Shown here: positions 1 through 64,000 of the stretch, one piece after another
Numbering within the stretch: the first letter of the stretch is position 1
Layout of the letters: the number at the start of each line of letters is the position of its first letter
Assembly (NCBI GenBank): GCA_030681675.1
Contig: JAUXRP010000015.1
Span: 1-64,000, forward strand
DNA from: Candidatus Planktophila sp.
Lineage (GTDB): Bacteria > Actinomycetota > Actinomycetes > Nanopelagicales > Nanopelagicaceae
Length of the DNA stretch: 64,000 nucleotides
Direction: 5' to 3'
The notes under the pieces: generated by a model
Told to the model about the DNA's origin: nothing
The model's input: the letters and a program-made list of their open reading frames with translations, nothing else
Databases searched by the model: none
Program-made: the position numbers and the translations under genes

Positions 1-1
1 C

Positions 2-151
2 GACCTGAGTAAATGGCTACCAGAACACCCAGGCGGGGGATCCCTAGTGTTGGTTATGTGTGGTGTTGATGGGGCAGCTGCATTAAGGGACCAGCATAAA
101 TCCGAGCAAGATAACGCATTGTCAATGTACTACATCGGTGATTTAAAGTAA
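2..151 (+). CDS. Cytochrome b5-like heme-binding domain protein, C-terminal part
   Basis: Only the last 49 codons are present; the gene enters from the left edge. The reading frame shows an HPGG heme-ligand motif followed by a CGxDG segment, a DQH motif and a terminal YYIGDL, the order seen in cytochrome b5-like heme/steroid-binding domains. By family knowledge the His of HPGG is an axial heme ligand; the second ligand may be the His of DQH. Actinobacterial versions are often secreted or membrane-anchored, but the N-terminus is outside the window so location cannot be judged. It appears to be the last resident gene before the accessory region. Confidence 0.7.
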   Translation, partial: DLSKWLPEHPGGGSLVLVMCGVDGAAALRDQHKSEQDNALSMYYIGDLK

Positions 152-209
152 CCCAAAAAAAACTTTTACCAGATGACGGAAGTATTGACACGATTGATTT
201 TATCAACTT

Positions 210-338
210 ATGAAAAGGCCGACCGTCCTATTCGTAATGGCGCTGTTGTTTTCATCCGTTTTCTCAATAACGCCAAGTAGTGGAGCTGTTCCTGGAAGCA
301 AGTGCAATAAAGTTGGAACCACGAAAATTGTTGACTAA
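210..338 (+). pseudogene. Truncated small secreted-protein remnant
   Basis: A 42-codon frame starts with a good signal peptide: Lys-Arg, a hydrophobic stretch from about residues 5 to 19, then a small-residue region ending near Gly-Ala. It continues with a short segment containing Gly-x-Lys-Cys-x-Lys-x-Gly-x-Thr-Lys and stops. That segment resembles the start of a short Cys/Lys/Gly-rich module that I recall from secreted proteins of related Actinobacteria, where a second Cys and a conserved Trp follow. Here a TAA comes first. The likeliest reading is a gene broken at the island edge. A genuine short secreted peptide cannot be excluded. Confidence 0.4.
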
Positions 339-385
339 TTCTCAATTTCAGCTAAGTGTCTTCAATAACAATGCTTGACCTATGT

Positions 386-415
386 GTGGGAGCAGGGACT
401 TCCCGTCCTTGCCTT
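386..415 (+). repeat. Diverged direct repeat, copy A
   Basis: Begins GTGGGAG and is centred on GGGA-CT-TCCC. It matches 2121-2150 at 25 of 30 positions in the same orientation. The two copies bracket the 453-codon gene at 703-2064. Function unknown: a decayed duplication, a recombination boundary, or a protein-binding site upstream of each downstream gene would all fit. Confidence 0.5.
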
Positions 416-472
416 GGTAAATCTCCCAAGATTTGAACTCTTGAGTCATTTCGGTTTCCTTTATGTGAGGCT

Positions 473-489
473 TGAGTGAGGTTCACTCA
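473..489. other. Short perfect hairpin in the intergenic stretch
   Basis: TGAGTGA and TCACTCA form a 7-bp perfect inverted repeat around GGT. There is no following T-run, so it is not an obvious terminator. It could be an operator or chance. Confidence 0.3.
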
Positions 490-702
490 GTTGTTTGGTA
501 AGAGTAGCTCTTGTTGATGAATTGTGTGGGTTCGCTATCAAAGCAAACTGCGGAAGGGGTAACACAAATTCGCCTTAGACCCAATCCACTATTATTGAGT
601 ATTGTATCCAGCAGGCGGGATTCTTCTCAGTAAAAAGGAAGGACGAAAGATTGTCACCAATGCTTTCATGAAAGCGGTTTAATCAGTCAAGGAAGGAATT
701 TT

Positions 703-2064
703 ATGTGGGAAAAATTCTCAAAGCAGAAGAGTGACATTCCCTCACACATTAATCTTTTTGATTCTAAACTTGTCTTAGAACCCTTAACTGTCATATTTGA
801 TCCATCTCTCGAATCCAGTAATTCCCCCCCTCTCGACTTCCTCCGCGAGCTCACAAATATTGAGAATATCAATACATACTCATATCGAGATGTCCATGGA
901 TCCTTGATAGGGGATGAATTGAAAGCCGGTGAGTACTGTGTAAACTTTGGCGATTTGGACGAGTCTGATAACTTGCAAGTGTTCCAAAGAAAAATCGATT
1001 CAACCCATAATTCTGGAATTTGGGGTTATTCAAATTATGTAAAGATCTGCAAAGATTGGCAAGACGCCACTGCGATTCGAGAGCCCGCGTCAGATACTTC
1101 TTTATTGGCATACTTGGGAAGCGCTTCTCTACATCACAACATATTCGTTACTCGGGATTCATTTTTACTTGCACACCAAAATCTTCGTGCAACCTTTATA
1201 TTGAATGAATTAGAGGCACTCGGGTTCCTAGGTCTCTATATGAGGCTTCAAGACCGAATAGTTTACTTCGCGAATGGAAGAGCGACGTTAGAGGCGGATC
1301 GTGCTTGGTCGGAATTCCTTGAGGTTCGATACTTGATGGACAGGGTGGTTTCTTTTTCAATTTACGGCAATTCAAGTGGCGATTGGCAAGAACTGCTGAA
1401 GGGCGCGCTACAGCGTGCAGAGCAACTTTTACGAATTCGGGACGATTTGGCAATTTATCAAATGAATAAAGATAACTCGCTTGGCATGGTGCCTGTAACT
1501 TCATTTGAGACGTTTGCCTTGTTTGGAGTTGGTCTTTTTGACTGCATTGCAAAGGCCATTAACTCCGCCCTATCTTTTGAAGTTTCTGACTTTAACTGTA
1601 AATTCCAAAATTCAATATTTGAGAGAAAATTAGAAAGCAATTCTGTAGACGCGTACAATTACTATCAGAATAGTGGCATGAAAGAACTTCTCAGTTTGCT
1701 TAGAGAATTCAGGAATACAGTGCACGAGCAACCTTCGGGTTTCACAAAAATTGCGAATGCGCGAGAGGACTATTTGATTCGATTGTCTCATAACGCGTCA
1801 GCTTCCTTTATCAAACATCAAAGCGCACTCGGACTAATGGGTTGCCTTGGATTTCTGGATCCTGAATCGAATGCTCATGTGAAATCACTTGCAATTGTCG
1901 AGATTCTTCTGCCTGCCATCTTTCTAAAGTCAAACGAGTTAGTCGATCTCATTCAATGGCCACAAAATAATCCGCCGCCTCCCTTGTTAAGCGCGAATCC
2001 ATCGGATTGGAATTCGGAGTTCAACGCAATTCGCAATCACTCTTTATATGGAATAGGTATTTGA
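703..2064 (+). CDS. Accessory protein of unknown function, possible HEPN-like C-terminal half
   Basis: 453 residues, no signal peptide and no clear membrane segment. I do not recognise the family. The N-terminal half is rich in beta-prone and acidic segments (SLIGDELKAGEY, CVNFGDLDESD). The C-terminal half is mainly helical and contains REFRNTVHE with Arg337, Asn338 and His341. An Arg-Asn-(x)-His arrangement in a late helix recalls HEPN ribonuclease-like domains such as those of ApeA-type abortive-infection proteins, but spacing here is R-x3-H, one residue short of the usual R-x4-6-H. AAGGAA lies 7 nt before the ATG. The codon use is more A/T-rich than kgd and its neighbours, and the gene sits beside another HEPN-like gene and a restriction system, so an anti-phage role is plausible but not shown. 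Confidence 0.6.
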   Translation: MWEKFSKQKSDIPSHINLFDSKLVLEPLTVIFDPSLESSNSPPLDFLRELTNIENINTYSYRDVHGSLIGDELKAGEYCVNFGDLDESDNLQVFQRKIDSTHNSGIWGYSNYVKICKDWQDATAIREPASDTSLLAYLGSASLHHNIFVTRDSFLLAHQNLRATFILNELEALGFLGLYMRLQDRIVYFANGRATLEADRAWSEFLEVRYLMDRVVSFSIYGNSSGDWQELLKGALQRAEQLLRIRDDLAIYQMNKDNSLGMVPVTSFETFALFGVGLFDCIAKAINSALSFEVSDFNCKFQNSIFERKLESNSVDAYNYYQNSGMKELLSLLREFRNTVHEQPSGFTKIANAREDYLIRLSHNASASFIKHQSALGLMGCLGFLDPESNAHVKSLAIVEILLPAIFLKSNELVDLIQWPQNNPPPPLLSANPSDWNSEFNAIRNHSLYGIGI

Positions 2065-2120
2065 AGTTGTCACAACGTCATTAATGACGAAGGGCATTTA
2101 TTGGATTTAATAGCAAATTT

Positions 2121-2150
2121 GTGGGAGAAGGGATTTCCCATCTTTGACTT
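2121..2150 (+). repeat. Diverged direct repeat, copy B
   Basis: Begins GTGGGAG and is centred on GGGA-TT-TCCC; 25 of 30 bases match 386-415. It starts 56 nt after the 453-codon gene and about 170 nt before the next start codon. Confidence 0.5.
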
Positions 2151-2320
2151 CGTGGCGTACTAACTAATATTTTTTGGCGTAATTTCGAATTGCTTTTATG
2201 ATCGTTCAAGCCTAAAAAAACTTTCGTCCAAACCCAGAAAGCTCTCAATTTCGGCAAAGCCGAAAGCCCCACTTTGCAGGTTACTTGCCGTAGGTTTGGC
2301 AAATACAAAGGAGAATAAAC

Positions 2321-3034
2321 ATGGGGCGTAGGACAAGACTGCGAGGCAATCCAACATTGGCGAAAGACCATGCCGCTGGTGCCACGGTTATTTATACTCA
2401 GAACCTTGTGCATGATCCGTGGGGTGGGATCGCCTATCACTGGCCGTTCTTTTGGGATTTTGAGAAACACCTCACTAACGTTGCCGCAGACGAGTTGAAG
2501 CAGTTACAACAGGAGGTTTTTGACATCCCTCTAGGCACTTCCAATACAAGAACGATCACAAACCTTGATCTACTAGTGCGAATCTACGGCGCTGGCGCGG
2601 ACATGGTCTCGCACGCAGTCAGATCAGTGCAGTACCTGGCACAGTCGATGGAGAGTTGGAAGGATGCCAACTACGAATCAGAAGTTGCGACCGAGAGATT
2701 GAGGAAGGCAACGGAACTAATCGGGCTCAACAATCATCAAAGTGATGCCGGCTACCAGGGGCTTACCGAGATGTTGAGAGTGCGCAATGCTATTGAGCAC
2801 CCAAAGGGTTCGACGATCTATCAGGGGGACCCTGGCCGATGGGATGAAGTCCCGCTGGCATGGATGATCTCTGATCGTGGATTGAAAGCGTACGAGCGGT
2901 ACTCGTCGTGGTTTGTCCTTTTAGCAGCGGATTGGAGCGGGTACTGCGAAGCGCATCCAATGTCCCTAAACCTTGACGGGTTAGTACGCGGTGTTGAATC
3001 AATAGTCTCTTCAAAGAAGCCAACAAAGAAGTAA
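2321..3034 (+). CDS. Accessory HEPN-like protein of unknown function
   Basis: 237 residues, soluble, largely helical after residue 60. The segment MLRVRNAIEHPKG contains Arg155-Asn156 and His160, that is R-N-x3-H, which fits the R-x4-6-H active-site signature of HEPN ribonucleases and lies on a predicted late helix as in that fold. No nucleotidyltransferase (MNT) partner is adjacent, so it would not be a classic HEPN-MNT toxin-antitoxin pair. ATG is preceded by AAAGGAG with good spacing, supporting this start. The C-terminus is basic (SSKKPTKK). It lies in the same direction as the restriction-modification genes 200 nt downstream. The HEPN reading is inference from one motif plus helical character; a domain search could overturn it. 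Confidence 0.6.
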   Translation: MGRRTRLRGNPTLAKDHAAGATVIYTQNLVHDPWGGIAYHWPFFWDFEKHLTNVAADELKQLQQEVFDIPLGTSNTRTITNLDLLVRIYGAGADMVSHAVRSVQYLAQSMESWKDANYESEVATERLRKATELIGLNNHQSDAGYQGLTEMLRVRNAIEHPKGSTIYQGDPGRWDEVPLAWMISDRGLKAYERYSSWFVLLAADWSGYCEAHPMSLNLDGLVRGVESIVSSKKPTKK

Positions 3035-3149
3035 TCGTCTAATACATTCTGGGGCTGTGCGAGAATTACTGGAGCATCCATCTTTCACGCCGCAGAGACC
3101 AAAGGACTCAGTAGAGATAACGTGATAGTGCCAATAAAGGGGCTAGTTG

Positions 3150-3175
3150 AATTCCACGAAATACCTAGTGGAATT
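3150..3175. promoter_or_regulatory. Inverted repeat upstream of the restriction gene
   Basis: AATTCCAC and GTGGAATT form perfect 8-bp arms around a 10-nt spacer, 66 nt before the GTG of the restriction gene. The position suits an operator controlling the restriction-modification pair, but no controller (C) protein gene is visible nearby. Assignment is tentative. Confidence 0.35.
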
Positions 3176-3240
3176 TGTGTGGTTCCCAAATCAAAATGTA
3201 ATAGAAGGGATTATTAGGACGGTGCTGATACATTCTTTCC

Positions 3241-4056
3241 GTGAATCAACCCTTAGGTGAAGTTTTTGGACTTATGGCGGAAGATACATCTCCGAAAGCG
3301 AAGCTGGAAAGAGAAAGTAATAATTGTCCGTTTTCTTCAAATCTTTGCACAAAAGATAAAGCAAATGATCCCCTAGGAGTGTGTTCCGTCCGGGATGTCA
3401 ATCAAAATCTAGTCATCACATGTCCAGTTAGATTCAAAGAGGATATGATAATCGCGGAAGAGGTATCGGAGTTCTTTTTCCCTGGCAATGATAATTGGGC
3501 GCTAATACCGGAAGTAAGACTCGACGATATTCATGGGAAAAGCGCCGGAAATATTGACCTCGTTATTGCGCTTCTCGATGAGGATAGGAAGATTATTGAT
3601 TTCGGCTCGGTAGAAATCCAAGCTGTTTACATATCCGGCAATGTTAGAGAACCCTTCAAAGCATTTATGAAAAACCCAGAACTCTTTATGGAGCAACCCT
3701 GGAAAGGAAATTACTATCCAAGGCCAGATTTTTTATCCTCCTCTCGAAAGAGACTCATTCCGCAAGTTGCGTATAAAGGCGGGATCTTGCAAAGTTGGGG
3801 AAAGAAGCAGGCAATTGTCATAGACAAGCCATTTTTCGAAACTATTCCCACATTTCCCACGTGCTTAAAGGAGGAAGCAGATTTAGCATGGTTTATCTAT
3901 GAACTGCATCCAAATGGAGAAAATAAATTCAATCTTAAGCTATCCAAAACAATTTATTGCAAATTTCTTGACATGATAGACATTATTAATACTCCACAGC
4001 CTGCCCTGCTGGAAGATTTCATGACGTACCTGGATGGTAAGTTGAGGAGATTATGA
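3241..4056 (+). CDS. NotI-like type II restriction endonuclease
   Basis: 271 residues. The N-terminal part has four cysteines in the NotI arrangement: CPF (Cys29), LCTK (Cys36), PLGVC (Cys48) and ITCP (Cys61), which in NotI hold a single iron in a Cys4 site. A PD-(D/E)xK-type core follows: Glu91, the segment GNIDLVIAL with Asp106, and VEIQAV with Glu125-x-Gln127, where Gln replaces the usual Lys. This ExQ form is consistent with the NotI family. The GTG at 3241 is chosen because the preceding residues (PLGEVFG) also fit the family N-terminus; no Shine-Dalgarno sequence is evident, so leaderless translation is possible. The stop overlaps the methylase start by ATGA, so the two are translationally coupled. 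The target sequence cannot be inferred from sequence alone. Confidence 0.82.
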   Translation: MNQPLGEVFGLMAEDTSPKAKLERESNNCPFSSNLCTKDKANDPLGVCSVRDVNQNLVITCPVRFKEDMIIAEEVSEFFFPGNDNWALIPEVRLDDIHGKSAGNIDLVIALLDEDRKIIDFGSVEIQAVYISGNVREPFKAFMKNPELFMEQPWKGNYYPRPDFLSSSRKRLIPQVAYKGGILQSWGKKQAIVIDKPFFETIPTFPTCLKEEADLAWFIYELHPNGENKFNLKLSKTIYCKFLDMIDIINTPQPALLEDFMTYLDGKLRRL

Positions 4057-4931
4057 AACCCTCAGCGATTCAACTCGAGTTACTAACAGAAGAAAGTTCC
4101 AAGCCCGTAAACGTATCCTCGGTTCCTCAAAGATCGCCTTTTAGATACCCTGGCGGTAAAACATGGCTAATTCCGACAGCCCGTAAGTGGCTTGCATATC
4201 AAAAGCCAAAAATTCTTATAGAACCTTTTGCTGGTGGAGGAAGTATTTCATTGTTGGCAGCTTCAGAGGGGTTTGCGGATTCTATTGTCATGGCGGAGTT
4301 AGACCCGGAGGTAGCAGCAGTTTGGCATACCATTTTGTCATCTGACTCGGAATGGTTAGCGACATCAATTCTTGATTTTGAGCTTACATCGCAAAATTTG
4401 GTTGATGAACTTTCGGTGACTCCAAGGAGCACTAAGCGCCGAGCGCTGCAAACTATACTAAGAAATCGAACCTCCCACGGCGGAATCATGGCTCCTGGTT
4501 CAGGAGTAATGAAGAACGGCGAAAACGGAAAAGGGATTACTTCACGGTGGTATCCTCAAACGCTCTCGGCTCGCATACGTGCTATATCAGAGTTTGCACA
4601 CAAAATCACTTTTGTTGAATGTGACGGGATTGAATTGATATCGAAATATGATTCATCAAATTCTTGTGTATTCATTGATCCGCCGTACACTGCAGGTGGA
4701 ACAAAAGCTGGAAAGCGCCTGTATAAATTCTCGCAATTAGATCATGACGAATTGTTCAAAATTTCATCCAACCTGCTCGGTGACCCTTTGCTTACTTACA
4801 ATGATGCTTCGGAGTTACATGATTTGGCATTAAAAAATAATTTTGTATGTAAGAAGGTGTCAATGCAAAACACCCATTTAAATGAGAAGTTCGAACTCCT
4901 CATCGCACGCGATTTCCCGTGGATACCATAA
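4053..4931 (+). CDS. D12-class adenine-N6 DNA methyltransferase (Dam-like)
   Basis: 292 residues. Motif X is FRYPGGKTWLIP (from about residue 30), motif I for S-adenosylmethionine is FAGGGS (about 59-64), and motif IV is DPPY (Asp209 to Tyr212), the order of the alpha/D12 group that methylates adenine N6. It presumably protects the host against the endonuclease encoded immediately upstream, with which it shares an ATGA overlap. The length is typical of Dam-family enzymes. D12 methylase with a NotI-fold endonuclease implies a target containing at least one A:T pair, unlike NotI itself (GCGGCCGC). The partnership is inferred from overlap; specificity is unknown. Confidence 0.88.
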   Translation: MKPSAIQLELLTEESSKPVNVSSVPQRSPFRYPGGKTWLIPTARKWLAYQKPKILIEPFAGGGSISLLAASEGFADSIVMAELDPEVAAVWHTILSSDSEWLATSILDFELTSQNLVDELSVTPRSTKRRALQTILRNRTSHGGIMAPGSGVMKNGENGKGITSRWYPQTLSARIRAISEFAHKITFVECDGIELISKYDSSNSCVFIDPPYTAGGTKAGKRLYKFSQLDHDELFKISSNLLGDPLLTYNDASELHDLALKNNFVCKKVSMQNTHLNEKFELLIARDFPWIP

Positions 4932-5250
4932 AGGATAAAGGAGTTTGAAGTTCGAACAGGGATAACTTCAGGTGAAGATGAGTAATGCCTCTTAACTTTT
5001 GATGGCCCCTTTAGCCAAATCCTTGCTATTCGGTATACGGATGATTTTGGAAGAACTTTTATTTTGCCCTTGAATAGCACTTGAGGTGGATTTCTTAGTC
5101 AATCACGTTTCTTGGATACAAAATCGAAAATGTCTGCTCGGCATACAGAGAGCACCCCTAGCGCAATCTAGGTGCTTGACATATCTATCGCGAATTCCAT
5201 CGTGGGAGAAAAGCGGGGTGTTCTTGCTCAAATGGGTTAATCTCTCTTCC
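4932..5250. other. Intergenic stretch between the restriction-modification pair and the small membrane protein
   Basis: No convincing gene. A stem formed by GCAC..CTAG and CTAGGTGC (about 5152-5175, with a CC bulge) is followed directly by TTGACA at 5176-5181, a possible -35 element, but I cannot place a good -10 box. Confidence 0.4.
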
Positions 5251-5622
5251 ATGGCACAAGATCCTTCCAAAGCAGCTAAGGCCCGCGCAGTAGTGGCATC
5301 CCTATTGATTGTCGAAGCGGTATTGATTGCCGCTGTAGGTGTGTGGCTAATCGTTCTAACAATCAAGGCCGATAGTTTTGAACTTTCACCTCTTTTGGGT
5401 GAACTACTTTTTATCGTTCTCGGAAGTGCCGGCTTAGCGGCATCAGCAGCTGGATATCGCCGAGGGAAGTACTTCGGTCGAGCCCCAGCCGTACTTGCTA
5501 ATTTGATCGCGCTCGGGGTGGTCTCTTATCAGGTGCAAGCAGGGCTCTGGTTTGTCGCAATTCCTTTGGCCGCACTTGCACTGGCCACAGTGGTGGCAGC
5601 TCTTCGGGCAATTCCTGAGTAA
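5251..5622 (+). CDS. Small four-helix membrane protein, actinobacterial type
   Basis: 123 residues from the ATG at 5251. The frame stays open upstream, but residues before MAQDPSK look random, and MAQDPSKAAKAR is a typical short cytoplasmic start before helix 1. Four hydrophobic segments follow: about 12-32, 44-60, 76-90 and 95-113. The end is LRAIPE-stop. Function unknown; by style it belongs to small integral membrane proteins with a conserved YRRGKxxGRAPAVLxNLIAL core. Its last 40 residues align without gaps to a frame at 9689-9805 (20 identities of 40) on the other side of the 1212-residue gene, so a second, broken copy exists next to kgd. No strong ribosome-binding site precedes the ATG. 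Confidence 0.7.
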   Translation: MAQDPSKAAKARAVVASLLIVEAVLIAAVGVWLIVLTIKADSFELSPLLGELLFIVLGSAGLAASAAGYRRGKYFGRAPAVLANLIALGVVSYQVQAGLWFVAIPLAALALATVVAALRAIPE

Positions 5623-5660
5623 TTTGTATTGTAGGTTTTTAATCACCTTAGGGAGATCAA

Positions 5661-5749
5661 AACTATTTCGCACTTCAGTAAAATAGTTCAGTCTGCAATT
5701 ATAAATCAATTACTACTGCAATGGGAACTAATTGTCCCTTCACTGCAAT
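5661..5749. promoter_or_regulatory. Repeat-rich leader upstream of the 1212-residue gene
   Basis: Contains an 8-bp inverted repeat AACTATTT/AAATAGTT (5661-5688), a TATAAA box at 5700-5705 that could be a -10 element, three CTGCAAT direct repeats (5693, 5716, 5743) and GGGA-N8-TCCC between the last two. This density suggests a regulated promoter, but no binding protein can be named. Confidence 0.35.
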
Positions 5750-5772
5750 ACTCTTGTTGGAAGGGGGTTTAA

Positions 5773-8700
5773 ATGTCGGAGACAGCGCTATTGCGGAAAC
5801 CTTGGACTGGGTTAAATGGTGCGAACTTAGCTGCAACTGCAGCCGCATTGCAACTTGTCCCCGAAAATATGGGTTTCTTGATTCGCCTACAACGACTTGC
5901 ATTGATTGGAGTTTCATTGCCAAATAGTGGGCACACTCAAGCAGTCAGCCCAAGTAAGTTGCGGAGTTTGCTAAATCACTCATTAGTCAATGGATTTGAA
6001 ATTCGAGAATTAGAAGATCCCTACTCAGATCTTTATTCTGTCGAGATTCCAACTACCCTCGGTCCACGCAGAGTGATTCAAGGACTCACGGAAAAATCTG
6101 GTCATACTGCAAAACTATTATCGAAAGCAATATTCAGTAAAACAGGTAACAAACTAAGTGACGAATATCGTTCCGCAGCTCATCTTTTAGAGATGATCCT
6201 ATTGGGACTCAGCGACAAAGTCTGCATACGTAGCGGTATTAAACGGGGACTTGCCCCGCTTGATTCACACTCCAATACAGTGCAAGTACCAGAGCAAGAT
6301 TCATTAGCGAAATTGAAGGCTGCTGTTACGTTTAGTTTAGGAGAGTTGAGCGAACTCTTTCCGAGCACAGGTATTCCAGTAGTACGTAGGCTTTCGGTTA
6401 TAGAGGGTGGTCATCCACTGGTCTTAAATATGTCAATTGATTATCAACTTATTTTGAGGCCGTTTCTGTTTACAGGTGATGGAATTATCATCACGAATCC
6501 AGGTGAACTTGCCGCTTCACTACGTCATCATTACATTGTTGAATCGGTTAAGCAAGGTTGTGGCGAATTGTTGGCAACAACTTTTAGAGAACAAGTCTTG
6601 AACGAGGCAAGCTCTCTAATTTACTTGCTAGGTGGACGCGAAATCGGTGTTAATGAAGAATTCAGTGATCCTCTTGTTAGTCGACGAAAATTTATTTTGA
6701 TTGACGATAAAGTTATTGATCTGTTTGTTGTCACAGATGACTTTTCAAATTACTCGAGTGACAATCCATTTGGAGCCTGGAAAATAGAAGATCTCGGGAG
6801 AAGAGTTCAGAATGTGATTGATCCTCAAGGTGAAATTAACGTTGCTAATACAAATACGCTTCGACTTGTTGTATTTGAAGGGATTGGAAGAGATGTTTCC
6901 ATTGGTTTTGAATCTATGAAGAACCCTGGACCAGTTATGGTTTTATCTCTAGACGAATTGCAAGTAATGATTGAACTTGAAGGCTCAGACCCATTATTTC
7001 TCTGGCGATTTGCAGAGGCGGATTCGAAATTGGATGAGGAAACAAATGTGTTGTCTTGGTCGAAGTTAGATAGATTTGCGTGCTATAGACAAAATGCCAA
7101 TAGTTACTATTTAAGTGATGAAAAGAAACCGAGTGGTATGACTATTGCCGTTGGTTATGGCTTGCCGCTTAGAGTAGAAGCCCATAAGCGCTACGATCAT
7201 CATTTAGTTCAAAGTCCAAATGGAAAATCATTTGTCATGGTTCATGCGTTGTACGGTGTTGATATCGCACCCATCTACACTACCCAAATAGTAGGAGACC
7301 GCGATCTATTTTTGGTGGAAGGTCTGGATTGGAACATTTGGGTTGGTGCCTCCAATAAAATTGACCCCGCACTTTTGGAAATTACTCGGAATCTTCTTGA
7401 AGCCTATGTTTTTTGGATGTGGCAAATAGCCATCAGATCGCCTGAACTAATTACTAAGGTGGTAAGTGCAACTGGGCATCTTGACATTGACATTTCGCTT
7501 TCAAAGCCAGATGAATGGAAAAATGCCCTAAATGGTGTTTTCGAGAAGAATCAAGAAAGTGAATGGGTCACTTTACGAAAATTGGAACCAGGGCATCTTT
7601 GGATTGATGTTTCATCTGTTGGACTTATTGAAATGGGGTCTGAAGAAAATGATGCGGATAGAAGCATACTCTCGCACCTTCTAAACTCACTTAATATTCT
7701 TTCAAAAAACACGACTGAAAATTCGGCTTCTCTTTTAGAGGAGTTAGCACCAATTGGAAATAAGAGAATACTTCGACTGTCATCTTTCAATGAAGTCTTA
7801 CTGCGAGCTGGTCAATTACCTTCACCACGTTTTATCCAGAACGCTGTTACAGCAGTTGTTTTAGATGACTTGGGCGACTGGTTGCTAAGTGAGGATATTC
7901 AGATAGGTCCAATACAGAGCAGTGAGAGAACAGCAATCTTGAATAGAGTTGTTTCACACACATTCGATTTATTGAAGGATGCCATATCGGGATTATCGCC
8001 AGAAGGGTTGATTCAATATTTAATGATTAAGGACGAAGCGCTGATTCGGAATGAAGCATTTCGCTTACTAATCATGTCCTCTCGAGTAGCCTGCTTTGGT
8101 GGTACTAGCCAGTTGGTCGAAAGACTCACCAGAGAACATCTGAATCACGTCGAAGCTGTTGTAGCGAATCGATTTTTAATTGAGTATGTGTCAGCGACAC
8201 AACCCAGCGGCGTTCACCCAATTACTTTGGAAAAATATGATTACTTACTTGCGCTTTCGGCGGAAATCGTGCAGCGAGGGACGCATTCGGACGCGCTCAA
8301 ATACGGACTTTCAGAAAGTGAACTGTCAATACTTCCCTCTGGGAGGTTGGGTACATCTCGAAACGAAAGATACCAACTAGGAACGAAAGCCCTACTTTTT
8401 TCTTACGCTACATCGCAGGAGAAAATCATTCTTGGGAAAGAATCGCGACTAGAGAAACAATCGATGAACGTTATTTCTGAATCTACAATTGATAGTGCAA
8501 TGCTGTCGGAGTTTGGTTTTACTTTTATGGAATTTGCCCAAGCAATCGGAGAAATGATTTCACTAGGTGATACGAATGGCCTAAAAGAGCCATATGAAGC
8601 ATCGCTAACTGAAGTCAAAGCACATCTTTCAAATTCACTGGGCTGGTCCCAAACCAAGATTGAGGCTTTTTTGGAACACTTAACACTCGGACCTCGATTA

Positions 8701-9411
8701 AATTTCCTGTCACCGAAACCTGATGATTACCCCTGGCGATACAATCGTGAATGGTCTTATATTCGAAGACCTATTATAATTTCTAACGGCAAAAACGGAG
8801 AGACGATTTTAGTGTGGGGTCCGCGCCGTCTTTGGACAGTGGGAAGATATTGGATTGAACTAGTTTATTCAGCGAGACACAGAGCTCGTTCGGATCCCAT
8901 GAAAGCTTTGCTCGGAAAAATTAAGCAACAACGGAACCGAGAATTTGAAGTTATTGTTGGAGAAGCTCTCACGTCGACAGGTTTTTTCTTGACCAAGATT
9001 AGGGTTTCGAAAATAGCAGGAAAGCCGATGGTGTCGAACAAAGGAGAGGATCTCGGCGACATTGATGTTTTGGGAATTCAACCATCCAAAAAATTGATTT
9101 TGGTGGTAGAAACTAAAGATTTTGAAATGGCTCGAACTCCAATGGAGTTAGTAAATGAAGCATTGAAAATATTTAGCGACAAGCACAGCGCGGTTGAGAG
9201 ACTTGCTCATCGCGTTAACTGGATAATGGAAAATCTTAAATCCTTCTTGGCTCATTATAATATTACCGAGGATATGAACGACTGGGTTGTACTTCCGGTT
9301 GTAGTTACAAGTATGAGCCTGCTAACTCCACTTGTTCTTACATCCGATGTAAAAGTTTTACCTGTAGAAGATTTCGCTAATTGGATTAATTTGGAAATTC
9401 TTGGGCACTAA
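5773..9411 (+). CDS. 1212-residue accessory protein with C-terminal PD-(D/E)xK nuclease domain
   Basis: I do not recognise residues 1 to about 1040, which are mostly helical and soluble with no Walker motif or helicase signature visible. The last 160 residues form a restriction-endonuclease-like domain: a helix with REFEVIVGEAL (Glu1057/Glu1059 region), then LGDIDVLG with Asp1096 and Asp1098, then LVVETKD with Glu1113-x-Lys1115, the order E..D..ExK of Mrr/NERD-like nucleases. AAGGGGG lies 7 nt before the ATG at 5773, fixing the start. Codon use is visibly A/T-rich. It stands alone, without methylase or antitoxin of its own, and sits between two copies of the same small membrane-protein end. 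A single-gene defence nuclease with a large sensor part is the best inference; phage-defence activity is unproven. Confidence 0.65.
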   Translation: MSETALLRKPWTGLNGANLAATAAALQLVPENMGFLIRLQRLALIGVSLPNSGHTQAVSPSKLRSLLNHSLVNGFEIRELEDPYSDLYSVEIPTTLGPRRVIQGLTEKSGHTAKLLSKAIFSKTGNKLSDEYRSAAHLLEMILLGLSDKVCIRSGIKRGLAPLDSHSNTVQVPEQDSLAKLKAAVTFSLGELSELFPSTGIPVVRRLSVIEGGHPLVLNMSIDYQLILRPFLFTGDGIIITNPGELAASLRHHYIVESVKQGCGELLATTFREQVLNEASSLIYLLGGREIGVNEEFSDPLVSRRKFILIDDKVIDLFVVTDDFSNYSSDNPFGAWKIEDLGRRVQNVIDPQGEINVANTNTLRLVVFEGIGRDVSIGFESMKNPGPVMVLSLDELQVMIELEGSDPLFLWRFAEADSKLDEETNVLSWSKLDRFACYRQNANSYYLSDEKKPSGMTIAVGYGLPLRVEAHKRYDHHLVQSPNGKSFVMVHALYGVDIAPIYTTQIVGDRDLFLVEGLDWNIWVGASNKIDPALLEITRNLLEAYVFWMWQIAIRSPELITKVVSATGHLDIDISLSKPDEWKNALNGVFEKNQESEWVTLRKLEPGHLWIDVSSVGLIEMGSEENDADRSILSHLLNSLNILSKNTTENSASLLEELAPIGNKRILRLSSFNEVLLRAGQLPSPRFIQNAVTAVVLDDLGDWLLSEDIQIGPIQSSERTAILNRVVSHTFDLLKDAISGLSPEGLIQYLMIKDEALIRNEAFRLLIMSSRVACFGGTSQLVERLTREHLNHVEAVVANRFLIEYVSATQPSGVHPITLEKYDYLLALSAEIVQRGTHSDALKYGLSESELSILPSGRLGTSRNERYQLGTKALLFSYATSQEKIILGKESRLEKQSMNVISESTIDSAMLSEFGFTFMEFAQAIGEMISLGDTNGLKEPYEASLTEVKAHLSNSLGWSQTKIEAFLEHLTLGPRLNFLSPKPDDYPWRYNREWSYIRRPIIISNGKNGETILVWGPRRLWTVGRYWIELVYSARHRARSDPMKALLGKIKQQRNREFEVIVGEALTSTGFFLTKIRVSKIAGKPMVSNKGEDLGDIDVLGIQPSKKLILVVETKDFEMARTPMELVNEALKIFSDKHSAVERLAHRVNWIMENLKSFLAHYNITEDMNDWVVLPVVVTSMSLLTPLVLTSDVKVLPVEDFANWINLEILGH

Positions 9412-9643
9412 AGGTTTCAACATTTTAATGTGTCAGAATATTTGACTTACAGACAATTGCTTAATATTTCTTTGTACTTCAAGAGTGCCAGACACCTGAG
9501 CTATGCGTAACCTGCCATCTTTCTCTATCGGAGTTTATACCTGGACTTTTTGAAATTGTGTAGTAAGTATAATTACCCTCTAAAGTCAATATCTCCTGCG
9601 AGGTTGTATTATATAGAAGCCAGTTTATAATAGGATTTCTTCA
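9412..9643. other. Intergenic stretch after the nuclease gene
   Basis: A/T-rich, many stops in all frames, no recognisable gene or RNA. It precedes the membrane-protein remnant and probably contains the right junction of the inserted segment. Confidence 0.4.
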
Positions 9644-9808
9644 TTGATTTGTGTTTCTGTCAGACTCTCAGCTGCTGTGTTAGTCAACCTCATTGCTTTA
9701 AGTGTTTTCGCTTATCAGATCGATGCCAGTCTCAGAATATTCGCAATTTCGTTGATCACTCTTCCCACTGCTAAATTTGCAATGGCACTTCGCTCCACTC
9801 CCGAGTAA
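9644..9808 (+). pseudogene. C-terminal remnant of the small membrane protein
   Basis: A 54-codon frame ending in LRSTPE-stop. From NLIAL onward its 40 residues align gap-free with the C-terminus of the protein at 5251-5622, 20 of 40 identical, including the terminal Pro-Glu. Upstream the frame is closed by a TAG at 9614, so the N-terminal half is missing. At about 50 percent identity this is not a fresh duplication. It is better explained as the resident gene's remnant after an island carrying its own diverged homologue was recombined in. The remaining 9809-9941 is the kgd leader. Confidence 0.6.
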
Positions 9809-9941
9809 ATAATCTCTCTCAGGAATTAGCCGAAATCGCGCTTATTTACGTTATTACGTGTCGTAAGTACCAATTTCTGATTTAGAATTGGGCCGTACTG
9901 CCGATAGGCTTGCCCCCGTTCTACGCAGAAGGGGTTCGCCA

Positions 9942-12900
9942 GTGTCGGCACAGGATTTTGGGGCAAATGATTGGCTCGTCGATGAAATGTACGAGCAGTA
10001 TGTGGCCGACCCAACATCTGTTGACCCGAAGTGGGTTGAGTACTTTAAGGCAAATAAACCCGGCAGCGCTCCGGTTTCAAACGCCCCATCATCAAATCAA
10101 CCCTCTCCAGCACTCTCAAAACCAGTTCCCCCAATTCCTAAGTCAGCGCAGATTCCCGTGCAGCAGATTCCAGTTCAACAACCAATTATTAGAGATACTG
10201 CTTCGCCACAACCAACTCCGGCAGATCCAGTTGTTAAAACAGCTCCGGTATTAGCCACGCCAAGTGCTTCAACACTTGTGCCTATTCGCGGAGTATCGGC
10301 ACGTGTTGTTCAAAGTATGGAAGCTTCACTTACAGTCCCAACTGCCACATCGGTTCGTGCAATTGCCGCTAAGTTAATGATTGATAACCGAATTGTGATC
10401 AATAACCACCTTAAGCGGGCACGCGGTGGAAAAACATCTTTTACTCACATAATCGCATACGCAATGATTAAGGCAGTTCACGCGATGCCCGAGATGAATG
10501 CTTTCTTTGGCGAGATAGATGGAAAGCCGGCCGTTGGCCATCCCGAACATATCAACTTAGGTATTGCTATCGATTTAGCAAAAGCCGATGGATCACGCCA
10601 ATTATTAGTGCCATCGGTTAAGGGATGCGAGGCCATGGATTTTGCCCAGTTCTGGCGTGCATATGAGAGCGTCATTAAAAAGGCACGTGGAGGAACATTA
10701 ACCGTTGAAGACTTTGCCGGGACTACCGTATCGATAACAAATCCCGGAACTCTCGGCACAGTGCACTCTGTACCACGTTTAGTGCAAGGGCAGGGATTAA
10801 TTCTTGGGGTAGGAGCACTTGATTATCCCGCTGAGTTCCATGGAACTAGCGATGAAATGCTTGCCCGAATGGCTATCAGCAAAGTTGTAACTCTAACGAG
10901 TACGTACGATCACAGAGTTATCCAAGGTGCACAATCCGGTGACTTCCTGCGAAGAATGAATGAGCTTTTATTAGGTGCAGATGGTTTCTACGATGAAATC
11001 TTTGCATCACTTCGAATCCCATATGAGCCAATTCGATGGGCAAAGGATTTTGAATTTAGTAAAGATGAACAGATTAACAAGACTGCGCGAATTCAGCAGT
11101 TGATTCATGCCTACCGTACTTTTGGTCATTTAATGGCCGATGTTGACCCGTTGGAATATAAGCAACGCTCACACCCTGATTTAGATGTTGTTACACATGG
11201 TTTAACGCTGTGGGATCTTGACCGTGAATTTGCAACTGGTGGCTTTGGCGGAAAAACCTTTATGTCACTTCGCAAGATTCTAGGCTTATTGCGAGACTCT
11301 TACTGTCGAACTGTCGGCGTCGAGTATATGTATATTGAAAATCGCGAAGAGCGACAGTGGATTCAAATGCATGTAGAAGTTGGTGCGCAAAGATTTGCAC
11401 CAGAGGAGCATCTCCGAATTCTTCATAAACTCAATGGTGCGGAAGCCTTTGAAACTTTCTTGCAGACTAAGTTTGTTGGGCAAAAACGTTTCTCACTAGA
11501 AGGTGGCGAATCAGTCATTCCATTGCTAGATGCTGTTCTCTCTAGCGCTGCCGATCAAGGATTAGATGAGGTATGCATTGGAATGCCGCACCGCGGGCGC
11601 CTCAATGTCTTAGCTAATATCGCGGGAAAATCACACGGACAGATATTTCAAGAGTTTCAGGGACACTATGCAGAGAACCAAGTACAAGGCTCTGGCGATG
11701 TTAAGTACCATTTAGGCACCGAAGGGGAATTTACTTCACACTCTGGCGCCACAACAAAGATTTATTTAGCAGCTAATCCATCTCATTTAGAGGCTGTGAA
11801 TCCAGTTTTAGAGGGCATTGTTCGTGCAAAGCAAGATAAATTGAATATTAAAAACGCTTACTCAGTATTACCTGTTTTGCTTCATGGAGATGCATCGTTT
11901 GCGGGGCAAGGTGTGAACGCTGAAGTTTTGCAGATGTCACAGCTGGGCGGTTATCGCACTGGCGGAACAATTCATATCGTCGTTAATAACCAAGTGGGTT
12001 TCACTACGTCACCGATTGCATCGCGTACTGCTACGTACTCAACCGACTTCGCCAAGATTATCCAAGCCCCAGTGTTTCATGTGAATGGAGATGATCCTGA
12101 GGCCTGCGTTCGTATTGCGCGTTTAGCTTTTGAATACCGACAACAGTTTAATAAAGATGTAGTAATCGACATGGTTTGCTATCGTCGCCGCGGTCACAAC
12201 GAAGGTGATGAGCCAAGTTTTACGCAGCCACTTATGTACAAGATGATCGATGCTAAACGTTCGACCCGAACTCTCTATATCGAAGCACTCATTGGCCGTG
12301 GGGATATCTCACTTGATGAGGCCGAAGAAGTCGCACGTGATTATCAGAGCCAGCTGGAAGCCGTGTATGCCGCCCTAAATAATCTGCAAACAGAATCTGA
12401 TCCGAACTTTAAAGCACCTGTTGCACCCGATGCTCACGAAATTATTACTTCAATCAGCGAGGCCCTAGCCCGAGAAATTGCTGCAACGCAGTCGGCAGTT
12501 CCTGAAGGCTTCCATGTTCATCCAAAATTATTACCGCAATTAGCAAAGCGAATTGAGTCACTCAATGACTCCTCAATTGATTGGGCGACCGGAGAAATGC
12601 TTGCCTTCGGCTCTCTTCTCAAAGAAGATCGCCCAATACGCCTTGCAGGTCAAGATGCACGACGGGGAACATTTAGTAATCGCCACGCAGTTATTATCGA
12701 TAGAGAAAACGGAAATGAATGGACTCCTCTTCGCGCACTCAATAGTGATGAGAACCATTTCTTTGTGATCGATTCACTGCTCAGCGAATATGCTGCGATG
12801 GGCTTTGAATATGGTTATAGCCTCGAGCGCGAGGATGCATTGGTGCTTTGGGAGGGTCAATTTGGTGATTTTGCTAACGGCGCTCAAACAATTATCGATG

Positions 12901-13604
12901 AGTTTATATCTTCAGCCTTACAGAAATGGGGCGAGCGTTCATCGCTAGTTTTATTACTGCCACATGGATATGAAGGCCAAGGTCCTGACCACTCATCGGC
13001 ACGCATTGAGCGATATCTGCAACTGTGTGCCGAGCAAAATATGACCGTAGCCCAACCCTCTACACCGGCTTCCTACTTTCACTTATTACGCTGGCATGCC
13101 AAGAACCCAGCTCGTCGACCATTAATTATCTTCACACCGAAGTCAATGTTGCGACTTCGCGCCGCGGCGTCATCTCTATCTGATTTCACTAGCGGACATT
13201 TCAGACCGGTTATTTCAGATGATTCAGTAAACAATGCATCGCGACTTATATTTTGTTCAGGAAAGATTTATCACGACCTAGTCGCAGAACGCGCAAAAAC
13301 AGGTGAAACATCAACTGCAATCGTTCGTTTGGAACTTCTATATCCACTTCCAATTGAAGAAATGCTTGCAGAAGCTAATAAACATCCCAATGCAAATTTA
13401 CTTTGGGTGCAAGATGAGCCGGCCAACCAAGGCCCTTGGTCACATATTGCACTTCGAACATCTGAGCAACATGGAGGTCGCGGCTTTGGTTCTAGAATCT
13501 TGCGTCGTGTATCGCGCCGTGCAACTGCATCTCCTGCTACTGGAAATCACCACTTGCATGAGGATGAGCAAAAAGCCTTAATGCTCGAAGCTTTTACGCG
13601 TTAA
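9942..13604 (+). CDS. kgd: Multifunctional 2-oxoglutarate decarboxylase/dehydrogenase E1 with fused E2 acyltransferase domain
   Basis: 1220 residues from GTG at 9942, preceded by AGAAGGGG at 7 nt; the longer upstream frame adds an atypical 18 residues. The start VSAQDFGANDWLVDEMY matches the family. Order: an N-terminal SucA-type binding segment, a Pro/Gln-rich linker (about 40-110), an E2-type catalytic domain ending in TYDHRVIQGAQSGDF (HxxxD-like site) and no lipoyl domain, then the thiamine-diphosphate E1 domain with GMPHRGRLNVL, HGDASFAGQG, VNNQVGFTTS and NGDDPEACVRIA. This is the actinobacterial OdhA/Kgd architecture, feeding succinyl units in the TCA cycle together with separate E2p and Lpd. 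Regulation in relatives involves an FHA-domain inhibitor (OdhI/GarA); none is visible here. Confidence 0.95.
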   Translation: MSAQDFGANDWLVDEMYEQYVADPTSVDPKWVEYFKANKPGSAPVSNAPSSNQPSPALSKPVPPIPKSAQIPVQQIPVQQPIIRDTASPQPTPADPVVKTAPVLATPSASTLVPIRGVSARVVQSMEASLTVPTATSVRAIAAKLMIDNRIVINNHLKRARGGKTSFTHIIAYAMIKAVHAMPEMNAFFGEIDGKPAVGHPEHINLGIAIDLAKADGSRQLLVPSVKGCEAMDFAQFWRAYESVIKKARGGTLTVEDFAGTTVSITNPGTLGTVHSVPRLVQGQGLILGVGALDYPAEFHGTSDEMLARMAISKVVTLTSTYDHRVIQGAQSGDFLRRMNELLLGADGFYDEIFASLRIPYEPIRWAKDFEFSKDEQINKTARIQQLIHAYRTFGHLMADVDPLEYKQRSHPDLDVVTHGLTLWDLDREFATGGFGGKTFMSLRKILGLLRDSYCRTVGVEYMYIENREERQWIQMHVEVGAQRFAPEEHLRILHKLNGAEAFETFLQTKFVGQKRFSLEGGESVIPLLDAVLSSAADQGLDEVCIGMPHRGRLNVLANIAGKSHGQIFQEFQGHYAENQVQGSGDVKYHLGTEGEFTSHSGATTKIYLAANPSHLEAVNPVLEGIVRAKQDKLNIKNAYSVLPVLLHGDASFAGQGVNAEVLQMSQLGGYRTGGTIHIVVNNQVGFTTSPIASRTATYSTDFAKIIQAPVFHVNGDDPEACVRIARLAFEYRQQFNKDVVIDMVCYRRRGHNEGDEPSFTQPLMYKMIDAKRSTRTLYIEALIGRGDISLDEAEEVARDYQSQLEAVYAALNNLQTESDPNFKAPVAPDAHEIITSISEALAREIAATQSAVPEGFHVHPKLLPQLAKRIESLNDSSIDWATGEMLAFGSLLKEDRPIRLAGQDARRGTFSNRHAVIIDRENGNEWTPLRALNSDENHFFVIDSLLSEYAAMGFEYGYSLEREDALVLWEGQFGDFANGAQTIIDEFISSALQKWGERSSLVLLLPHGYEGQGPDHSSARIERYLQLCAEQNMTVAQPSTPASYFHLLRWHAKNPARRPLIIFTPKSMLRLRAAASSLSDFTSGHFRPVISDDSVNNASRLIFCSGKIYHDLVAERAKTGETSTAIVRLELLYPLPIEEMLAEANKHPNANLLWVQDEPANQGPWSHIALRTSEQHGGRGFGSRILRRVSRRATASPATGNHHLHEDEQKALMLEAFTR

Positions 13605-13649
13605 CTGGTGAAATAAGAGCCATCTGGTGAAATTGGTCTGAGCTTCTGA

Positions 13650-13961
13650 TTAGCGGTGCTTATTCTTATAAATCCGAAATAAAACGCGCCCGACCACTTC
13701 ATGCGGAGTTATCCAACCCCACGTGCGCGAATCGCTGCTTTCATCACTGTCGCCTTCGACCCAATAATTGCCAGCATGAGCTTTTTGAATTCGCTTTATA
13801 AGAAAAATACCGGGTCGTTCTTCACGTTCAATTACAGCGATGCTTCCTAAAGGCGCACGAAGAGGTGGCTCTGGCAGCCAGAGCACAAGTAAGTGGTCAC
13901 CATTGTTATAGGTTGGTGCCATCGAGCTGCCTTCCACCCTGACCGTGCCAAATTTGCTCAC
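13650..13961 (-). CDS. sodX: Nickel-type superoxide dismutase maturation protease (S26 family)
   Basis: 103 residues, GTG start. It is a signal-peptidase-fold enzyme without a membrane anchor: GSSMAP carries the catalytic Ser13, and LIKRIQ carries the general-base Lys56, followed by VEGDSDESSDSR, the conserved S26 box. Divergently placed 58 nt from sodN, the standard partner. It should remove the short SodN propeptide so that His becomes the N-terminal nickel ligand. Small size and lack of a transmembrane segment separate it from housekeeping LepB. Confidence 0.88.
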   Translation of the reverse strand: MSKFGTVRVEGSSMAPTYNNGDHLLVLWLPEPPLRAPLGSIAVIEREERPGIFLIKRIQKAHAGNYWVEGDSDESSDSRTWGWITPHEVVGRVLFRIYKNKHR

Positions 13962-14019
13962 GAGATGTAGTCTGTCATGTGTAAGGTTTACTCGCGATAA
14001 TTCTTAAGGGAGAGATTCA

Positions 14020-14409
14020 ATGTTTGCACCAAAGATAACCGTATACGCACACTGCGATCTTCCATGCGGTGTTTACGATCCAGCTCAAGCAAAAATTGAG
14101 GCCTTGTCCGTAAAAGCATGCATGGAAAAGTACGCAGCAAATACCGATGCCGACTTCCGTTCACGATCTGTAGCGATCAAAGAAGAGCGCTCTCATCAAG
14201 TCAAAGAACACCTATGGGTGTTGTGGACTGATTACTTCAAGGCACCTCACTTTGAGGCATACCCACAACTACATTCACTATTTAATGAGGCAACTAAACT
14301 TGCCGGTGCTGCAGGAACAAAGGGAACACAGGATGTTGCAGTGGCAGATAAATTAATTGCAAAGATCGATGAAATTGCCGAGATTTTCTGGGCTACTAAG
14401 AAGGCGTAG
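14020..14409 (+). CDS. sodN: Nickel superoxide dismutase
   Basis: 129 residues. After a 10-residue propeptide comes the nickel hook His11-Cys-Asp-Leu-Pro-Cys-Gly-x-Tyr; mature His1, Cys2 and Cys6 bind Ni, and the Tyr gates substrate. The rest is the four-helix bundle with KEHLWVLWTDYFK and the C-terminal IAEIFWATKK. It converts superoxide to oxygen and hydrogen peroxide in the cytoplasm as a homohexamer. AAGGGAGAG is 6 nt before the ATG. The shared 58-bp region with sodX suggests divergent transcription from one control segment. Confidence 0.96.
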   Translation: MFAPKITVYAHCDLPCGVYDPAQAKIEALSVKACMEKYAANTDADFRSRSVAIKEERSHQVKEHLWVLWTDYFKAPHFEAYPQLHSLFNEATKLAGAAGTKGTQDVAVADKLIAKIDEIAEIFWATKKA

Positions 14410-14418
14410 AAATCTAAC

Positions 14419-14823
14419 TTAACTGATAAGTGATTGAGCGGCGGTGCGCGCGAGGAAAGATATTCGCTCGACCGTGGCTCTTTTTATAATTGCCGCAGCA
14501 ACTTGTCGCTCACCCTCATAGAGCTCGCACTCAAAAGTTAACTCACGATTGTTAACTTCAATACAACGAGATGTGGCACGAAGCTCAGCACCAATTTCCG
14601 CTGGACTCAATGAGATGAGTTCAATACTGATTGCTATCGTTGTTTCACCTGGCTCTAAATATTCATCCAGTGAAATCACGATTGCGTGCTCCATGAGATT
14701 GATAAGATGTGACTGGGAAACTACCGGTATATCGCCAACTCCTAGCGCAACACATGTGTCACCTGGGCGAACTGCCATTACGGAAAAGCCCACAGCTCCA
14801 AGAATCTCCTCGGCCGGTTTCAT
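14419..14823 (-). CDS. Hot-dog-fold thioesterase, FlK-like
   Basis: 134 residues. The central helix VSQSHLINLMEHAIV with a Glu-His pair, followed by beta strands GETTIAISIELISLSPAEIGAELRATSR and ELTFECELYEG, is the pattern of small single-hot-dog acyl-CoA thioesterases of the fluoroacetyl-CoA thioesterase-like group. The substrate is unknown. It lies 3 nt downstream of rsrA on the same strand, probably read with sigR-rsrA, which would place it in the disulfide-stress operon. Confidence 0.65.
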   Translation of the reverse strand: MKPAEEILGAVGFSVMAVRPGDTCVALGVGDIPVVSQSHLINLMEHAIVISLDEYLEPGETTIAISIELISLSPAEIGAELRATSRCIEVNNRELTFECELYEGERQVAAAIIKRATVERISFLARTAAQSLIS

Positions 14824-14826
14824 CGA

Positions 14827-15237
14827 TTAAATGTCGCGTTCGTCCGGGTGGCCAGTTTGATAGCGAATCTCTTCAGTGTGCTCGATGGTAATTTCACGGT
14901 GTTCGATAGTTCCAAATTCGTCGATTTCTATTGAAATCTCGGTCATCGTGAACTCAGTTAAAACTTCAGTAGTAAACGCTCCGGCCATCTGAGTGTGAAT
15001 CTGTTGAAAAATCGAATCATGGAGATCTTCCGGCGCGGTTTCACAGCATGTTCTGCGCAAGGCATCTTGAATTAAACTATGCACTTTCTTTTCATGAGCT
15101 AATTCGGCGCTGCAGTTAGGACATTCAGAGAGATGAATTTCAATGGTGTGCACCATTGGCAGGTCGGTATTTCCTTCAAGTAAGAGAACAAAAGAGTTGA
15201 GAATTTGATTACATGGAACTACTTCAAATTGGTTCAT
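14827..15237 (-). CDS. rsrA: Redox-sensing zinc anti-sigma factor RsrA
   Basis: 136 residues. The ZAS signature His35-x3-Cys39-x2-Cys42 (HLSECPNC), together with Cys9 near the start, forms the zinc/redox site that lets go of SigR when disulfides form. Start overlaps the sigR stop by ATGA. Odd point: family members are about 90-105 residues, while this one has an acidic, Thr/Ile-rich C-terminal tail (about residues 90-136) of unknown use. Confidence 0.88.
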
Positions 15238-15896
15238 GGAGTTTCCTCCCGATTCGACTTTTGTTTTTCTGGAGTTTCTGTGGTCTCTGATATCCCTGAG
15301 GATTTGGCAGCTTTGACAGAATAACCAAGATCCTTTGCATACTCAGTTAACCGTTCACGAAGTTGTTTTCTTCCCCGGTGGAGTCTTGACATGACGGTTC
15401 CGGCGGGCACGCCCACAATTTCTGCTATCTCTTTATATGAAAAACCTTCTACGTCGGCTAAATACACTGCAATACGAAACTCTTCCGGGATTTCAATGAG
15501 CGCTCGTTTGATGTCACTATCGGGAAGATTTTCAAGTGCTTCAACTTCAGCTGATTTTCCTAAATTACTGGAGTGCGATGCCGCATCGGCTAACTGCCAA
15601 TCTTCAATCTCCCCTCCAGAAATCTGCGGGCGGCGCTGATCTTTACGGTAGGTATTAATAAAAGTCGTAGTTAAAACACGGTACAGCCAGGCTTTCAAGT
15701 TTGTGCCAGGTTCAAATTGGTGGAATGAGGCAAAGGCCTTCAGGTAGGTATCTTGAACTAGATCTTTAGCATCATGCGGATTCTTTGTGTAGCGAAGAGC
15801 TGCTGCATACAACTGGTTTGTAAAGACCAGGGCGTCACGCTCAAAGCGGATGGCACGATCCGCCGAGCTCTCTTTTACTAAATCCGTTGATGTCAT
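15234..15896 (-). CDS. sigR: ECF sigma factor SigR/SigH, thiol-oxidative stress
   Basis: 220 residues. Region 2 reads [15 protein letters not shown]...[15 protein letters not shown], region 4 reads [48 protein letters not shown] with a clear helix-turn-helix. This is the SigR/SigH subgroup, paired with RsrA directly downstream. It would direct RNA polymerase to thioredoxin and mycothiol genes under disulfide stress. A basic tail of about 30 residues follows region 4. I could not find a convincing GGGAAT-GTT autoregulated promoter in the short upstream gap. Confidence 0.9.
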
Positions 15897-15914
15897 CGCA
15901 GCAAAAGGCTATCG

Positions 15915-16646
15915 TTAAAAGAGGGTCTCTGGCTCTCCCAATTCGATGCCTGCCGTAAGTTCTTGCGTATTTTGTGCAACTGAATTGACGGCGTTAGATA
16001 CTGGGCGGGCCACAACGATTGCCGCGGGGGATTCGACGATCATTAGCTCCTTGAGATTTTCAATAGAATTATTTCTCGGGTCAAGCCATTGGTCCCAACG
16101 TTCATGAGGCATAAACACGGGCATCCGACTGTGAATTTCAGCCAACTCACCTTGTGCCTCTTGCGTAATAATTGAAGCGCTTTGAATTAAGTCGCCGCTA
16201 GGTGCTCTCCAACTACTCCAAATTCCGGCCACAGGTAACTGTTTCCCATTTCGCGAAGTGATAAAGAAGGGCTGCTTTGGTGCAAATTTCCCCAGGGCGG
16301 TTGCCCATTCGTAGTAGCCCTCGGCGGGGATTAAACATCGAGTTGATCTAAATGCAGATCGAAAAGTTGGCTTTTCGTGAATCGATTCGCTACGTGCATT
16401 TATAGCGCGCGATTGTGAGGTTTTTGCCTCATTGAGTCCAGTGAGCCACGGTGCAATCAACCCCCACGAAACCGTGGCCAATGCATTCTTGGTGAAATCA
16501 CTGGCATCAGCGCGAACTATATAAATGGGATTTGTCGGTGCAATATTCCAATTGGCTGGCAGGGATTGTTGTGGGGAGCTACCAGTAACTTCAAACTGCT
16601 CCATAAGTTCACGCATATCAGCAGACTGCGCATATCGACCACACAT
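15915..16646 (-). CDS. SRAP-domain protein (HMCES/YedK family)
   Basis: 243 residues. The start MCGRYAQS places catalytic Cys2 at the N-terminus after Met removal; WNIAPTNP, NARSE, RCLIPAEGYYEW and HSRMPVF with the conserved His follow in family order. SRAP proteins form a covalent thiazolidine link with abasic sites in single-stranded DNA to protect replication forks. It is divergent from aroA with only 22 bp between starts. Confidence 0.9.
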   Translation of the reverse strand: MCGRYAQSADMRELMEQFEVTGSSPQQSLPANWNIAPTNPIYIVRADASDFTKNALATVSWGLIAPWLTGLNEAKTSQSRAINARSESIHEKPTFRSAFRSTRCLIPAEGYYEWATALGKFAPKQPFFITSRNGKQLPVAGIWSSWRAPSGDLIQSASIITQEAQGELAEIHSRMPVFMPHERWDQWLDPRNNSIENLKELMIVESPAAIVVARPVSNAVNSVAQNTQELTAGIELGEPETLF

Positions 16647-16668
16647 ATGGAAAGGATAGACTCAATCA

Positions 16669-17973
16669 ATGAATCTTAACGACGCCCACTGGCCCGCGAT
16701 ATTTCGCGGAACAAAACCAGTAGATATTTCTGTCGTTATTCCAGGATCTAAATCCGTTACAAATCGCGCCTTAATCTTGGCCGCCCAAGCCAACAGCCCA
16801 TCCACACTTCGGCGTCCCTTAGTTTCTCGGGACAGTGAACTTATGGTGCAAGGGTTACAAGCCTTGGGGATTGGAATTGTCGAGCAGGATGGGGTTGTAA
16901 ATGGATTACCTGAGTATCAGTTAACCCTTACTCCTGCGAAGATGAGCGGTCCAGCAAGAATTGACGTTGGAAATGCCGGAACAGTAATGCGTTTTCTGCC
17001 ACCGCTTGCAGCTCTAGCAACCGGTGAAATCTACTTTGATGGTGATTCACGCTCCCATGAGCGACCGCTTGCGCCGCTCATTAAAGCCCTCGAACAGCTC
17101 GGTGTTTCGATTGAGCACGAGGGCCGATATAGCTTGCCGCTCACACTTCACGGCACTGGCACGATCCGCGGAGGGGAAATCACAATTGATGCAAGTGCAT
17201 CTAGTCAGCTCTTATCTGCGTTGTTATTAGTCGCGCCGAGTTTTACCGATGGAATTACAGTGACACATAAAGGCGACAAAATTCCGTCGATGCCGCATAT
17301 CGAAATGAGCGTTGCGATGTTACGTGGATTTGGTGCAACGGTTATTGTTGATAAGGATACAAACAGTTGGCAAGTTTTGCCTAGTTCTCTCCACGGTTAT
17401 GAATTAGTAATAGAGCCCGATCTTTCAAATGCCGCGCCATTTTTATCAATTGCGATGCTTTGCGGCGGAAGTATCACAATTGCAGATTGGCCACAAGAGA
17501 CAACACAACCCGGAGATCAACTTCGCTCCATTCTTTCTCGAATGGGCGCAAAGATTTCGATGAATGAGGCTGGTTTAACCCTTACTGGTACTGGAGTTAT
17601 CCATGGAATCGATATTGATTTGCATGACGTTGGTGAGCTCACACCCTCAATCGCAGCCCTTGCAGTTTTCGCAGATTCCCCATCACATCTTCGCGGTATC
17701 GGCCATTTACGTTTACATGAAACCGATCGTCTAACTGCACTAACACGCGAAATAAATGCTTTAGGAGGAAATGTTGAGGAACACAAGAACTCTCTTCACA
17801 TTACCCCTGCGCCATTACACGGCGGTGTTTTTCACACCTATGATGATCATCGATTAGCAACGGCAGGTGCTGTAATTGGATTAGTTGTCCCCGGAATAGA
17901 AGTTGAGAATATTGCCACCACTCGTAAAACTCTTCCTGATTTTCCTGGCCTCTGGAGCTCACTTCTTGACTGA
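16669..17973 (+). CDS. aroA: 3-phosphoshikimate 1-carboxyvinyltransferase (EPSP synthase)
   Basis: 434 residues. PGSKSVTNRALILAA, GNAGTVMRFLPPLAA, DASASSQLLSALLL, PDLSNAAPFLS and HETDRLTALTREINALGG are the conserved segments of the two inside-out alpha/beta domains. It transfers enolpyruvyl from PEP to shikimate-3-phosphate in aromatic amino acid synthesis. The next gene, rsgA, starts 20 nt downstream, suggesting an aroA-rsgA-hisN operon. aroA beside rsgA and a HisN-type phosphatase, with a divergent SigR operon, is an order recalled from other Actinobacteria. Confidence 0.96.
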   Translation: MNLNDAHWPAIFRGTKPVDISVVIPGSKSVTNRALILAAQANSPSTLRRPLVSRDSELMVQGLQALGIGIVEQDGVVNGLPEYQLTLTPAKMSGPARIDVGNAGTVMRFLPPLAALATGEIYFDGDSRSHERPLAPLIKALEQLGVSIEHEGRYSLPLTLHGTGTIRGGEITIDASASSQLLSALLLVAPSFTDGITVTHKGDKIPSMPHIEMSVAMLRGFGATVIVDKDTNSWQVLPSSLHGYELVIEPDLSNAAPFLSIAMLCGGSITIADWPQETTQPGDQLRSILSRMGAKISMNEAGLTLTGTGVIHGIDIDLHDVGELTPSIAALAVFADSPSHLRGIGHLRLHETDRLTALTREINALGGNVEEHKNSLHITPAPLHGGVFHTYDDHRLATAGAVIGLVVPGIEVENIATTRKTLPDFPGLWSSLLD

Positions 17974-17992
17974 GATTGTGAAAAAGTAGGCG

Positions 17993-19015
17993 ATGGTTCC
18001 ACGCGAATACGATGAATCCGATGCTCGCATTAGACCAGCGCGCAGCAGCCGTCCGCGCAGTAAAGATCGTCCACGGCACGATGATGCAATATCAGCCTTA
18101 GTTACTACCGTTGATCGAGGTCGACAGACATGCATCACCGACAGTGGTGTGGTTATTACCGCGATGCGTGCCCGAGAGCTTGGCCCAAAGTCAGTGGTAG
18201 TCGGTGATGTTGTTTCTATTGTTGGTGACGTGAGTGGCAATCAAGGAAGCTTGGCACGCATCGTTGGCGTTCAAGAAAGGCGTAACACACTTAGTCGCAC
18301 CGTTGATGATTCAGCTCAAGTAGAGCGAACAATTGTTGCAAATATTGATCAACTTGTAATCGTAGTCGCCGCTACTAATCCCGAACCACGCCGAGGATTG
18401 ATCGATCGTTTTTTAGTTTCCGCTTTTACTGAGGGAATTTCACCAAAGTTAGTTGTTACCAAGACTGACCTTGGCTCCGTACCAGAGTTTCTATCAGAGT
18501 ATTCAAAGTTGGGTGTTGAGATTCTACATATGGCCATGAAAAGTGCGTCAAGTGAAAGTGATTTAAATGCCTTGCACGCGATGCTTCAGGGAAAGATCTC
18601 TGTTTTAGTTGGCCATTCAGGAGTCGGAAAGTCAACTCTTATAAATTCATTAGTACCAAAAGCTGATCGTTTAACTGGAGATGTAAATGCCGCTACAGGT
18701 CGCGGTCGACATACCTCATCTAGTGCAATCGCTCTTCCTCTTGCCGATAGCGATGGATGGATAATCGATACTCCAGGCATCCGAGCCTTTGGTTTATCGC
18801 ATATCGATACACGTCGAATCGTCGATGCTTTTACCGATTTATCTGAAGTTGCTGCAAATTGTCTTTCAAACTGCTCGCATTCAGAGAGTTCATGTTCACT
18901 TGATGCATGGGCCGCTCCTAATGGTGTTGTGGATGTCGAGCGAACAGCACGTTTAGCAAGCCTGCGCTCGCTACTGGCAGTAAAAGAGCAACCGATTGAG
19001 AGCAATGAGGATTAG
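17993..19015 (+). CDS. rsgA: Ribosome small-subunit-dependent GTPase A
   Basis: 340 residues. A basic start (PRPRSKDRPRHDD) leads into an OB domain, then circularly permuted GTPase motifs in the order G4 (VTKTD), G1 (GHSGVGKST), G2 (GRGRHTSS) and G3 (DTPGIRAFG), and a C-terminal zinc finger C-x4-C-x-H-x5-C. It acts in late 30S subunit maturation. No loss of key residues. It follows aroA by 20 nt and precedes hisN by 12 nt. Confidence 0.95.
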   Translation: MVPREYDESDARIRPARSSRPRSKDRPRHDDAISALVTTVDRGRQTCITDSGVVITAMRARELGPKSVVVGDVVSIVGDVSGNQGSLARIVGVQERRNTLSRTVDDSAQVERTIVANIDQLVIVVAATNPEPRRGLIDRFLVSAFTEGISPKLVVTKTDLGSVPEFLSEYSKLGVEILHMAMKSASSESDLNALHAMLQGKISVLVGHSGVGKSTLINSLVPKADRLTGDVNAATGRGRHTSSSAIALPLADSDGWIIDTPGIRAFGLSHIDTRRIVDAFTDLSEVAANCLSNCSHSESSCSLDAWAAPNGVVDVERTARLASLRSLLAVKEQPIESNED

Positions 19016-19027
19016 GATTCGAGTATT

Positions 19028-19837
19028 ATGAAATCACATTCAGAGCGATACGCCGAAGATTTAGCTCTGGCTCATCTGCTCGCAGACATCGCAGACTCGA
19101 TTGCGATTGAGAGATATCAAGCTTTGGATTTAGTAATCACAACCAAGCCAGATAACACTCCAGTCACCGATGCCGACCGCGCCGTCGAAACGGCGGTTCG
19201 CCAAGCACTTTCTACACATCGCCCAGATGATGGACTACTAGGTGAAGAGTTCGGTAGTGATATTACCGGTGCAAAGCGATACTGGATTATTGATCCAATT
19301 GATGGAACTAAAAACTTTATGCGAGGTGTTCCTATTTGGGCATGCCTAATCGCATTAGTTGAAGTACAAGATGATGGAAGCGAAGAGGCTGTAGTTGGAG
19401 TTGCAAGTTCCCCAGCGCTATCACGGCGTTGGTTTGCATCAAAGGGTCAAGGCGCATTCGTAACTTTTAATGGAGACTCAAAGAAGATTTCAGTCTCACA
19501 GGTGTCATCATTGAGCGATGCATCAATTGCATACTCTGATTTCATCCATTTTGGCGATCGGCTCGAAGCATTTCAGACGATGCTTTCGCAGGCTTGGCGT
19601 ACTCGAGGCATAGGTGACTTCTGGTCGCACATGCTGGTCGCCGAGGGCGCAGTTGACGTGGCAATCGAACCTACCTTGGCCGTTTGGGACATGGCAGCTC
19701 TGGACATAATAGTTCGGGAAGCCGGCGGAACATTTACGAATATCACCGGAAAATCAGGTCCATTCGGGGGCAGTGGAGTGTCAACTAACGGAATCCTACA
19801 TAATGCAGTTATTAATGGAATAAATCCGAGTAAATAA
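19028..19837 (+). CDS. hisN: Histidinol-phosphatase, inositol-monophosphatase family
   Basis: 269 residues. GEEFG, WIIDPIDGTKNFMRG and the C-terminal WDMAALDIIVREAGG are the metal and phosphate binding motifs of the IMPase fold. The short length, the ITTKPDNTPVTDADRAVE start and the neighbourhood with aroA and rsgA match actinobacterial HisN, which makes L-histidinol from its phosphate. Substrate by family; related inositol phosphatases are the main alternative. Confidence 0.88.
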   Translation: MKSHSERYAEDLALAHLLADIADSIAIERYQALDLVITTKPDNTPVTDADRAVETAVRQALSTHRPDDGLLGEEFGSDITGAKRYWIIDPIDGTKNFMRGVPIWACLIALVEVQDDGSEEAVVGVASSPALSRRWFASKGQGAFVTFNGDSKKISVSQVSSLSDASIAYSDFIHFGDRLEAFQTMLSQAWRTRGIGDFWSHMLVAEGAVDVAIEPTLAVWDMAALDIIVREAGGTFTNITGKSGPFGGSGVSTNGILHNAVINGINPSK

Positions 19838-19890
19838 GCGCTGTACCTAATGAAAGAGTTTCAGAGGGTTTGGCGGAGAGAAGTGAAGCT

Positions 19891-22134
19891 ATGAGCACAG
19901 TCTTAGAACCAACCACGCTTTCGATCGACGGTATGACCTGTTCCTCCTGCGTTAATACCGTTGAAAAGGCCCTCAATGCCGTTGAAGGCGTGAGTGCGAC
20001 TATTAATTTTGCAACTGAGACCGCGCACATTTTGGCTCCGGCCGATATTGATGTTAAGAATTTGATTCATGCCGTCGAGAAAGCTGGATATAAGGCAGAG
20101 CTCTTACAAGATGGTCAATCAATAACTTTGCACAGTAAAAAATCGGCGCGTGCTCTATTTTTTGCCTTTATTTTTGCCGTCCCTGCCGTTGCGATCTCAA
20201 TGGTTATGAGTTGGCATCACCAAATTGATATGTGGGTCCTCGATTCTCTCGACTACTTTGGCCTACCTCATCCGCTGTATTCAGCGACGGCGTGGGTGGT
20301 TATTGCTTTAAGCGCACCCGTAGTCCTGTTTGTTGCATGGCCGATTCACCGAGCCGCACTTCGCAATTTAAAACATCCGACGATGGATAATTTGATGTCA
20401 CTCGGTTCACTTTCAGCCTTTGCCTGGTCGATTTATGCAAACTCAACTGGCGAAGGTGATGTATATACCGAAGTTGCTGCAGGAGTTCTCTTCTTCGTAA
20501 TTCTCGGCCGCTACTTAGAAACGCGCGCCAAGTCGCGCGCAGGTGCAGCACTCTCCTCACTTCTTGCCCTTGGTAGTAAAGAGGTAACGATAATTCGAGA
20601 AGGATTGCCTGTAATTATTCCAATTGATCAACTCGAAATCGGTGATGAGTTCGAAGTACTTCCGGGGGCCCGCATTGCAACAGATGGAATTGTCATTAAA
20701 GGTGAAAGTGCAGTCGATAACTCAATGCTCACTGGTGAATCGAAACCCGTGGATGTTCGTCCTGGATCTTTAGTCGTCGGGGCCTCTGTAAATCACAATG
20801 GACGTTTAATCATTCGAGCAACAAGAATTGGCAGCGATACCGAGCTGGCGCGCATTACTGCAATGGTTATCAGTGCTCAAGGTACAAAAGCTCCTATTCA
20901 ACGCCTAGCCGATCGAATTAGTTCAGTATTCGTTCCAATTGTGACACTAATGTCAATCGGAACATTTCTTGGTTGGTATTTCACCGATCACTCACTTACT
21001 CGCTCTATTTCTGTTGCAATCACTGTTTTAGTAATCGCCTGCCCTTGCGCACTTGGTTTGGCAACTCCGGTTGCCCTTCTTGTTGCATCTGGTCGCGGAG
21101 CGCAGCGCGGAATAGTTTTACGTGAACCACGAGTCTTAGAGGTTGCTCGTATTGTGGACACCGTTGTTTTTGATAAAACAGGAACTTTGACGCAAGGGGT
21201 AATGAATCTTCAAGAGGTAACGGTCTCTACGGCAGCAGGCGCCGCACTTGGAAGTTCGTTTTCTGCACTTATGAGCGAGGAAAAAATTCTCTCGTCGGCA
21301 TTAGCGATTGAAACCCAGAACTCTCACCCAGTTGCCCTTGCAATTGTGCGATATGCACTTGGAAAAGGCGCGCACACTTACGAAGTGAGCGATTTTGCCG
21401 TAACGCCAGGTTCTGGTGCTGCCGGTCGAGTACAAATGGGAGATCAGTCTCCGGTCGTGCTCATAGGTTCACCCGTAGCGGTTGCACATAGCAGCACTGA
21501 TTTTCACCCCGAAATAAAGTTAGCTATCGCGCGAGGACAAGAGGCTGGACTTACAGTTTCAGTTCTGGCTTGGGACGGTGTTGCTCTAGCGGTATTTACC
21601 GTGGGCGATCAATTAAAAGAAGATGCCGCGCAGACGGTGAGCGAACTTCGAGCAATGGGAATAACACCATGGCTCGTGACTGGAGACAGCGCACAAGTCG
21701 CCGCTTCAGTTGCAACAACTGTAGGAATTGATAGCGCCCACGTTGTTTCTTCGGCTCTGCCTGAAACAAAGCTTGAAATAGTTGAGCGGTTTAAATCAGA
21801 GGGACGTTGCGTTTTAATGATTGGCGATGGCATCAACGATGCTGCAGCGCTAACTGCCGCGAACTTATCAATGGCGATGGGAACTGGCACAGATACTGCT
21901 ATTTCATCGGCCGATATAACTCTTATGAACTCCGGTTTGGGCAGCGTTATTGACGCTCTCAAATTAGCTAAGAAGACGTTAAGGATCATCCATTTGAATA
22001 TGGGCTGGGCTTTAATCTATAACGTGATTGGCCTACCAATAGCCGCGCTTGGTTTACTGCGACCAATTTACGCCGCTGCCTCAATGGCCTTATCTTCACT
22101 ATTTGTAGTAACAAACTCACTACGAATTAAATAA
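19891..22134 (+). CDS. copA: Copper-type P1B ATPase
   Basis: 747 residues from ATG 19891; a TTG seven codons upstream is also in frame but less likely. The N-terminal HMA domain has GMTCSSC, then transmembrane helices, the actuator TGES, the intramembrane CPCALGLATP for Cu(I), DKTGTLT with the phosphorylated Asp, and GDGINDAAAL. It exports Cu(I) across the membrane. No CsoR/CopZ gene is adjacent. Its stop abuts the convergent lipoprotein gene with no spacer. Confidence 0.92.
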   Translation: MSTVLEPTTLSIDGMTCSSCVNTVEKALNAVEGVSATINFATETAHILAPADIDVKNLIHAVEKAGYKAELLQDGQSITLHSKKSARALFFAFIFAVPAVAISMVMSWHHQIDMWVLDSLDYFGLPHPLYSATAWVVIALSAPVVLFVAWPIHRAALRNLKHPTMDNLMSLGSLSAFAWSIYANSTGEGDVYTEVAAGVLFFVILGRYLETRAKSRAGAALSSLLALGSKEVTIIREGLPVIIPIDQLEIGDEFEVLPGARIATDGIVIKGESAVDNSMLTGESKPVDVRPGSLVVGASVNHNGRLIIRATRIGSDTELARITAMVISAQGTKAPIQRLADRISSVFVPIVTLMSIGTFLGWYFTDHSLTRSISVAITVLVIACPCALGLATPVALLVASGRGAQRGIVLREPRVLEVARIVDTVVFDKTGTLTQGVMNLQEVTVSTAAGAALGSSFSALMSEEKILSSALAIETQNSHPVALAIVRYALGKGAHTYEVSDFAVTPGSGAAGRVQMGDQSPVVLIGSPVAVAHSSTDFHPEIKLAIARGQEAGLTVSVLAWDGVALAVFTVGDQLKEDAAQTVSELRAMGITPWLVTGDSAQVAASVATTVGIDSAHVVSSALPETKLEIVERFKSEGRCVLMIGDGINDAAALTAANLSMAMGTGTDTAISSADITLMNSGLGSVIDALKLAKKTLRIIHLNMGWALIYNVIGLPIAALGLLRPIYAAASMALSSLFVVTNSLRIK

Positions 22135-22974
22135 TTATTTAAGTATCACGTTTTTCGTGTCTTGCGCAACGAGTGATCCATCTTTGGCTGAATACTCCAT
22201 TGCAAAAAATTGATAGGTGCCTGGTTTGAGATTTTCAATTGAGACGCTCCAAGGTTTCCACGCTGGTGCTGCCTCTAACGCCGTTGTTGACCCCTGTTGT
22301 ATTAAAACTCCATCTTTGAATACTTTCCAGACGACGTTGGCTTCAAAAGTGGAAGCCATTCCATTAAGTGTGAATCCCTTAGCGGCAACACTTTGATTCT
22401 CAGCCGGTGATGTAATCCAAATCGGTGCAAGAACTTCGTAGGTTAGGCCGCGCGAGAAAGGTTTAGTTGCATCCATGTGACCTGCAAGGGATTCTATTTT
22501 CTTACCATCGACTGTGAGTGAAATTTTCTTTACAGTGGTGACCGCGGCTGTTGCTGTCCAGACCAACTGAGCAATTGCTAATGATTCAGCCTCACTTCCA
22601 AGATTGAGTTTAGGAAAAGTCAGATCAACTATTGCTAAATCACCACTTACTTTGACTGAATTAATTGTTGTTCCTTGAGGCCAGAGAGAAACATAATCAG
22701 AATCAGATGGTTTTTGTGAAACAAGTTGCCGCAAGGCTGCCGTAATCGCATCTGGCACTGGATTAACCCGTGCAAATTCACGGTAAAGGCGGAAACCTCT
22801 GGAAGTATCGGCAACCCAGTACTGTGCCAATGCCTGCGTATCTACCGTTGAAGAGGCTGTAGGAGTTGGAGTGATATCTGTCGATGGCTTTGAGGACTGA
22901 GTGCATCCGCTAAGGCCAAGAATGATTACGGTCCCAAAGATTGCTGCCAATGCTAAAACTCTTCGATTCTTCAT
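22135..22974 (-). CDS. Lipoprotein with GerMN and Gmad2-type domains
   Basis: 279 residues. The lipobox LSGC follows a basic-hydrophobic signal, then a Thr/Ser/Pro linker. The middle part (LRQLVSQKPSDSDYVSLWPQGTTINSVKVSGDLAIVDLTFPKL) is a GerMN domain, and the last 100 residues (ITSPAENQSVAAKGFTLNG... KPGTYQFFAMEYSAKDGS) form an immunoglobulin-like Gmad2 domain. Such proteins are envelope-attached, with suspected roles in cell-wall interactions. Convergent with copA, stop to stop. Confidence 0.82.
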   Translation of the reverse strand: MKNRRVLALAAIFGTVIILGLSGCTQSSKPSTDITPTPTASSTVDTQALAQYWVADTSRGFRLYREFARVNPVPDAITAALRQLVSQKPSDSDYVSLWPQGTTINSVKVSGDLAIVDLTFPKLNLGSEAESLAIAQLVWTATAAVTTVKKISLTVDGKKIESLAGHMDATKPFSRGLTYEVLAPIWITSPAENQSVAAKGFTLNGMASTFEANVVWKVFKDGVLIQQGSTTALEAAPAWKPWSVSIENLKPGTYQFFAMEYSAKDGSLVAQDTKNVILK

Positions 22975-23050
22975 AACCTCATTCTCCCTCTTATCGCGAC
23001 TTTTAGGTCAAGAGATCGTAGGGAGATTTTTCATGACCCAACGAGCAACA

Positions 23051-23156
23051 AAAAATCTCGCATTCTCTGCCGGGCATGAAAAAACGCGCTCATTATTCTG
23101 GTAAATAAAAATCTCGCATTCTCTGCCGGGCATGAAAAAACGCGCTCATTGTTCTG
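23051..23156. repeat. Two-copy direct tandem repeat, 56-bp period
   Basis: Two 50-bp copies (23051-23100 and 23107-23156) differ at one base. They lie between the lipoprotein promoter side and the initiator tRNA and encode nothing recognisable. Confidence 0.9.
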
Positions 23157-23219
23157 CGTAGAGATTCTAAATTAAAGCGAATCTCGAGCGAACAATCGCG
23201 CGTTTTCTTACTGACTAAC

Positions 23220-23296
<77 letters not shown>

Positions 23297-23323
23297 TCGG
23301 TATCGGCAATCTTAGGCGTTGAA

Positions 23324-23375
23324 TAGATAAAGACCAAATCCATGAATCAATACCCATGGAAGTGGTCTTTATCTA
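23324..23375. other. Strong hairpin between tRNA-fMet and the UPF0182 gene
   Basis: Perfect 13-bp arms TAGATAAAGACCA/TGGTCTTTATCTA, then a 3-nt internal loop and a further 6-bp stem TCCATG/CATGGA. It lies downstream of the minus-strand UPF0182 gene and upstream of the minus-strand tRNA. It lacks a long U-run, so it may be a processing or stabilising hairpin rather than a simple terminator. Confidence 0.5.
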
Positions 23376-23428
23376 GCACTTTCTTTAGAAGTTATTTGGC
23401 TTTAGTTGATATTTAAACCATCACTTTT

Positions 23429-26266
23429 TTATTTCTTTACTTGTGCAGCAATCGCTGATGCGATTGCAGATTTCAATCGATCCTGTGCTCGGCCATATGC
23501 AGCAAAGTCACCAATTGCAAGAGCCGCTTGGCCATCTGCCAACGCTTGCTTGGCAGATGCAAGCGCGCTCGCCAAAGTGTCATTATTTGTTCCACTCGTC
23601 GTCGGTGTTCCACTTGAGGAAGTTGTACCGGAGTTACCACCGAATACTTGATCAAGTGCACCCTTTAAAGTGTCGTCATATCCGATTTGATCTCCGAACG
23701 AGACAAGTACTTTTTGGAGCAATGGATACGCCGCCGAGTTTGCAGTTGCGCGAACGTAAACCGGTTGAACGTACAGTAAGCCTCCGCCAACTGGAAGCGT
23801 GAGCAGGTTACCGAGAACTACATCAGAGCCGCCTCGACGAAGCAGCGAGAGAGAGTTTGCAACTTCAGGCTTGGCCTCAAAGTTAGAGGCTACTTGTGAA
23901 GGACCTGCGATGTTTGTGCTCCGTGGAAGTTGCAGAACCGTAATCTTGCCATAGTCAGGTCCTGCATCAGAGTTCACTGCAGCAAATGCTGATAAGTTCT
24001 CACGACCACCACGTGGAACAAATGGTGTAGTAAGAGCAAACTCCGGTTTTGTATCCCCTGGCATCTGCAGAGTTAAGTAATAAGGAGGCTGGGCTCCTGC
24101 ATTTGCTCCGAAAGTCGAAGGGTCACGAGGTACGCGCCAGAAATCCTGGCCACCATAAAAAGCGGCAGCGGTTTTCACGTGGTACTCAGAGAGAATTTCG
24201 CGTTGAACACGGAAAATATCCTCTGGATATCGAATGTGTGAGAGTAACTCCTTTGAAATCTTTGATTTTGCCTGAACGGTGCCCGGGAAGGCTTTGCTCC
24301 ACGTGGCTAAAACAGGGTCTTTTTCATCCCACTGATACAAAGTGACGGTGCCATCATATGCATCCACAGTTGCCTTTACTGAGTTGCGAATGTAGTTAAC
24401 TCCTGTATTTCTTTGGGCAGTTACAGAAGAGGAAGTTGCAGTGAGAACATCATTTGTCGCAGCTGAAAGTGAAATCTGCTTTGAATAAGGATAGCCAGCA
24501 CTTGTTGTGTAGCCATCAATAATCCATATAACTTTGCCACCAATTATCGCCGGATATGGATCTCCATCAAGTGTTAACCAAGGTGCAACTTTTGCAACTC
24601 TCTCACGAGGGTTACGCTCGAATAGGATTTTTGAATCCTTATTAATAAGCGATGACAGTAAGAGTTTTTGCTCTTGGTACTTAAACGCGAAGACCAATTT
24701 ATTAATCAGCGACCCGACTGGAACTCCACCGGTACCTGTGTATGTGTAGTTTTTTTGTCCATTAGCCGAAGAGTCATCTGGATAATCAAACTCAACAGGT
24801 GAGTCGGTTTTTACGCCACCAATAATTGAATAATCTGGAACATTTTCACCAAAATAAATTCGTGGCTGAAAATCGCCTAGACCCTTAGTTGGTGGCAGAT
24901 CGCCTACTGCAAAAGAAGGCTTACCATCGGCATCACGTGCATTTGCATACGCTGCAACAAATCCAAATCCGTGAGTATAGACAAGGTGATCATTGATCCA
25001 ATTTCGAGATGGGTTGCCAGCGATATTTAACTCACGAACGGCGACAACAACGTCGCGTTTTACCCCATCAATTGTGTATCGATCAAAATCGAGAGATTCA
25101 GGGAAGGCATAGTAAGGCTTAATCTGTTGGAGTTGACGGAAAGTTGCAGAAAGGACATTTGGATCCATTAAGCGAATATTTGCAATCGTTGCCGCATCAT
25201 CTGCAAGTTGTCCAGCCGAAGCCGTGAGAGTTGCCTGATAGTCATTAACCTGTACACCATCTAATCCATAGGCAGTGCGAGTCGCATCAATATTGCGCTG
25301 AATATATGGGGCTTCTTTAGATGACTCACTCGGTTTTACCTGGAATTGCTGAATTGCACCTGGGTAGATTCCTGCGATTAAAACCGAAGAGACAACCAGA
25401 AGGGCTGTACCGGCGGCCGGTAGAACCCATGAGCGGCGCACAATATTTGCAAAAAATAGTAGTGCGCAAACAACTGCAATTGCAGCCAAAATAGCTTTAG
25501 CGGGTAGGAGGGCATTTACATCGGTATAGGTGAGCCCTGTGATGAGTTTGCTCTCTTTAAGTGCCAGCGCGTAGCGATCGAACCAGTAAGCCACCGCCTT
25601 TAATAAAACAACTCCTCCGAGTAATACTGAAAGTTGAACGCGTGCAGCAACTGTTGTGCGATCCTCTTGTACTTGTAAACGAATTCCTCCATATAAGTAA
25701 TGAACAATTGCTGAGGCAATAATGGCAAGGACTAAGGTTGAAATACCCCATCCAATTAAAGTTTGCCAAAAAGGTAAACGGAATGCGAAGAATGAAATAT
25801 CCATATTGAACTGCGCATCGGTGACACCAAACGGGGTCGAATTCTTAAATAGTAGCCAAGTCGACCAGACCAACGAACCGGATGTGCCGGCAAAGTAGAA
25901 GAGAGCAAGTCCCAAACCAATAACAACCCAGCGCTTAATCGGTTCAATTTGCGCGCGATAACGTTCGAGATTATCAGCCTCAACGGTCATTGGTACATAA
26001 AGTGGGCGACTTTTGTAGGCGATCACAATATTTAAAAGTATGAGCGTTGCAGTAACTAATCCAGCGACTACAAAGAGCACAACTTTGGTCATTAATACGG
26101 TTGACCACACGGTTGTGAAGTTCACTGATTTAAACCAGAGCCAATCTGCATAGAAACCGCTCATGGATACAAGGCCGAAACCAATAGCAACCACGATCGC
26201 GATTGTTATTTGAAGTGGGCCAAGTCGACGTTTGAAATTGAATTGGGGGGCTGCATTACTCATCAT
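23429..26266 (-). CDS. UPF0182 family membrane protein
   Basis: 945 residues, typical for the family (COG1615). Seven or so transmembrane segments fill the first 320 residues (for example ITIAIVVAIGFGLVSMSGFYADWLWF), followed by a large extracytoplasmic part with QIKPYYAFPESLDFDRYTIDG, YTHGFGFVAAYAN and PRIYFGE, all family hallmarks. The C-terminus ends in an Ala/Gln-rich helical tail after a Gly/Ser/Thr linker. The function of the family is not established. ATGATG at the start leaves the first Met uncertain by one codon. Confidence 0.92.
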   Translation of the reverse strand: MMSNAAPQFNFKRRLGPLQITIAIVVAIGFGLVSMSGFYADWLWFKSVNFTTVWSTVLMTKVVLFVVAGLVTATLILLNIVIAYKSRPLYVPMTVEADNLERYRAQIEPIKRWVVIGLGLALFYFAGTSGSLVWSTWLLFKNSTPFGVTDAQFNMDISFFAFRLPFWQTLIGWGISTLVLAIIASAIVHYLYGGIRLQVQEDRTTVAARVQLSVLLGGVVLLKAVAYWFDRYALALKESKLITGLTYTDVNALLPAKAILAAIAVVCALLFFANIVRRSWVLPAAGTALLVVSSVLIAGIYPGAIQQFQVKPSESSKEAPYIQRNIDATRTAYGLDGVQVNDYQATLTASAGQLADDAATIANIRLMDPNVLSATFRQLQQIKPYYAFPESLDFDRYTIDGVKRDVVVAVRELNIAGNPSRNWINDHLVYTHGFGFVAAYANARDADGKPSFAVGDLPPTKGLGDFQPRIYFGENVPDYSIIGGVKTDSPVEFDYPDDSSANGQKNYTYTGTGGVPVGSLINKLVFAFKYQEQKLLLSSLINKDSKILFERNPRERVAKVAPWLTLDGDPYPAIIGGKVIWIIDGYTTSAGYPYSKQISLSAATNDVLTATSSSVTAQRNTGVNYIRNSVKATVDAYDGTVTLYQWDEKDPVLATWSKAFPGTVQAKSKISKELLSHIRYPEDIFRVQREILSEYHVKTAAAFYGGQDFWRVPRDPSTFGANAGAQPPYYLTLQMPGDTKPEFALTTPFVPRGGRENLSAFAAVNSDAGPDYGKITVLQLPRSTNIAGPSQVASNFEAKPEVANSLSLLRRGGSDVVLGNLLTLPVGGGLLYVQPVYVRATANSAAYPLLQKVLVSFGDQIGYDDTLKGALDQVFGGNSGTTSSSGTPTTSGTNNDTLASALASAKQALADGQAALAIGDFAAYGRAQDRLKSAIASAIAAQVKK

Positions 26267-26382
26267 GGGATAACGCTAGCGCACCAACAGGGAAGCAACT
26301 TTCCAGAATTGGAGGCGAATTAACGTCTTGAGCCAGGCCAGTGTGCCTACTAGAGAAGCGAGAGGGCGAAAATCTGGCCTGC

Positions 26383-27132
26383 CTACTTCTTAGAGGTTAA
26401 TGCCTTTAGGGCATCATCAAGGGTGGCGACAATCACGACTTTCATGCCTTTGGGGACGCTAGTGATCTCGTCGCGATTTCCAAAAGGAGCTAGAAATAAG
26501 GTAGCTCCTGCTTTATAAGCGGAGTGGATTTTTTCATTAATGCCACCTATTGGGCCAACCTTTCCATCGATTGAGATCGTGCCGGATCCTGAAATATGGC
26601 GACCACGCAATATATCTGTGGGGGTAAGTAATTCAATCACGCCAAGTGCAAAAATCATTCCTCCACTTGGTCCTCCCGTGCGCTTCACATCAAAATTAAT
26701 ATTCTCTTCAATGAGTTGATCCGAGGTGGTTCCGAATTCTGGATGGCGCGATAGATAACGCAATCCCGCACCTATTGCTTTACTCTGTGAGCCAACCATG
26801 TCGGCATCGGCAGCCTTTTTCTCAGATTCAGTAGTCGCACCGGGTGGGTAAATCGCGGCGCGAGGGTAAACAGCTTCATCATTTCGAAGCCATGCATAAA
26901 GTACTTCTGGACCGACTATCCAGTTATTAGGGTTAGTTATCCGAACCGACATTAGATCTAACCGTCCAGTGGCTGGGTAAGATTTTTGATTTTCAATTGT
27001 AATAATTTTTTCGAAGATATTTTGAGCGTTGCCCGGCATTACAATCACAAAGGGAAGTGGAGCAATAAGAGCTAAGGTAAAGAAGATTCCAAGAATCGCA
27101 GTTGCAAAACGGGGAAGCGGTGAGAAGCGCAC
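26383..27132 (-). CDS. Lon-like S16 membrane protease (YlbL type) lacking a PDZ domain
   Basis: 249 residues. One N-terminal transmembrane helix (about 10-30), then an extracytoplasmic part. The C-terminal half is a Lon protease domain with the catalytic Ser in TGGPSGGMIFAL and Lys in GGINEKIHSAYKAGA. Relatives of about 340 residues carry a PDZ domain between the anchor and the Lon domain; here there is only a short link and no PDZ-like segment, so roughly 90 residues are absent. Catalytic residues are intact. It lies 12 nt downstream of the small membrane gene at 27145-27390. Confidence 0.8.
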   Translation of the reverse strand: MRFSPLPRFATAILGIFFTLALIAPLPFVIVMPGNAQNIFEKIITIENQKSYPATGRLDLMSVRITNPNNWIVGPEVLYAWLRNDEAVYPRAAIYPPGATTESEKKAADADMVGSQSKAIGAGLRYLSRHPEFGTTSDQLIEENINFDVKRTGGPSGGMIFALGVIELLTPTDILRGRHISGSGTISIDGKVGPIGGINEKIHSAYKAGATLFLAPFGNRDEITSVPKGMKVVIVATLDDALKALTSKK

Positions 27133-27144
27133 TGGAAAAGTTAA

Positions 27145-27390
27145 TTAAGCGCGAGGCTTAGGGCCGGGTTCTATAACCTCTGGCTGTGGGGGATTAGCAG
27201 CTGCCTCAACATCTCGAGCCTGAGATTGGCGTAGAGATTCTTGAAAACGCTGAAACTGGCCAACCGATCTTTGTGTCCCCTGCTGATACTTACTTTGAAA
27301 TTTGGAGATCCAGAGAACGTATGCGAGGGCTCCCGTAAGTCCAATTGCAGGAACTATCCACCAAATTAAGGCTGTAGCTGCGCTCGACAT
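27145..27390 (-). CDS. Small single-pass membrane protein, unknown
   Basis: 81 residues. One hydrophobic segment (about 7-27), then a Gln/Arg-rich amphipathic helix and a Pro-rich tail ending EPGPKPRA. No family recognised. Probably cotranscribed with the Lon-like protease that follows on the same strand. Confidence 0.6.
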   Translation of the reverse strand: MSSAATALIWWIVPAIGLTGALAYVLWISKFQSKYQQGTQRSVGQFQRFQESLRQSQARDVEAAANPPQPEVIEPGPKPRA

Positions 27391-27583
27391 AGGATTAGCC
27401 TACCCTGCCTGCGCAGCGCTCGCCCTCTATCCCTTACGGCCGCGATTGCTCCATGCCTGTCAACGATGCCATGGCTAGAAGGTGTGACCTTTGAACTTTC
27501 TGTGAGCCTACTCGAATATCTTTAGAGAATTAGCGGGAAGAAAAGGGAGCCCCATTAGGTTATATGGCTGAGAGGATTACCAC

Positions 27584-28900
27584 ATGACGCCATTTGGTTT
27601 TACACCAGACAGTTCCGATGATGCCGACAATAAAAAGGGCGACGGTTCTGTTGATTTTGCTGCGATGATGGCGCAGATACAAAGTCAGATTCAAGAACAG
27701 TTTTCAAAGCTTGGAATGAGTGGTCCGGGTTTTGCGCCATCGAGTGAGGTACTGCCCAAAAATATTGTTAGAGATACAGCAAAAAAATTTGTAACGGCTA
27801 AGGGTTCAGCACCAGTTGGTGCTAACGACGTAGCTAAAGTTTCAGAGGCTTTTTCAATCGCAGAATTGTGGCTCAATGAGGCGACATTTTTTCCGCAAAC
27901 AAATGTATCTGCTAACTCAACTCTTGCTAGAACTGATTGGGTCGATTCAACTCTATCTGGCTGGCAGAGTTCGGTAGAACCACTCGCCCTTGGTTTAACA
28001 TCTGCAATCTCCGAACTACTTAAAGAATCCGCTATTCAAGAGGGTTCAGGTTTACCGGAAGAGGAGATAGCGATTCCAGTCGGAATGATTGCGACGCTAC
28101 TTCGTTCATTCATCGGCTCTCTGATGGCAACACAACTTGGTCAATCAATTGGCGGATTAGCCGGTACTTCCACTGGAATTCATGATGTTGGATTACCGTT
28201 GGTAGATCCTGTTTACCCTGCTCTCGTTTCTCAAAATATTGATGAATGGGCTCAGGAGTTAGATATTCCAATCGATGAGGTTCGAATATTTCATGCGCTT
28301 CGAGAAAGTGCAGGTGCGCGTTTATTTTCACATAACCCATGGCTAATTTCATATATTCGAACTGCCATCACGGATTATGCAAAGGGTATACACATAGATA
28401 TTGAGGCTATCCAACGCCAGGCGCAAGAGGCCTTCGATGCGTCAAGTAATGGTGGAAGTGAATTTGATCCAACTAATCCCGAAACTTTCCAGATGGCGCT
28501 CAATGAAGGAATCTTTACACCTGAAGAGACTCCAGCTCAACGTGATGCTCTAACAAAGTTGGAAACAGTGCTGGCGCTTGTAGATGGATGGAACGAGGCA
28601 GTCGTTGCAGCTGCTGCAGGTGATCGCTTGCCAAATATTTCAGCGTTGCAGGAGACATTGCGTCGACGGCGTGCAACATCGGCACCGACACAACAACTCT
28701 TCTCGAATCTCTTTGGACTTCAAGTTTCGCCGCGACTGGCGCGCGAGGCTGCAGCTTTTTGGCGTTCAGTCACTGTATTGCGTGATCTGCAATCACGGGA
28801 CCAAATTTGGAGCGGAATTTTGCCAAGTGCGGCCGATCTATTAACTCCAGAAAACTATTTATCAAGTATTGAGATTCCCGACGACCTGTCCTCGCTTTAG
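27584..28900 (+). CDS. Zincin-like protein (DUF2342 family) without intact HExxH
   Basis: 438 residues. GGLAGTSTGIHDVGLPL, RIFHALRESAGARLFSHNPWL and the helical C-terminus match actinobacterial proteins annotated as zinc-dependent metalloprotease/DUF2342. In the metal-binding position the sequence is R-E-S-A-G, so both zinc-binding His residues of an HExxH are missing, suggesting a non-catalytic member. The gene is divergent from the Lon-like protease pair, a conserved neighbourhood. Confidence 0.75.
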   Translation: MTPFGFTPDSSDDADNKKGDGSVDFAAMMAQIQSQIQEQFSKLGMSGPGFAPSSEVLPKNIVRDTAKKFVTAKGSAPVGANDVAKVSEAFSIAELWLNEATFFPQTNVSANSTLARTDWVDSTLSGWQSSVEPLALGLTSAISELLKESAIQEGSGLPEEEIAIPVGMIATLLRSFIGSLMATQLGQSIGGLAGTSTGIHDVGLPLVDPVYPALVSQNIDEWAQELDIPIDEVRIFHALRESAGARLFSHNPWLISYIRTAITDYAKGIHIDIEAIQRQAQEAFDASSNGGSEFDPTNPETFQMALNEGIFTPEETPAQRDALTKLETVLALVDGWNEAVVAAAAGDRLPNISALQETLRRRRATSAPTQQLFSNLFGLQVSPRLAREAAAFWRSVTVLRDLQSRDQIWSGILPSAADLLTPENYLSSIEIPDDLSSL

Positions 28901-29451
28901 TTTTTTTGACGTAGTTCGCGTTTTCGATAATTCATGTGCGTTTTCAAAAATGACCGTGCACATTGAATTAAACTGGCTCTGCTCGTGAATTTAACATACG
29001 TGTTTTAATCACACGTTTGTTTTAATCACACGTTTGTTTCAACTGCACGTTTGTTTCAACTGCACGTTTGTTTTACCCGCACGTTTGTTTTACTTAGCAA
29101 ATGTCTCTAGCCTTATTCTTCTCTCGCTCCACAGATTGTCCAATTAGTTTGAGCTTAAACTCGGCGAATAAAACGACCTCTTTGACAATGAAGTTATTGA
29201 GTGTCTGCGCTGCTCGAACGTCAACAATGACAAGCGAACTCCCCGGGCGCTCATTCTTTATCAGCCTTCCCCTTGCTGATATAGAACAGTTATCCGAGGA
29301 GTTCGTAGTTGTAAAGTAAACAAAATTGGCCTGAGAATCAACTGAACAAAGCGTTGACAAAGCAGTTTTTAATCGTGTAGGCGTCTTACCTCAACAGAAT
29401 CTCGAACAGGAAATTAAAATCTCTCAACACGTAGTTGAGCTTTCTCATGTT
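28901..29451. other. 551-bp intergenic stretch with a tandem array
   Basis: Holds the 17-bp repeat array at 29004-29088. A minus-strand open frame at 29094-29360 (88 codons) is the only sizeable frame that does not look like an antisense shadow, but I see no family motif or good ribosome-binding site. It may be a gene remnant. Confidence 0.4.
29004..29088. repeat. 17-bp tandem repeat, five units
   Basis: Units start at 29004, 29021, 29038, 29055 and 29072, all ending CACGTTTGT, with pairs of units sharing variants (TTTAATCA twice, TTCAACTG twice). A degenerate unit precedes and a partial unit follows. The paired variants show stepwise duplication. Confidence 0.9.
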
Positions 29452-29478
29452 TTGACTAGCGAGGGATACCTTCACTCC

Positions 29479-30096
29479 ATGAGTTTTGATAGTTTTTTGG
29501 ATGATCTAGAGCCCGATTCCGTCGTGGATTTAGATGACGATGCCACTTTGCCCGGAATAAACGAGGGCGAGATTGTGGTGATTCGCTCATCGCGCAGGAA
29601 AAAGAACATTTCTGCCTACCGAGCAGGTGGCCGAATTGTGGTTTCTATTCCCGCCCGCATGAGTCGGGCCGATGAACGGGCGATGGTCCCGGAAATGGTG
29701 GCCAAAATCCGTGCCCAAGAGGCGGCAATCACTATGAGCGAGAGCGCTCTTGCAGATCGAATCGACCAACTTTTGCGAAAGTTCGCCCCTGAAATCACGA
29801 TTCGCCCCTCAGATGTGAGCTGGCGAGCGATGCGTGAGCGCTGGGGCTCCTGTACCAGCGTAGACCGGAGGATTCGCATCTCTGACCGCCTCAAAGGCGC
29901 TCCCGCCCATGCCCTCGATTATGTACTCTTTCACGAGGCGATCCACTTAGAGATTAGCGATCACGGCCTTGGATTTAAGGAGATCTTAGGCAGGTTTCCC
30001 CATACCGACGTTGCAACTGCATATTTAGATGGCTATGAGGCGGCCGAAACGGCGCTCGCCCTGCCGGAAGAGCTGAAGAAACTTCTAAAAAAATAA
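29479..30096 (+). CDS. YgjP/WLM-type metal-dependent hydrolase (M48-like)
   Basis: 205 residues from ATG 29479; an in-frame TTG at 29452 is a weaker alternative. SRRKKNISAYRAGGRIVVSIP opens the domain, WGSCTSVDRRIRISDRL is the conserved central block and FHEAIHLEISDHG supplies the HExxH zinc site with the downstream His. Small cytoplasmic proteins of this type are widespread, substrate unknown. Neighbourhood with DUF5679 and the ThiF-like gene is shared by many Actinobacteria. Confidence 0.85.
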   Translation: MSFDSFLDDLEPDSVVDLDDDATLPGINEGEIVVIRSSRRKKNISAYRAGGRIVVSIPARMSRADERAMVPEMVAKIRAQEAAITMSESALADRIDQLLRKFAPEITIRPSDVSWRAMRERWGSCTSVDRRIRISDRLKGAPAHALDYVLFHEAIHLEISDHGLGFKEILGRFPHTDVATAYLDGYEAAETALALPEELKKLLKK

Positions 30097-30204
30097 GCCC
30101 AGATAGGCGTAATTCCGAGCACTCAAGGGTATCGTCATGCTTAATAACGCCTGCCCCGTACGGGGAACACCCTCTGGGTTGCATGCGTGGAGTGGAGGAA
30201 GAGA

Positions 30205-30363
30205 ATGGCAGAGACGTATAAAGGAACTGCTTACTGCGTGAAGTGCAAAGAAAAGCATGACTTCGAAGGAACCATTAGCGTGAGTGACTCAGGTCGCAGA
30301 ACCGCTAAAGGTGTTTGCCCAGTCTGCGGCACCAAGATCAGCACTTTCCTTAAAAAAGCCTAG
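30205..30363 (+). CDS. DUF5679 small zinc-ribbon protein
   Basis: 52 residues. YCVKC and VCPVCGTK give two CxxC knuckles separated by a short basic loop, a minimal zinc ribbon. GGAGG lies 6 nt before the ATG. The Gly-Arg-x3-Lys-Gly-x-Cys spacing is typical of the DUF5679 family. Role unknown. A strong terminator follows 65 nt downstream. Confidence 0.85.
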   Translation: MAETYKGTAYCVKCKEKHDFEGTISVSDSGRRTAKGVCPVCGTKISTFLKKA

Positions 30364-30427
30364 TAATTAAATTTCGCTCACCTCGAGCCGCACGTGCGGT
30401 GTGCTGAGCGTCTAGCAGTAGAGAAAG

Positions 30428-30460
30428 CCCCGACTCAGATGTGAGTTGGGGTTTTTTCTT
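30428..30460 (+). terminator. Rho-independent terminator after the DUF5679 gene
   Basis: Ten-pair stem CCCCGACTCA/TGAGTTGGGG (one G:T pair) with loop GATG, followed by six T. Confidence 0.92.
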
Positions 30461-30583
30461 GTCGCACTCACGATGAAGCGCTAAGCGATAAGAAATAAAC
30501 TCCGCGTAGTCAAAGCGCGCTTTATCCCACAGTGAACGCAGGAAGATATTTCGGCGGCTACCATCTGGCGCACCCTTGTCACT

Positions 30584-31885
30584 ATGACAACTACAGAGAC
30601 TGACACCCACACTCCCAAGAAAATTTCAGCACACCACAATTCGTATCCCCGCCTTAAAAATGGCGTTTATATTAGTCGGGTAGGAACACCAGAAGAAGAG
30701 TCGATGCACGTAGCAACGTCACACTACGCGATCGAAATCTTTCATGGTGGGGCACGGGCAATCATCTCTCAACTCAACGGACTTCAAACACCTGAAGAGA
30801 TCAGCACCGTTCTTTCAGCGCCGATCGAGGTGATTGATCGAGTCCTCACCGAACTCAAAGATGCAAACTTCATTGACACAGTTCGAAATAAAATAACCTT
30901 ACACAATCGTTTTCAGTCGGCCATTGCATCCCGCTCGGCGAATACTCAGGATCAAAGTTTGGATGCAGCATTTAGCCAGTTGCAAAAGAGATTAGCCCCT
31001 GAACTCAGTCAAGCAACATGGATTGTTGGCGTTAATGACGGCGGCGTAGAACTGTTATCCAATCGCCAAAACTTTGGAATTGAAATATTCGGAAGCTCGC
31101 GTACCGCGACACTTATTTGTTCAATTTTGTTGGCAAGTGGTGTGACAAATACGCGAATGGCTCTTACGTCAACACAACAACATCCAACAGTTAGTGATAG
31201 CGATTTAGGTACGGGAGCGCTCCGCACAAGCGATATCGGTTTGAATTTTCGAGGCCGCCTCGAAGAGCTATCCCGTGAGTGGTCATTATTTCCAGTTGCA
31301 TCCCACCGTGGTTCCATTCATAAACCAATGGTCGAGTTAATCCCTGAACGAAATCTTCGAATTATTGTCGGAAACTACGAACCTGAGCTGATTGAGCATT
31401 TAACTCACGACACCCAAGATCACCTCTTTGTTGGAAAAATAGCTGGCGGAGTTGCAACATGCGGTCCGCTTGTAAGGCCAGGCATGACTCCGTGCATACA
31501 TTGTTTGACGCTTGGGGCGCAGGAGAGAAACGGTAGATTTCAAAGTGAGTTAATGGCAACTCAAGGAACAAGTGATGAACTACCCATTGCAATTGCCCAC
31601 CAGTTAGCTGCAATTGCCGCCCACACTGCGCTGAGTTTCATCGATACAGGAGCATCATCTTTGATTGGTGCGCAGATTCAACTGAATTACCTTGAGCCAT
31701 TAACTCCGAAGCTGAACAGTTTTTCACGACATCCTCGATGTGAATGTGTGTGGAGGCAGGCCAATTCGGAGTTTTCCGCCGAAGCAATGGTTCTTGATTT
31801 TGCAGATATACACAATGCCGAACTGCTTCATATTTCACATGGGCGAAAAGTAGAAGACTTACACGAAATTTCACTTAAACTCTAG
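30584..31885 (+). CDS. ThiF/cyclodehydratase-like protein (TOMM leader-binding type)
   Basis: 433 residues. The N-terminal 110 residues form a winged-helix-like part resembling the leader-peptide-binding region of thiazole/oxazole peptide enzymes. The middle and C-terminal parts are E1/ThiF-like with GVNDGGVELL and FGSSRTA, and a zinc site made by PCIHCL and PRCECVW (two CxxC/CxC pairs). No YcaO, dehydrogenase or precursor peptide gene is nearby, so azole peptide synthesis is not supported. The stop is 8 nt before the first pilin-like gene, with TAGGAGGAG as a shared ribosome-binding site, so it is probably the first gene of the pilin operon. Confidence 0.75.
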   Translation: MTTTETDTHTPKKISAHHNSYPRLKNGVYISRVGTPEEESMHVATSHYAIEIFHGGARAIISQLNGLQTPEEISTVLSAPIEVIDRVLTELKDANFIDTVRNKITLHNRFQSAIASRSANTQDQSLDAAFSQLQKRLAPELSQATWIVGVNDGGVELLSNRQNFGIEIFGSSRTATLICSILLASGVTNTRMALTSTQQHPTVSDSDLGTGALRTSDIGLNFRGRLEELSREWSLFPVASHRGSIHKPMVELIPERNLRIIVGNYEPELIEHLTHDTQDHLFVGKIAGGVATCGPLVRPGMTPCIHCLTLGAQERNGRFQSELMATQGTSDELPIAIAHQLAAIAAHTALSFIDTGASSLIGAQIQLNYLEPLTPKLNSFSRHPRCECVWRQANSEFSAEAMVLDFADIHNAELLHISHGRKVEDLHEISLKL

Positions 31886-31893
31886 GAGGAGCA

Positions 31894-32127
31894 ATGAACG
31901 GATTACTTACAAAACTTGTAAAGGTCGAGATATCCCTACAAGAAGGATTAACTCGTGCACAGAGAAAATTCCATGCTCGTCTGCGCGATGAACGCGGGGA
32001 TGTTCCAGGATGGGTGCTCGTAGTTTTAATGACCACTGGACTAGTGACAGCAATCTGGACAATTGCAGCACCTCGCCTAACTGCGATATTAAAAAATTCA
32101 CTTGATGCAATGAATGGAATTCGCTAA
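31894..32127 (+). CDS. Flp/Tad-type pilin-like protein
   Basis: 77 residues. A basic leader of about 37 residues ends in ERG, followed by DVPGWVLVVLMTTGLVTAIWTIAAPRL, a single hydrophobic helix as in Flp pilins with class III signal sequences. The processing site is probably after the Gly of ERG. It is the first of four pilin-like genes in a row; the TadA ATPase and TadB/C platform genes are not in the window. Confidence 0.65.
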   Translation: MNGLLTKLVKVEISLQEGLTRAQRKFHARLRDERGDVPGWVLVVLMTTGLVTAIWTIAAPRLTAILKNSLDAMNGIR

Positions 32128-32545
32128 AGCTGTTGATATGAACAATTTTTTAAAGCGACTAGAGAAGTTCATACGACGAAAAACTTCAGCTGCTAAGGCT
32201 CATTTACGTCTCGAGGATGGAAATGTTGAAAGTTCCCTGGTTTTAATCCCATTGTTAATTCTCTTTCTAATGTGTATGGAACTGATAATCGCCACAAACC
32301 TGCGCAATGGAGATTTTGCCATTGCGCAGGGCGATGCAACTCGGCGTGCAATTTCAGGCGAGATTTACTCAACAGATCAGGTAATTGAACTCAACTCACC
32401 TGATCCATTTGCACACATCAGAGTACTGATTTCGCGCAAGCGAACAGGATTGCCACAGTTGGTTCCTGGACTGATCGCCTTAATGGGTGGCGCACCAACA
32501 ACCGATGTAAGGGGTGCAGCGATAATGGAGCCAATAAATGAATAA
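32114..32545 (+). CDS. TadE-like minor pilin, first
   Basis: 143 residues if started at the ATG overlapping the previous stop; the ATG at 32138 gives 135 residues and is equally plausible. DGNVESSLVLIPLLILFLMCMEL is the class III processing site (after Gly) and hydrophobic helix. The rest is a short extracytoplasmic domain. It overlaps the next gene by 8 nt. Confidence 0.65.
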   Translation: MEFAKAVDMNNFLKRLEKFIRRKTSAAKAHLRLEDGNVESSLVLIPLLILFLMCMELIIATNLRNGDFAIAQGDATRRAISGEIYSTDQVIELNSPDPFAHIRVLISRKRTGLPQLVPGLIALMGGAPTTDVRGAAIMEPINE

Positions 32546-33020
32546 ATATTGGAGGCTCGCTGATCCAGAACACGCTGATCCAAAACACACTCTCACAGCT
32601 CATCTCCGACTTTTCAAAAGAAAATTCGTAATTGATGAAAAGGGTAGCGCGATTGTTGAGTTCGTAGTTCTTGCGATCCCTCTCTTTATTCCAATTTTTA
32701 TCTATCTGGCAAGTTTCGCCTCATTGAGCGGTAACGAGGCGATTGTTCGAACGTTGGCGCGCGAGGCTTTGCGTGCTTATGTAGTTAGCGAAAATGACCA
32801 CGCCGGACGGGAAGTTTCGGCACAAGCGCTTACCGTAATTGCAGGCCACTTAGGGTTAACAGATGGTGAGATTGACACGCTCTCTGCCCGTTACGAGTGT
32901 TCAGAGAATCCATGTCTGTCATCAAATGGGCGCATTAGATTAACGATCTCATATATTGATTCACGGTCACGTCGGACCATTGAGGCATCTGCTCAAGAAC
33001 ACATAAGCCCATGGATGTAG
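32538..33020 (+). CDS. TadE-like minor pilin, second
   Basis: 160 residues. DEKGSAIVEFVVLAIPLFIPIFIYLASF is a textbook TadE segment with Gly at the cleavage site and the Glu at position +5. The C-terminal domain has two Cys (YECSENPC) that could form a disulfide. Overlaps the neighbours on both sides. Confidence 0.8.
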   Translation: MNKYWRLADPEHADPKHTLTAHLRLFKRKFVIDEKGSAIVEFVVLAIPLFIPIFIYLASFASLSGNEAIVRTLAREALRAYVVSENDHAGREVSAQALTVIAGHLGLTDGEIDTLSARYECSENPCLSSNGRIRLTISYIDSRSRRTIEASAQEHISPWM

Positions 33021-33691
33021 AGAATCCAAATATTATGCAAGAACCGTTAGCGAGGGATAACACAAGCGATACAAACTATGTAACGGACGCAAGCAATGCA
33101 AGCAATGCAAGCAATGCAAGCAATGTAAGCAATGTAAGCAATGTAAGCAAGAAAAGTTTGAGAAGTCTCTCAAAAAGTGAGCGAGGTTCGTTGAGCATTG
33201 TAATTATTGGGTTATTTTTTATTACTATTGCATGCTTAGTAGTAATGAGCAATGTAGCGACCGTGCTGGTAGCTAAACGCTCTCTCGCGCAAGCTACTGA
33301 GGCTGCTGCCCAACGCGGAGTTCATTCTCTAAATAAGTCCGCTTACTACACTGGCAAGGGAACAATGTTTACGGCTCCTCTCGCGATGATTACAGAACGT
33401 GAACACTCTCCGATTCCAATTGATTGTAATCGAGCCTTTCTCAATGTAGTTCTTGAACTGCGTAATTGGAGTAATGACGATGGCTCTATGAAACGACATG
33501 AGCTTCAGGGGATAGTTTTAACTAACATGGAGTGTGATGGATCATCACTCGAGATTTCTACGTACTCCGAAGTGAAATTTCCCTTTAAGGTTCCCTTTCT
33601 CAACATGGATTCTGCGGTTCTCACCTCGACTGTTGGGACCACGAATCAAGTTCAAGAGGGTTTCTATCTCTTCGGAGTTCGTCTGCACTGA
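33011..33691 (+). CDS. TadE/TadG-like pilus-associated protein with Asn-Ser repeat leader
   Basis: 226 residues. ERGSLSIVIIGLFFITIACLVVM is the class III segment, preceded by an unusually long cytoplasmic leader of about 58 residues that contains Ala/Val-Ser-Asn repeats encoded by six 9-bp units (33091-33144). The extracytoplasmic part has two Cys (DCNRAF and NMECDG). TadG-like helicopilin partners act in Flp pilus assembly; here the role is inferred from the signal segment and operon. Confidence 0.7.
   Translation: MDVENPNIMQEPLARDNTSDTNYVTDASNASNASNASNVSNVSNVSKKSLRSLSKSERGSLSIVIIGLFFITIACLVVMSNVATVLVAKRSLAQATEAAAQRGVHSLNKSAYYTGKGTMFTAPLAMITEREHSPIPIDCNRAFLNVVLELRNWSNDDGSMKRHELQGIVLTNMECDGSSLEISTYSEVKFPFKVPFLNMDSAVLTSTVGTTNQVQEGFYLFGVRLH
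33091..33144 (+). repeat. 9-bp coding tandem repeat, six units
   Basis: AAGCAATGC three times then AAGCAATGT three times, in frame, encoding Ser-Asn-Ala and Ser-Asn-Val. The block pattern points to recent slippage. It lengthens the cytoplasmic leader of the TadG-like protein only. Confidence 0.9.
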
Positions 33692-33800
33692 TGTATTCGC
33701 CTGCACCGATTAGATTCAACGTTCTCTCGATCTGGTACCGAGTTGGCTCTCTCATTTAACTGTTTTCATGTTGTGAGGGCTACTCCGCTATTCTTCGTTC

Positions 33801-34901
33801 ATGGCCGCGCGTGAATATGGATTAGAAATCAACGTTATTGACGCGACCCTGGTTTCAATAGAGAAGGTGTTAGACCTACCCAAACTGCGAGAACAGGCAG
33901 TTATTTTGGAAGAAGAGGCCGGCGTTCCCAATCTTTGGGATGACCCAGAGAAAGCTCAAAAAATTACTAGCCGTTTATCACGAGTGCAAGCCGAGATAAA
34001 CAAGTTAACTGGACTTCGCAGACGAGTTGAAGATTTACCTATTCTCTTTGAATTGGCCGCGAGTGAGCCTGATGGAAGCGGCACAGAAGACGCTGAGCGT
34101 GAATTGGATTCAGTAAAGAAATCCATTGGTGAGTTAGAGATTCAAACCCTGCTTAATGGTGAATATGACGAGAGAGATGCATTGATAACAATTCGATCAG
34201 AGGCTGGTGGAGTTGAGGCCGCTGATTGGGCAGAAATGATTATGCGAATGTATTTGCGTTATTGCGAGCGCCACAACTTTAAAGTAGATGTCCTGGAAAC
34301 ATCATATGCAGAAGAGGCTGGAATTAAGTCAACAACTTTTCGTGTTACAGCCCCTTATGCATATGGAACCTTGTCAGTAGAGCAAGGTACTCACCGATTA
34401 GTTCGTATTTCTCCATTTGATAGTCAAAGTCGACGCCACACATCCTTTGCAGGTGTTGAAGTTGTTCCAGTAGTTGAGCAGAGCGATCACGTTGAAATTG
34501 ACGAGAAGGAAGTGCGCACCGATGTGTATCGCTCGTCTGGTCCAGGAGGGCAAGGAGTTAATACCACCGACTCGGCGGTTCGATTAACTCATATTCCCAC
34601 GGGGATTGTCGTCTCATGTCAGAACGAGCGTTCGCAGATTCAAAATAAGGCGACGGCGATGGCGGTTTTGCAATCTAAGTTATTGGAACGTCGCCGGCAA
34701 GAAGAGCAGGCGAAAATGAATGCATTAAAAGGTGATAACTCCGGCTCATGGGGAAATCAAATGCGTTCATATGTTCTTGCGCCTTATCAAATGGTTAAGG
34801 ATTTACGCACAGATCATGAAACAGGAAACACGTCAGCGGTATTAAATGGTGAGATAGATGATTTCATAGAAGCGGGCATTCGCTGGCGCCGCTCAAATTA
34901 A
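33801..34901 (+). CDS. prfB: Peptide chain release factor 2
   Basis: 366 residues. [13 protein letters not shown] gives the SPF stop-codon reading motif for UGA/UAA, and [20 protein letters not shown] carries the GGQ loop. No internal UGA frameshift site, as expected in Actinobacteria. The 3' end (last 15 codons and tail) is repeated just downstream. Followed by ftsE, ftsX, smpB and ssrA, the usual actinobacterial order. Confidence 0.97.
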
Positions 34902-34963
34902 AACGCACGGCTAGTTGATTTCATAGAAGCGGGAAATCGATGGCGCCGCTCAAACTAAAACGA
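34860..34963 (+). repeat. Partial duplication of the prfB 3' end
   Basis: Copy 1 (34860-34906) is the last coding segment of prfB with the stop; copy 2 (34917-34963) repeats it with a few changes, 57 bp later, including a second stop at the same place. The second copy is not translated as part of prfB. Confidence 0.85.
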
Positions 34964-35214
34964 GTGAATGTATTGATTAGCTGGGCATAGGTGTGGAGTA
35001 AATAAAAGTTGAGAAAGTCCAGAAATACAAACCTTGGAATAAGAGATGGTTCAGCGCGGGAGTGGGTCATTACGGTCAACATCAGGCAAATCACAGATTT
35101 TCTAGGCCGGTTTCGGCGTTAGATGCGCGGAATCTGAAGCTTATTCCATAAACTATGGGCAGGCCGAAATCGGATTCCCCGATATCCGACTCGCATATGC
35201 AATGGGAGATCTTA
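34902..35214. other. Intergenic stretch between prfB and ftsE
   Basis: Apart from the prfB-end repeat it has a small inverted repeat TCGGAT/ATCCGA (about 35171-35188) and a good Shine-Dalgarno for ftsE (GGGAG, 35204-35208). No additional gene is visible. Confidence 0.5.
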
Positions 35215-35904
35215 ATGATTCGCTTTGAAAATGTTACGAAGATGTATCCAGGCCAAGAGCGAGCCGCATTGGACTCGGTCAGTCTCGAGATCGTAAAGGG
35301 TGAGTTTGTATTCCTAGTCGGATTATCAGGTTCAGGAAAGTCAACTTTCCTTCGTTTAATTCTGCGCGAAGATCGACCTACCTCGGGAACTATCCATGTG
35401 GCGGGCAAAGATCTTAGAACTCTAGCAAACCATAAAGTTCCAGATTTGCGCCGTCAGGTTGGAACCGTCTTTCAAGATTTTCGCCTTCTACCAAATAAAT
35501 CGATTACTGAAAATGTTGCCTTTGCTCTGCATGTTTTGGGATATTCACAAAAGGAGATTAACCGTGAAGTTCCTGAGGTTTTGGAGCTTGTTGGCCTTGA
35601 AGATAAGGGCGATCGCTTGCCCTCAGAGATTTCTGGTGGAGAGCAACAGCGCGTGGCAATTGCCCGCGCATATGTAAGCCGCCCGCCAATTTTGATTGCA
35701 GATGAGCCAACTGGAAACTTAGATCCTGCAACCAGTGTTGGAATTATGAAGTTGCTTGATCGAATTAATCGCGAGGGAACCACTGTCTTGATGGCCACTC
35801 ATGATTCGGGCATCGTTGACCAGATGCGAAAGCGTGTCATCGAGCTAGATCTAGGCCATGTAATACGTGATCAGGTACGTGGTGTTTATGGTTATACGGG
35901 ATAA
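35215..35904 (+). CDS. ftsE: Cell division ATP-binding protein FtsE
   Basis: 229 residues from ATG 35215, chosen because GGGAG lies 6 nt upstream and [12 protein letters not shown] is the family start. Walker A is [10 protein letters not shown]-loop VFQDFRLLP, signature [13 protein letters not shown], Walker B ILIADEPT, and H-loop ATHD. With FtsX it forms an ABC-type complex that controls peptidoglycan hydrolases during division. Confidence 0.97.
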
Positions 35905-35946
35905 GAAGTTACTTGTGATTACATCATCTAGGAGTAAGGGTAAAAC

Positions 35947-36849
35947 ATGCGTGCACGGTTTCTCATAAGCGAAGTAGGTATTGGGCTGCGTCGAAATGTG
36001 ACAATGACCTTTGCTGTAATCGTCACGACCGCCATATCGCTCTCGCTACTTGGAATTGGCCTTCTTGCAAACGCTCAGGTAGGGGCGATGAAGGATTATT
36101 GGTACGACAAAATTGAAGTCTCTATTTTCTTATGTGGCTCACTCTCAGAATCACCATCATGTTCTGGCGGTATTGTCACATCAGGACAGCGCCTTGAAAT
36201 TCAACAAGAAATACAAGAGATGCCTTCGGTTGAGAGCGTTTTCTATGAGTCACAGTCACAAGCGTTTGCCCGCTTCCAAGAGCGCTTCAAGGGTTCGGCG
36301 ATTGCACAAAATGTGACAGTCGATCAGCTTCCAGAATCATTTCGCGTGAAGTTAAAGGATCCAACTCAATTTGCCGTGATAGTCAGTGCCTTTACCGGCC
36401 GACCAGGAGTAGATGTTGTACAAGATCAAAGAAGTATTTTGGAAAAATTCTTTAAACTCTTAGAAGTACTGCGCAACGGCGCTCTACTCGTTGGTTTAGC
36501 ATCAGTACTTACTGCGGCGATGCTAATTAGCAATACTCTTCGAATCGCTGCGTTCAACCGTCGCCGTGAAACCGGAGTAATGAAACTGGTCGGCGCCTCC
36601 TCGTGGTCGATTCAACTTCCATTTCTTTTAGAGGGCATAATCTCAGCGATTATCGGCTGGGGATTGGCGACTGGATTGTTGGCGGCTTTGAAAAGCGTTG
36701 TTGATACAAAAGTTGCACCTCTTCTGACATTTACTAAGTTCTTTAGTTGGAATGAGGTCTGGGTGGCATCCGGGTATCTCTTAGGAACCGGGTTATTAGT
36801 CTCGACCGTTGCATCTGTGATTACCCTGCGCCGCTACCTGAAGGTTTAA
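35947..36849 (+). CDS. ftsX: Cell division protein FtsX
   Basis: 300 residues, four transmembrane segments: one near 20-40 and three in the last third, with a large extracytoplasmic loop (about 45-165) that includes two Cys. RETGVMKLVGASSW is the conserved FtsX coupling segment. TAGGAGTAAGGG precedes the ATG, 42 nt after ftsE. Confidence 0.95.
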   Translation: MRARFLISEVGIGLRRNVTMTFAVIVTTAISLSLLGIGLLANAQVGAMKDYWYDKIEVSIFLCGSLSESPSCSGGIVTSGQRLEIQQEIQEMPSVESVFYESQSQAFARFQERFKGSAIAQNVTVDQLPESFRVKLKDPTQFAVIVSAFTGRPGVDVVQDQRSILEKFFKLLEVLRNGALLVGLASVLTAAMLISNTLRIAAFNRRRETGVMKLVGASSWSIQLPFLLEGIISAIIGWGLATGLLAALKSVVDTKVAPLLTFTKFFSWNEVWVASGYLLGTGLLVSTVASVITLRRYLKV

Positions 36850-36929
36850 ACACCACTCTCTTAGTGAGAGAATACGCCGTGAAGATAAGACGAGAAAACT
36901 CGTTTTAAATAGGGGACGGTGATGCGGTT

Positions 36930-37433
36930 ATGGTGAAAGAGGTCGGCCGCAAGGTCATCGCTCAAAACAAAAAGGCGCGCCACGATTATTCAATCGAGGA
37001 TGTTTTTGAGTGCGGGTTAGTGCTCATGGGCACAGAGGTTAAATCCCTGCGCCTGGGGAGAGCTTCTCTCATCGACGGATTCGCCATGGTTAATGATGGA
37101 GAGTTATGGCTCAGCGGGGTCCATATTCCTGAGTACACCGAAGGTACGTGGACTAACCACACCCCAAGACGCGATCGAAAACTATTGCTCCATAAATCCG
37201 AAATGACAAAGTTAATTGCAAAACTTAAAGACTCGGGAACAACGCTGGTTCCACTTTCACTCTATTTTAAAGATGGGAAAGCTAAGGTCGAAATCGCCGT
37301 TGCCAGAGGTAAAAAGTCCCACGATAAGCGAGAGGCGATTAAGGCGCGCGAGGCCGATCGAGAAGTTGCTCGCGTTGTGTCGCGGGGAAATTCTGGAAAG
37401 AGCGGTAAAGCTACTAAACGCTACGAGGATTAA
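36930..37433 (+). CDS. smpB: SsrA-binding protein SmpB
   Basis: 167 residues. [46 protein letters not shown] and [10 protein letters not shown] are family blocks; the basic C-terminal tail ([25 protein letters not shown]) is the part that enters the mRNA channel. It works with the tmRNA encoded downstream to rescue stalled ribosomes. Confidence 0.97.
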
Positions 37434-37850
37434 TTCTTCGTATATCAAGAGAAGTAGCGCCGGGCGGGAGGCTACGATTTTTCACCAGGCAGTATTTCGA
37501 AATCCATGAAACTGATGATTAACCAGTAATTAGGTCGTGTTAAATTGAGACAAAGATAGGATTTCTCCATACTCCTGGTTGCAAATCTCGCCTCAACCAA
37601 ATCCCGAGTGGGCATCGTTAAATAACTCTCTGTAACTAAGCGTAATTTTTCAAGATTATGAATCCCTGCGATCATGACCTACAATTTCTACACCGCCGCT
37701 TCCAAATCTGCTTAGCTTCATAAAGAGCCACACACTCTTTCAGAATCTAGGGAGATGTAGCGACGACAAGCAGTAGTTGACAATTAAATAGAGGATAAGA
37801 AATACGTTTCTTTTTCTCCAAGTTCTATGTGTGAAAGCACAATAAATCTT
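37434..37850. other. Stretch between smpB and ssrA
   Basis: A weak terminator-like element follows smpB: GTAGC/GCTAC stem (37454-37475) then a T-run. A 19-bp sequence at 37548-37566 occurs in reverse orientation at 45778-45796. TTGACA at 37777-37782 could be a -35 box for an ssrA precursor, but I see no good -10 at 17 nt. No gene is evident. Confidence 0.45.
37454..37482 (+). terminator. Possible terminator after smpB
   Basis: Five-bp stem GTAGC/GCTAC with a G/C-rich loop, followed by GATTTTT. Weak but positioned 20 nt after the stop. Confidence 0.4.
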
Positions 37851-38218
37851 GGGGGTGAACGGTCTCGACTTTGGATGTTGAGGCAGGGGAAGCGGGCCGA
37901 GGAAGCCGGAATGATCTCGTAAACCAATAATCCGTGCAAAAAATAACTGCTGACACTAATCAGCAAGCTTTCACACTCGCTGCATAAGCTAGTTTGAAGC
38001 CGTTAGCCCAGATGCCGCTCTCGGTCTGGAAACTAGCGTCGATAGAGGGCTTTTCATCGCATAGGTGTTACGAACTATGTGAGAGAACAGTTTCGTAACT
38101 GAGTTCGTCGAAGAGTTGTGTGGCCAAACTTCGGGACTGAGAAAGCGCTAATCACACTACGCCCGTAGAAGCCCTGTTTTTGCACCGAAGGACCCGGGTT
38201 CGATTCCCGGCACCTCCA
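37851..38218 (+). ncRNA. ssrA: Transfer-messenger RNA
   Basis: The 5' end GGGGGTGAACGGTCTCGACTT and 3' end GGTTCGATTCCCGGCACCTCCA form the tRNA-like acceptor (seven pairs, one G:T) and T arm. The sequence AATAACT before GCT at 37948 matches the resume-codon context of actinobacterial tmRNAs. From there the frame reads Ala-Asp-Thr-Asn-Gln-Gln-Ala-Phe-Thr-Leu-Ala, then Cys-Ile-Ser and TAG at 37990. The expected Leu-Ala-Ala-stop would appear if one T at 37980-37981 were absent. CCA is not encoded. Follows smpB as usual. Confidence 0.93.
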
Positions 38219-38273
38219 CTAACGATTTTTACACCCTTCATAGGAAAGTGTGTCCATACCTACTGCGAGAATT

Positions 38274-39527
38274 TCAGGCTGTACTTTCAGACCGAGAATT
38301 TTCAGCGATTTTAAGAAAGAAACTTATTGAAAGAGTTGCAATCACGGTGGCTAGAACGCCACTCACATACATGGGCAGACGGAGGTCAAAGTTAGCCAAG
38401 ACGCCACCAAGGAGTGAGCCGAAGGGCATCAATCCCCATACCAAAGTGCGGCGGGTTCCATGAATGCGACCATAAAGTTCATTCGGAATTACACTTTGAT
38501 ACGTAGACATCAGCAAAATATTCCACTGAGAGATTGCAAATCCGGCAAAGGTTGCCAGGGCTACAAAGACATAGATATTTGGCGAGAAACCTTGAAGAAG
38601 CAATGAGACTGAACTTGAAACTATCCCAAATGTCATTAATTTACTTCGACCAAACCTACTGGACAGCCGTGGCGCAGCAAATGCTCCCACAATCGATCCA
38701 ACTCCTTGGATTGCCAAAATAACTCCAAACAATCTCTCCGGTAACTCCAACTCTTTAATGATGAAGAGAACCATCGTTGCAGTTCCCATGGAATAACAGA
38801 GTCCAATGGTTGCTGTTGTTAGTACCAAACGTCGCAATATCTTCTGATTGAACAGATATAAAATACCAAACTTCATATCTGCGATGAAATGGCTTGGCGC
38901 CTTTTCTGCAACTTCTACTCGAGCATCTTGTAGATACTTAATTGGAATTGACAGCGCTAGCAATGCAGATACAGCAAAACCTAAGCTGTTAAAGAAGAAA
39001 GGTAGATAAATTGCTAATGCATATATGAAGCCACTTATAGGGGCTCCAATAAAGCCTTGGATAACTGTCTCTGAAATTTGGAGCCTAGAGTTGCCTTTCT
39101 CATAATCTTTCTCATCCAAAATTTGAGGAATTAATGATTGAGCCGTTGTATCGGCGGCAACCTCACAGGTTCCGATAATAAAAGCCGTTGCTAATAGCCA
39201 GAAGATGGTTACAAGATCCATTGCAATTAGCAGAGCTAGAACACCTACGACTCCGCTACGGATTGCATTTGCTCCGGCCAAGATATATCGCCGATCTACT
39301 CGATCTACCAGCGCTCCGATGGGTATTGCAAAAAACAACCAAGGCAGCATAACCATCGCACCAATTGAGGAGATCAAGACAGGGCTATCTGTTAATGAAA
39401 TTGCAAGCAGAGGTACAGCCGCGAGCATGACTCCATCGGAGAGATTTGAAACAATGCTGGATGCCCACATTCGATTAAAGGCGGGGTTCATGGCTCCGAC
39501 TTTACTTCGCAGGTTTCGATTTGCCAA
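38274..39527 (-). CDS. MFS transporter
   Basis: 417 residues, 12 hydrophobic segments. The loop GALVDRVDRRYI after helix 2 is the conserved MFS motif A in its exporter form, and RFGRSKLM repeats it in the second half. It belongs to the enterobactin exporter-like/DHA3 group of drug or siderophore exporters by style; the substrate is unknown. It starts 55 nt after the tmRNA on the opposite strand. Confidence 0.85.
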   Translation of the reverse strand: MANRNLRSKVGAMNPAFNRMWASSIVSNLSDGVMLAAVPLLAISLTDSPVLISSIGAMVMLPWLFFAIPIGALVDRVDRRYILAGANAIRSGVVGVLALLIAMDLVTIFWLLATAFIIGTCEVAADTTAQSLIPQILDEKDYEKGNSRLQISETVIQGFIGAPISGFIYALAIYLPFFFNSLGFAVSALLALSIPIKYLQDARVEVAEKAPSHFIADMKFGILYLFNQKILRRLVLTTATIGLCYSMGTATMVLFIIKELELPERLFGVILAIQGVGSIVGAFAAPRLSSRFGRSKLMTFGIVSSSVSLLLQGFSPNIYVFVALATFAGFAISQWNILLMSTYQSVIPNELYGRIHGTRRTLVWGLMPFGSLLGGVLANFDLRLPMYVSGVLATVIATLSISFFLKIAENSRSESTA

Positions 39528-39586
39528 TTTTTTCGCAAATTAAAAGATTTTTGTGGGAAGGCGATGTACAAATATGGGATGTTTTA

Positions 39587-39640
39587 TGAACGGCCGTAGG
39601 AATTTATCTGAACGGCCGTAGGAATTTATCTGAACGGCCG
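39587..39640. repeat. 22-bp tandem repeat, two full units and part of a third
   Basis: Units at 39587-39608 and 39609-39630 are identical and contain AACGGCCGT; a third starts at 39631 and diverges after 10 nt. Confidence 0.9.
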
Positions 39641-39686
39641 TGGGCAAGATAAGGGTACTTATGAAGTTCAACGAAATGAAAAATAG

Positions 39687-39726
39687 AAAGCGACCGAACC
39701 CATGTCTACTTGAGTTCGGCCGCTTT
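39687..39726 (-). terminator. Terminator hairpin after the RDD gene
   Basis: 13-nt arms AAAGCGACCGAAC and GTTCGGCCGCTTT with one A/C mismatch. T-rich tails occur on both sides, so it can stop transcripts from either strand; on the minus strand it serves the RDD gene. Confidence 0.75.
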
Positions 39727-39831
39727 TGTTTTGGCTAGTTTTCTACATCGTTTGTTACTTCCGAAACTTGTTTATAACTGAGCTTTTAATTTGATTTTGT
39801 TAATCACCGGGCTTGTTACTTACCAAATGAG

Positions 39832-40407
39832 TTATTTATTTAGCCACCCATCGATCTCTTCAACTTTCAATTTCTTAATGATTGTTTTGTCACTGCATTG
39901 AATTACGTGTGAGCCAACCATTAAGTCATGTAACGTCCTTTGTTTGCTTGTAAAGATAAATGAGGCATCAATGAGGTAGTTGGCCATGAACAAGAAGCCT
40001 CCAAGAATCCACTGCATGAGACCCTTGATGAGAACTTCGCGTACCACCATTTTTTTCCAGCCGAAGACTTCTCCGGATTTTGCATCGACAATCACTTGAC
40101 CCATCAAATAGTGGCCAGGGGTGGTGCCCTTTTCGGCAAGAGTGATGAACCAAATAATCCAGACAATACCTAGACCAAATCCGAAAATAGCCGCGTCTAT
40201 CACGAATGCAATCAATCGAGATTGAGGGGTTGCGAACCGGCCATATTTTTCTACTCTGGAATTTTTTGCAGAGCCTCGATTAGAGAGGCTTGTGTAAACC
40301 TCGGATCTTGAAGATTGTGAATTCGTGACTCTTGGCTCTGACTTTGAGAAAACTGAGGCTGTCTTTACTGGTGCTTCTTCGTACTCTCTAATGATTTTTC
40401 TATTCAT
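39832..40407 (-). CDS. RDD family membrane protein
   Basis: 191 residues. After a Ser-rich cytoplasmic start of 65 residues, SRLIAFVIDAAIFG is the RDD motif region (Arg..Asp), GTTPGHYLMGQVIVD and VVRE follow, and QRTLHDLMVGSHV is the conserved end of the domain. Two to three transmembrane helices. Function unknown in most bacteria; some RDD proteins are Na+/H+ antiporters. Confidence 0.85.
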   Translation of the reverse strand: MNRKIIREYEEAPVKTASVFSKSEPRVTNSQSSRSEVYTSLSNRGSAKNSRVEKYGRFATPQSRLIAFVIDAAIFGFGLGIVWIIWFITLAEKGTTPGHYLMGQVIVDAKSGEVFGWKKMVVREVLIKGLMQWILGGFLFMANYLIDASFIFTSKQRTLHDLMVGSHVIQCSDKTIIKKLKVEEIDGWLNK

Positions 40408-40485
40408 TTCCGCAGGTTAGTTAGTTTTTCGGCGTCAAATTCAGTGAATGGAACACTGTGGATATCTAGAAATGTGTCGCCCCAC

Positions 40486-40600
40486 GCGAGCCGCCCTACG
40501 CGAGCCGCCCTACGCGAGTCGCCCCACGCGAGCCGCCCTACGCGAGCCGCCCTACCCGAGCTGCCTTATGCGAGCCGCCTTATGCGAGCCGCCCCACCTA
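40486..40600. repeat. 14-bp GC-rich tandem array, eight units
   Basis: GCGAG recurs at 40486, 40500, 40514, 40528, 40542, 40556 (CCGAG), 40570 and 40584, exactly 14 bp apart, with unit consensus GCGAGCCGCCCTAC. Much higher G+C than its surroundings. Confidence 0.92.
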
Positions 40601-40661
40601 TACCTACCAAATTTCGTGTGTAGGCCTCCGCTGTGAGGCAAGGGTAAATCTCGACTTGCAC

Positions 40662-40681
40662 ATAGTTGAAACTTTAACTAT
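40662..40681. promoter_or_regulatory. Upstream operator-like palindrome of the YceI gene
   Basis: ATAGTTGAA-N2-TTTAACTAT, one mismatch between the arms. Its start is exactly 21 bp (two helical turns) before that of the perfect copy at 40683-40702. Confidence 0.6.
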
Positions 40682-40682
40682 A

Positions 40683-40702
40683 GTAGTTGAATGTTCAACT
40701 AC
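40683..40702. promoter_or_regulatory. Perfect operator palindrome of the YceI gene
   Basis: GTAGTTGAA-N2-TTCAACTAC with perfect 9-bp arms, 68 nt before the ATG. The same arms occur upstream of the pirin gene at 45699-45718. The size and symmetry suit a dimeric MarR-type repressor; no such gene is in the window. Confidence 0.75.
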
Positions 40703-40770
40703 TCTTCAAAGGGTAATTGGACTAGCCCACGTTCGATTTCAACTATTGCCTTCTAGAGGGAGCAGATTTA

Positions 40771-41331
40771 ATGACAAGTTCAACTATTTCATCGTTAACC
40801 GGAACATACACAATTGATGCCAGCCATAGCCAGATTGGCTTCACAGCCCGCCATTTAATGGTGACTAAAGTCCGTGGCGCATTCAACGAGTTTTCAGGTG
40901 GCGGAATCATCGATTTCGAGACTCCTGCCAACTCAAAGGTCGAACTAAAGATCCAGGCAGCAAGTATCGATACTCGAAATGCTGATCGTGATGGCCACCT
41001 CAAGGGCAGCGACTTCTTCGACATGGAAAAGTTCCCAGAGATCACATTTGTTTCAACATCTGCTGTAAAGAATGGTGATGCCTATGCAGTGACAGGCGAT
41101 CTCACAATCAAGGGAGTTACCAAGCCTGTAACAGTTGAGTTTGACTTCACTGGAACAGCCGTTGATCCATGGGGTAACACTCGTATTGGTTTCGAAGGCA
41201 AGACAACAATTGATCGCACCGAATGGGGCGTTAATTGGAACACAGCACTTGAGGCTGGTGGCGTTCTTGTAAGCGAGAAGATCAACCTTGAGTTTGAGCT
41301 TTCTGCTATCCGAAGTGCAGACGTCGCCTAA
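40771..41331 (+). CDS. YceI family lipid-binding-like protein
   Basis: 186 residues, no signal peptide. The start GTYTIDASHSQIGFTARHLMVTKVRGAF and later RDGHLKGSDFFDMEKFPEITFVS and GDLTIKGVTKPVTVEFDF are the conserved lipocalin-like YceI blocks. Members bind isoprenoid or quinone-like lipids. AGAGGGAG lies 8 nt before the ATG. Two operator palindromes upstream suggest tight repression and shared control with the pirin gene. Its 3' end is repeated in the tail that follows. Confidence 0.92.
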   Translation: MTSSTISSLTGTYTIDASHSQIGFTARHLMVTKVRGAFNEFSGGGIIDFETPANSKVELKIQAASIDTRNADRDGHLKGSDFFDMEKFPEITFVSTSAVKNGDAYAVTGDLTIKGVTKPVTVEFDFTGTAVDPWGNTRIGFEGKTTIDRTEWGVNWNTALEAGGVLVSEKINLEFELSAIRSADVA

Positions 41332-41430
41332 ATAAAAAAGTGCGGGCGTCGCTTAAATAGAAAAGTGCAGACGGTTGCCTAAATAAAGAAGTGCAGGCGT
41401 CGCCTAAATAAAGAAGTGCAGACGTCGCCA
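41312..41430 (+). repeat. About 25-bp tandem repeat seeded from the YceI gene end
   Basis: GTGCAG/GTGCGG occurs at 41315, 41340, 41365, 41391 and 41416. The first copy is the coding end of the gene (Ser-Ala-Asp-Val-Ala-stop); the others are diverged copies downstream. Confidence 0.85.
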
Positions 41431-41746
41431 TATTAAAGGGTATAGGTGGGAATTGATTTCTCCCATTGATATCAAAGTCCTGAAGATCATAGTTGTTAAA
41501 TGTTGGACTGCTAGTCATAGATTCTGAAATTAGAGAGTCGACTGACTGGCAGTCCAATTTTCATTGTCAAAATAAGTTCTATGTGCACTTCTTCGGTGCC
41601 AATAGAACTAAAGCGATGTTAAGAAGCGCCGACTTCAATACGATCGAACTTCAATACGATCGAACTTCAAACACTAACTTTCGGAAAATTTAGTGTTGTC
41701 CGCCGGGACCATGGCCATCTTTGCCCGTTAAGCCTCCGTTGCGAGG
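41332..41746. other. Repeat-rich stretch between the YceI gene and a small membrane gene
   Basis: After the 25-bp repeats there is a two-unit 16-bp repeat ACTTCAATACGATCGA (41632-41663) and an AGCCTC/GAGGCT hairpin (about 41731-41748) that may end the minus-strand gene. No supported coding frame. Confidence 0.55.
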
Positions 41747-42133
41747 CTACTTTAATATCGGTCCAAATCGTGAATTCGAATTTTCTTCGGGAGCATCATC
41801 ATCTAAACCATTGGCCGAGCTGCCTTTGAATCCCAATTTTGCCAACAGTGGAGCGAGAATTTTAACATCAGGAAAATATTCGCGGCGTAACGCAATGTAG
41901 CCCATGACTAATCCAAATAAACCAATGAGATGTACGACGAATGGAAGATCTGGGTTCGAGAAAAACATCAAACCGACCCACAGCGACATAGCAGCAAAAA
42001 AGCCATGAAGAATTTTCCTTATTACATTTAAGAAGAGAGATTTTGTTCTGACCGCACTAAGAGCTATTGCGATTGGTCCAGCGAGAAAGGCAATAAGGAA
42101 TAAGATCATAACAACTATCGCCAAGCTCTCCAT
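41747..42133 (-). CDS. Small membrane protein, unknown
   Basis: 128 residues with three hydrophobic segments (about 3-25, 40-58, 65-83) and a polar, acidic C-terminal tail (SSANGLDDDAPEENS). No family recognised. The Shine-Dalgarno on the minus strand (GGGGAGAAA) just before the ATG supports the start. Confidence 0.6.
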   Translation of the reverse strand: MESLAIVVMILFLIAFLAGPIAIALSAVRTKSLFLNVIRKILHGFFAAMSLWVGLMFFSNPDLPFVVHLIGLFGLVMGYIALRREYFPDVKILAPLLAKLGFKGSSANGLDDDAPEENSNSRFGPILK

Positions 42134-42182
42134 TTTTCTCCCCTATATTTCTGATTCGCTGGATTTTAACTGTACTTGACGT

Positions 42183-42755
42183 TCAAATCTCTTGCCACTC
42201 ATCACGAATTGCGGAAAAGAGGGCCATATCGATCTGGGAGCCATCGTAACGACGTGATTTCTTACGTAAAATACCTTCAAGATTATACCCGGCCGCTAGA
42301 AGTAGCCTCTTTGATGCCAGATTTTCAAAATCAACCAAGGCCTCAATCCTTTGAAAACCCATCGATTCAAAACCAAAATTCGTTAACATTCGCGCAGCGG
42401 TCGTACCAATGTTTTTTCCTCGCGCATCGGATCTAATCCAATAACCCAGCTCTGCAACTAGATCGGGAAGATCCAGGCTGTGAAAAGAGATGATGCCGGC
42501 GAACTTTTTATCGCCTCCATTACCGAATTCAATTGCAAAGGGAAGCTCTGTCTTTTCAGCTAGTGATTTAGGGGTTTTTTCGCGGACGAAAAACTCTGCA
42601 TGCGTCATGGTGTAATCACGTGGCACTCGAGTGAACTTGGGGATTTCTGGATCCTGGCAACTCTCATATATTTCTGGAATATCACTCTCATTAAGTGGTC
42701 GCAAAGTGATTAATCCATGAGAAAGCGTTGGTACTTCAGATGGCCACCAGATCAT
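42183..42755 (-). CDS. GNAT acetyltransferase, RimJ-like
   Basis: 190 residues. LITLRPLNESDIPEIYE opens the fold, ELGYWIRSDARGKNIGTTAARML is motif A with the acetyl-CoA loop (R/Q-x-x-G-x-G/T form), and FQRIEALVDFENLASKRLLLAAGYNLEG is motif B. This matches ribosomal-protein/small-molecule N-acetyltransferases of the RimJ/RimL group; the substrate is unknown. Confidence 0.88.
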   Translation of the reverse strand: MIWWPSEVPTLSHGLITLRPLNESDIPEIYESCQDPEIPKFTRVPRDYTMTHAEFFVREKTPKSLAEKTELPFAIEFGNGGDKKFAGIISFHSLDLPDLVAELGYWIRSDARGKNIGTTAARMLTNFGFESMGFQRIEALVDFENLASKRLLLAAGYNLEGILRKKSRRYDGSQIDMALFSAIRDEWQEI

Positions 42756-42788
42756 TGAGAGAGTATGGCAGTGAAATGGTCATTATCC

Positions 42789-44369
42789 TTAAACAGTTTC
42801 ATTTATGGGGCGGGAAGGAACAAAGTATTTCTTTCCAACTGGGGATGTCCACTCGCACGAGCCATCTGAATTGCTAATAAGTGCCCAACGACCATGCGTT
42901 TTTAATCGATGATGCCGACGACACAAGAGTCCTAGGTTTTCCGGTTTAGTCTCACCACCTGTCTCCCAGCTGTGCGCATGATCAATATCGCTGTTTGACG
43001 CTGGTTGTCGACAACCAGGGAAACGACACGTGCGATCACGGGCGAGTAGAAAATCTACGAGCGCTTGCGGCGGTTCATATTTCTCGCGTCCATAGTCTAA
43101 AAGATTTCCTGTCTGCGGATCGGTAATAAACCTCTTCCATGTTGCATCAGATGCTAATTCACGCGCAACCGATGCTGGAATTGCACCGTAACCCGAGAGT
43201 TGGCCAGGGTTTTCAGCCAAACCAAGAAGCGTTGGAAGATCTATCGTTACATTTACGGTTACTGGACGACGGTGGGGGCGAACATCGTCGACATTACTTG
43301 CCAAAGCTTGCGAGAGAATGGAGGTGAGCGCATCGGCACGCTTGTTATCGGCAGAAAGTAGTGACCATGTATCGGTCGCGCTCTGTGCACCGGTTGCAGA
43401 TATACCTTCATGTGTGTCGCTCACGTTGTTAGTGCTCGTTGCATCACAGTCAGCATGAGTCGAGAAGTTGACGGCGGATTCGTTGCGCTTCTTCTCATCT
43501 ATCTCATTCATCTTCAAAATGTATGCTTCGATTGATTTCATAACTATCTGTGCATCCTGTGCTGGAAGGATAGCCACCACAGTAGCCATTCCATCGGCTT
43601 CGTTATAACAACTAACGCGACGAGACTCACGGGCTCGATCAACAACCTGTTCAAACTCGGCAGGTGCTAAGGCAGCGATAGTAGTTCGAACTTTGTTAGC
43701 AACTTGTCCCGGAGTGTGAAATTCAGCGTGAGCTAATGCCTTTTCCTCTATCTGGTAGATCGCAAACTCACTTATGCCATCTCTAATAGCGGCAGCAGTT
43801 TCCTTAGCAATTACTGTCGCATGCGAGGCGGAGATTTCGCCCATCGCCAGTGCTGAACATGTATTAGGAAGGTGATTGATCAATGTGCGTGCTACATCAA
43901 TTCGCATCTGCGCGGTATTTCCAGATAATCGCAATGCCGCTGCAACTTCTTCCCGTTCAGCCTCATCAATCCCATCCCAACTCTTTTCGGGAGTTGATGG
44001 ATCGTTTCCAGCCACTGCAACAATCGCCTTTTGCATCACCGCCTGTAACCATGCACTTTGGCGCTCGAGGGCACTTAAATAATCGATACGTCCACTTTGA
44101 TTCAATTCATTGGGATCAATGGCAACTAAACCGGTAAGAGTTTGAATACCTGGATATGCAGTGAGTAAGACAACTACGCGGGTGTTGAGATCGGTATCGA
44201 GGTCTGCTGCAGAATCGTTTCGTGCAGAATCGTTACCTGCAGAATCGTTTCGTGCAGAATCGGTGCCGAGAGCCGCCGGGGAATCGTTGCGCCCATAACC
44301 ATTTCGTGCAGAAGCGTTGGTAAGCGATTCGTAACTCGCTTTCCGAATCGCTGCACTTGTCATAGGCAA
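42789..44369 (-). CDS. DUF222 HNH endonuclease-like protein
   Basis: 526 residues. The long helical DUF222 part is followed by a C-terminal HNH domain CRFPGCRQPASNSDIDHAHSWETGGETKPENLGLLCRRHHRLKTH, with the zinc CxxC pair, His-Asp and Asn-His residues intact. Such genes are multicopy in Actinobacteria and behave like mobile or selfish elements. Near the N-terminus, Arg-Asn-Asp-Ser-Ala repeats are encoded by a 15-bp tandem repeat (about 44210-44265), unrelated to the fold. Confidence 0.85.
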   Translation of the reverse strand: MPMTSAAIRKASYESLTNASARNGYGRNDSPAALGTDSARNDSAGNDSARNDSAADLDTDLNTRVVVLLTAYPGIQTLTGLVAIDPNELNQSGRIDYLSALERQSAWLQAVMQKAIVAVAGNDPSTPEKSWDGIDEAEREEVAAALRLSGNTAQMRIDVARTLINHLPNTCSALAMGEISASHATVIAKETAAAIRDGISEFAIYQIEEKALAHAEFHTPGQVANKVRTTIAALAPAEFEQVVDRARESRRVSCYNEADGMATVVAILPAQDAQIVMKSIEAYILKMNEIDEKKRNESAVNFSTHADCDATSTNNVSDTHEGISATGAQSATDTWSLLSADNKRADALTSILSQALASNVDDVRPHRRPVTVNVTIDLPTLLGLAENPGQLSGYGAIPASVARELASDATWKRFITDPQTGNLLDYGREKYEPPQALVDFLLARDRTCRFPGCRQPASNSDIDHAHSWETGGETKPENLGLLCRRHHRLKTHGRWALISNSDGSCEWTSPVGKKYFVPSRPINETV

Positions 44370-44481
44370 GACTCTCTACTGAGCCCCTGACATTATTGAA
44401 AAGTTATTAACAGGTATCTTCAACAGGAGGTCGGTTTCCTTGCCTAAGATTCTTTAAGAGTTGCCTGATGAGATCGTCGGG

Positions 44482-44560
44482 ATTGAAGCCGAAACACCTG
44501 CGTGAGGAGATCCTGGGTTTGAGGCTTTTGGTATCGACGAAGCAGGTGTAAGGCTTCAAT
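44482..44560. other. Long interrupted inverted repeat between pirin and HNH genes
   Basis: ATTGAAGCC-gaa-ACACCTGC (44482-44501) pairs with GCAGGTGT-aa-GGCTTCAAT (44542-44560): 17 pairs in two blocks with a 40-nt loop. There is no T-run, so it is not a typical terminator. It lies in the 213-bp gap between two minus-strand genes and might be a structured leader, an element remnant or a recombination relic. Confidence 0.5.
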
Positions 44561-44582
44561 AATCCACTTCCAAAGTTTTTCT

Positions 44583-45671
44583 TTAGCCCTCTTGCATCTT
44601 AGTTGGCGCACCGTGAACTTTAAGAACATCGGATGCATTACTCAGATCGGCTTGTGGAGTCGAAACTGAGCTCTGTTTTGATCCCTCACCACTGCGGTTC
44701 AAAGGCTTCTTTGCATCATCTCTATACATCGCTGGAACCGTACCCAGCAAACCCTTTTGGAAATCTTCAAAAGCTTGGAGAACTTCACGCTTAGTATTCA
44801 TGACAAATGGCCCCATCCATGCGACGGGTTCATTAATAGGTGCTCCACCTAAAATAAATAACTCCAACGCAGGGGAGCGGCTCTCTTGCGAATCAGCGGC
44901 GCGCACCACAATCGTGTCACCTTCACCAAAGACCGTGGATTGACCTGTCTGTACAGGGCGGTGTTCATCACCGACAAAACCAAAACCTGCAGCAACGTAG
45001 ACCAGTGCGTTGTAATCCTTACGCCACGGAAGACGAAGTTCTGCACCGGCTGCAACCGTTGCGTGGATTAAAGTAATTGGAGTCTGCGTTGTTCCAGGAC
45101 CAGAATGTCCGTCGACATCCCCTGCGATAACGCGAATCAACGCACCACCATCGGCCGAAGTTAAGAGTGCTACATCTTTAGCTCGCACATCTTGATAAGC
45201 AGGTGGAGACCATTTCTTTGCAGCAGGTAAGTTGACCCACAATTGAAAACCGTGAAATAAACCACCACTCATGACCAAACTCTCAGGTGGAGTTTCAATA
45301 TGCAAAATCCCGGCACCAGCAGTCATCCATTGTGTATCTCCATTTGAAATCCTTCCACCACCACCGTTGTTATCCTTGTGATCAAAGATTCCGTCAATTA
45401 TGTAGGTAACGGTTTCAAAGCCGCGGTGTGGATGCCAAGGAGTTCCCTTAGGTTCACCCGGTGCGTATTCAACTTCGCCCATCTGATCCATCATGATGAA
45501 TGGATCGAGTTCGGACATATCTATTCCAGCAAATGTTCGACGAACCGGAAAGCCTTCACCCTCATACCCCTGCGGCGCAGTAGTAACACTCTTAACTGAT
45601 CGGGCACGAGCTCCAGGAACTTCACTCACTCGTGGCAAAACAGTGATATCGGCAACGGTTATAGCTGGCAT
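44583..45671 (-). CDS. Pirin family protein
   Basis: 362 residues, two cupin domains. The first has HPHRGFETVTYIIDGIFDHKDNNG and WMTAGAGILHIE, giving the His-x-His, His and Glu metal ligands. Some pirins have quercetinase activity or sense redox; function here is not fixed by sequence. The C-terminus has about 50 extra polar residues after the second cupin. Start supported by AAGGAGAGAG on the minus strand. The operator at 45699-45718 lies 28 nt upstream. Confidence 0.93.
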   Translation of the reverse strand: MPAITVADITVLPRVSEVPGARARSVKSVTTAPQGYEGEGFPVRRTFAGIDMSELDPFIMMDQMGEVEYAPGEPKGTPWHPHRGFETVTYIIDGIFDHKDNNGGGGRISNGDTQWMTAGAGILHIETPPESLVMSGGLFHGFQLWVNLPAAKKWSPPAYQDVRAKDVALLTSADGGALIRVIAGDVDGHSGPGTTQTPITLIHATVAAGAELRLPWRKDYNALVYVAAGFGFVGDEHRPVQTGQSTVFGEGDTIVVRAADSQESRSPALELFILGGAPINEPVAWMGPFVMNTKREVLQAFEDFQKGLLGTVPAMYRDDAKKPLNRSGEGSKQSSVSTPQADLSNASDVLKVHGAPTKMQEG

Positions 45672-45698
45672 ATTCTCTCTCCTTAGTTGTAGCCAATA

Positions 45699-45718
45699 GT
45701 AGTTGAACTTTCAACTAC
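45699..45718. promoter_or_regulatory. Perfect operator palindrome of the pirin gene
   Basis: GTAGTTGAA-N2-TTCAACTAC, identical arms to 40683-40702; only the two central bases differ. Located 28 nt upstream of the minus-strand pirin start, where it would block the promoter or early elongation. Confidence 0.75.
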
Positions 45719-45933
45719 ATGCAACCCGATCCAAGAGAAAGGACCGACCACGTCGATTTTCGCAGTTAAGAGTTCGTAGAAATCCTATCTTTGTCTGAAG
45801 TGGACGACTGCGTTGAATTTAGCCTCACTATCAAGCCCGTGGGATTTCGAAGGACGAGTTGACAAGAAGATCGAGAGTTCGGCAGATTCCCGACAATATC
45901 CACTATTTGCCCTACAACGCATACCCTTAGAAA

Positions 45934-46308
45934 ATGCTAAGAATCCAATGCATCACCATTGATTGCCACAATCCGACGGTCCTCGCGCAGTTCTGGGCAC
46001 AAGCACTCGGCTGGAAGATGGATGAAAACGCCACGGAGAATGAGGCCTATATTGAAAGCAAACTAGGACCAACTAACATCGATGGCTACCCAGATCTTCT
46101 CTTTATTAAAACGCCTGACCAGAAAAGTACCAAGAACAGAGTGCACTTAGATCTTCGCCCGACAAATCAATTGGAAGAAGTTGAACGCCTTGAAAAAATC
46201 GGCGCCACACGAATTGAAATAGGGCAGTCTAGTTATAGCGAAACAACATGGATAGTAATGGCAGATCCCGAGGGAAATGAATTTTGCATACTTAAAGCTC
46301 TTGGTTAA
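45934..46308 (+). CDS. VOC/glyoxalase-like protein
   Basis: 124 residues: IQCITIDCHNPTVLAQFWAQALGW and VHLDLRP, then WIVMADPEGNEFCILK, the beta-alpha-beta3 pattern of one full VOC domain with the final Glu of GNEFC. Metal ligands are only partly visible, so the enzymatic activity is uncertain. Its end overlaps the convergent pntB end by 4 nt. Confidence 0.8.
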   Translation: MLRIQCITIDCHNPTVLAQFWAQALGWKMDENATENEAYIESKLGPTNIDGYPDLLFIKTPDQKSTKNRVHLDLRPTNQLEEVERLEKIGATRIEIGQSSYSETTWIVMADPEGNEFCILKALG

Positions 46309-47696
46309 AGAGCTTTAAGCGCAGAGACCACCTTAGTTAGTGATGCCTTTGCATCACCGAACAAGAGCATGGTCTTAGGATCATATAAAAGCTCGTTTTC
46401 GATTCCAGCAAAGCCTGGACGCATCGAACGCTTTAAGAAGATGACATTAGCTGCGTTTGAAACATGCAGAATTGGCATTCCATAGATTGGACATCCTGGA
46501 GTATTTTCAGCGGCAGGATTAACAACGTCATTTGCACCGATAACTATTGCTACATCGGTCTGGCTAAAGGTTGGATTAATCTCGTCCATCTCCTCTAACT
46601 GATCGTATGGAACATTTGCCTCTGCCAACAACACATTCATATGTCCCGGCATGCGACCTGCAACGGGGTGAATTCCATATGCAACATCTATCCCTTTAGA
46701 CATCATTAAATCCGCTAATTCGCGCACTGTATGTTGTGCCTGGGCAACGGCTAAACCAAAGCCTGGCACGATAACCACTCGACGTGCGTAGTTAAGCAAA
46801 ATTGCAACGTCATCAGGTGAGCCAGAACGTACTGGACGTTCTTCAGCAGAATCAGATGCAGCTTGTGGTTTTGCGGTGAATGCACCAAAGAGCGTTCCAA
46901 ATAATGAACGTCCCATTGCCTCGGCCATTAAGCGCGTCAAGATTGTTCCAGATGCACCGACGAGAGTTCCGGCGATGATTAAGAGAACTGAGTCAAGTAC
47001 ATAACCACTTGCTGCAACGGTCAAACCAGTAAATGCATTTAATAGCGAGATGACGATAGGTACATCTGCGCCTCCAACTGGAAGCACAAAGAGCACACCA
47101 AAGAGAAGTGATAAGCCGGCAAGTACAAGCAGAGGTGTAGTTCCTAGGGCTGACACAACCCAACCACCAACTCCAATTACGCTAACTAAGGTAGCGGCGA
47201 TTATGAATCGGCCAGCAGGAAAGATCACTGGTCGAGTTGTCATAAGCTCTTGCAACTTCATGAAGGTAATAATCGAGCCGCTAAAAGATACACAACCGAC
47301 GATTACGGTAAAGACGGTGAAGATAACTTCAGCCGTTGTCGCTTCATCGCCTAGGCGAAGGTATTCAACTATTGCGACAAGAGCGGCCGCTCCGCCACCT
47401 ACACCATTAAATAATGCAACGAGCTGAGGCATCTGCGTCATCTGCACTTTACGTGCTGCAGGTACACCGACAGCTAGACCAACAAATATCGCTCCGAGAA
47501 TCCAGCCCAGATTATTTAATGGAAGTGAAGATCCAGGTGCTGCATAAAAGAAGACAACAAGCGTTGCTAGCGTTGCACCGAATGCACCGATTAAGTTTCC
47601 ACGACGCGCTGTCTTTGGATGCGAGAGGCCTTTAAGGGCAAGGATGAATGCAACCCCTGCAGCTAGGCCGATGAGGTCATACAGTGTGCGGCTCAT
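46305..47696 (-). CDS. pntB: NAD(P) transhydrogenase subunit beta
   Basis: 463 residues. About nine transmembrane segments form the proton channel domain, then a C-terminal NADP(H)-binding domain with PGFGLAVAQAQH, HPVAGRMPGHMNVLLAEA and GANDVVNPAA. It works with PntAA/PntAB to reduce NADP+ using NADH and the proton gradient. Last gene of the argF-pnt cluster; overlaps pntAB by 4 nt. Confidence 0.96.
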   Translation of the reverse strand: MSRTLYDLIGLAAGVAFILALKGLSHPKTARRGNLIGAFGATLATLVVFFYAAPGSSLPLNNLGWILGAIFVGLAVGVPAARKVQMTQMPQLVALFNGVGGGAAALVAIVEYLRLGDEATTAEVIFTVFTVIVGCVSFSGSIITFMKLQELMTTRPVIFPAGRFIIAATLVSVIGVGGWVVSALGTTPLLVLAGLSLLFGVLFVLPVGGADVPIVISLLNAFTGLTVAASGYVLDSVLLIIAGTLVGASGTILTRLMAEAMGRSLFGTLFGAFTAKPQAASDSAEERPVRSGSPDDVAILLNYARRVVIVPGFGLAVAQAQHTVRELADLMMSKGIDVAYGIHPVAGRMPGHMNVLLAEANVPYDQLEEMDEINPTFSQTDVAIVIGANDVVNPAAENTPGCPIYGMPILHVSNAANVIFLKRSMRPGFAGIENELLYDPKTMLLFGDAKASLTKVVSALKAL

Positions 47697-47974
47697 TTTT
47701 TCTTTCCCTTGAACATTTCAAGCATTCGATCGGTAACTACAAAGCCACCAACCATGTTGATGGTAGCCAATACGATGGCTGCAACTGCAAGGCTTAGTTC
47801 AAGATTGGTTGAGCTGTGATCGGCCACAATGATTGCACCCACCAGAATCACACCGTGGATTGCATTTGCGCCTGACATCAGCGGAGTGTGCAACGTGGAT
47901 GAAACTTTAGATACAACTTCAAAGCCGACGAAGACGGCTAAAACGAAGATAGAAAGGATTGCTATCGGCTCCAT
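47693..47974 (-). CDS. pntAB: NAD(P) transhydrogenase subunit alpha part 2
   Basis: 93 residues with three transmembrane helices: LSIFVLAVFVGFEVV, TPLMSGANAIHGVILVGAIIVA and LAVAAIVLATINMVGGFVVTDRMLEMF, the conserved end of the membrane part of the alpha subunit. Split alpha subunits of this kind occur in three-gene pnt operons. Start abuts the pntAA stop with no gap. Confidence 0.95.
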   Translation of the reverse strand: MEPIAILSIFVLAVFVGFEVVSKVSSTLHTPLMSGANAIHGVILVGAIIVADHSSTNLELSLAVAAIVLATINMVGGFVVTDRMLEMFKGKKK

Positions 47975-49102
47975 TTACTTACCTCCTGCATTTCTACGAG
48001 ACCCACCATGCGTAACGGCCGCCCCATTAATAATTTCATCCTCGAAGTTGAGTGCGAAGGCGACTTTTTCATCATCCTTAGCTGGAGTAGTAAAGAGAGT
48101 CAAAAGATTTACAACATTGCGCGAGTATAAGAATGATGCGTGGAATGGAAGCTGGCTTGGAACATCTTTTCCACCCCAGATTCGAACTCCACCTGATGTT
48201 GTAATAATTTCGCCAGGCTTTGATCCTTCAACATTTCCGCCAGTTTCAGCGGCTAGGTCGATGATGATTGTTCCCGGCGCCATTGAATTGACCATAGCCT
48301 GGGTCATTAAACGCGGCGCCTGGCGTCCCGGTACGGCGGCGGTAGTTATCACTACATGGGATTTAGCAATAAATGGTGTGAGAAGTGCTTGTTGTTGTGC
48401 CGCACGATCTTCAGTCATCTCTCGCGCATAACCGCCAGCCCCCTCTAAAGCTTCGAGTTCAAGTTCGATAAATGTTGCACCCATCGAACGAACCTCATCG
48501 GCAGATGCTGGACGAACATCGTATGCAGATACAACGGCTCCTAATCGACGTGCTGTTGCGATTGCTTGCAAACCTGCAACACCTGCACCAAGAACTAATA
48601 CTTGTGCAGGAGTGACTGTGCCTGCAGCTGTCATAAGCATTGGGAAAAATCGAGGCGAGAGTTCGGCACCTACTAACGCCGCACGATAACCGGCGCATAA
48701 TGCCTGAGAAGAAAGTGCATCCATAGATTGAGCACGCGAAATTCGCGGAACAAGTTCAAGTGAAAATGCAGTAACCCCTGCAGCAACTGCCGCGTCGATT
48801 GAATCAACTGCAGTAACCGGTGACATAAAACTTATAGTTATTGCACCTTTCTTCAACGTTGCAATCTGAGTTGGCGTTAATGGTTGTACAGAGAGAACGG
48901 CATCAGCGGTGCTGAGAACCTCACCGTTCGAGATCGTTGCACCAGCGTTGACATAGTCTGCATCTGTTGCTTGCGAAAGTACTCCGGCACCAGATTCGAT
49001 AACTACATCGAAACCTAGTCGAGTCAATTTATTGATAATGTCGGGAACTAGCGCCACGCGCTTTTCACCCTCATGAATTTCTTTAGCTACGGCTATAAGC
49101 AT
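47975..49102 (-). CDS. pntAA: NAD(P) transhydrogenase subunit alpha part 1
   Basis: 375 residues: EIHEGEKRVALVPD at the start, then LVLGAGVAGLQAIATARRLGAVVSAYDVRP, the NAD-binding Rossmann segment, and the RxxQ-type loop followed by TTAAVPGRQAPRLMTQAMV, as in alanine-dehydrogenase-like domain I. Cytoplasmic NADH-oxidising part of the proton pump. It starts 10 nt after argF on the minus strand. Confidence 0.95.
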   Translation of the reverse strand: MLIAVAKEIHEGEKRVALVPDIINKLTRLGFDVVIESGAGVLSQATDADYVNAGATISNGEVLSTADAVLSVQPLTPTQIATLKKGAITISFMSPVTAVDSIDAAVAAGVTAFSLELVPRISRAQSMDALSSQALCAGYRAALVGAELSPRFFPMLMTAAGTVTPAQVLVLGAGVAGLQAIATARRLGAVVSAYDVRPASADEVRSMGATFIELELEALEGAGGYAREMTEDRAAQQQALLTPFIAKSHVVITTAAVPGRQAPRLMTQAMVNSMAPGTIIIDLAAETGGNVEGSKPGEIITTSGGVRIWGGKDVPSQLPFHASFLYSRNVVNLLTLFTTPAKDDEKVAFALNFEDEIINGAAVTHGGSRRNAGGK

Positions 49103-49112
49103 GCGGGAAATA

Positions 49113-50057
49113 CTACTGGCTAGAGCCTTTCAGGTCACATCTGACAAGGTGATATAGCAAAGATTGAATGGTGGTTCTGCGGTGATATGCCTCTCGCCAA
49201 ATGAGTGATTTTGTTCCGTCAATCACAGAGGCTTCGACCTCTTCACCACGGTGCGCAGGTAAACAGTGCATGAACACAGAATCTTTTTGTGTGAGTGACA
49301 TTAAGTTTTCTGTAACTGCAAATGGTGAGAGTGCTAGCACTTTCGCATCGCGTTCATCTTCGGAGTCGCCCATGGACATCCATACATCGGTATACAAAAC
49401 GCTTGCATCTTTTGCCGCTGCCTCTGGATCATGAAGTACTTCAATCTTTCCGCCGTTTTGCTTTGCAATATTTTGTGCGATTTCAACAACTACAGGATCA
49501 GGTGACCAACGACCGGTTGGAGTCGCCGCAACTACATGTGCACCCATAATCGCGCCCATAATTAACCAAGCATTCGACATATTGTTTCCATCACCTAAGT
49601 AAACAAATTTGCGACCGGTAATATCTTTTCCAAAGTGTTCGCGAATAGTTAACCAATCTGCAAGAAGTTGTGTTGGGTGATCATCATCTGTTAATGCATT
49701 AATAACTGGAATCGATGCATTAGCGCCTAGTTCATTTACATCTGACTGGGCAAAGGTTCGAATAATCAAGGCACTGCAGTAACTGCTAATAATCTTTGCC
49801 GTATCGGCAATACTTTCACCGCGACCTAGTTGCAACTCGTCACCGCGGATGAATATTGGAGTTCCTCCAAGATGGGCCACAGCCGTTTCTGAGGAGAGTC
49901 GGGTCCGAGTAGAAGGCTTGGTCATGTAAATCGCAACGCTCTTATTGGCTAGAGCAGTGTTAGAGCGCAAGGGATTAGTTGCAAAATCAGCCGCCGTTTC
50001 CAGCAAGAGCTCAATATCTTGTCGACTCAGATCCTGGGTGCGTAGTAAGTCCTTCAT
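49113..50057 (-). CDS. argF: Ornithine carbamoyltransferase
   Basis: 314 residues. STRTRLSSE is the carbamoyl-phosphate loop, HPTQLLADWLTI the second conserved segment, and HCLPAHRGEEV the ornithine-side motif with the reactive Cys. Makes citrulline in arginine synthesis. It is the first gene of an apparent operon with the transhydrogenase genes and shares no other arg genes nearby. Confidence 0.95.
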   Translation of the reverse strand: MKDLLRTQDLSRQDIELLLETAADFATNPLRSNTALANKSVAIYMTKPSTRTRLSSETAVAHLGGTPIFIRGDELQLGRGESIADTAKIISSYCSALIIRTFAQSDVNELGANASIPVINALTDDDHPTQLLADWLTIREHFGKDITGRKFVYLGDGNNMSNAWLIMGAIMGAHVVAATPTGRWSPDPVVVEIAQNIAKQNGGKIEVLHDPEAAAKDASVLYTDVWMSMGDSEDERDAKVLALSPFAVTENLMSLTQKDSVFMHCLPAHRGEEVEASVIDGTKSLIWREAYHRRTTIQSLLYHLVRCDLKGSSQ

Positions 50058-50110
50058 TTGCGAATTCTACCCGTAGTTTCTCAGGCGCTGAAGGTATTCT
50101 AATCCACCTT

Positions 50111-50380
50111 ATGGGAATCTTCAGAAAAGGCACAATCGAGAGCGAGTCAGATACCGATCTCTTAACCAGACCTGTCCTAGAAGATGACGATGGCGGGCAT
50201 GACCGCTTTGCCCATTATGTAAAGAAGGACAAGATAGTTGAGTCAGCAGTAACAGGTAAATCGGTTCGTGCACTGTGTGGGAAGAAATGGACGCCATCCC
50301 GAGATCCTGAAAAGTATCCGATCTGCCCAACGTGTAAAGAAATCTATGCAGGCCTGAAGCAAGCACCAGAAGATAAATAG
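50111..50380 (+). CDS. DUF3039 protein
   Basis: 89 residues from ATG 50111; the frame is open far upstream but family members start here. DGGHDRFAHYVKKDKIVESAVTGKSVRALCGKKWTPSRDPEKYPICPTCKEIY is the DUF3039 core with a CxxC and an upstream Cys that suggest zinc binding. Conserved in Actinobacteria, function unknown. The GH18 gene begins 2 nt after the stop. Confidence 0.85.
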   Translation: MGIFRKGTIESESDTDLLTRPVLEDDDGGHDRFAHYVKKDKIVESAVTGKSVRALCGKKWTPSRDPEKYPICPTCKEIYAGLKQAPEDK

Positions 50381-50382
50381 CG

Positions 50383-52236
50383 ATGCACAGTAAGTTTCGC
50401 ATCGCCACTGTATTGTTGCTGTGCACGATCTTCTCTTTCGCGCTCACCTCTAGCGCAGTGGAAAACCAACCTCGCACAATCGTCAGTGGGTGGATTCCTT
50501 ACTATTCAGTCAAAACTGTTCTACCTTTTATAAAGAAATTACCAACCGCTAATCCTCCAATTGCGGGTGCACCAGTTACTTGCGAACCAAGTGAGTACAC
50601 CCCTCAAGATATCGTTGCATTAAATGCCTCCTATTTGTTTACAAACAAAGACTTAATGAAAGAGGTAATGCCCTTTTGGTTCTCGTTAAAGTCGCCGACA
50701 TTCATTCGTAATGACTACACAACTGGCAATCCATCGTGGCCGATGGCTGACACACTTTGTTTAATGCGTAAAACTGGTTTGAAAATTATTCCAACAATGA
50801 CAGATGGCACCAACAAGTTAGTTTTAAGTGGATATTTAGCTAATCCTCAAACCCGAACAACGATAGTTAATACAATTGTGGATTTAGTCAATAAGAATGG
50901 GTTTGATGGAATCGATTTAGATTTTGAGGGTTTTGCCTTTGTGGATCCCAACACAACGTGGGCTAAAACTGCACCGCTTTGGGTGAGCTTCATTAAAGAA
51001 TTAAGCCTTCAACTCCACGCATCGCAGAAACTCCTTTCTGTTTCTACGCCTTATGTATTTAATCCAACTGAAAAACAAAAGGGATACACGGTTTATGCTT
51101 GGGCGGAAATCGCCTCGAGTATCGATCGTTTAAGAATCATGACGTATGACTATTCAGTTGCCAGACCTGGGCCAATCGGCCCTATAGCGTGGACTGAAAA
51201 AACTATGAAGTATGCAATAAGTATTATGCCGGCGTCAAAGGTCTTTATTGGTTTACCCGGATATGGTCGAGATTGGATTACATCGATTATAGGCACATGT
51301 CCTACGAATGCACCTGTTGGATTAAAAGTTGGGTCAAGAGCTGCAACTTTCAAAATGAATTATGCAAACACTAAAGCGGCAATCGATAAAGCAATTCCTG
51401 TCTTTGATGTGAAAAATAGTGAAGTAACGTATTCCTATGTTCAGACATTTAATGGATTAACTTCCAAGGGGGCCGCGACTTCTTGCACGGTATCACGCAC
51501 AGTTTGGTATCAAAATGATCGGAGTTATACCGAACGAATGAACTTAGTCGCCAAGTATCAACTAGGAGGTGCTGCTTTATGGACCCTTGGCATGGAGGAT
51601 CCAACTGCTACTACCGCAATGCGAAATGTCGCACTTGCTATTGCACCTGCCGCTGTAAAAAACTCTTTAACTATTGAAAACGTTGAGTCGAAGACGGTCA
51701 ATTATGGCGATATATTCACTCTCAAAGGAGTCCTAACTCTTAAGGACAATGTACCGATAGCTGGGCTTGAAGTAAGTATTGAAATGAAGCGTGAAGGTGA
51801 AACGGCATGGACAACAATTGCAGCGTTGGCTACTGCAGAAGATGGTTCTATTTCTACTCCTATAACCATTGGACGAAGCGCCGCTTTTCGCTTGACTACA
51901 ACTGGTACCTGGGAGCGTGCAGAATCAACTAGCAATGAAGAGTTTGTCTTAGTGCGCCCAAAACTAATTCTCGAGCGGCCCTCAACAGTTCAACACGGCA
52001 GACCGATCCACATAACAGGCAAGATATTGCCTCTCACAACTGGAGCTACCGTGATGCTTCAACGAATAGTTGCAGGTAAGTGGCAAAATATCGGTGTGAG
52101 CACAGTGACTGATTCAAATGGAGAGTTCAGTTTAGAAACCACCGAAGTGGCAAGAGGTATTGCGGTTTTAAGAGTCCAGATTATTAACGGCGAACAGGAG
52201 ATTACTTCTCCAGAGTTATCAATTGTGGTTCGATAA
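50383..52236 (+). CDS. Secreted glycosyl hydrolase family 18 protein
   Basis: 617 residues. A signal peptide (about 1-27, cut after SSA) leads to a GH18 barrel with DGIDLDFEG (catalytic Glu182), the MTYDYS segment with the substrate-binding Tyr, and a C-terminal WTLGMED. From about residue 425 come two immunoglobulin-like modules ([41 protein letters not shown]). It may cleave chitin or peptidoglycan-type glycans outside the cell; the barrel resembles spore/cell-wall GH18 hydrolases. Confidence 0.87.
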
Positions 52237-52238
52237 TC

Positions 52239-52559
52239 ATGGTGAAACTCGATGAAGCCCCTGCCACAGAAATTAAAGAGGATTTAGAGGAAGCTATACA
52301 TGCCGCCTTTATTAGTGATAAACCATGGGTCACAATCGTTTGGGATGATCCAGTAAATCTCATGTCGTATGTCACGTATGTGTTAATGAAGCTTTTCAAT
52401 TTTACGCGAGAGAAAGCCCATGAATTAATGATGCAGGTGCATACTCAAGGCAAAGCGGTTGTGTCGACTGGAAGCCGCGAAGAGATGGAGCGCGATGTAT
52501 CGCGGTTACATGAGTATGGCCTTTGGGCAACGCTTCAACGCGTAGACCATGAATTATGA
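52239..52559 (+). CDS. clpS: ATP-dependent Clp protease adaptor ClpS
   Basis: 106 residues: [48 protein letters not shown] is the full ClpS core with the N-degron pocket residues Asn-Leu-Met and Asp-Asp. Delivers N-end-rule substrates to ClpAP/ClpCP. Overlaps the DUF2017 gene by ATGA. Confidence 0.95.
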
Positions 52560-53131
52560 GCAAGAAATCGAATAGCGATAATCCTGGGTTTACTCGCCAC
52601 GGTAAGAATGACTATGTAGCGAATTTTTCACCATCAGAAAAAGAAGTTTTAATAAATCTTGTGCAGCAGATAATTGAACTCTTAAGCGAGCGTACCGACA
52701 ATCACAGCGAAGATCCTTTAGCTGAAATGATTGGGATTACTAGCCATGATTCGCCACCTGAAGACGAGGTTCTACTTCGGTTATTACCTAATGCCTATTC
52801 CGATCAAGTTGAAGCCGCTGAGTTTCGTAGGTACACCGAATTAACTTTGCGTGCTAATAAATCTGTTAATGCTGTGTCGATGCATACAGATTTGATGAAC
52901 TCGACGGATGGCTGCATTGACATTGATCATCAAGGTGCAAATGCTTGGCTTGGTGCAATGAATGATATTCGTCTGGCATTGGGCGTGAGATTGAAAATTC
53001 AGAGTAACTCTTATGAGGAGCTAGAGATTTTGGCACCCGATGATCCAATGCGTGGTGTTTACGCGGTCTATAGTTGGTTGGGGTGGCTTCAAGAGAGCTT
53101 AATTCAAGCATTGATGGATGATGCTATCTGA
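52556..53131 (+). CDS. DUF2017 family protein
   Basis: 191 residues. [20 protein letters not shown] opens it, [21 protein letters not shown] and [25 protein letters not shown] are the conserved blocks. Always beside clpS in Actinobacteria; the role is unknown but coupling to ClpS suggests protein quality control. Confidence 0.85.
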
Positions 53132-53161
53132 CGCAGTATTCCGCGCGGTAGGATTTACGAT

Positions 53162-53959
53162 ATGAGCAACGCGCCAATTGGAATCTTTGATTCTGGAGTA
53201 GGCGGACTTACGGTTGCTAGGTCGATCTTAGATCAACTCCCAAATGAATCCACACTATATATAGGTGATACGGCCCGCGGCCCGTATGGACCTCGACCAC
53301 TGGCTGAAGTGCGTGAGTTTGCACTTGAGAGCTTAGATTTTCTAGTCGAGCAAGGCGTAAAAGCCATTGTCATTGCCTGCAATACGGCGAGTGCTGCGAT
53401 GCTTCGCGATGCACGCGAACGCTACTCAATTCCTGTTATTGAAGTAATCCAACCAGCTGCTCGTCGAGCGGTCTCTGCAACTCGGACTGGAAAAATTGGT
53501 GTAATTGGTACTCGCGCAACTATCGACTCAGCGGCGTATTTAGATGCCTTCGCTGCAGCGCCTCAGTTGGATATTACGTCGATTTCTTGCCCGCTATTTG
53601 TCGAATATGTAGAGCGAGGCGAGACTTCGGGAGATGCGATTACTGAAATTGCCCGAGAGTATTTAGCACCTTTCATCGATGCAAAAATCGATACTTTGGT
53701 CTTAGGGTGCACGCACTACCCACTTTTAACTGGCGTAATTTCATACGTCATGGGTGATAGCGTCACACTTGTTTCCAGCGCCGAAGAAACGGCTAAGGAT
53801 TTGTACAGAACTCTGGTAGAAAAAAACCTTTTGCGTATCCAGCAAGATGAGCTACCGACACATAGATTCTTGGCAACTGGCGATGCGGATGCATTTGAGA
53901 GTTTAGCTCGTCGTTTTCTCGGCCCTGAAGTAACAAAAGTAGAACATCAAGAGCTTTAG
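53162..53959 (+). CDS. murI: Glutamate racemase
   Basis: 265 residues. [29 protein letters not shown] with catalytic Cys, and [11 protein letters not shown] with the second catalytic Cys. Provides D-glutamate for peptidoglycan. Part of the clpS-DUF2017-murI-rph-rdgB series. Confidence 0.96.
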
Positions 53960-54004
53960 CCAGTCACACCTGCGTTCAACTTAACAAAGCAATAGGAGCA
54001 CTAC

Positions 54005-54730
54005 ATGGCAAGAAATGATGGAAGAGAAGTTAGCGCTTTGCGTGAAATTAAATTTACACGTGGTTGGTTGGACCATGCCGAAGGCTCAGTACTAGTTGAG
54101 TTCGGTAAGACTCGAGTTTTGTGTGTTGCTTCTTTTTCTCCTGGAGTGCCACGTTGGTTAAAGGACAGTGGAACTGGATGGGTTACGTCAGAGTATGCAA
54201 TGCTGCCACGTGCAACACATACTCGCTCTGATCGCGAAAGCGTAAAGGGAAAACTTGGTGGGCGAACTCAGGAGATTTCTCGTTTAGTCGGTCGCTCATT
54301 ACGCGCAGTCGTTAATACAAAGGAGCTTGGTGAAAACACAATAGTAATTGATTGCGATGTACTTCAAGCCGACGGCGGAACGCGTACTGCAGCAATAACT
54401 GGTGCATACGTTGCATTAGCAGATGCAATCACTTGGGCTAAAAGCCAAGGTCACATCAAGACCACGGCTAATCCAATGAGCGATTCAGTTGCAGCGGTGA
54501 GCGTTGGAATAATCGATGGTGTTCCGATGCTAGATCTTTGCTATGAAGAGGATGTTCGTGCTGGAACAGACATGAATGTCGTTGTTGCCGGTGATGGTCG
54601 CTTTATAGAAGTTCAAGGAACTGCCGAGGGGGAGCCCTTCGATCGCGAGCTACTCAATCAACTCCTAGATCTTGCGGTCAATGGATGTAAAGAGTTAAGC
54701 GAACTCCAAAAAGCAGCGCTCTCTCAGTAG
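54005..54730 (+). CDS. rph: Ribonuclease PH
   Basis: 241 residues. [44 protein letters not shown], and [23 protein letters not shown] with the phosphate-binding Arg. Trims 3' ends of tRNA precursors with phosphate. AATAGGAG precedes the ATG. Confidence 0.96.
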
Positions 54731-54767
54731 TTGGTTGTCGACTCAACGATGAAGAGAGTTTGAAAAA

Positions 54768-55385
54768 GTGTCTAAAAAACTTGTCATAGCTACCCGCAAT
54801 ACTGGAAAGATTGTTGAGTTCCGTCGCATTCTCGATTCGATTTCAGTAGGCGCAATTGAGTTGATTGGGATTGATCAATTTCCAGATTTAGTCGATGTGG
54901 AAGAGGTTGGCTCAACTTTTGAAGAGAATGCACTCTTAAAGGCGAGGTACACAGCCACGATGACTGGCCTTCCAGCTATTTCCGATGACTCAGGACTATG
55001 TATTGATGCACTCGGGGGTTGGCCTGGAATCTTTTCCGCACGATGGGCCGGTCAACATGGAAACGATGAGGCAAACTGTGAGAAAGTTTTAGAGGAGTTA
55101 AAAGGGGTTGGAGATGAAAACCGGGGTGCTCACTTTATTTGTAGTGCCGCCCTTGTCATGCCCGATGGTCGTGAAAAGGTAGCAGAAGGGCGTTTTGATG
55201 GAACAATCCTGCATCGCGCCATTGGAGATCAAGGTTTTGGCTACGACCCAATTTTTCAGCCCCTTGGTATGTCAATCTCGTCGGCACAGTTGAGCGCCGA
55301 GGAAAAGGATGTGGTTAGCCACCGAGGAAAATCACTCCGCGCAATTGCTCCGCATGTAATAGAAATGCTCGGTGGGCTGAGGTAG
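54768..55385 (+). CDS. rdgB: dITP/XTP pyrophosphatase (RdgB/HAM1)
   Basis: 205 residues from GTG. LVIATRNTGKIVEFRRIL, TFEENALLKA, AISDDSGLCIDALGGWPGIFSARWAG and FGYDPIFQP are the family motifs. Removes inosine and xanthosine triphosphates from the nucleotide pool. Last gene of the murI-rph-rdgB run. Confidence 0.95.
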   Translation: MSKKLVIATRNTGKIVEFRRILDSISVGAIELIGIDQFPDLVDVEEVGSTFEENALLKARYTATMTGLPAISDDSGLCIDALGGWPGIFSARWAGQHGNDEANCEKVLEELKGVGDENRGAHFICSAALVMPDGREKVAEGRFDGTILHRAIGDQGFGYDPIFQPLGMSISSAQLSAEEKDVVSHRGKSLRAIAPHVIEMLGGLR

Positions 55386-55440
55386 CCTTGCCTCATAGGC
55401 GCGCGTTATTTGCGAGCGCATCGCTATCCAAGGAGTTATC

Positions 55441-56376
55441 GTGGCCGTAAAAAAGAAGAGTGCAGCGAAGAAAGTTGCTAAGAAGGCAGCCGCTAAACGA
55501 GTAGTTAAAAAAACTGCCAAGAAGAGCGTTGCCAAAAAATCAGTTGCTAAGAAAAAGCTTGCTAAAAAAGCTCCTGCCAAGCGTGTAGCGAAAAAGTCCG
55601 TAGCAAAGAAGTCCGTCGCGAAGAAGTCCGTAGCAAAGAAGTCGGTAGCAAAGAAGTCCGTCGCGAAGAAGCGTGTAGCGAAGAAGTCCGTCGCGAAGAA
55701 GCGTGTAGCGAAGAAAACGCCTGCCAAACGTGAAGGCACAAAGAATGCGGCGAATCCAGTAACTCAACGTGTGAGCGTTTCAACTACACCAATGCCACCG
55801 AAACCAACTCCTGTTGAGACAAGCCCAGTAGTGCAAAGCCCAGTAGTGCAGAAGCCAGTAGTGCAAAGCCCAGTATTGCAAAAGCCGGTTGCAACTCCTA
55901 AGCAAACAACTTCAAGTCGAGTAGCTTTCCTCGTTATTGCAGGAATCGTCATTCTCGCTGCAATCGTATGGTCAAAATCTGGAACCGATCGAGATGGAGC
56001 AGCAAAACCTTCCCCATCAATTACTGAGTCTGCAGAGCCAACTGAATCGGCAACTGCAGAGCCAACTGAATCCGCGGTGCCAGTTGTTGCAGTTGAGGCA
56101 CCATCGAAGTTCGTGGCACTAAAAAGTAGCGATGGATTAAAACTACGATGGGTTGCACCATCGGCAGTAGATGGCTTAACTGGCTACAACGTTGAGGTGC
56201 GACCAAACGGTGCTGGTGACTGGATGATAATTGCAACCGTTCCAATGGATCAACTAACACAAAATGTTACTAAGAGTTCAGATACTGGATGGACACAGTT
56301 CCGTGTCTCATCTGTGTACTCGGATGGACAGATTGCTTCTTCTGCAATCTTTGGAATTCCGGGGGAGTTTAAGTAA
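55441..56376 (+). CDS. Membrane protein with histone-H1-like N-terminal tail and fibronectin-III-like exterior domain
   Basis: 311 residues from GTG. Residues 1-100 are almost only Lys, Ala, Val and Ser in AKKSV repeats, as in H1/HU-tail DNA-compacting domains. A Pro/Val/Gln linker follows, then a single transmembrane helix (about 161-178), a Glu/Thr/Pro linker, and a C-terminal FnIII-like domain (about 218-311: [23 protein letters not shown]...). By topology the basic part faces the cytoplasm and could bind the nucleoid, with the FnIII part outside. No named family recognised. The repeats are encoded by 15-bp tandem units (55588-55722). Confidence 0.75.
55588..55722 (+). repeat. 15-bp coding tandem repeat in the basic tail
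   Basis: Nine in-frame 15-bp units encode Ala-Lys-Lys-Ser-Val or Ala-Lys-Lys-Arg-Val. Mixed unit variants show expansion by slippage or unequal exchange; the tail length is likely variable between strains. Confidence 0.85.
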
Positions 56377-56387
56377 GAGTTTAGTTA

Positions 56388-56426
56388 AATAATCCTCAAC
56401 GTCTTGCACGTTGGGGATTATTTTTT
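56388..56426 (+). terminator. Strong terminator after the H1-like-tail gene
   Basis: 14-pair stem AATAATCCTCAACG/CGTTGGGGATTATT (one T:G pair), 7-nt loop, then a T-run. It is convergent with the acyltransferase end and may act in both directions. Confidence 0.92.
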
Positions 56427-56436
56427 CACTTTTGTT

Positions 56437-58206
56437 TTAGAGTTGCGCCGCTATTGCATCGACATAAGCGCGAACTCCTGATTGAACCAGATGCACACCA
56501 TCGGGCGCAAAATATTCAGGGTGTCCTTGTGAAATTACATTCCAGTCAACCAGCAGCGCTCCATATTTTTCGGCGAACTGGGCTATCAGAAGATTATTCT
56601 CATCACGCCAACTACGTGGAACTGCCGTGTTAACTACTATTATTTTAGGCTGATCTTTAACCTCTTCAAAAATTTCGGCAACTTGGGCTTGGGTTAATTT
56701 ATTGTTATTTCCCAAATTGAAGACAACTGTTGAATCCAACATTCGTAATTTGTCATGGGCCATTACTTCAGTGAGTTCTGTGGCCTGTCGTCCAACTCTG
56801 GCATTAATGAGTGAAATATGAGCTCGGGTTTCGAGTTCAAAGCGAATTCCGAGTATCACAGAATCGCCAGTAACCCATAAGCCGGTGGTGTTGCTAGCAC
56901 CAGTTTCTTGATTCGATGCATCAGGCATATTCGATGCATCAGGTAAACCTGTGAGATCCGTTTTAACTTGGACCATAACTCGATCCGTACTCTGAATTGC
57001 ATTCACGGTTACTACAGAAATTAAAGTTACAAGTGTTACTAATGAAAGCGCGACTAATGATTTCTGCCGAAGTTGCACTCTCTTAGTTCGGTATTTCATT
57101 CCTTTAAACCAGTACTCAACTAAACCACTTCTGATTGGAAGTTCAACAAGTCGTAAAGAAATATCGGCCAAGGCAAAGACAATAAGAACTCGTAGAGCAG
57201 TCAGAGCCCAAGCCGAACCTTCAATATCAACGGCCGGTCTAGTCACTTGGAATACGACCCAATGCCACAAGTAAATCGAGTACGAACGTTCACCTATCCA
57301 GACGGCAACTCTGCTACTCAAAATTGGTGCAAATCGTGAGGCCGGGTGAACAATCGACGTAATAATTGCGCAACCAAATAAACCTGCAAGAGGAAATGCT
57401 AATTTATAAAGCGTTGGGTCGGTCTCATCAATAAAAAGAAAAGTTGCAATTATTCCGACGAAACCAAAAACTCCAATTCCATCTATGAAATCCTGTGCAT
57501 GCTTGTCGACATCTGCTTTTAAATTTTGCGGAATCCAACTCACCGCTAAAGCGGCACCAAGAAATAAACCAATACTGTGAGTATCAGTACCAAAATAAAC
57601 ATGGCTTATTTGTGAAGCATTGGCGGCATCTACTTGGTATGAAACAACTAATAATGCAATTCCGGAGACGGTAGCGATTATCAGCGCTGCTCCAGGAATC
57701 TTGTTCTTGCCTAAATAGCGCAGAACAAGAAGTAAAATCAAGGGCCACATAAGATAGAACTGGGCTTCAACGCCAAGTGACCAGGTATGTTGTAAAAGTG
57801 GCGGTCGCGCAATTGAATCGAAGTAATCTGTATGGCGAAAAACTAACCACCAATTCATCGCTCCTATAAAAGCAAAGGGAGAATCACTGACAAAGCGGCG
57901 AGCAGTTTCAGGTGCCCAAAGGCCAATAAAAATCGCGGTCGTAATCATCATAAAAGCTAGCGGCGGTAGTAGTCGACGCACACGGGCCTTATAAAAAGCG
58001 CGCAAATCTAAACCACCACTTCGTGCAATCGAATCGAGAAGAAGACGTGTGATGACATAGCCTGAGATTACGAAGAATAGATCTACACCTAAGAAGCCAC
58101 CTGGAATCCACGTAAAACCTAAGTGATACAACATAACCGCTATAACAGCTATAGCGCGCAAACCATCAATGGCAGGGATGTATCGGATACCGCGAAGCGT
58201 TGCCAT
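56437..58206 (-). CDS. Acyltransferase (OafA type) with SGNH domain
   Basis: 589 residues. The N-terminal part has about ten transmembrane segments of acyltransferase-3 (PAIDGLRAIAVIAVMLYHL, GGFLGVDLFFVISGYVITRLLL). The C-terminal 150 residues are an extracytoplasmic SGNH-hydrolase-like domain with GDSVILG and DGVHLVQSG. Such proteins O-acetylate cell-wall or surface polysaccharides. The gene is directly downstream of the coiled-coil gene on the same strand, 6 nt apart. Confidence 0.9.
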   Translation of the reverse strand: MATLRGIRYIPAIDGLRAIAVIAVMLYHLGFTWIPGGFLGVDLFFVISGYVITRLLLDSIARSGGLDLRAFYKARVRRLLPPLAFMMITTAIFIGLWAPETARRFVSDSPFAFIGAMNWWLVFRHTDYFDSIARPPLLQHTWSLGVEAQFYLMWPLILLLVLRYLGKNKIPGAALIIATVSGIALLVVSYQVDAANASQISHVYFGTDTHSIGLFLGAALAVSWIPQNLKADVDKHAQDFIDGIGVFGFVGIIATFLFIDETDPTLYKLAFPLAGLFGCAIITSIVHPASRFAPILSSRVAVWIGERSYSIYLWHWVVFQVTRPAVDIEGSAWALTALRVLIVFALADISLRLVELPIRSGLVEYWFKGMKYRTKRVQLRQKSLVALSLVTLVTLISVVTVNAIQSTDRVMVQVKTDLTGLPDASNMPDASNQETGASNTTGLWVTGDSVILGIRFELETRAHISLINARVGRQATELTEVMAHDKLRMLDSTVVFNLGNNNKLTQAQVAEIFEEVKDQPKIIVVNTAVPRSWRDENNLLIAQFAEKYGALLVDWNVISQGHPEYFAPDGVHLVQSGVRAYVDAIAAQL

Positions 58207-58212
58207 GGCTAA

Positions 58213-59007
58213 CTACTTACGTGCGGCAGATTTCTTAGCAACTGATTTCTTAGCAGTTTTCTTTGGAGCCGCGATCGCGGTCTTCGTGCGTTCACTAGTA
58301 ACCTTTATTGGACCTGAGTTAATAATCGTGTTATCTGGATTGAGATTTTCCATCACACTTTTATGGAGATCTGCTAAACGCTCAAAAGCAGTTTCAAGTC
58401 TGGCACGGGATTGATGAATCGCACCTTGGGCTGCATCTAATGAAGCGGTTTGAACTTTGTAAAGACGCTCGGCCTCGGCCATTACACCGATTAACCATTG
58501 GCGGTAATTAGAGACCTCATGTGTTGCATCACCGATGATCCGCTCACCCTCGCGGCGTGCTGAAGAAGTAAGGGCAGCGACTTCGCGCTTTTTACTCTCT
58601 AACAGGGCTGAAGCCTCGGCCTCGGCCTGCGCGAGCATCTGCCCCGCCTCCTCTTCGGCGGCAGAGATGTATTTTCGTCCACGGGATTCTGCACCACTTA
58701 GAATTGCACGGGCTTTGGTATCAGCTGCCTCAAGCTCCTCTTTAGTAATGCGAGTAGTTTCAGATACTAGGCGAGATGCAGTTGATTGCGCCTTACTTTC
58801 ACGCGCTTGAGCCGACTTAATCATTGCCATTGCAGTTTCCGTGGCAAGAATTTCAAACTCTTCTTTAGTCAAAGCATTAATGTCACGGCGTGATCGAAGA
58901 TCGGCCAACTGTGCTTCGAGTTCACGAATTCGATCTACTGAGGATGGCTGGTTCGGCTCTTCACCTTTAAATCCAACCCAGTTTAAAAATGAACTTTTCT
59001 CGGCCAC
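58213..59007 (-). CDS. DivIVA-like coiled-coil protein with H1-like C-terminal tail
   Basis: 264 residues, GTG start. A long coiled coil (about 22-215) rich in Ala/Glu/Arg, with segments such as ESRGRKYISAAEEEAGQMLAQAEAEASALLESKKREV, recalls DivIVA/Wag31-type or ATP-synthase b-type coiled coils. The last 20 residues (from APKKTAKK) repeat the [10 protein letters not shown] motif of the membrane protein at 55441-56376. No transmembrane segment. It may link a polar/septal scaffold to DNA, by inference from the tail only. Confidence 0.7.
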   Translation of the reverse strand: MAEKSSFLNWVGFKGEEPNQPSSVDRIRELEAQLADLRSRRDINALTKEEFEILATETAMAMIKSAQARESKAQSTASRLVSETTRITKEELEAADTKARAILSGAESRGRKYISAAEEEAGQMLAQAEAEASALLESKKREVAALTSSARREGERIIGDATHEVSNYRQWLIGVMAEAERLYKVQTASLDAAQGAIHQSRARLETAFERLADLHKSVMENLNPDNTIINSGPIKVTSERTKTAIAAPKKTAKKSVAKKSAARK

Positions 59008-59056
59008 CTTGTACCCCGCAGTTCGTGTGAATAGAGCCTTAGGTTAGAGCAAGGCC

Positions 59057-59701
59057 TTACTTACTGTAAATCGCTACTGAAATCGCTATGTACTGCGAAA
59101 TCCAAGCGGCAAGTACGAATATGTGGAAGAGCTCATGGAAACCAAAGTACTTTGCTTCACGTCCAGGGCGTTTAAGCGCGTAAAAAATCGCCCCCACCGA
59201 ATAAAAAAGACCTCCGATAACGATGGGAAGCAATACCCAAAGGCCACCGGCACGATAGAGCTGTGGCATATATACAACTGCGGCCCACCCTAGAAGAAGG
59301 TAGCTAGCAACGTATAGCCAGCGGGGAGCGCCAAGCCAAAAAATACGCATTCCGACTCCGAGCGCTGCTCCTATCCAAACAACCGATAGAAGAATGGTGC
59401 GATCTCGCCCTTCAAGAAGTGTGACTGCAAAAGGCGTACACGAGCCAGCTATAAGTAAGTTGATATTGGCATGATCAAATCTGCGCCAAATCTTTTTCTT
59501 TGAAGGAGACCAGGGGACTCGGTGATAAATAGCTGAAACACTAAAAAGTAAAATTGCGGTAATTGAATAAATTGCAACGGCAAATTTAAAAGATTCCTTG
59601 CTTAATATAAATAAAACTAAAGATGCGATGATTACAACTGGAGTTGCGCCCAGATGAAACCAACCTCGAAGTTTCGGTGGCGCTATAGGTTGCTGATCCA
59701 T
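59057..59701 (-). CDS. Hemolysin III/PAQR family membrane protein
   Basis: 214 residues, seven hydrophobic segments. SAIYHRVPW, FDHANINLLIAGSCTPFAV and FGFHELFHIFVLAAWISQYIAI give the conserved Ser, His, Asp and His residues of the zinc-hydrolase-like PAQR/TrhA core. In other bacteria TrhA affects membrane-fluidity homeostasis; hemolysis is not implied. Confidence 0.92.
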   Translation of the reverse strand: MDQQPIAPPKLRGWFHLGATPVVIIASLVLFILSKESFKFAVAIYSITAILLFSVSAIYHRVPWSPSKKKIWRRFDHANINLLIAGSCTPFAVTLLEGRDRTILLSVVWIGAALGVGMRIFWLGAPRWLYVASYLLLGWAAVVYMPQLYRAGGLWVLLPIVIGGLFYSVGAIFYALKRPGREAKYFGFHELFHIFVLAAWISQYIAISVAIYSK

Positions 59702-59739
59702 GGATTAAGAGTACGGCCATTTTCCTAGTTCGTAACTAG

Positions 59740-60966
59740 TTAATCTGACGGCACAACCGCTTTGAGATCCCGAACGGATTTGACTAACAGAGCTAGCAAT
59801 GCAGACATCAAAGTGATAGTGCCAGTAAACCAAAGAACTGTGTGTACGCCGTAATACATTGCCAGAGGACCAGCAACCACGATTCCAAGAGGGGCGAGTG
59901 CGAAAGAACCAAATGCGTCATAGGCGCTAACGCGGGAGAAAGACTCTTCAGGGATATGAGATTGCAAAGCTGTGCTCCAGTTGACCATAAAGATTTCTAT
60001 AGCGATTCCTGCAACAAAAGCTCCGCATAGAGTAAATGGGAGTGGACTCTTCAAAGCCAAAGAAAAATCCCATGCAGATGCGAGAGCAATCACGATCATC
60101 GCAAAAAACAGAGGTCTACTGAAGTGAATCTTTAAAGCAATAACTCCGCCACAAATCATTCCCACAGTTAAACTCGCTAAGTTAAAAGACCAGTTACGGG
60201 GGCCATTTGCATTTTCGTTGAATGCAAGCGGTCCAAGAACTTGAAGCAACGCTTCAAAACATGCATTGATTCCGGTGAATGCAATAACCGTTGCAACTAC
60301 CCAAGGGCGAGATTTGAATTCAAACCAACCATCTTTAAGTTCGGTGAATACTGAAGTCCGTACACGTTTCCCCATCGGCGGAACATTAAGTCGCCAAATT
60401 AATATGCCAGCAACTAGAAATGAAACTGCATCGACCAACAGAGCCGGACCTGAACCAAAGAGGGTGACAATAGTGCCACCTAGAAGGGCTCCAACTACAT
60501 ATCCAAAATTCCCTAATAAACCTACAAGAGCGTTGCCATCTTTTAGTTTTTCCTTAGGCACAATCGCTGGAAGGACTCCAGTCATTGCCGGCCACCACAG
60601 TGCATTAAGAATTCCAAATAAAAAACCCATAAATACAAGCAGGGATACTGAGGCAAAACCGAAAATAAAAGATGCCGCACTTATTGCCACGGAAATACTT
60701 CCGAGAATATCTGCTCCACCAACGATGCGATTTCGCTTAAAGCGATCTCCGATAACGCCACCAAATAGCATCAGCGCAATCATTGGAAAAATCCGAGCAG
60801 ACATAACTAAACTCAAATCTTTTCCAGTGGCCCCATCCAGACTTAACACGCCATAGGCCAGTGCAATCGGAGAGAGCCCATTGCCAATGTTTGAAATGAA
60901 ACGTGCCGACAATAGCTGCACAAAACCGCGGTGCATACTGAGATTTCGCAGTTGGGATGTAATCAC
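59740..60966 (-). CDS. MFS transporter, exporter type
   Basis: 408 residues, 12 hydrophobic segments. GGVIGDRFKRNRIVGG is the MFS motif A loop. Same DHA3/enterobactin-exporter-like style as the one at 38274-39527, but the two are not near-identical. The gene lies divergently 51 nt from the DUF885 gene. Confidence 0.85.
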   Translation of the reverse strand: MITSQLRNLSMHRGFVQLLSARFISNIGNGLSPIALAYGVLSLDGATGKDLSLVMSARIFPMIALMLFGGVIGDRFKRNRIVGGADILGSISVAISAASFIFGFASVSLLVFMGFLFGILNALWWPAMTGVLPAIVPKEKLKDGNALVGLLGNFGYVVGALLGGTIVTLFGSGPALLVDAVSFLVAGILIWRLNVPPMGKRVRTSVFTELKDGWFEFKSRPWVVATVIAFTGINACFEALLQVLGPLAFNENANGPRNWSFNLASLTVGMICGGVIALKIHFSRPLFFAMIVIALASAWDFSLALKSPLPFTLCGAFVAGIAIEIFMVNWSTALQSHIPEESFSRVSAYDAFGSFALAPLGIVVAGPLAMYYGVHTVLWFTGTITLMSALLALLVKSVRDLKAVVPSD

Positions 60967-61017
60967 TCCGAAAGCATATCTATCGACAAAGGCAAAAGAG
61001 ACTGATATGAATATCCA

Positions 61018-62667
61018 ATGACATATCGATCAGAGATTTTCGAAATTAGTGATGTTTTCATTGATGAGGCTGCGGCCCTGAGTCCAATGGATTGCACTTA
61101 TTTAGGTAATGGTGTGAATCAAGACAAACTAGATGATTTCTCAATCGCAGGTGCCGAAGCCATCGCGAATTTAACTCGACAAACGCTTAAAAAATTGGCG
61201 GCGATGCAACCAATCGATGAAATTGATCGCATCGCTAAAACGGTGATGACTGAACGTTTGGAATCTCAACTCGCCCTGCATGATAGCCAAGAGGGATTTG
61301 TACTTTGGAATGTTCTGACTTCGCCACCATCCAATATTCGCTCAATCTTTGAGTTAATGCCAAAAAATAACGCGAAGGATTTTGAAAATATCGCTAGCCG
61401 TTTGCGTGCAGTTGAAACTGCACATGCACAATGGATTGAAACTATTGCTGCTGTTGCAAAAGCCGGTAAAACTACAGCTCAACGCCAAGTGCGGGGCGTC
61501 ATCGAACAGTTGGAAAGCTATGCCAATGGTGGCTATAGCCAGATGTGTACAAAAATTGATCCTGACAATAAATACCCAGACTTACTTGTCGCAGCTAAAT
61601 CGGCGGAGGAATCATCGGCGCAGACTGCGAAGTATTTGAAAACTGAGTACATGAAAATTGCAAATCCAGAGGATGCCGTCGGTGCCGAGCGTTACTCGGT
61701 TTGGGCACGCTTTTTCACTGGCGCCCAATTAGATTTGCGAGCTACATATGAGTGGGGAGTTGCAGATTTAAAGGCGATTAACGATCGCATGTGGGTTCTG
61801 GCCGAGCAGATTAAGCCTGGTGCAAAAACGTTGCGCGAGGTTGCCGATGTTTTAGACCACGATCCAAAATACGTCATTAAAGGCAAAGAAAACGTTATTA
61901 AGTACCTGCAGGATTTTACTGATGCAGCTATAGCTCGCATGGATGGCGAGTTCTTTGAAATCGATGAGCGCATAAAGATTTGCGAAGCCAGATTAGCCCC
62001 AGAAGGCAGCGCATCAGCGCCTTACTACAACCCTCCATCGGAGGATTTGTCGCGCCCCGGTACTACGTGGATCCCAATGCTTGGCAAAGATCACGTGAGT
62101 AACTGGCACTTAGTGTCAACGTGGTATCACGAAGCTGTACCTGGACATCACTTACAAGTTGCAACAGTGACAATCGAAAAAGATCGCCTTACGCGATTCC
62201 AACGCACCGCGGCATGGATTAGTGGTTATGGCGAAGGTTGGGCTTTGTATGCCGAACGTTTCATGAATGAACTCGGTGCATTTGATGAACCGGGAATTGA
62301 AATGGGTTATTTATCTGCACAGGCTTTACGCGCCGCACGGATCGTCGTCGACATTGGCATGCACCTTGGTTATACCGATTTTGATGGCAATATCTGGAAC
62401 GCCGAATCCTCACGAAAACTCCTTAACGAACAGGCTTTACTCGATGAGGACCATTCTCGAAGTGAGACCGATCGTTATCTCGGGTGGCCAGGACAAGCGA
62501 TTTCATACAAAGTTGGAGAACGCGTCTGGATGGCCGCTCGCGAAGATGCAAAGCTCCGCCTTGGTGCTAACTTCAATATGAAAAAATTCCATACATATGC
62601 ATTGAAGATTGGTCCTATGGGATTAGATCCATTTGCTGCCGAGATGGCTAATTGGGACGGAAACTAA
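61018..62667 (+). CDS. DUF885 family peptidase
   Basis: 549 residues, no signal peptide. STWYHEAVPGHHLQVA carries the metal-binding His-Glu-x4-His site, and SGYGEGWALYAERFMNELG follows with the third ligand Glu, the hallmark of DUF885 zincins. The N-terminal 370 residues are helical as in related proteins. Probably a cytoplasmic metallo-carboxypeptidase or oligopeptidase; the substrate is unknown. Confidence 0.88.
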   Translation: MTYRSEIFEISDVFIDEAAALSPMDCTYLGNGVNQDKLDDFSIAGAEAIANLTRQTLKKLAAMQPIDEIDRIAKTVMTERLESQLALHDSQEGFVLWNVLTSPPSNIRSIFELMPKNNAKDFENIASRLRAVETAHAQWIETIAAVAKAGKTTAQRQVRGVIEQLESYANGGYSQMCTKIDPDNKYPDLLVAAKSAEESSAQTAKYLKTEYMKIANPEDAVGAERYSVWARFFTGAQLDLRATYEWGVADLKAINDRMWVLAEQIKPGAKTLREVADVLDHDPKYVIKGKENVIKYLQDFTDAAIARMDGEFFEIDERIKICEARLAPEGSASAPYYNPPSEDLSRPGTTWIPMLGKDHVSNWHLVSTWYHEAVPGHHLQVATVTIEKDRLTRFQRTAAWISGYGEGWALYAERFMNELGAFDEPGIEMGYLSAQALRAARIVVDIGMHLGYTDFDGNIWNAESSRKLLNEQALLDEDHSRSETDRYLGWPGQAISYKVGERVWMAAREDAKLRLGANFNMKKFHTYALKIGPMGLDPFAAEMANWDGN

Positions 62668-62714
62668 AGTTAGACCCCTTGTACTACTAACTAAGCTGAG
62701 AAAGAGTGATGCCC

Positions 62715-64000
62715 ATGAGCAACGCAAATGATTGGGCCTTTGAGACCCTGCAAATTCATGCTGGTCAAACGCCAGATCCGACAACAGGTTCGCGCTCGCT
62801 TCCAATTTACCAAACGACGGCCTATCAGTTTCGCGATACACAACATGCAGCAAATCTTTTTGGCATTGCCGAGGCTGGGAATGTTTACACACGCATTAAC
62901 AATCCAACTCAAGATGCTGTTGAACAGCGCATAGCGGCCCTCGAAGGTGGTGTCGCTTCATTATTAGTTGCATCTGGAATGGCCGCAACAGCATTTGCGA
63001 TTATGAACGTTGCCCAAGCTGGCGATCACGTTGTATCTAGCTCTAATGTATATGGAGGCACATTTAATCTATTTAATTACACGCTTCCTAAATACGGTAT
63101 CGAAACCACTTTCATCAACGACATTGGAAATATGGATGCTTGGCGTCAGGCCGTTAAACCAAATACAAAGGCGTTTTTTGGTGAAGGAATCTCAAACCCG
63201 CTTGGCTCCATATTAGATATTGAAGCGATCGGTAAAATTGCTCACGAGGTAGGCGTTCCTTGGATAGTTGATAACACGATTGCAACTCCATATGTAACTA
63301 AGCCAATTGAATACGGCGCCGATATCGTCACACACTCTGCAACAAAGTTTTTATCTGGCCACGGCAATGCAATGGTTGGTGCGATTGTTGATTCAGGAAA
63401 CTTTGATTTCGCTAAGGATCCAGAAAAATTCCCCGGCTTTAATCAACCCGATGCAAGTTACAACAACTTGATTTACGCGCAAACTCTCGGCGTTAACGGC
63501 ACATTTGGTGCAAACATTGCCTTTATCGTCAAAGCCCGTTTGCAACTGCTTCGCGATATTGGTGCATCGGTCTCACCATTTAATGCCTGGCTATTGGCAC
63601 ATGGCTTAGAGACGCTTAATTTGCGCATGGATCGCCACCTGCGCAACGCACTGGAATTAGCCCAATGGTTAGAAAAACAACCCCAAGTCGCACACGTGAG
63701 TTATGCAGGACTTACTTCATCTGCCTGGCACACCCTTGCGAAAAAATATGCTCCTAAAGGTGCTGGCGCAGTCTTTTCTTTTGAGTTAAAAGGCGGTGCA
63801 CCCTCGGGTCGGAAATTTGTTGAAAGTTTAAAGCTCTTTAGCCACGTTGCCAATATCGGTGATGTTCGCTCACTCATTATTCATCCAGCATCAACGACGC
63901 ATTCGCAGTTAAGCCCAGATGAACAGATTAAGGCGGGAATCACGCCAGGTATGGTGCGTGTGAGTATTGGACTAGAGAACATTGAAGATATTAAAAACGA
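62715..64000 (+). CDS. metY: O-acetylhomoserine (O-acetylserine) sulfhydrylase, partial
   Basis: 428 codons to the right edge; only the C-terminal end is missing. PIYQTTAYQFRDT, YTRINNPTQDAVEQRIAALEGG, ASGMAATAFA, DNTIATPYVTKPIEYGADIVTHSATKFLSGHGNAM with the pyridoxal-phosphate Lys211, and VGDVRSLIIHPASTTHSQL-like segments identify MetY. Makes homocysteine from O-acetylhomoserine and sulfide. ATG 62715 is chosen over an in-frame ATG at 62709 because AAAGAG then sits 8 nt upstream. The 47-nt gap before it is too short for a riboswitch. Confidence 0.95.
   Translation, partial: MSNANDWAFETLQIHAGQTPDPTTGSRSLPIYQTTAYQFRDTQHAANLFGIAEAGNVYTRINNPTQDAVEQRIAALEGGVASLLVASGMAATAFAIMNVAQAGDHVVSSSNVYGGTFNLFNYTLPKYGIETTFINDIGNMDAWRQAVKPNTKAFFGEGISNPLGSILDIEAIGKIAHEVGVPWIVDNTIATPYVTKPIEYGADIVTHSATKFLSGHGNAMVGAIVDSGNFDFAKDPEKFPGFNQPDASYNNLIYAQTLGVNGTFGANIAFIVKARLQLLRDIGASVSPFNAWLLAHGLETLNLRMDRHLRNALELAQWLEKQPQVAHVSYAGLTSSAWHTLAKKYAPKGAGAVFSFELKGGAPSGRKFVESLKLFSHVANIGDVRSLIIHPASTTHSQLSPDEQIKAGITPGMVRVSIGLENIEDIKN

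Follow-up and report, generated by a model that had tools for sequence, protein, structure and literature searches.

The window analysed here is the whole stretch of 64,000 nucleotides from Candidatus Planktophila sp. (contig JAUXRP010000015.1, positions 1 to 64,000), in which two foreign segments lie on either side of a small membrane-protein gene of the backbone. The one to the right, a recent insertion, carries a large gene distantly related to Upx, a known single-gene antiviral defence of bacteria. The features discussed below are as follows, on the forward strand (+) unless marked otherwise:

143..5186, strand not assigned: foreign segment left of the membrane gene, with a NotI-type restriction-modification pair and a weakly HEPN-like gene
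3241..4056 (+): NotI-family restriction endonuclease (PF12183, E=4e-51)
4053..4931 (+): D12 adenine methyltransferase (closest PADLOC model PD-Lambda-5_B)
5251..5622 (+): backbone small membrane-protein gene, directly 5′ of kgd in most nearest relatives
5622..9893 (+): insertion of 4.3 kb, replacing an 84-bp spacer of the relative G509 (comparison with relatives)
5759..5767 (+): Shine-Dalgarno-like GGAAGGGGG 5′ of the ATG (sequence)
5773..9411 (+): Upx-like gene, intact, 1212 aa
6562..6972 (+): predicted second, degenerate restriction-endonuclease-like core, residues about 264-400 (from the model, moderate confidence)
8731..8772 (+): family signature PW(R/K)(F/Y)xR...P, residues 987-1000 (alignment)
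8893..9408 (+): C-terminal PD-(D/E)xK nuclease domain, residues 1041-1212 (model, alignment)
9058..9066 (+): codons D1096-I-D1098, motif GDxD (alignment)
9109..9117 (+): codons E1113-T-K1115, motif ExK (alignment)
9671..9808 (+): decayed 3′ fragment of the backbone membrane gene (residues 79-123 and stop), at the right insertion end
9888..13604 (+): backbone kgd (2-oxoglutarate dehydrogenase E1/E2), right flank

The reading frame at 5773-9411 begins with ATG and runs for 1212 codons, as an earlier sequence-only reading had described it. Its product can be aligned over the entire length, uninterrupted by stops, with at least 13 other bacterial and archaeal proteins; because of these full-length homologues and the GGAAGGGGG site, it is a real gene, and a chance reading frame is ruled out. 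Two features of the gene that had been taken as distinctive are less so. A leader described as repeat-rich holds one 10-nt pair and one 12-nt imperfect inverted repeat, and no tandem repeats were found in it. Codon use, described as A/T-rich, is no more than mildly unusual: overall GC is 0.415, against 0.43-0.49 in most backbone genes, but at third codon positions the GC content of 0.348 falls within the backbone range of 0.33-0.44.

Comparison within the genus shows the gene to be accessory rather than housekeeping. A Upx-like gene is present in one of 135 genomes, and the sites are empty in the closest relatives; this distribution rules out a housekeeping gene. In the two closest relatives (G509 and G492) the membrane gene and the first aligned residue of kgd are 121 bp apart. 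The cargo of the insertion consists of the Upx-like reading frame alone and the decayed membrane-gene copy. Within 5622-9893 there is no integrase or transposase, and the insertion ends show no target-site duplication or terminal repeats of 9 nt or longer. Since none of these was found, we infer that the gene was acquired by recombination through flanks originating in another lineage.

The junction between the membrane gene and kgd is a recurrent insertion site in the genus (loci L068, L069, L070, L071 and L052), with inserts of 2.3 kb in G507, 3.9 kb in G525 and 10.5 kb in G534 and G535. The 10.5-kb insert looks like sugar-transport genes, and in G024 an MmeI-type enzyme adjoins the membrane gene at the same junction; across genomes the cargo comprises an MmeI-type enzyme, a sugar-transport-like operon, SDR and unknown genes. 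The junction is a variable locus, and not one reserved for defence genes. Segment 143-5186, to the left of the membrane gene, stands where the relative G492 has type II/IV secretion (pilus-type) genes. The gene had been placed in an island with restriction and HEPN-like genes: the NotI-type endonuclease and the D12 methylase are real, while the HEPN-like neighbour has a weak Pfam match (E=0.025).

The protein had been called unrecognised, with its first 1040 residues left unnamed, and here the earlier description does not hold. The NCBIfam model for Upx (NF042954) matches residues 715-1157 (E=3.3e-27) and, separately, the N-terminal half (E=1.9e-5), and the PADLOC model for Upx (PDLC02221) matches with E=1.2e-23. 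Pfam has no model for the protein; an NHL repeat match at residues 348-368 (E 0.19) was dismissed as noise. A family profile of 12 rows (the window protein and 11 homologues) finds one solved chain, PDB 9wuf, over residues 9-1187 (E=1.4e-93). The Foldseek title of this entry, released 2026-02-11, is “Cryo-EM structure of Upx”, and a C-terminal piece of the chain (408 aa) scores 736 bits against the NCBIfam Upx model. The structures agree as well: an AlphaFold model of the window protein (1200 residues, pLDDT 79.6, pTM 0.77) matches 9wuf end to end in Foldseek (E=4e-44, TM 0.66) and in VIA-align (Z 29.2 over 1101 residues, rmsd 7.0).

The window protein and Upx are colinear over their full length, share the overall fold and the C-terminal PD-(D/E)xK core (GDxD/ExK), are encoded by single genes and are of similar size (about 1240-1272 residues in Upx and 1212 here). 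Sequence identity to 9wuf, however, is about 17%, and the window protein reaches 94.2 bits where the NCBIfam equivalog cut-off is 1900. Relatives score between these values: Bosea 283, Methanosarcina 230, Bacillus 183, Hymenobacter 162 and Dormibacterota 135 bits. In a tree the window protein pairs with Actinotalea (support 100/99) inside a ten-row branch that stands apart from a group of Salmonella, Sinorhizobium and Bosea Upx (likewise 100/99). The window protein is thus a distant, full-length member of the Upx superfamily in the broad sense and not a Upx equivalog; with a score so far under the cut-off it belongs to a separate branch. Given that score and the low identity, the tested activity of Upx may not carry over to it. 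The kind of gene is already known, in that the family is named and a structure solved.

Gao et al. (2020) reportedly described Upx as a defence gene. Upx has been found in genomic-island hotspots of Pseudomonas (PMC12629846) and classed under nucleic-acid degradation (PMC10855318); a literature search found no paper describing its mechanism.

An alignment-based genome scan yielded homologues; direct single-sequence scans of genomes and viral contigs gave none. Full-length homologues occur in Acidimicrobiales, Dormibacterota, Pyrinomonadaceae, Bacillus, Planctomycetota, Methanosarcina, Actinotalea, Bacteroidota and Helarchaeota, and on two Deinococcus plasmids. A phage-borne gene was considered and rejected, relatives being absent among phage records and IMG/VR contigs. 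In chosen neighbourhoods, looked at without a background count, the homologues recur beside defence and mobile-element genes, and none was seen as a conserved housekeeping gene outside islands. The neighbours include a NACHT protein (Deinococcus), SIR2 (Hymenobacter), Schlafen/AlbA (Dormibacterota), Avs1-like and Aga-HEPN genes (Helarchaeota), a PLD-helicase with a DUF1156 methylase (Methanosarcina), TIR (Pyrinomonadaceae), and TIR and caspase (Bosea). Transposases, a TrwC relaxase and a phage integrase lie near the homologues of Acidimicrobiales, Actinotalea and two further actinobacteria. No conserved partner gene is shared across these neighbourhoods.

Several variants were seen along the way. 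In one Pyrinomonadaceae locus (L021:10025-17403) a pair of Upx-like genes stands in tandem with 6 nt between them; downstream come thymidylate synthase and a fusion of a TIR domain with a dTDP-sugar epimerase. Two Bacteroidota proteins (L026, L028) carry at their N-termini a SEC-C-like zinc motif, GRNDPCPCGSGKKYKxC, which the window protein lacks. A very distant Upx-like protein (L012:358-9151; 18 bits against NF042954) has a type ISP restriction enzyme and a NERD-like protein as neighbours. Two further loci resemble the Upx-like gene in the C-terminal nuclease domain alone: one is a short remnant (L014:10414-11265), the other a 1301-aa protein with an unknown N-terminus near a phage-integrase-like gene (L066:2203-6108).

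The sequence-only reading had located a C-terminal nuclease core at Asp1096/Asp1098, Glu1113 and Lys1115; the positions are correct and the residues conserved. In an alignment of 18 homologues that takes in Salmonella Upx, G1095, D1098, E1113, K1115 and R1147 are present in all 18 and D1096 in 17. The signature upstream is comparably constant (W988 and P1000 in 18 of 18, P987 and R992 in 17), and the residues that are invariant or nearly so across the set comprise N626, R800, E804, D840, W988 and P1000 in addition to the nuclease residues G1095, D1096, D1098, E1113, K1115 and R1147. Structure prediction, proposed earlier as a check on this part, returned a PD-(D/E)xK fold for residues 1041-1200. 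The model has a helix at 1041-1068, strands at 1073-1078, 1097-1103 and 1108-1115, a helix at 1123-1134 and a strand at 1172-1179: this is the alpha-beta-beta-beta-alpha-beta order of the core, with the aspartate on strand 2 and (D/E)xK on strand 3. In a structure search residues 1041-1200 resemble the folds of XisH, AF1548, Can2/Card1, NucS and McrC. For XisH, AF1548, McrC and NucS (EndoMS) the likeness is confined to the fold of the C-terminal domain (Z 6.8-10.2 over 102-118 residues), whereas identity is low (9-22%) and the domain architecture is unlike. Most named relatives with the PD-(D/E)xK fold cut DNA.

A second region may have a fold of this type. The full-model structure search aligned residues 112-469 with restriction enzymes, among them BspD6I and HindIII, and residues 80-500 were therefore modelled alone (pLDDT 77.7). 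The top match of this model is Upx (Z 21.4 over 395 residues). The next 49 matches have Z of 5-8.7, values that chance arrangements can also produce, and 36 of them have a restriction-endonuclease-like fold. Of the 49, 20 carry titles of restriction enzymes or related nucleases: BspD6I (Z up to 8.7), HindIII, FokI, XisH and EcoT38I, as well as NucS, Can2, MspJI and McrC. Another 16 are RPB5 and TIP26, which have the restriction-endonuclease-like fold, and 13 are acetyl-CoA carboxylase. Matches of the IRAP/ACC type to middle parts of the protein came without catalytic or sequence support and were taken as common arrangements. The catalytic (D/E)xK is absent from the third strand of the middle region, where residues 319-321 read VVT, and the conserved K313 and D322 sit in turns. 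Although each Z is within reach of chance, the fold class is consistent across matches, and we therefore regard the middle region, with moderate confidence, as a predicted catalytically dead restriction-endonuclease fold.

A chain that combines a predicted inactive nuclease-like fold with a PD-(D/E)xK domain at the C-terminus, there the active partner, recalls Can1, a comparison of how the proteins might work and not of membership. In Can1 the inactive nuclease-like domain aids DNA binding and the active one nicks DNA (PMC6981274). The window protein differs in its much larger N-terminal part; no CRISPR link or cyclic-oligoadenylate sensing was found for it, and Pfam gives no match to a CARF domain.

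Taken together, kinship to Upx, the homologue neighbourhoods and the accessory status favour the earlier idea of a single-gene anti-phage effector with a large sensor part and a terminal nuclease. The gene was probably acquired horizontally, and its product is best read as a Upx-superfamily nuclease that forms a single-gene defence system, with phage defence and DNA cleavage as its likely functions. The first roughly 1000 residues would serve to bind DNA, to recognise a phage cue, or both, and would keep the nuclease inactive; upon infection, the C-terminal domain would cut DNA with a divalent metal. If the middle region is dead, each monomer would have a single active site, and the product may be DNA nicks, by analogy with Can1. 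The protein probably acts alone and does not need ATP, because the insertion has no ATPase domain or partner gene.

An unlikely alternative is a modification- or structure-dependent restriction enzyme, whose N-terminal part would read a DNA mark or sequence and whose nuclease would cut directly, with no infection switch. The resemblance of the nuclease domain to XisH, AF1548, NucS and McrC folds fits such an enzyme, as do the depositors' name for the Upx chain in the PDB (“Restriction endonuclease”) and the NotI-type pair across the adjoining membrane gene; against these, Pfam recognises no DNA-reading domain and the insertion has no cognate methylase. Less probable still is an abortive-infection toxin, with the C-terminal domain attacking RNA or giving protection through sequestration instead of cleaving DNA: no CARF or other nucleotide-sensor domain was found by Pfam, and most of the named fold relatives cut DNA. 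What speaks for an RNA target is that Can2/Card1 are among the closest nuclease folds, Can2 being called a dual-specificity nuclease in the title of its report (PMC7969007). A role outside defence, for example in DNA repair or mobile-element maintenance, with the gene a chance passenger in a variable region, seems very improbable. The insertion locus of relatives does have non-defence cargo too (sugar-transport-like and SDR genes), but the kinship to Upx is full-length, defence neighbours recur in several phyla, and the absence of the gene from 134 genomes of the genus means that it has no housekeeping role.

The defence-nuclease reading can be carried one step further, tentatively. It is possible, though we would not favour it, that proteins throughout the Upx superfamily are pseudo-dimers made by fusing two restriction-endonuclease folds, the N-terminal half holding a dead copy (perhaps a sensor or DNA clamp) and the C-terminus a live one, and that they act as stand-alone infection-triggered nickases. 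If so, such a nickase would be common to bacteria and archaea.

For the family, the finding widens the range of Upx. Beyond the proteobacterial records, which score high here, it takes in a small-genome actinobacterium and, by way of the protein's relatives, archaea, Deinococcota, Acidobacteriota, Bacteroidota and Bacillota. The scores that this branch reaches under the curated models lie well short of their cut-off. The main interest, a modest one, lies in the breadth of the branch and in the testable idea of a dead nuclease. The divergent homologue set marks about 30 invariant residues which, together with the solved Upx structure and the dead-nuclease idea, provide direct mutagenesis targets for asking by what means a single large protein that apparently works without ATP detects phage.
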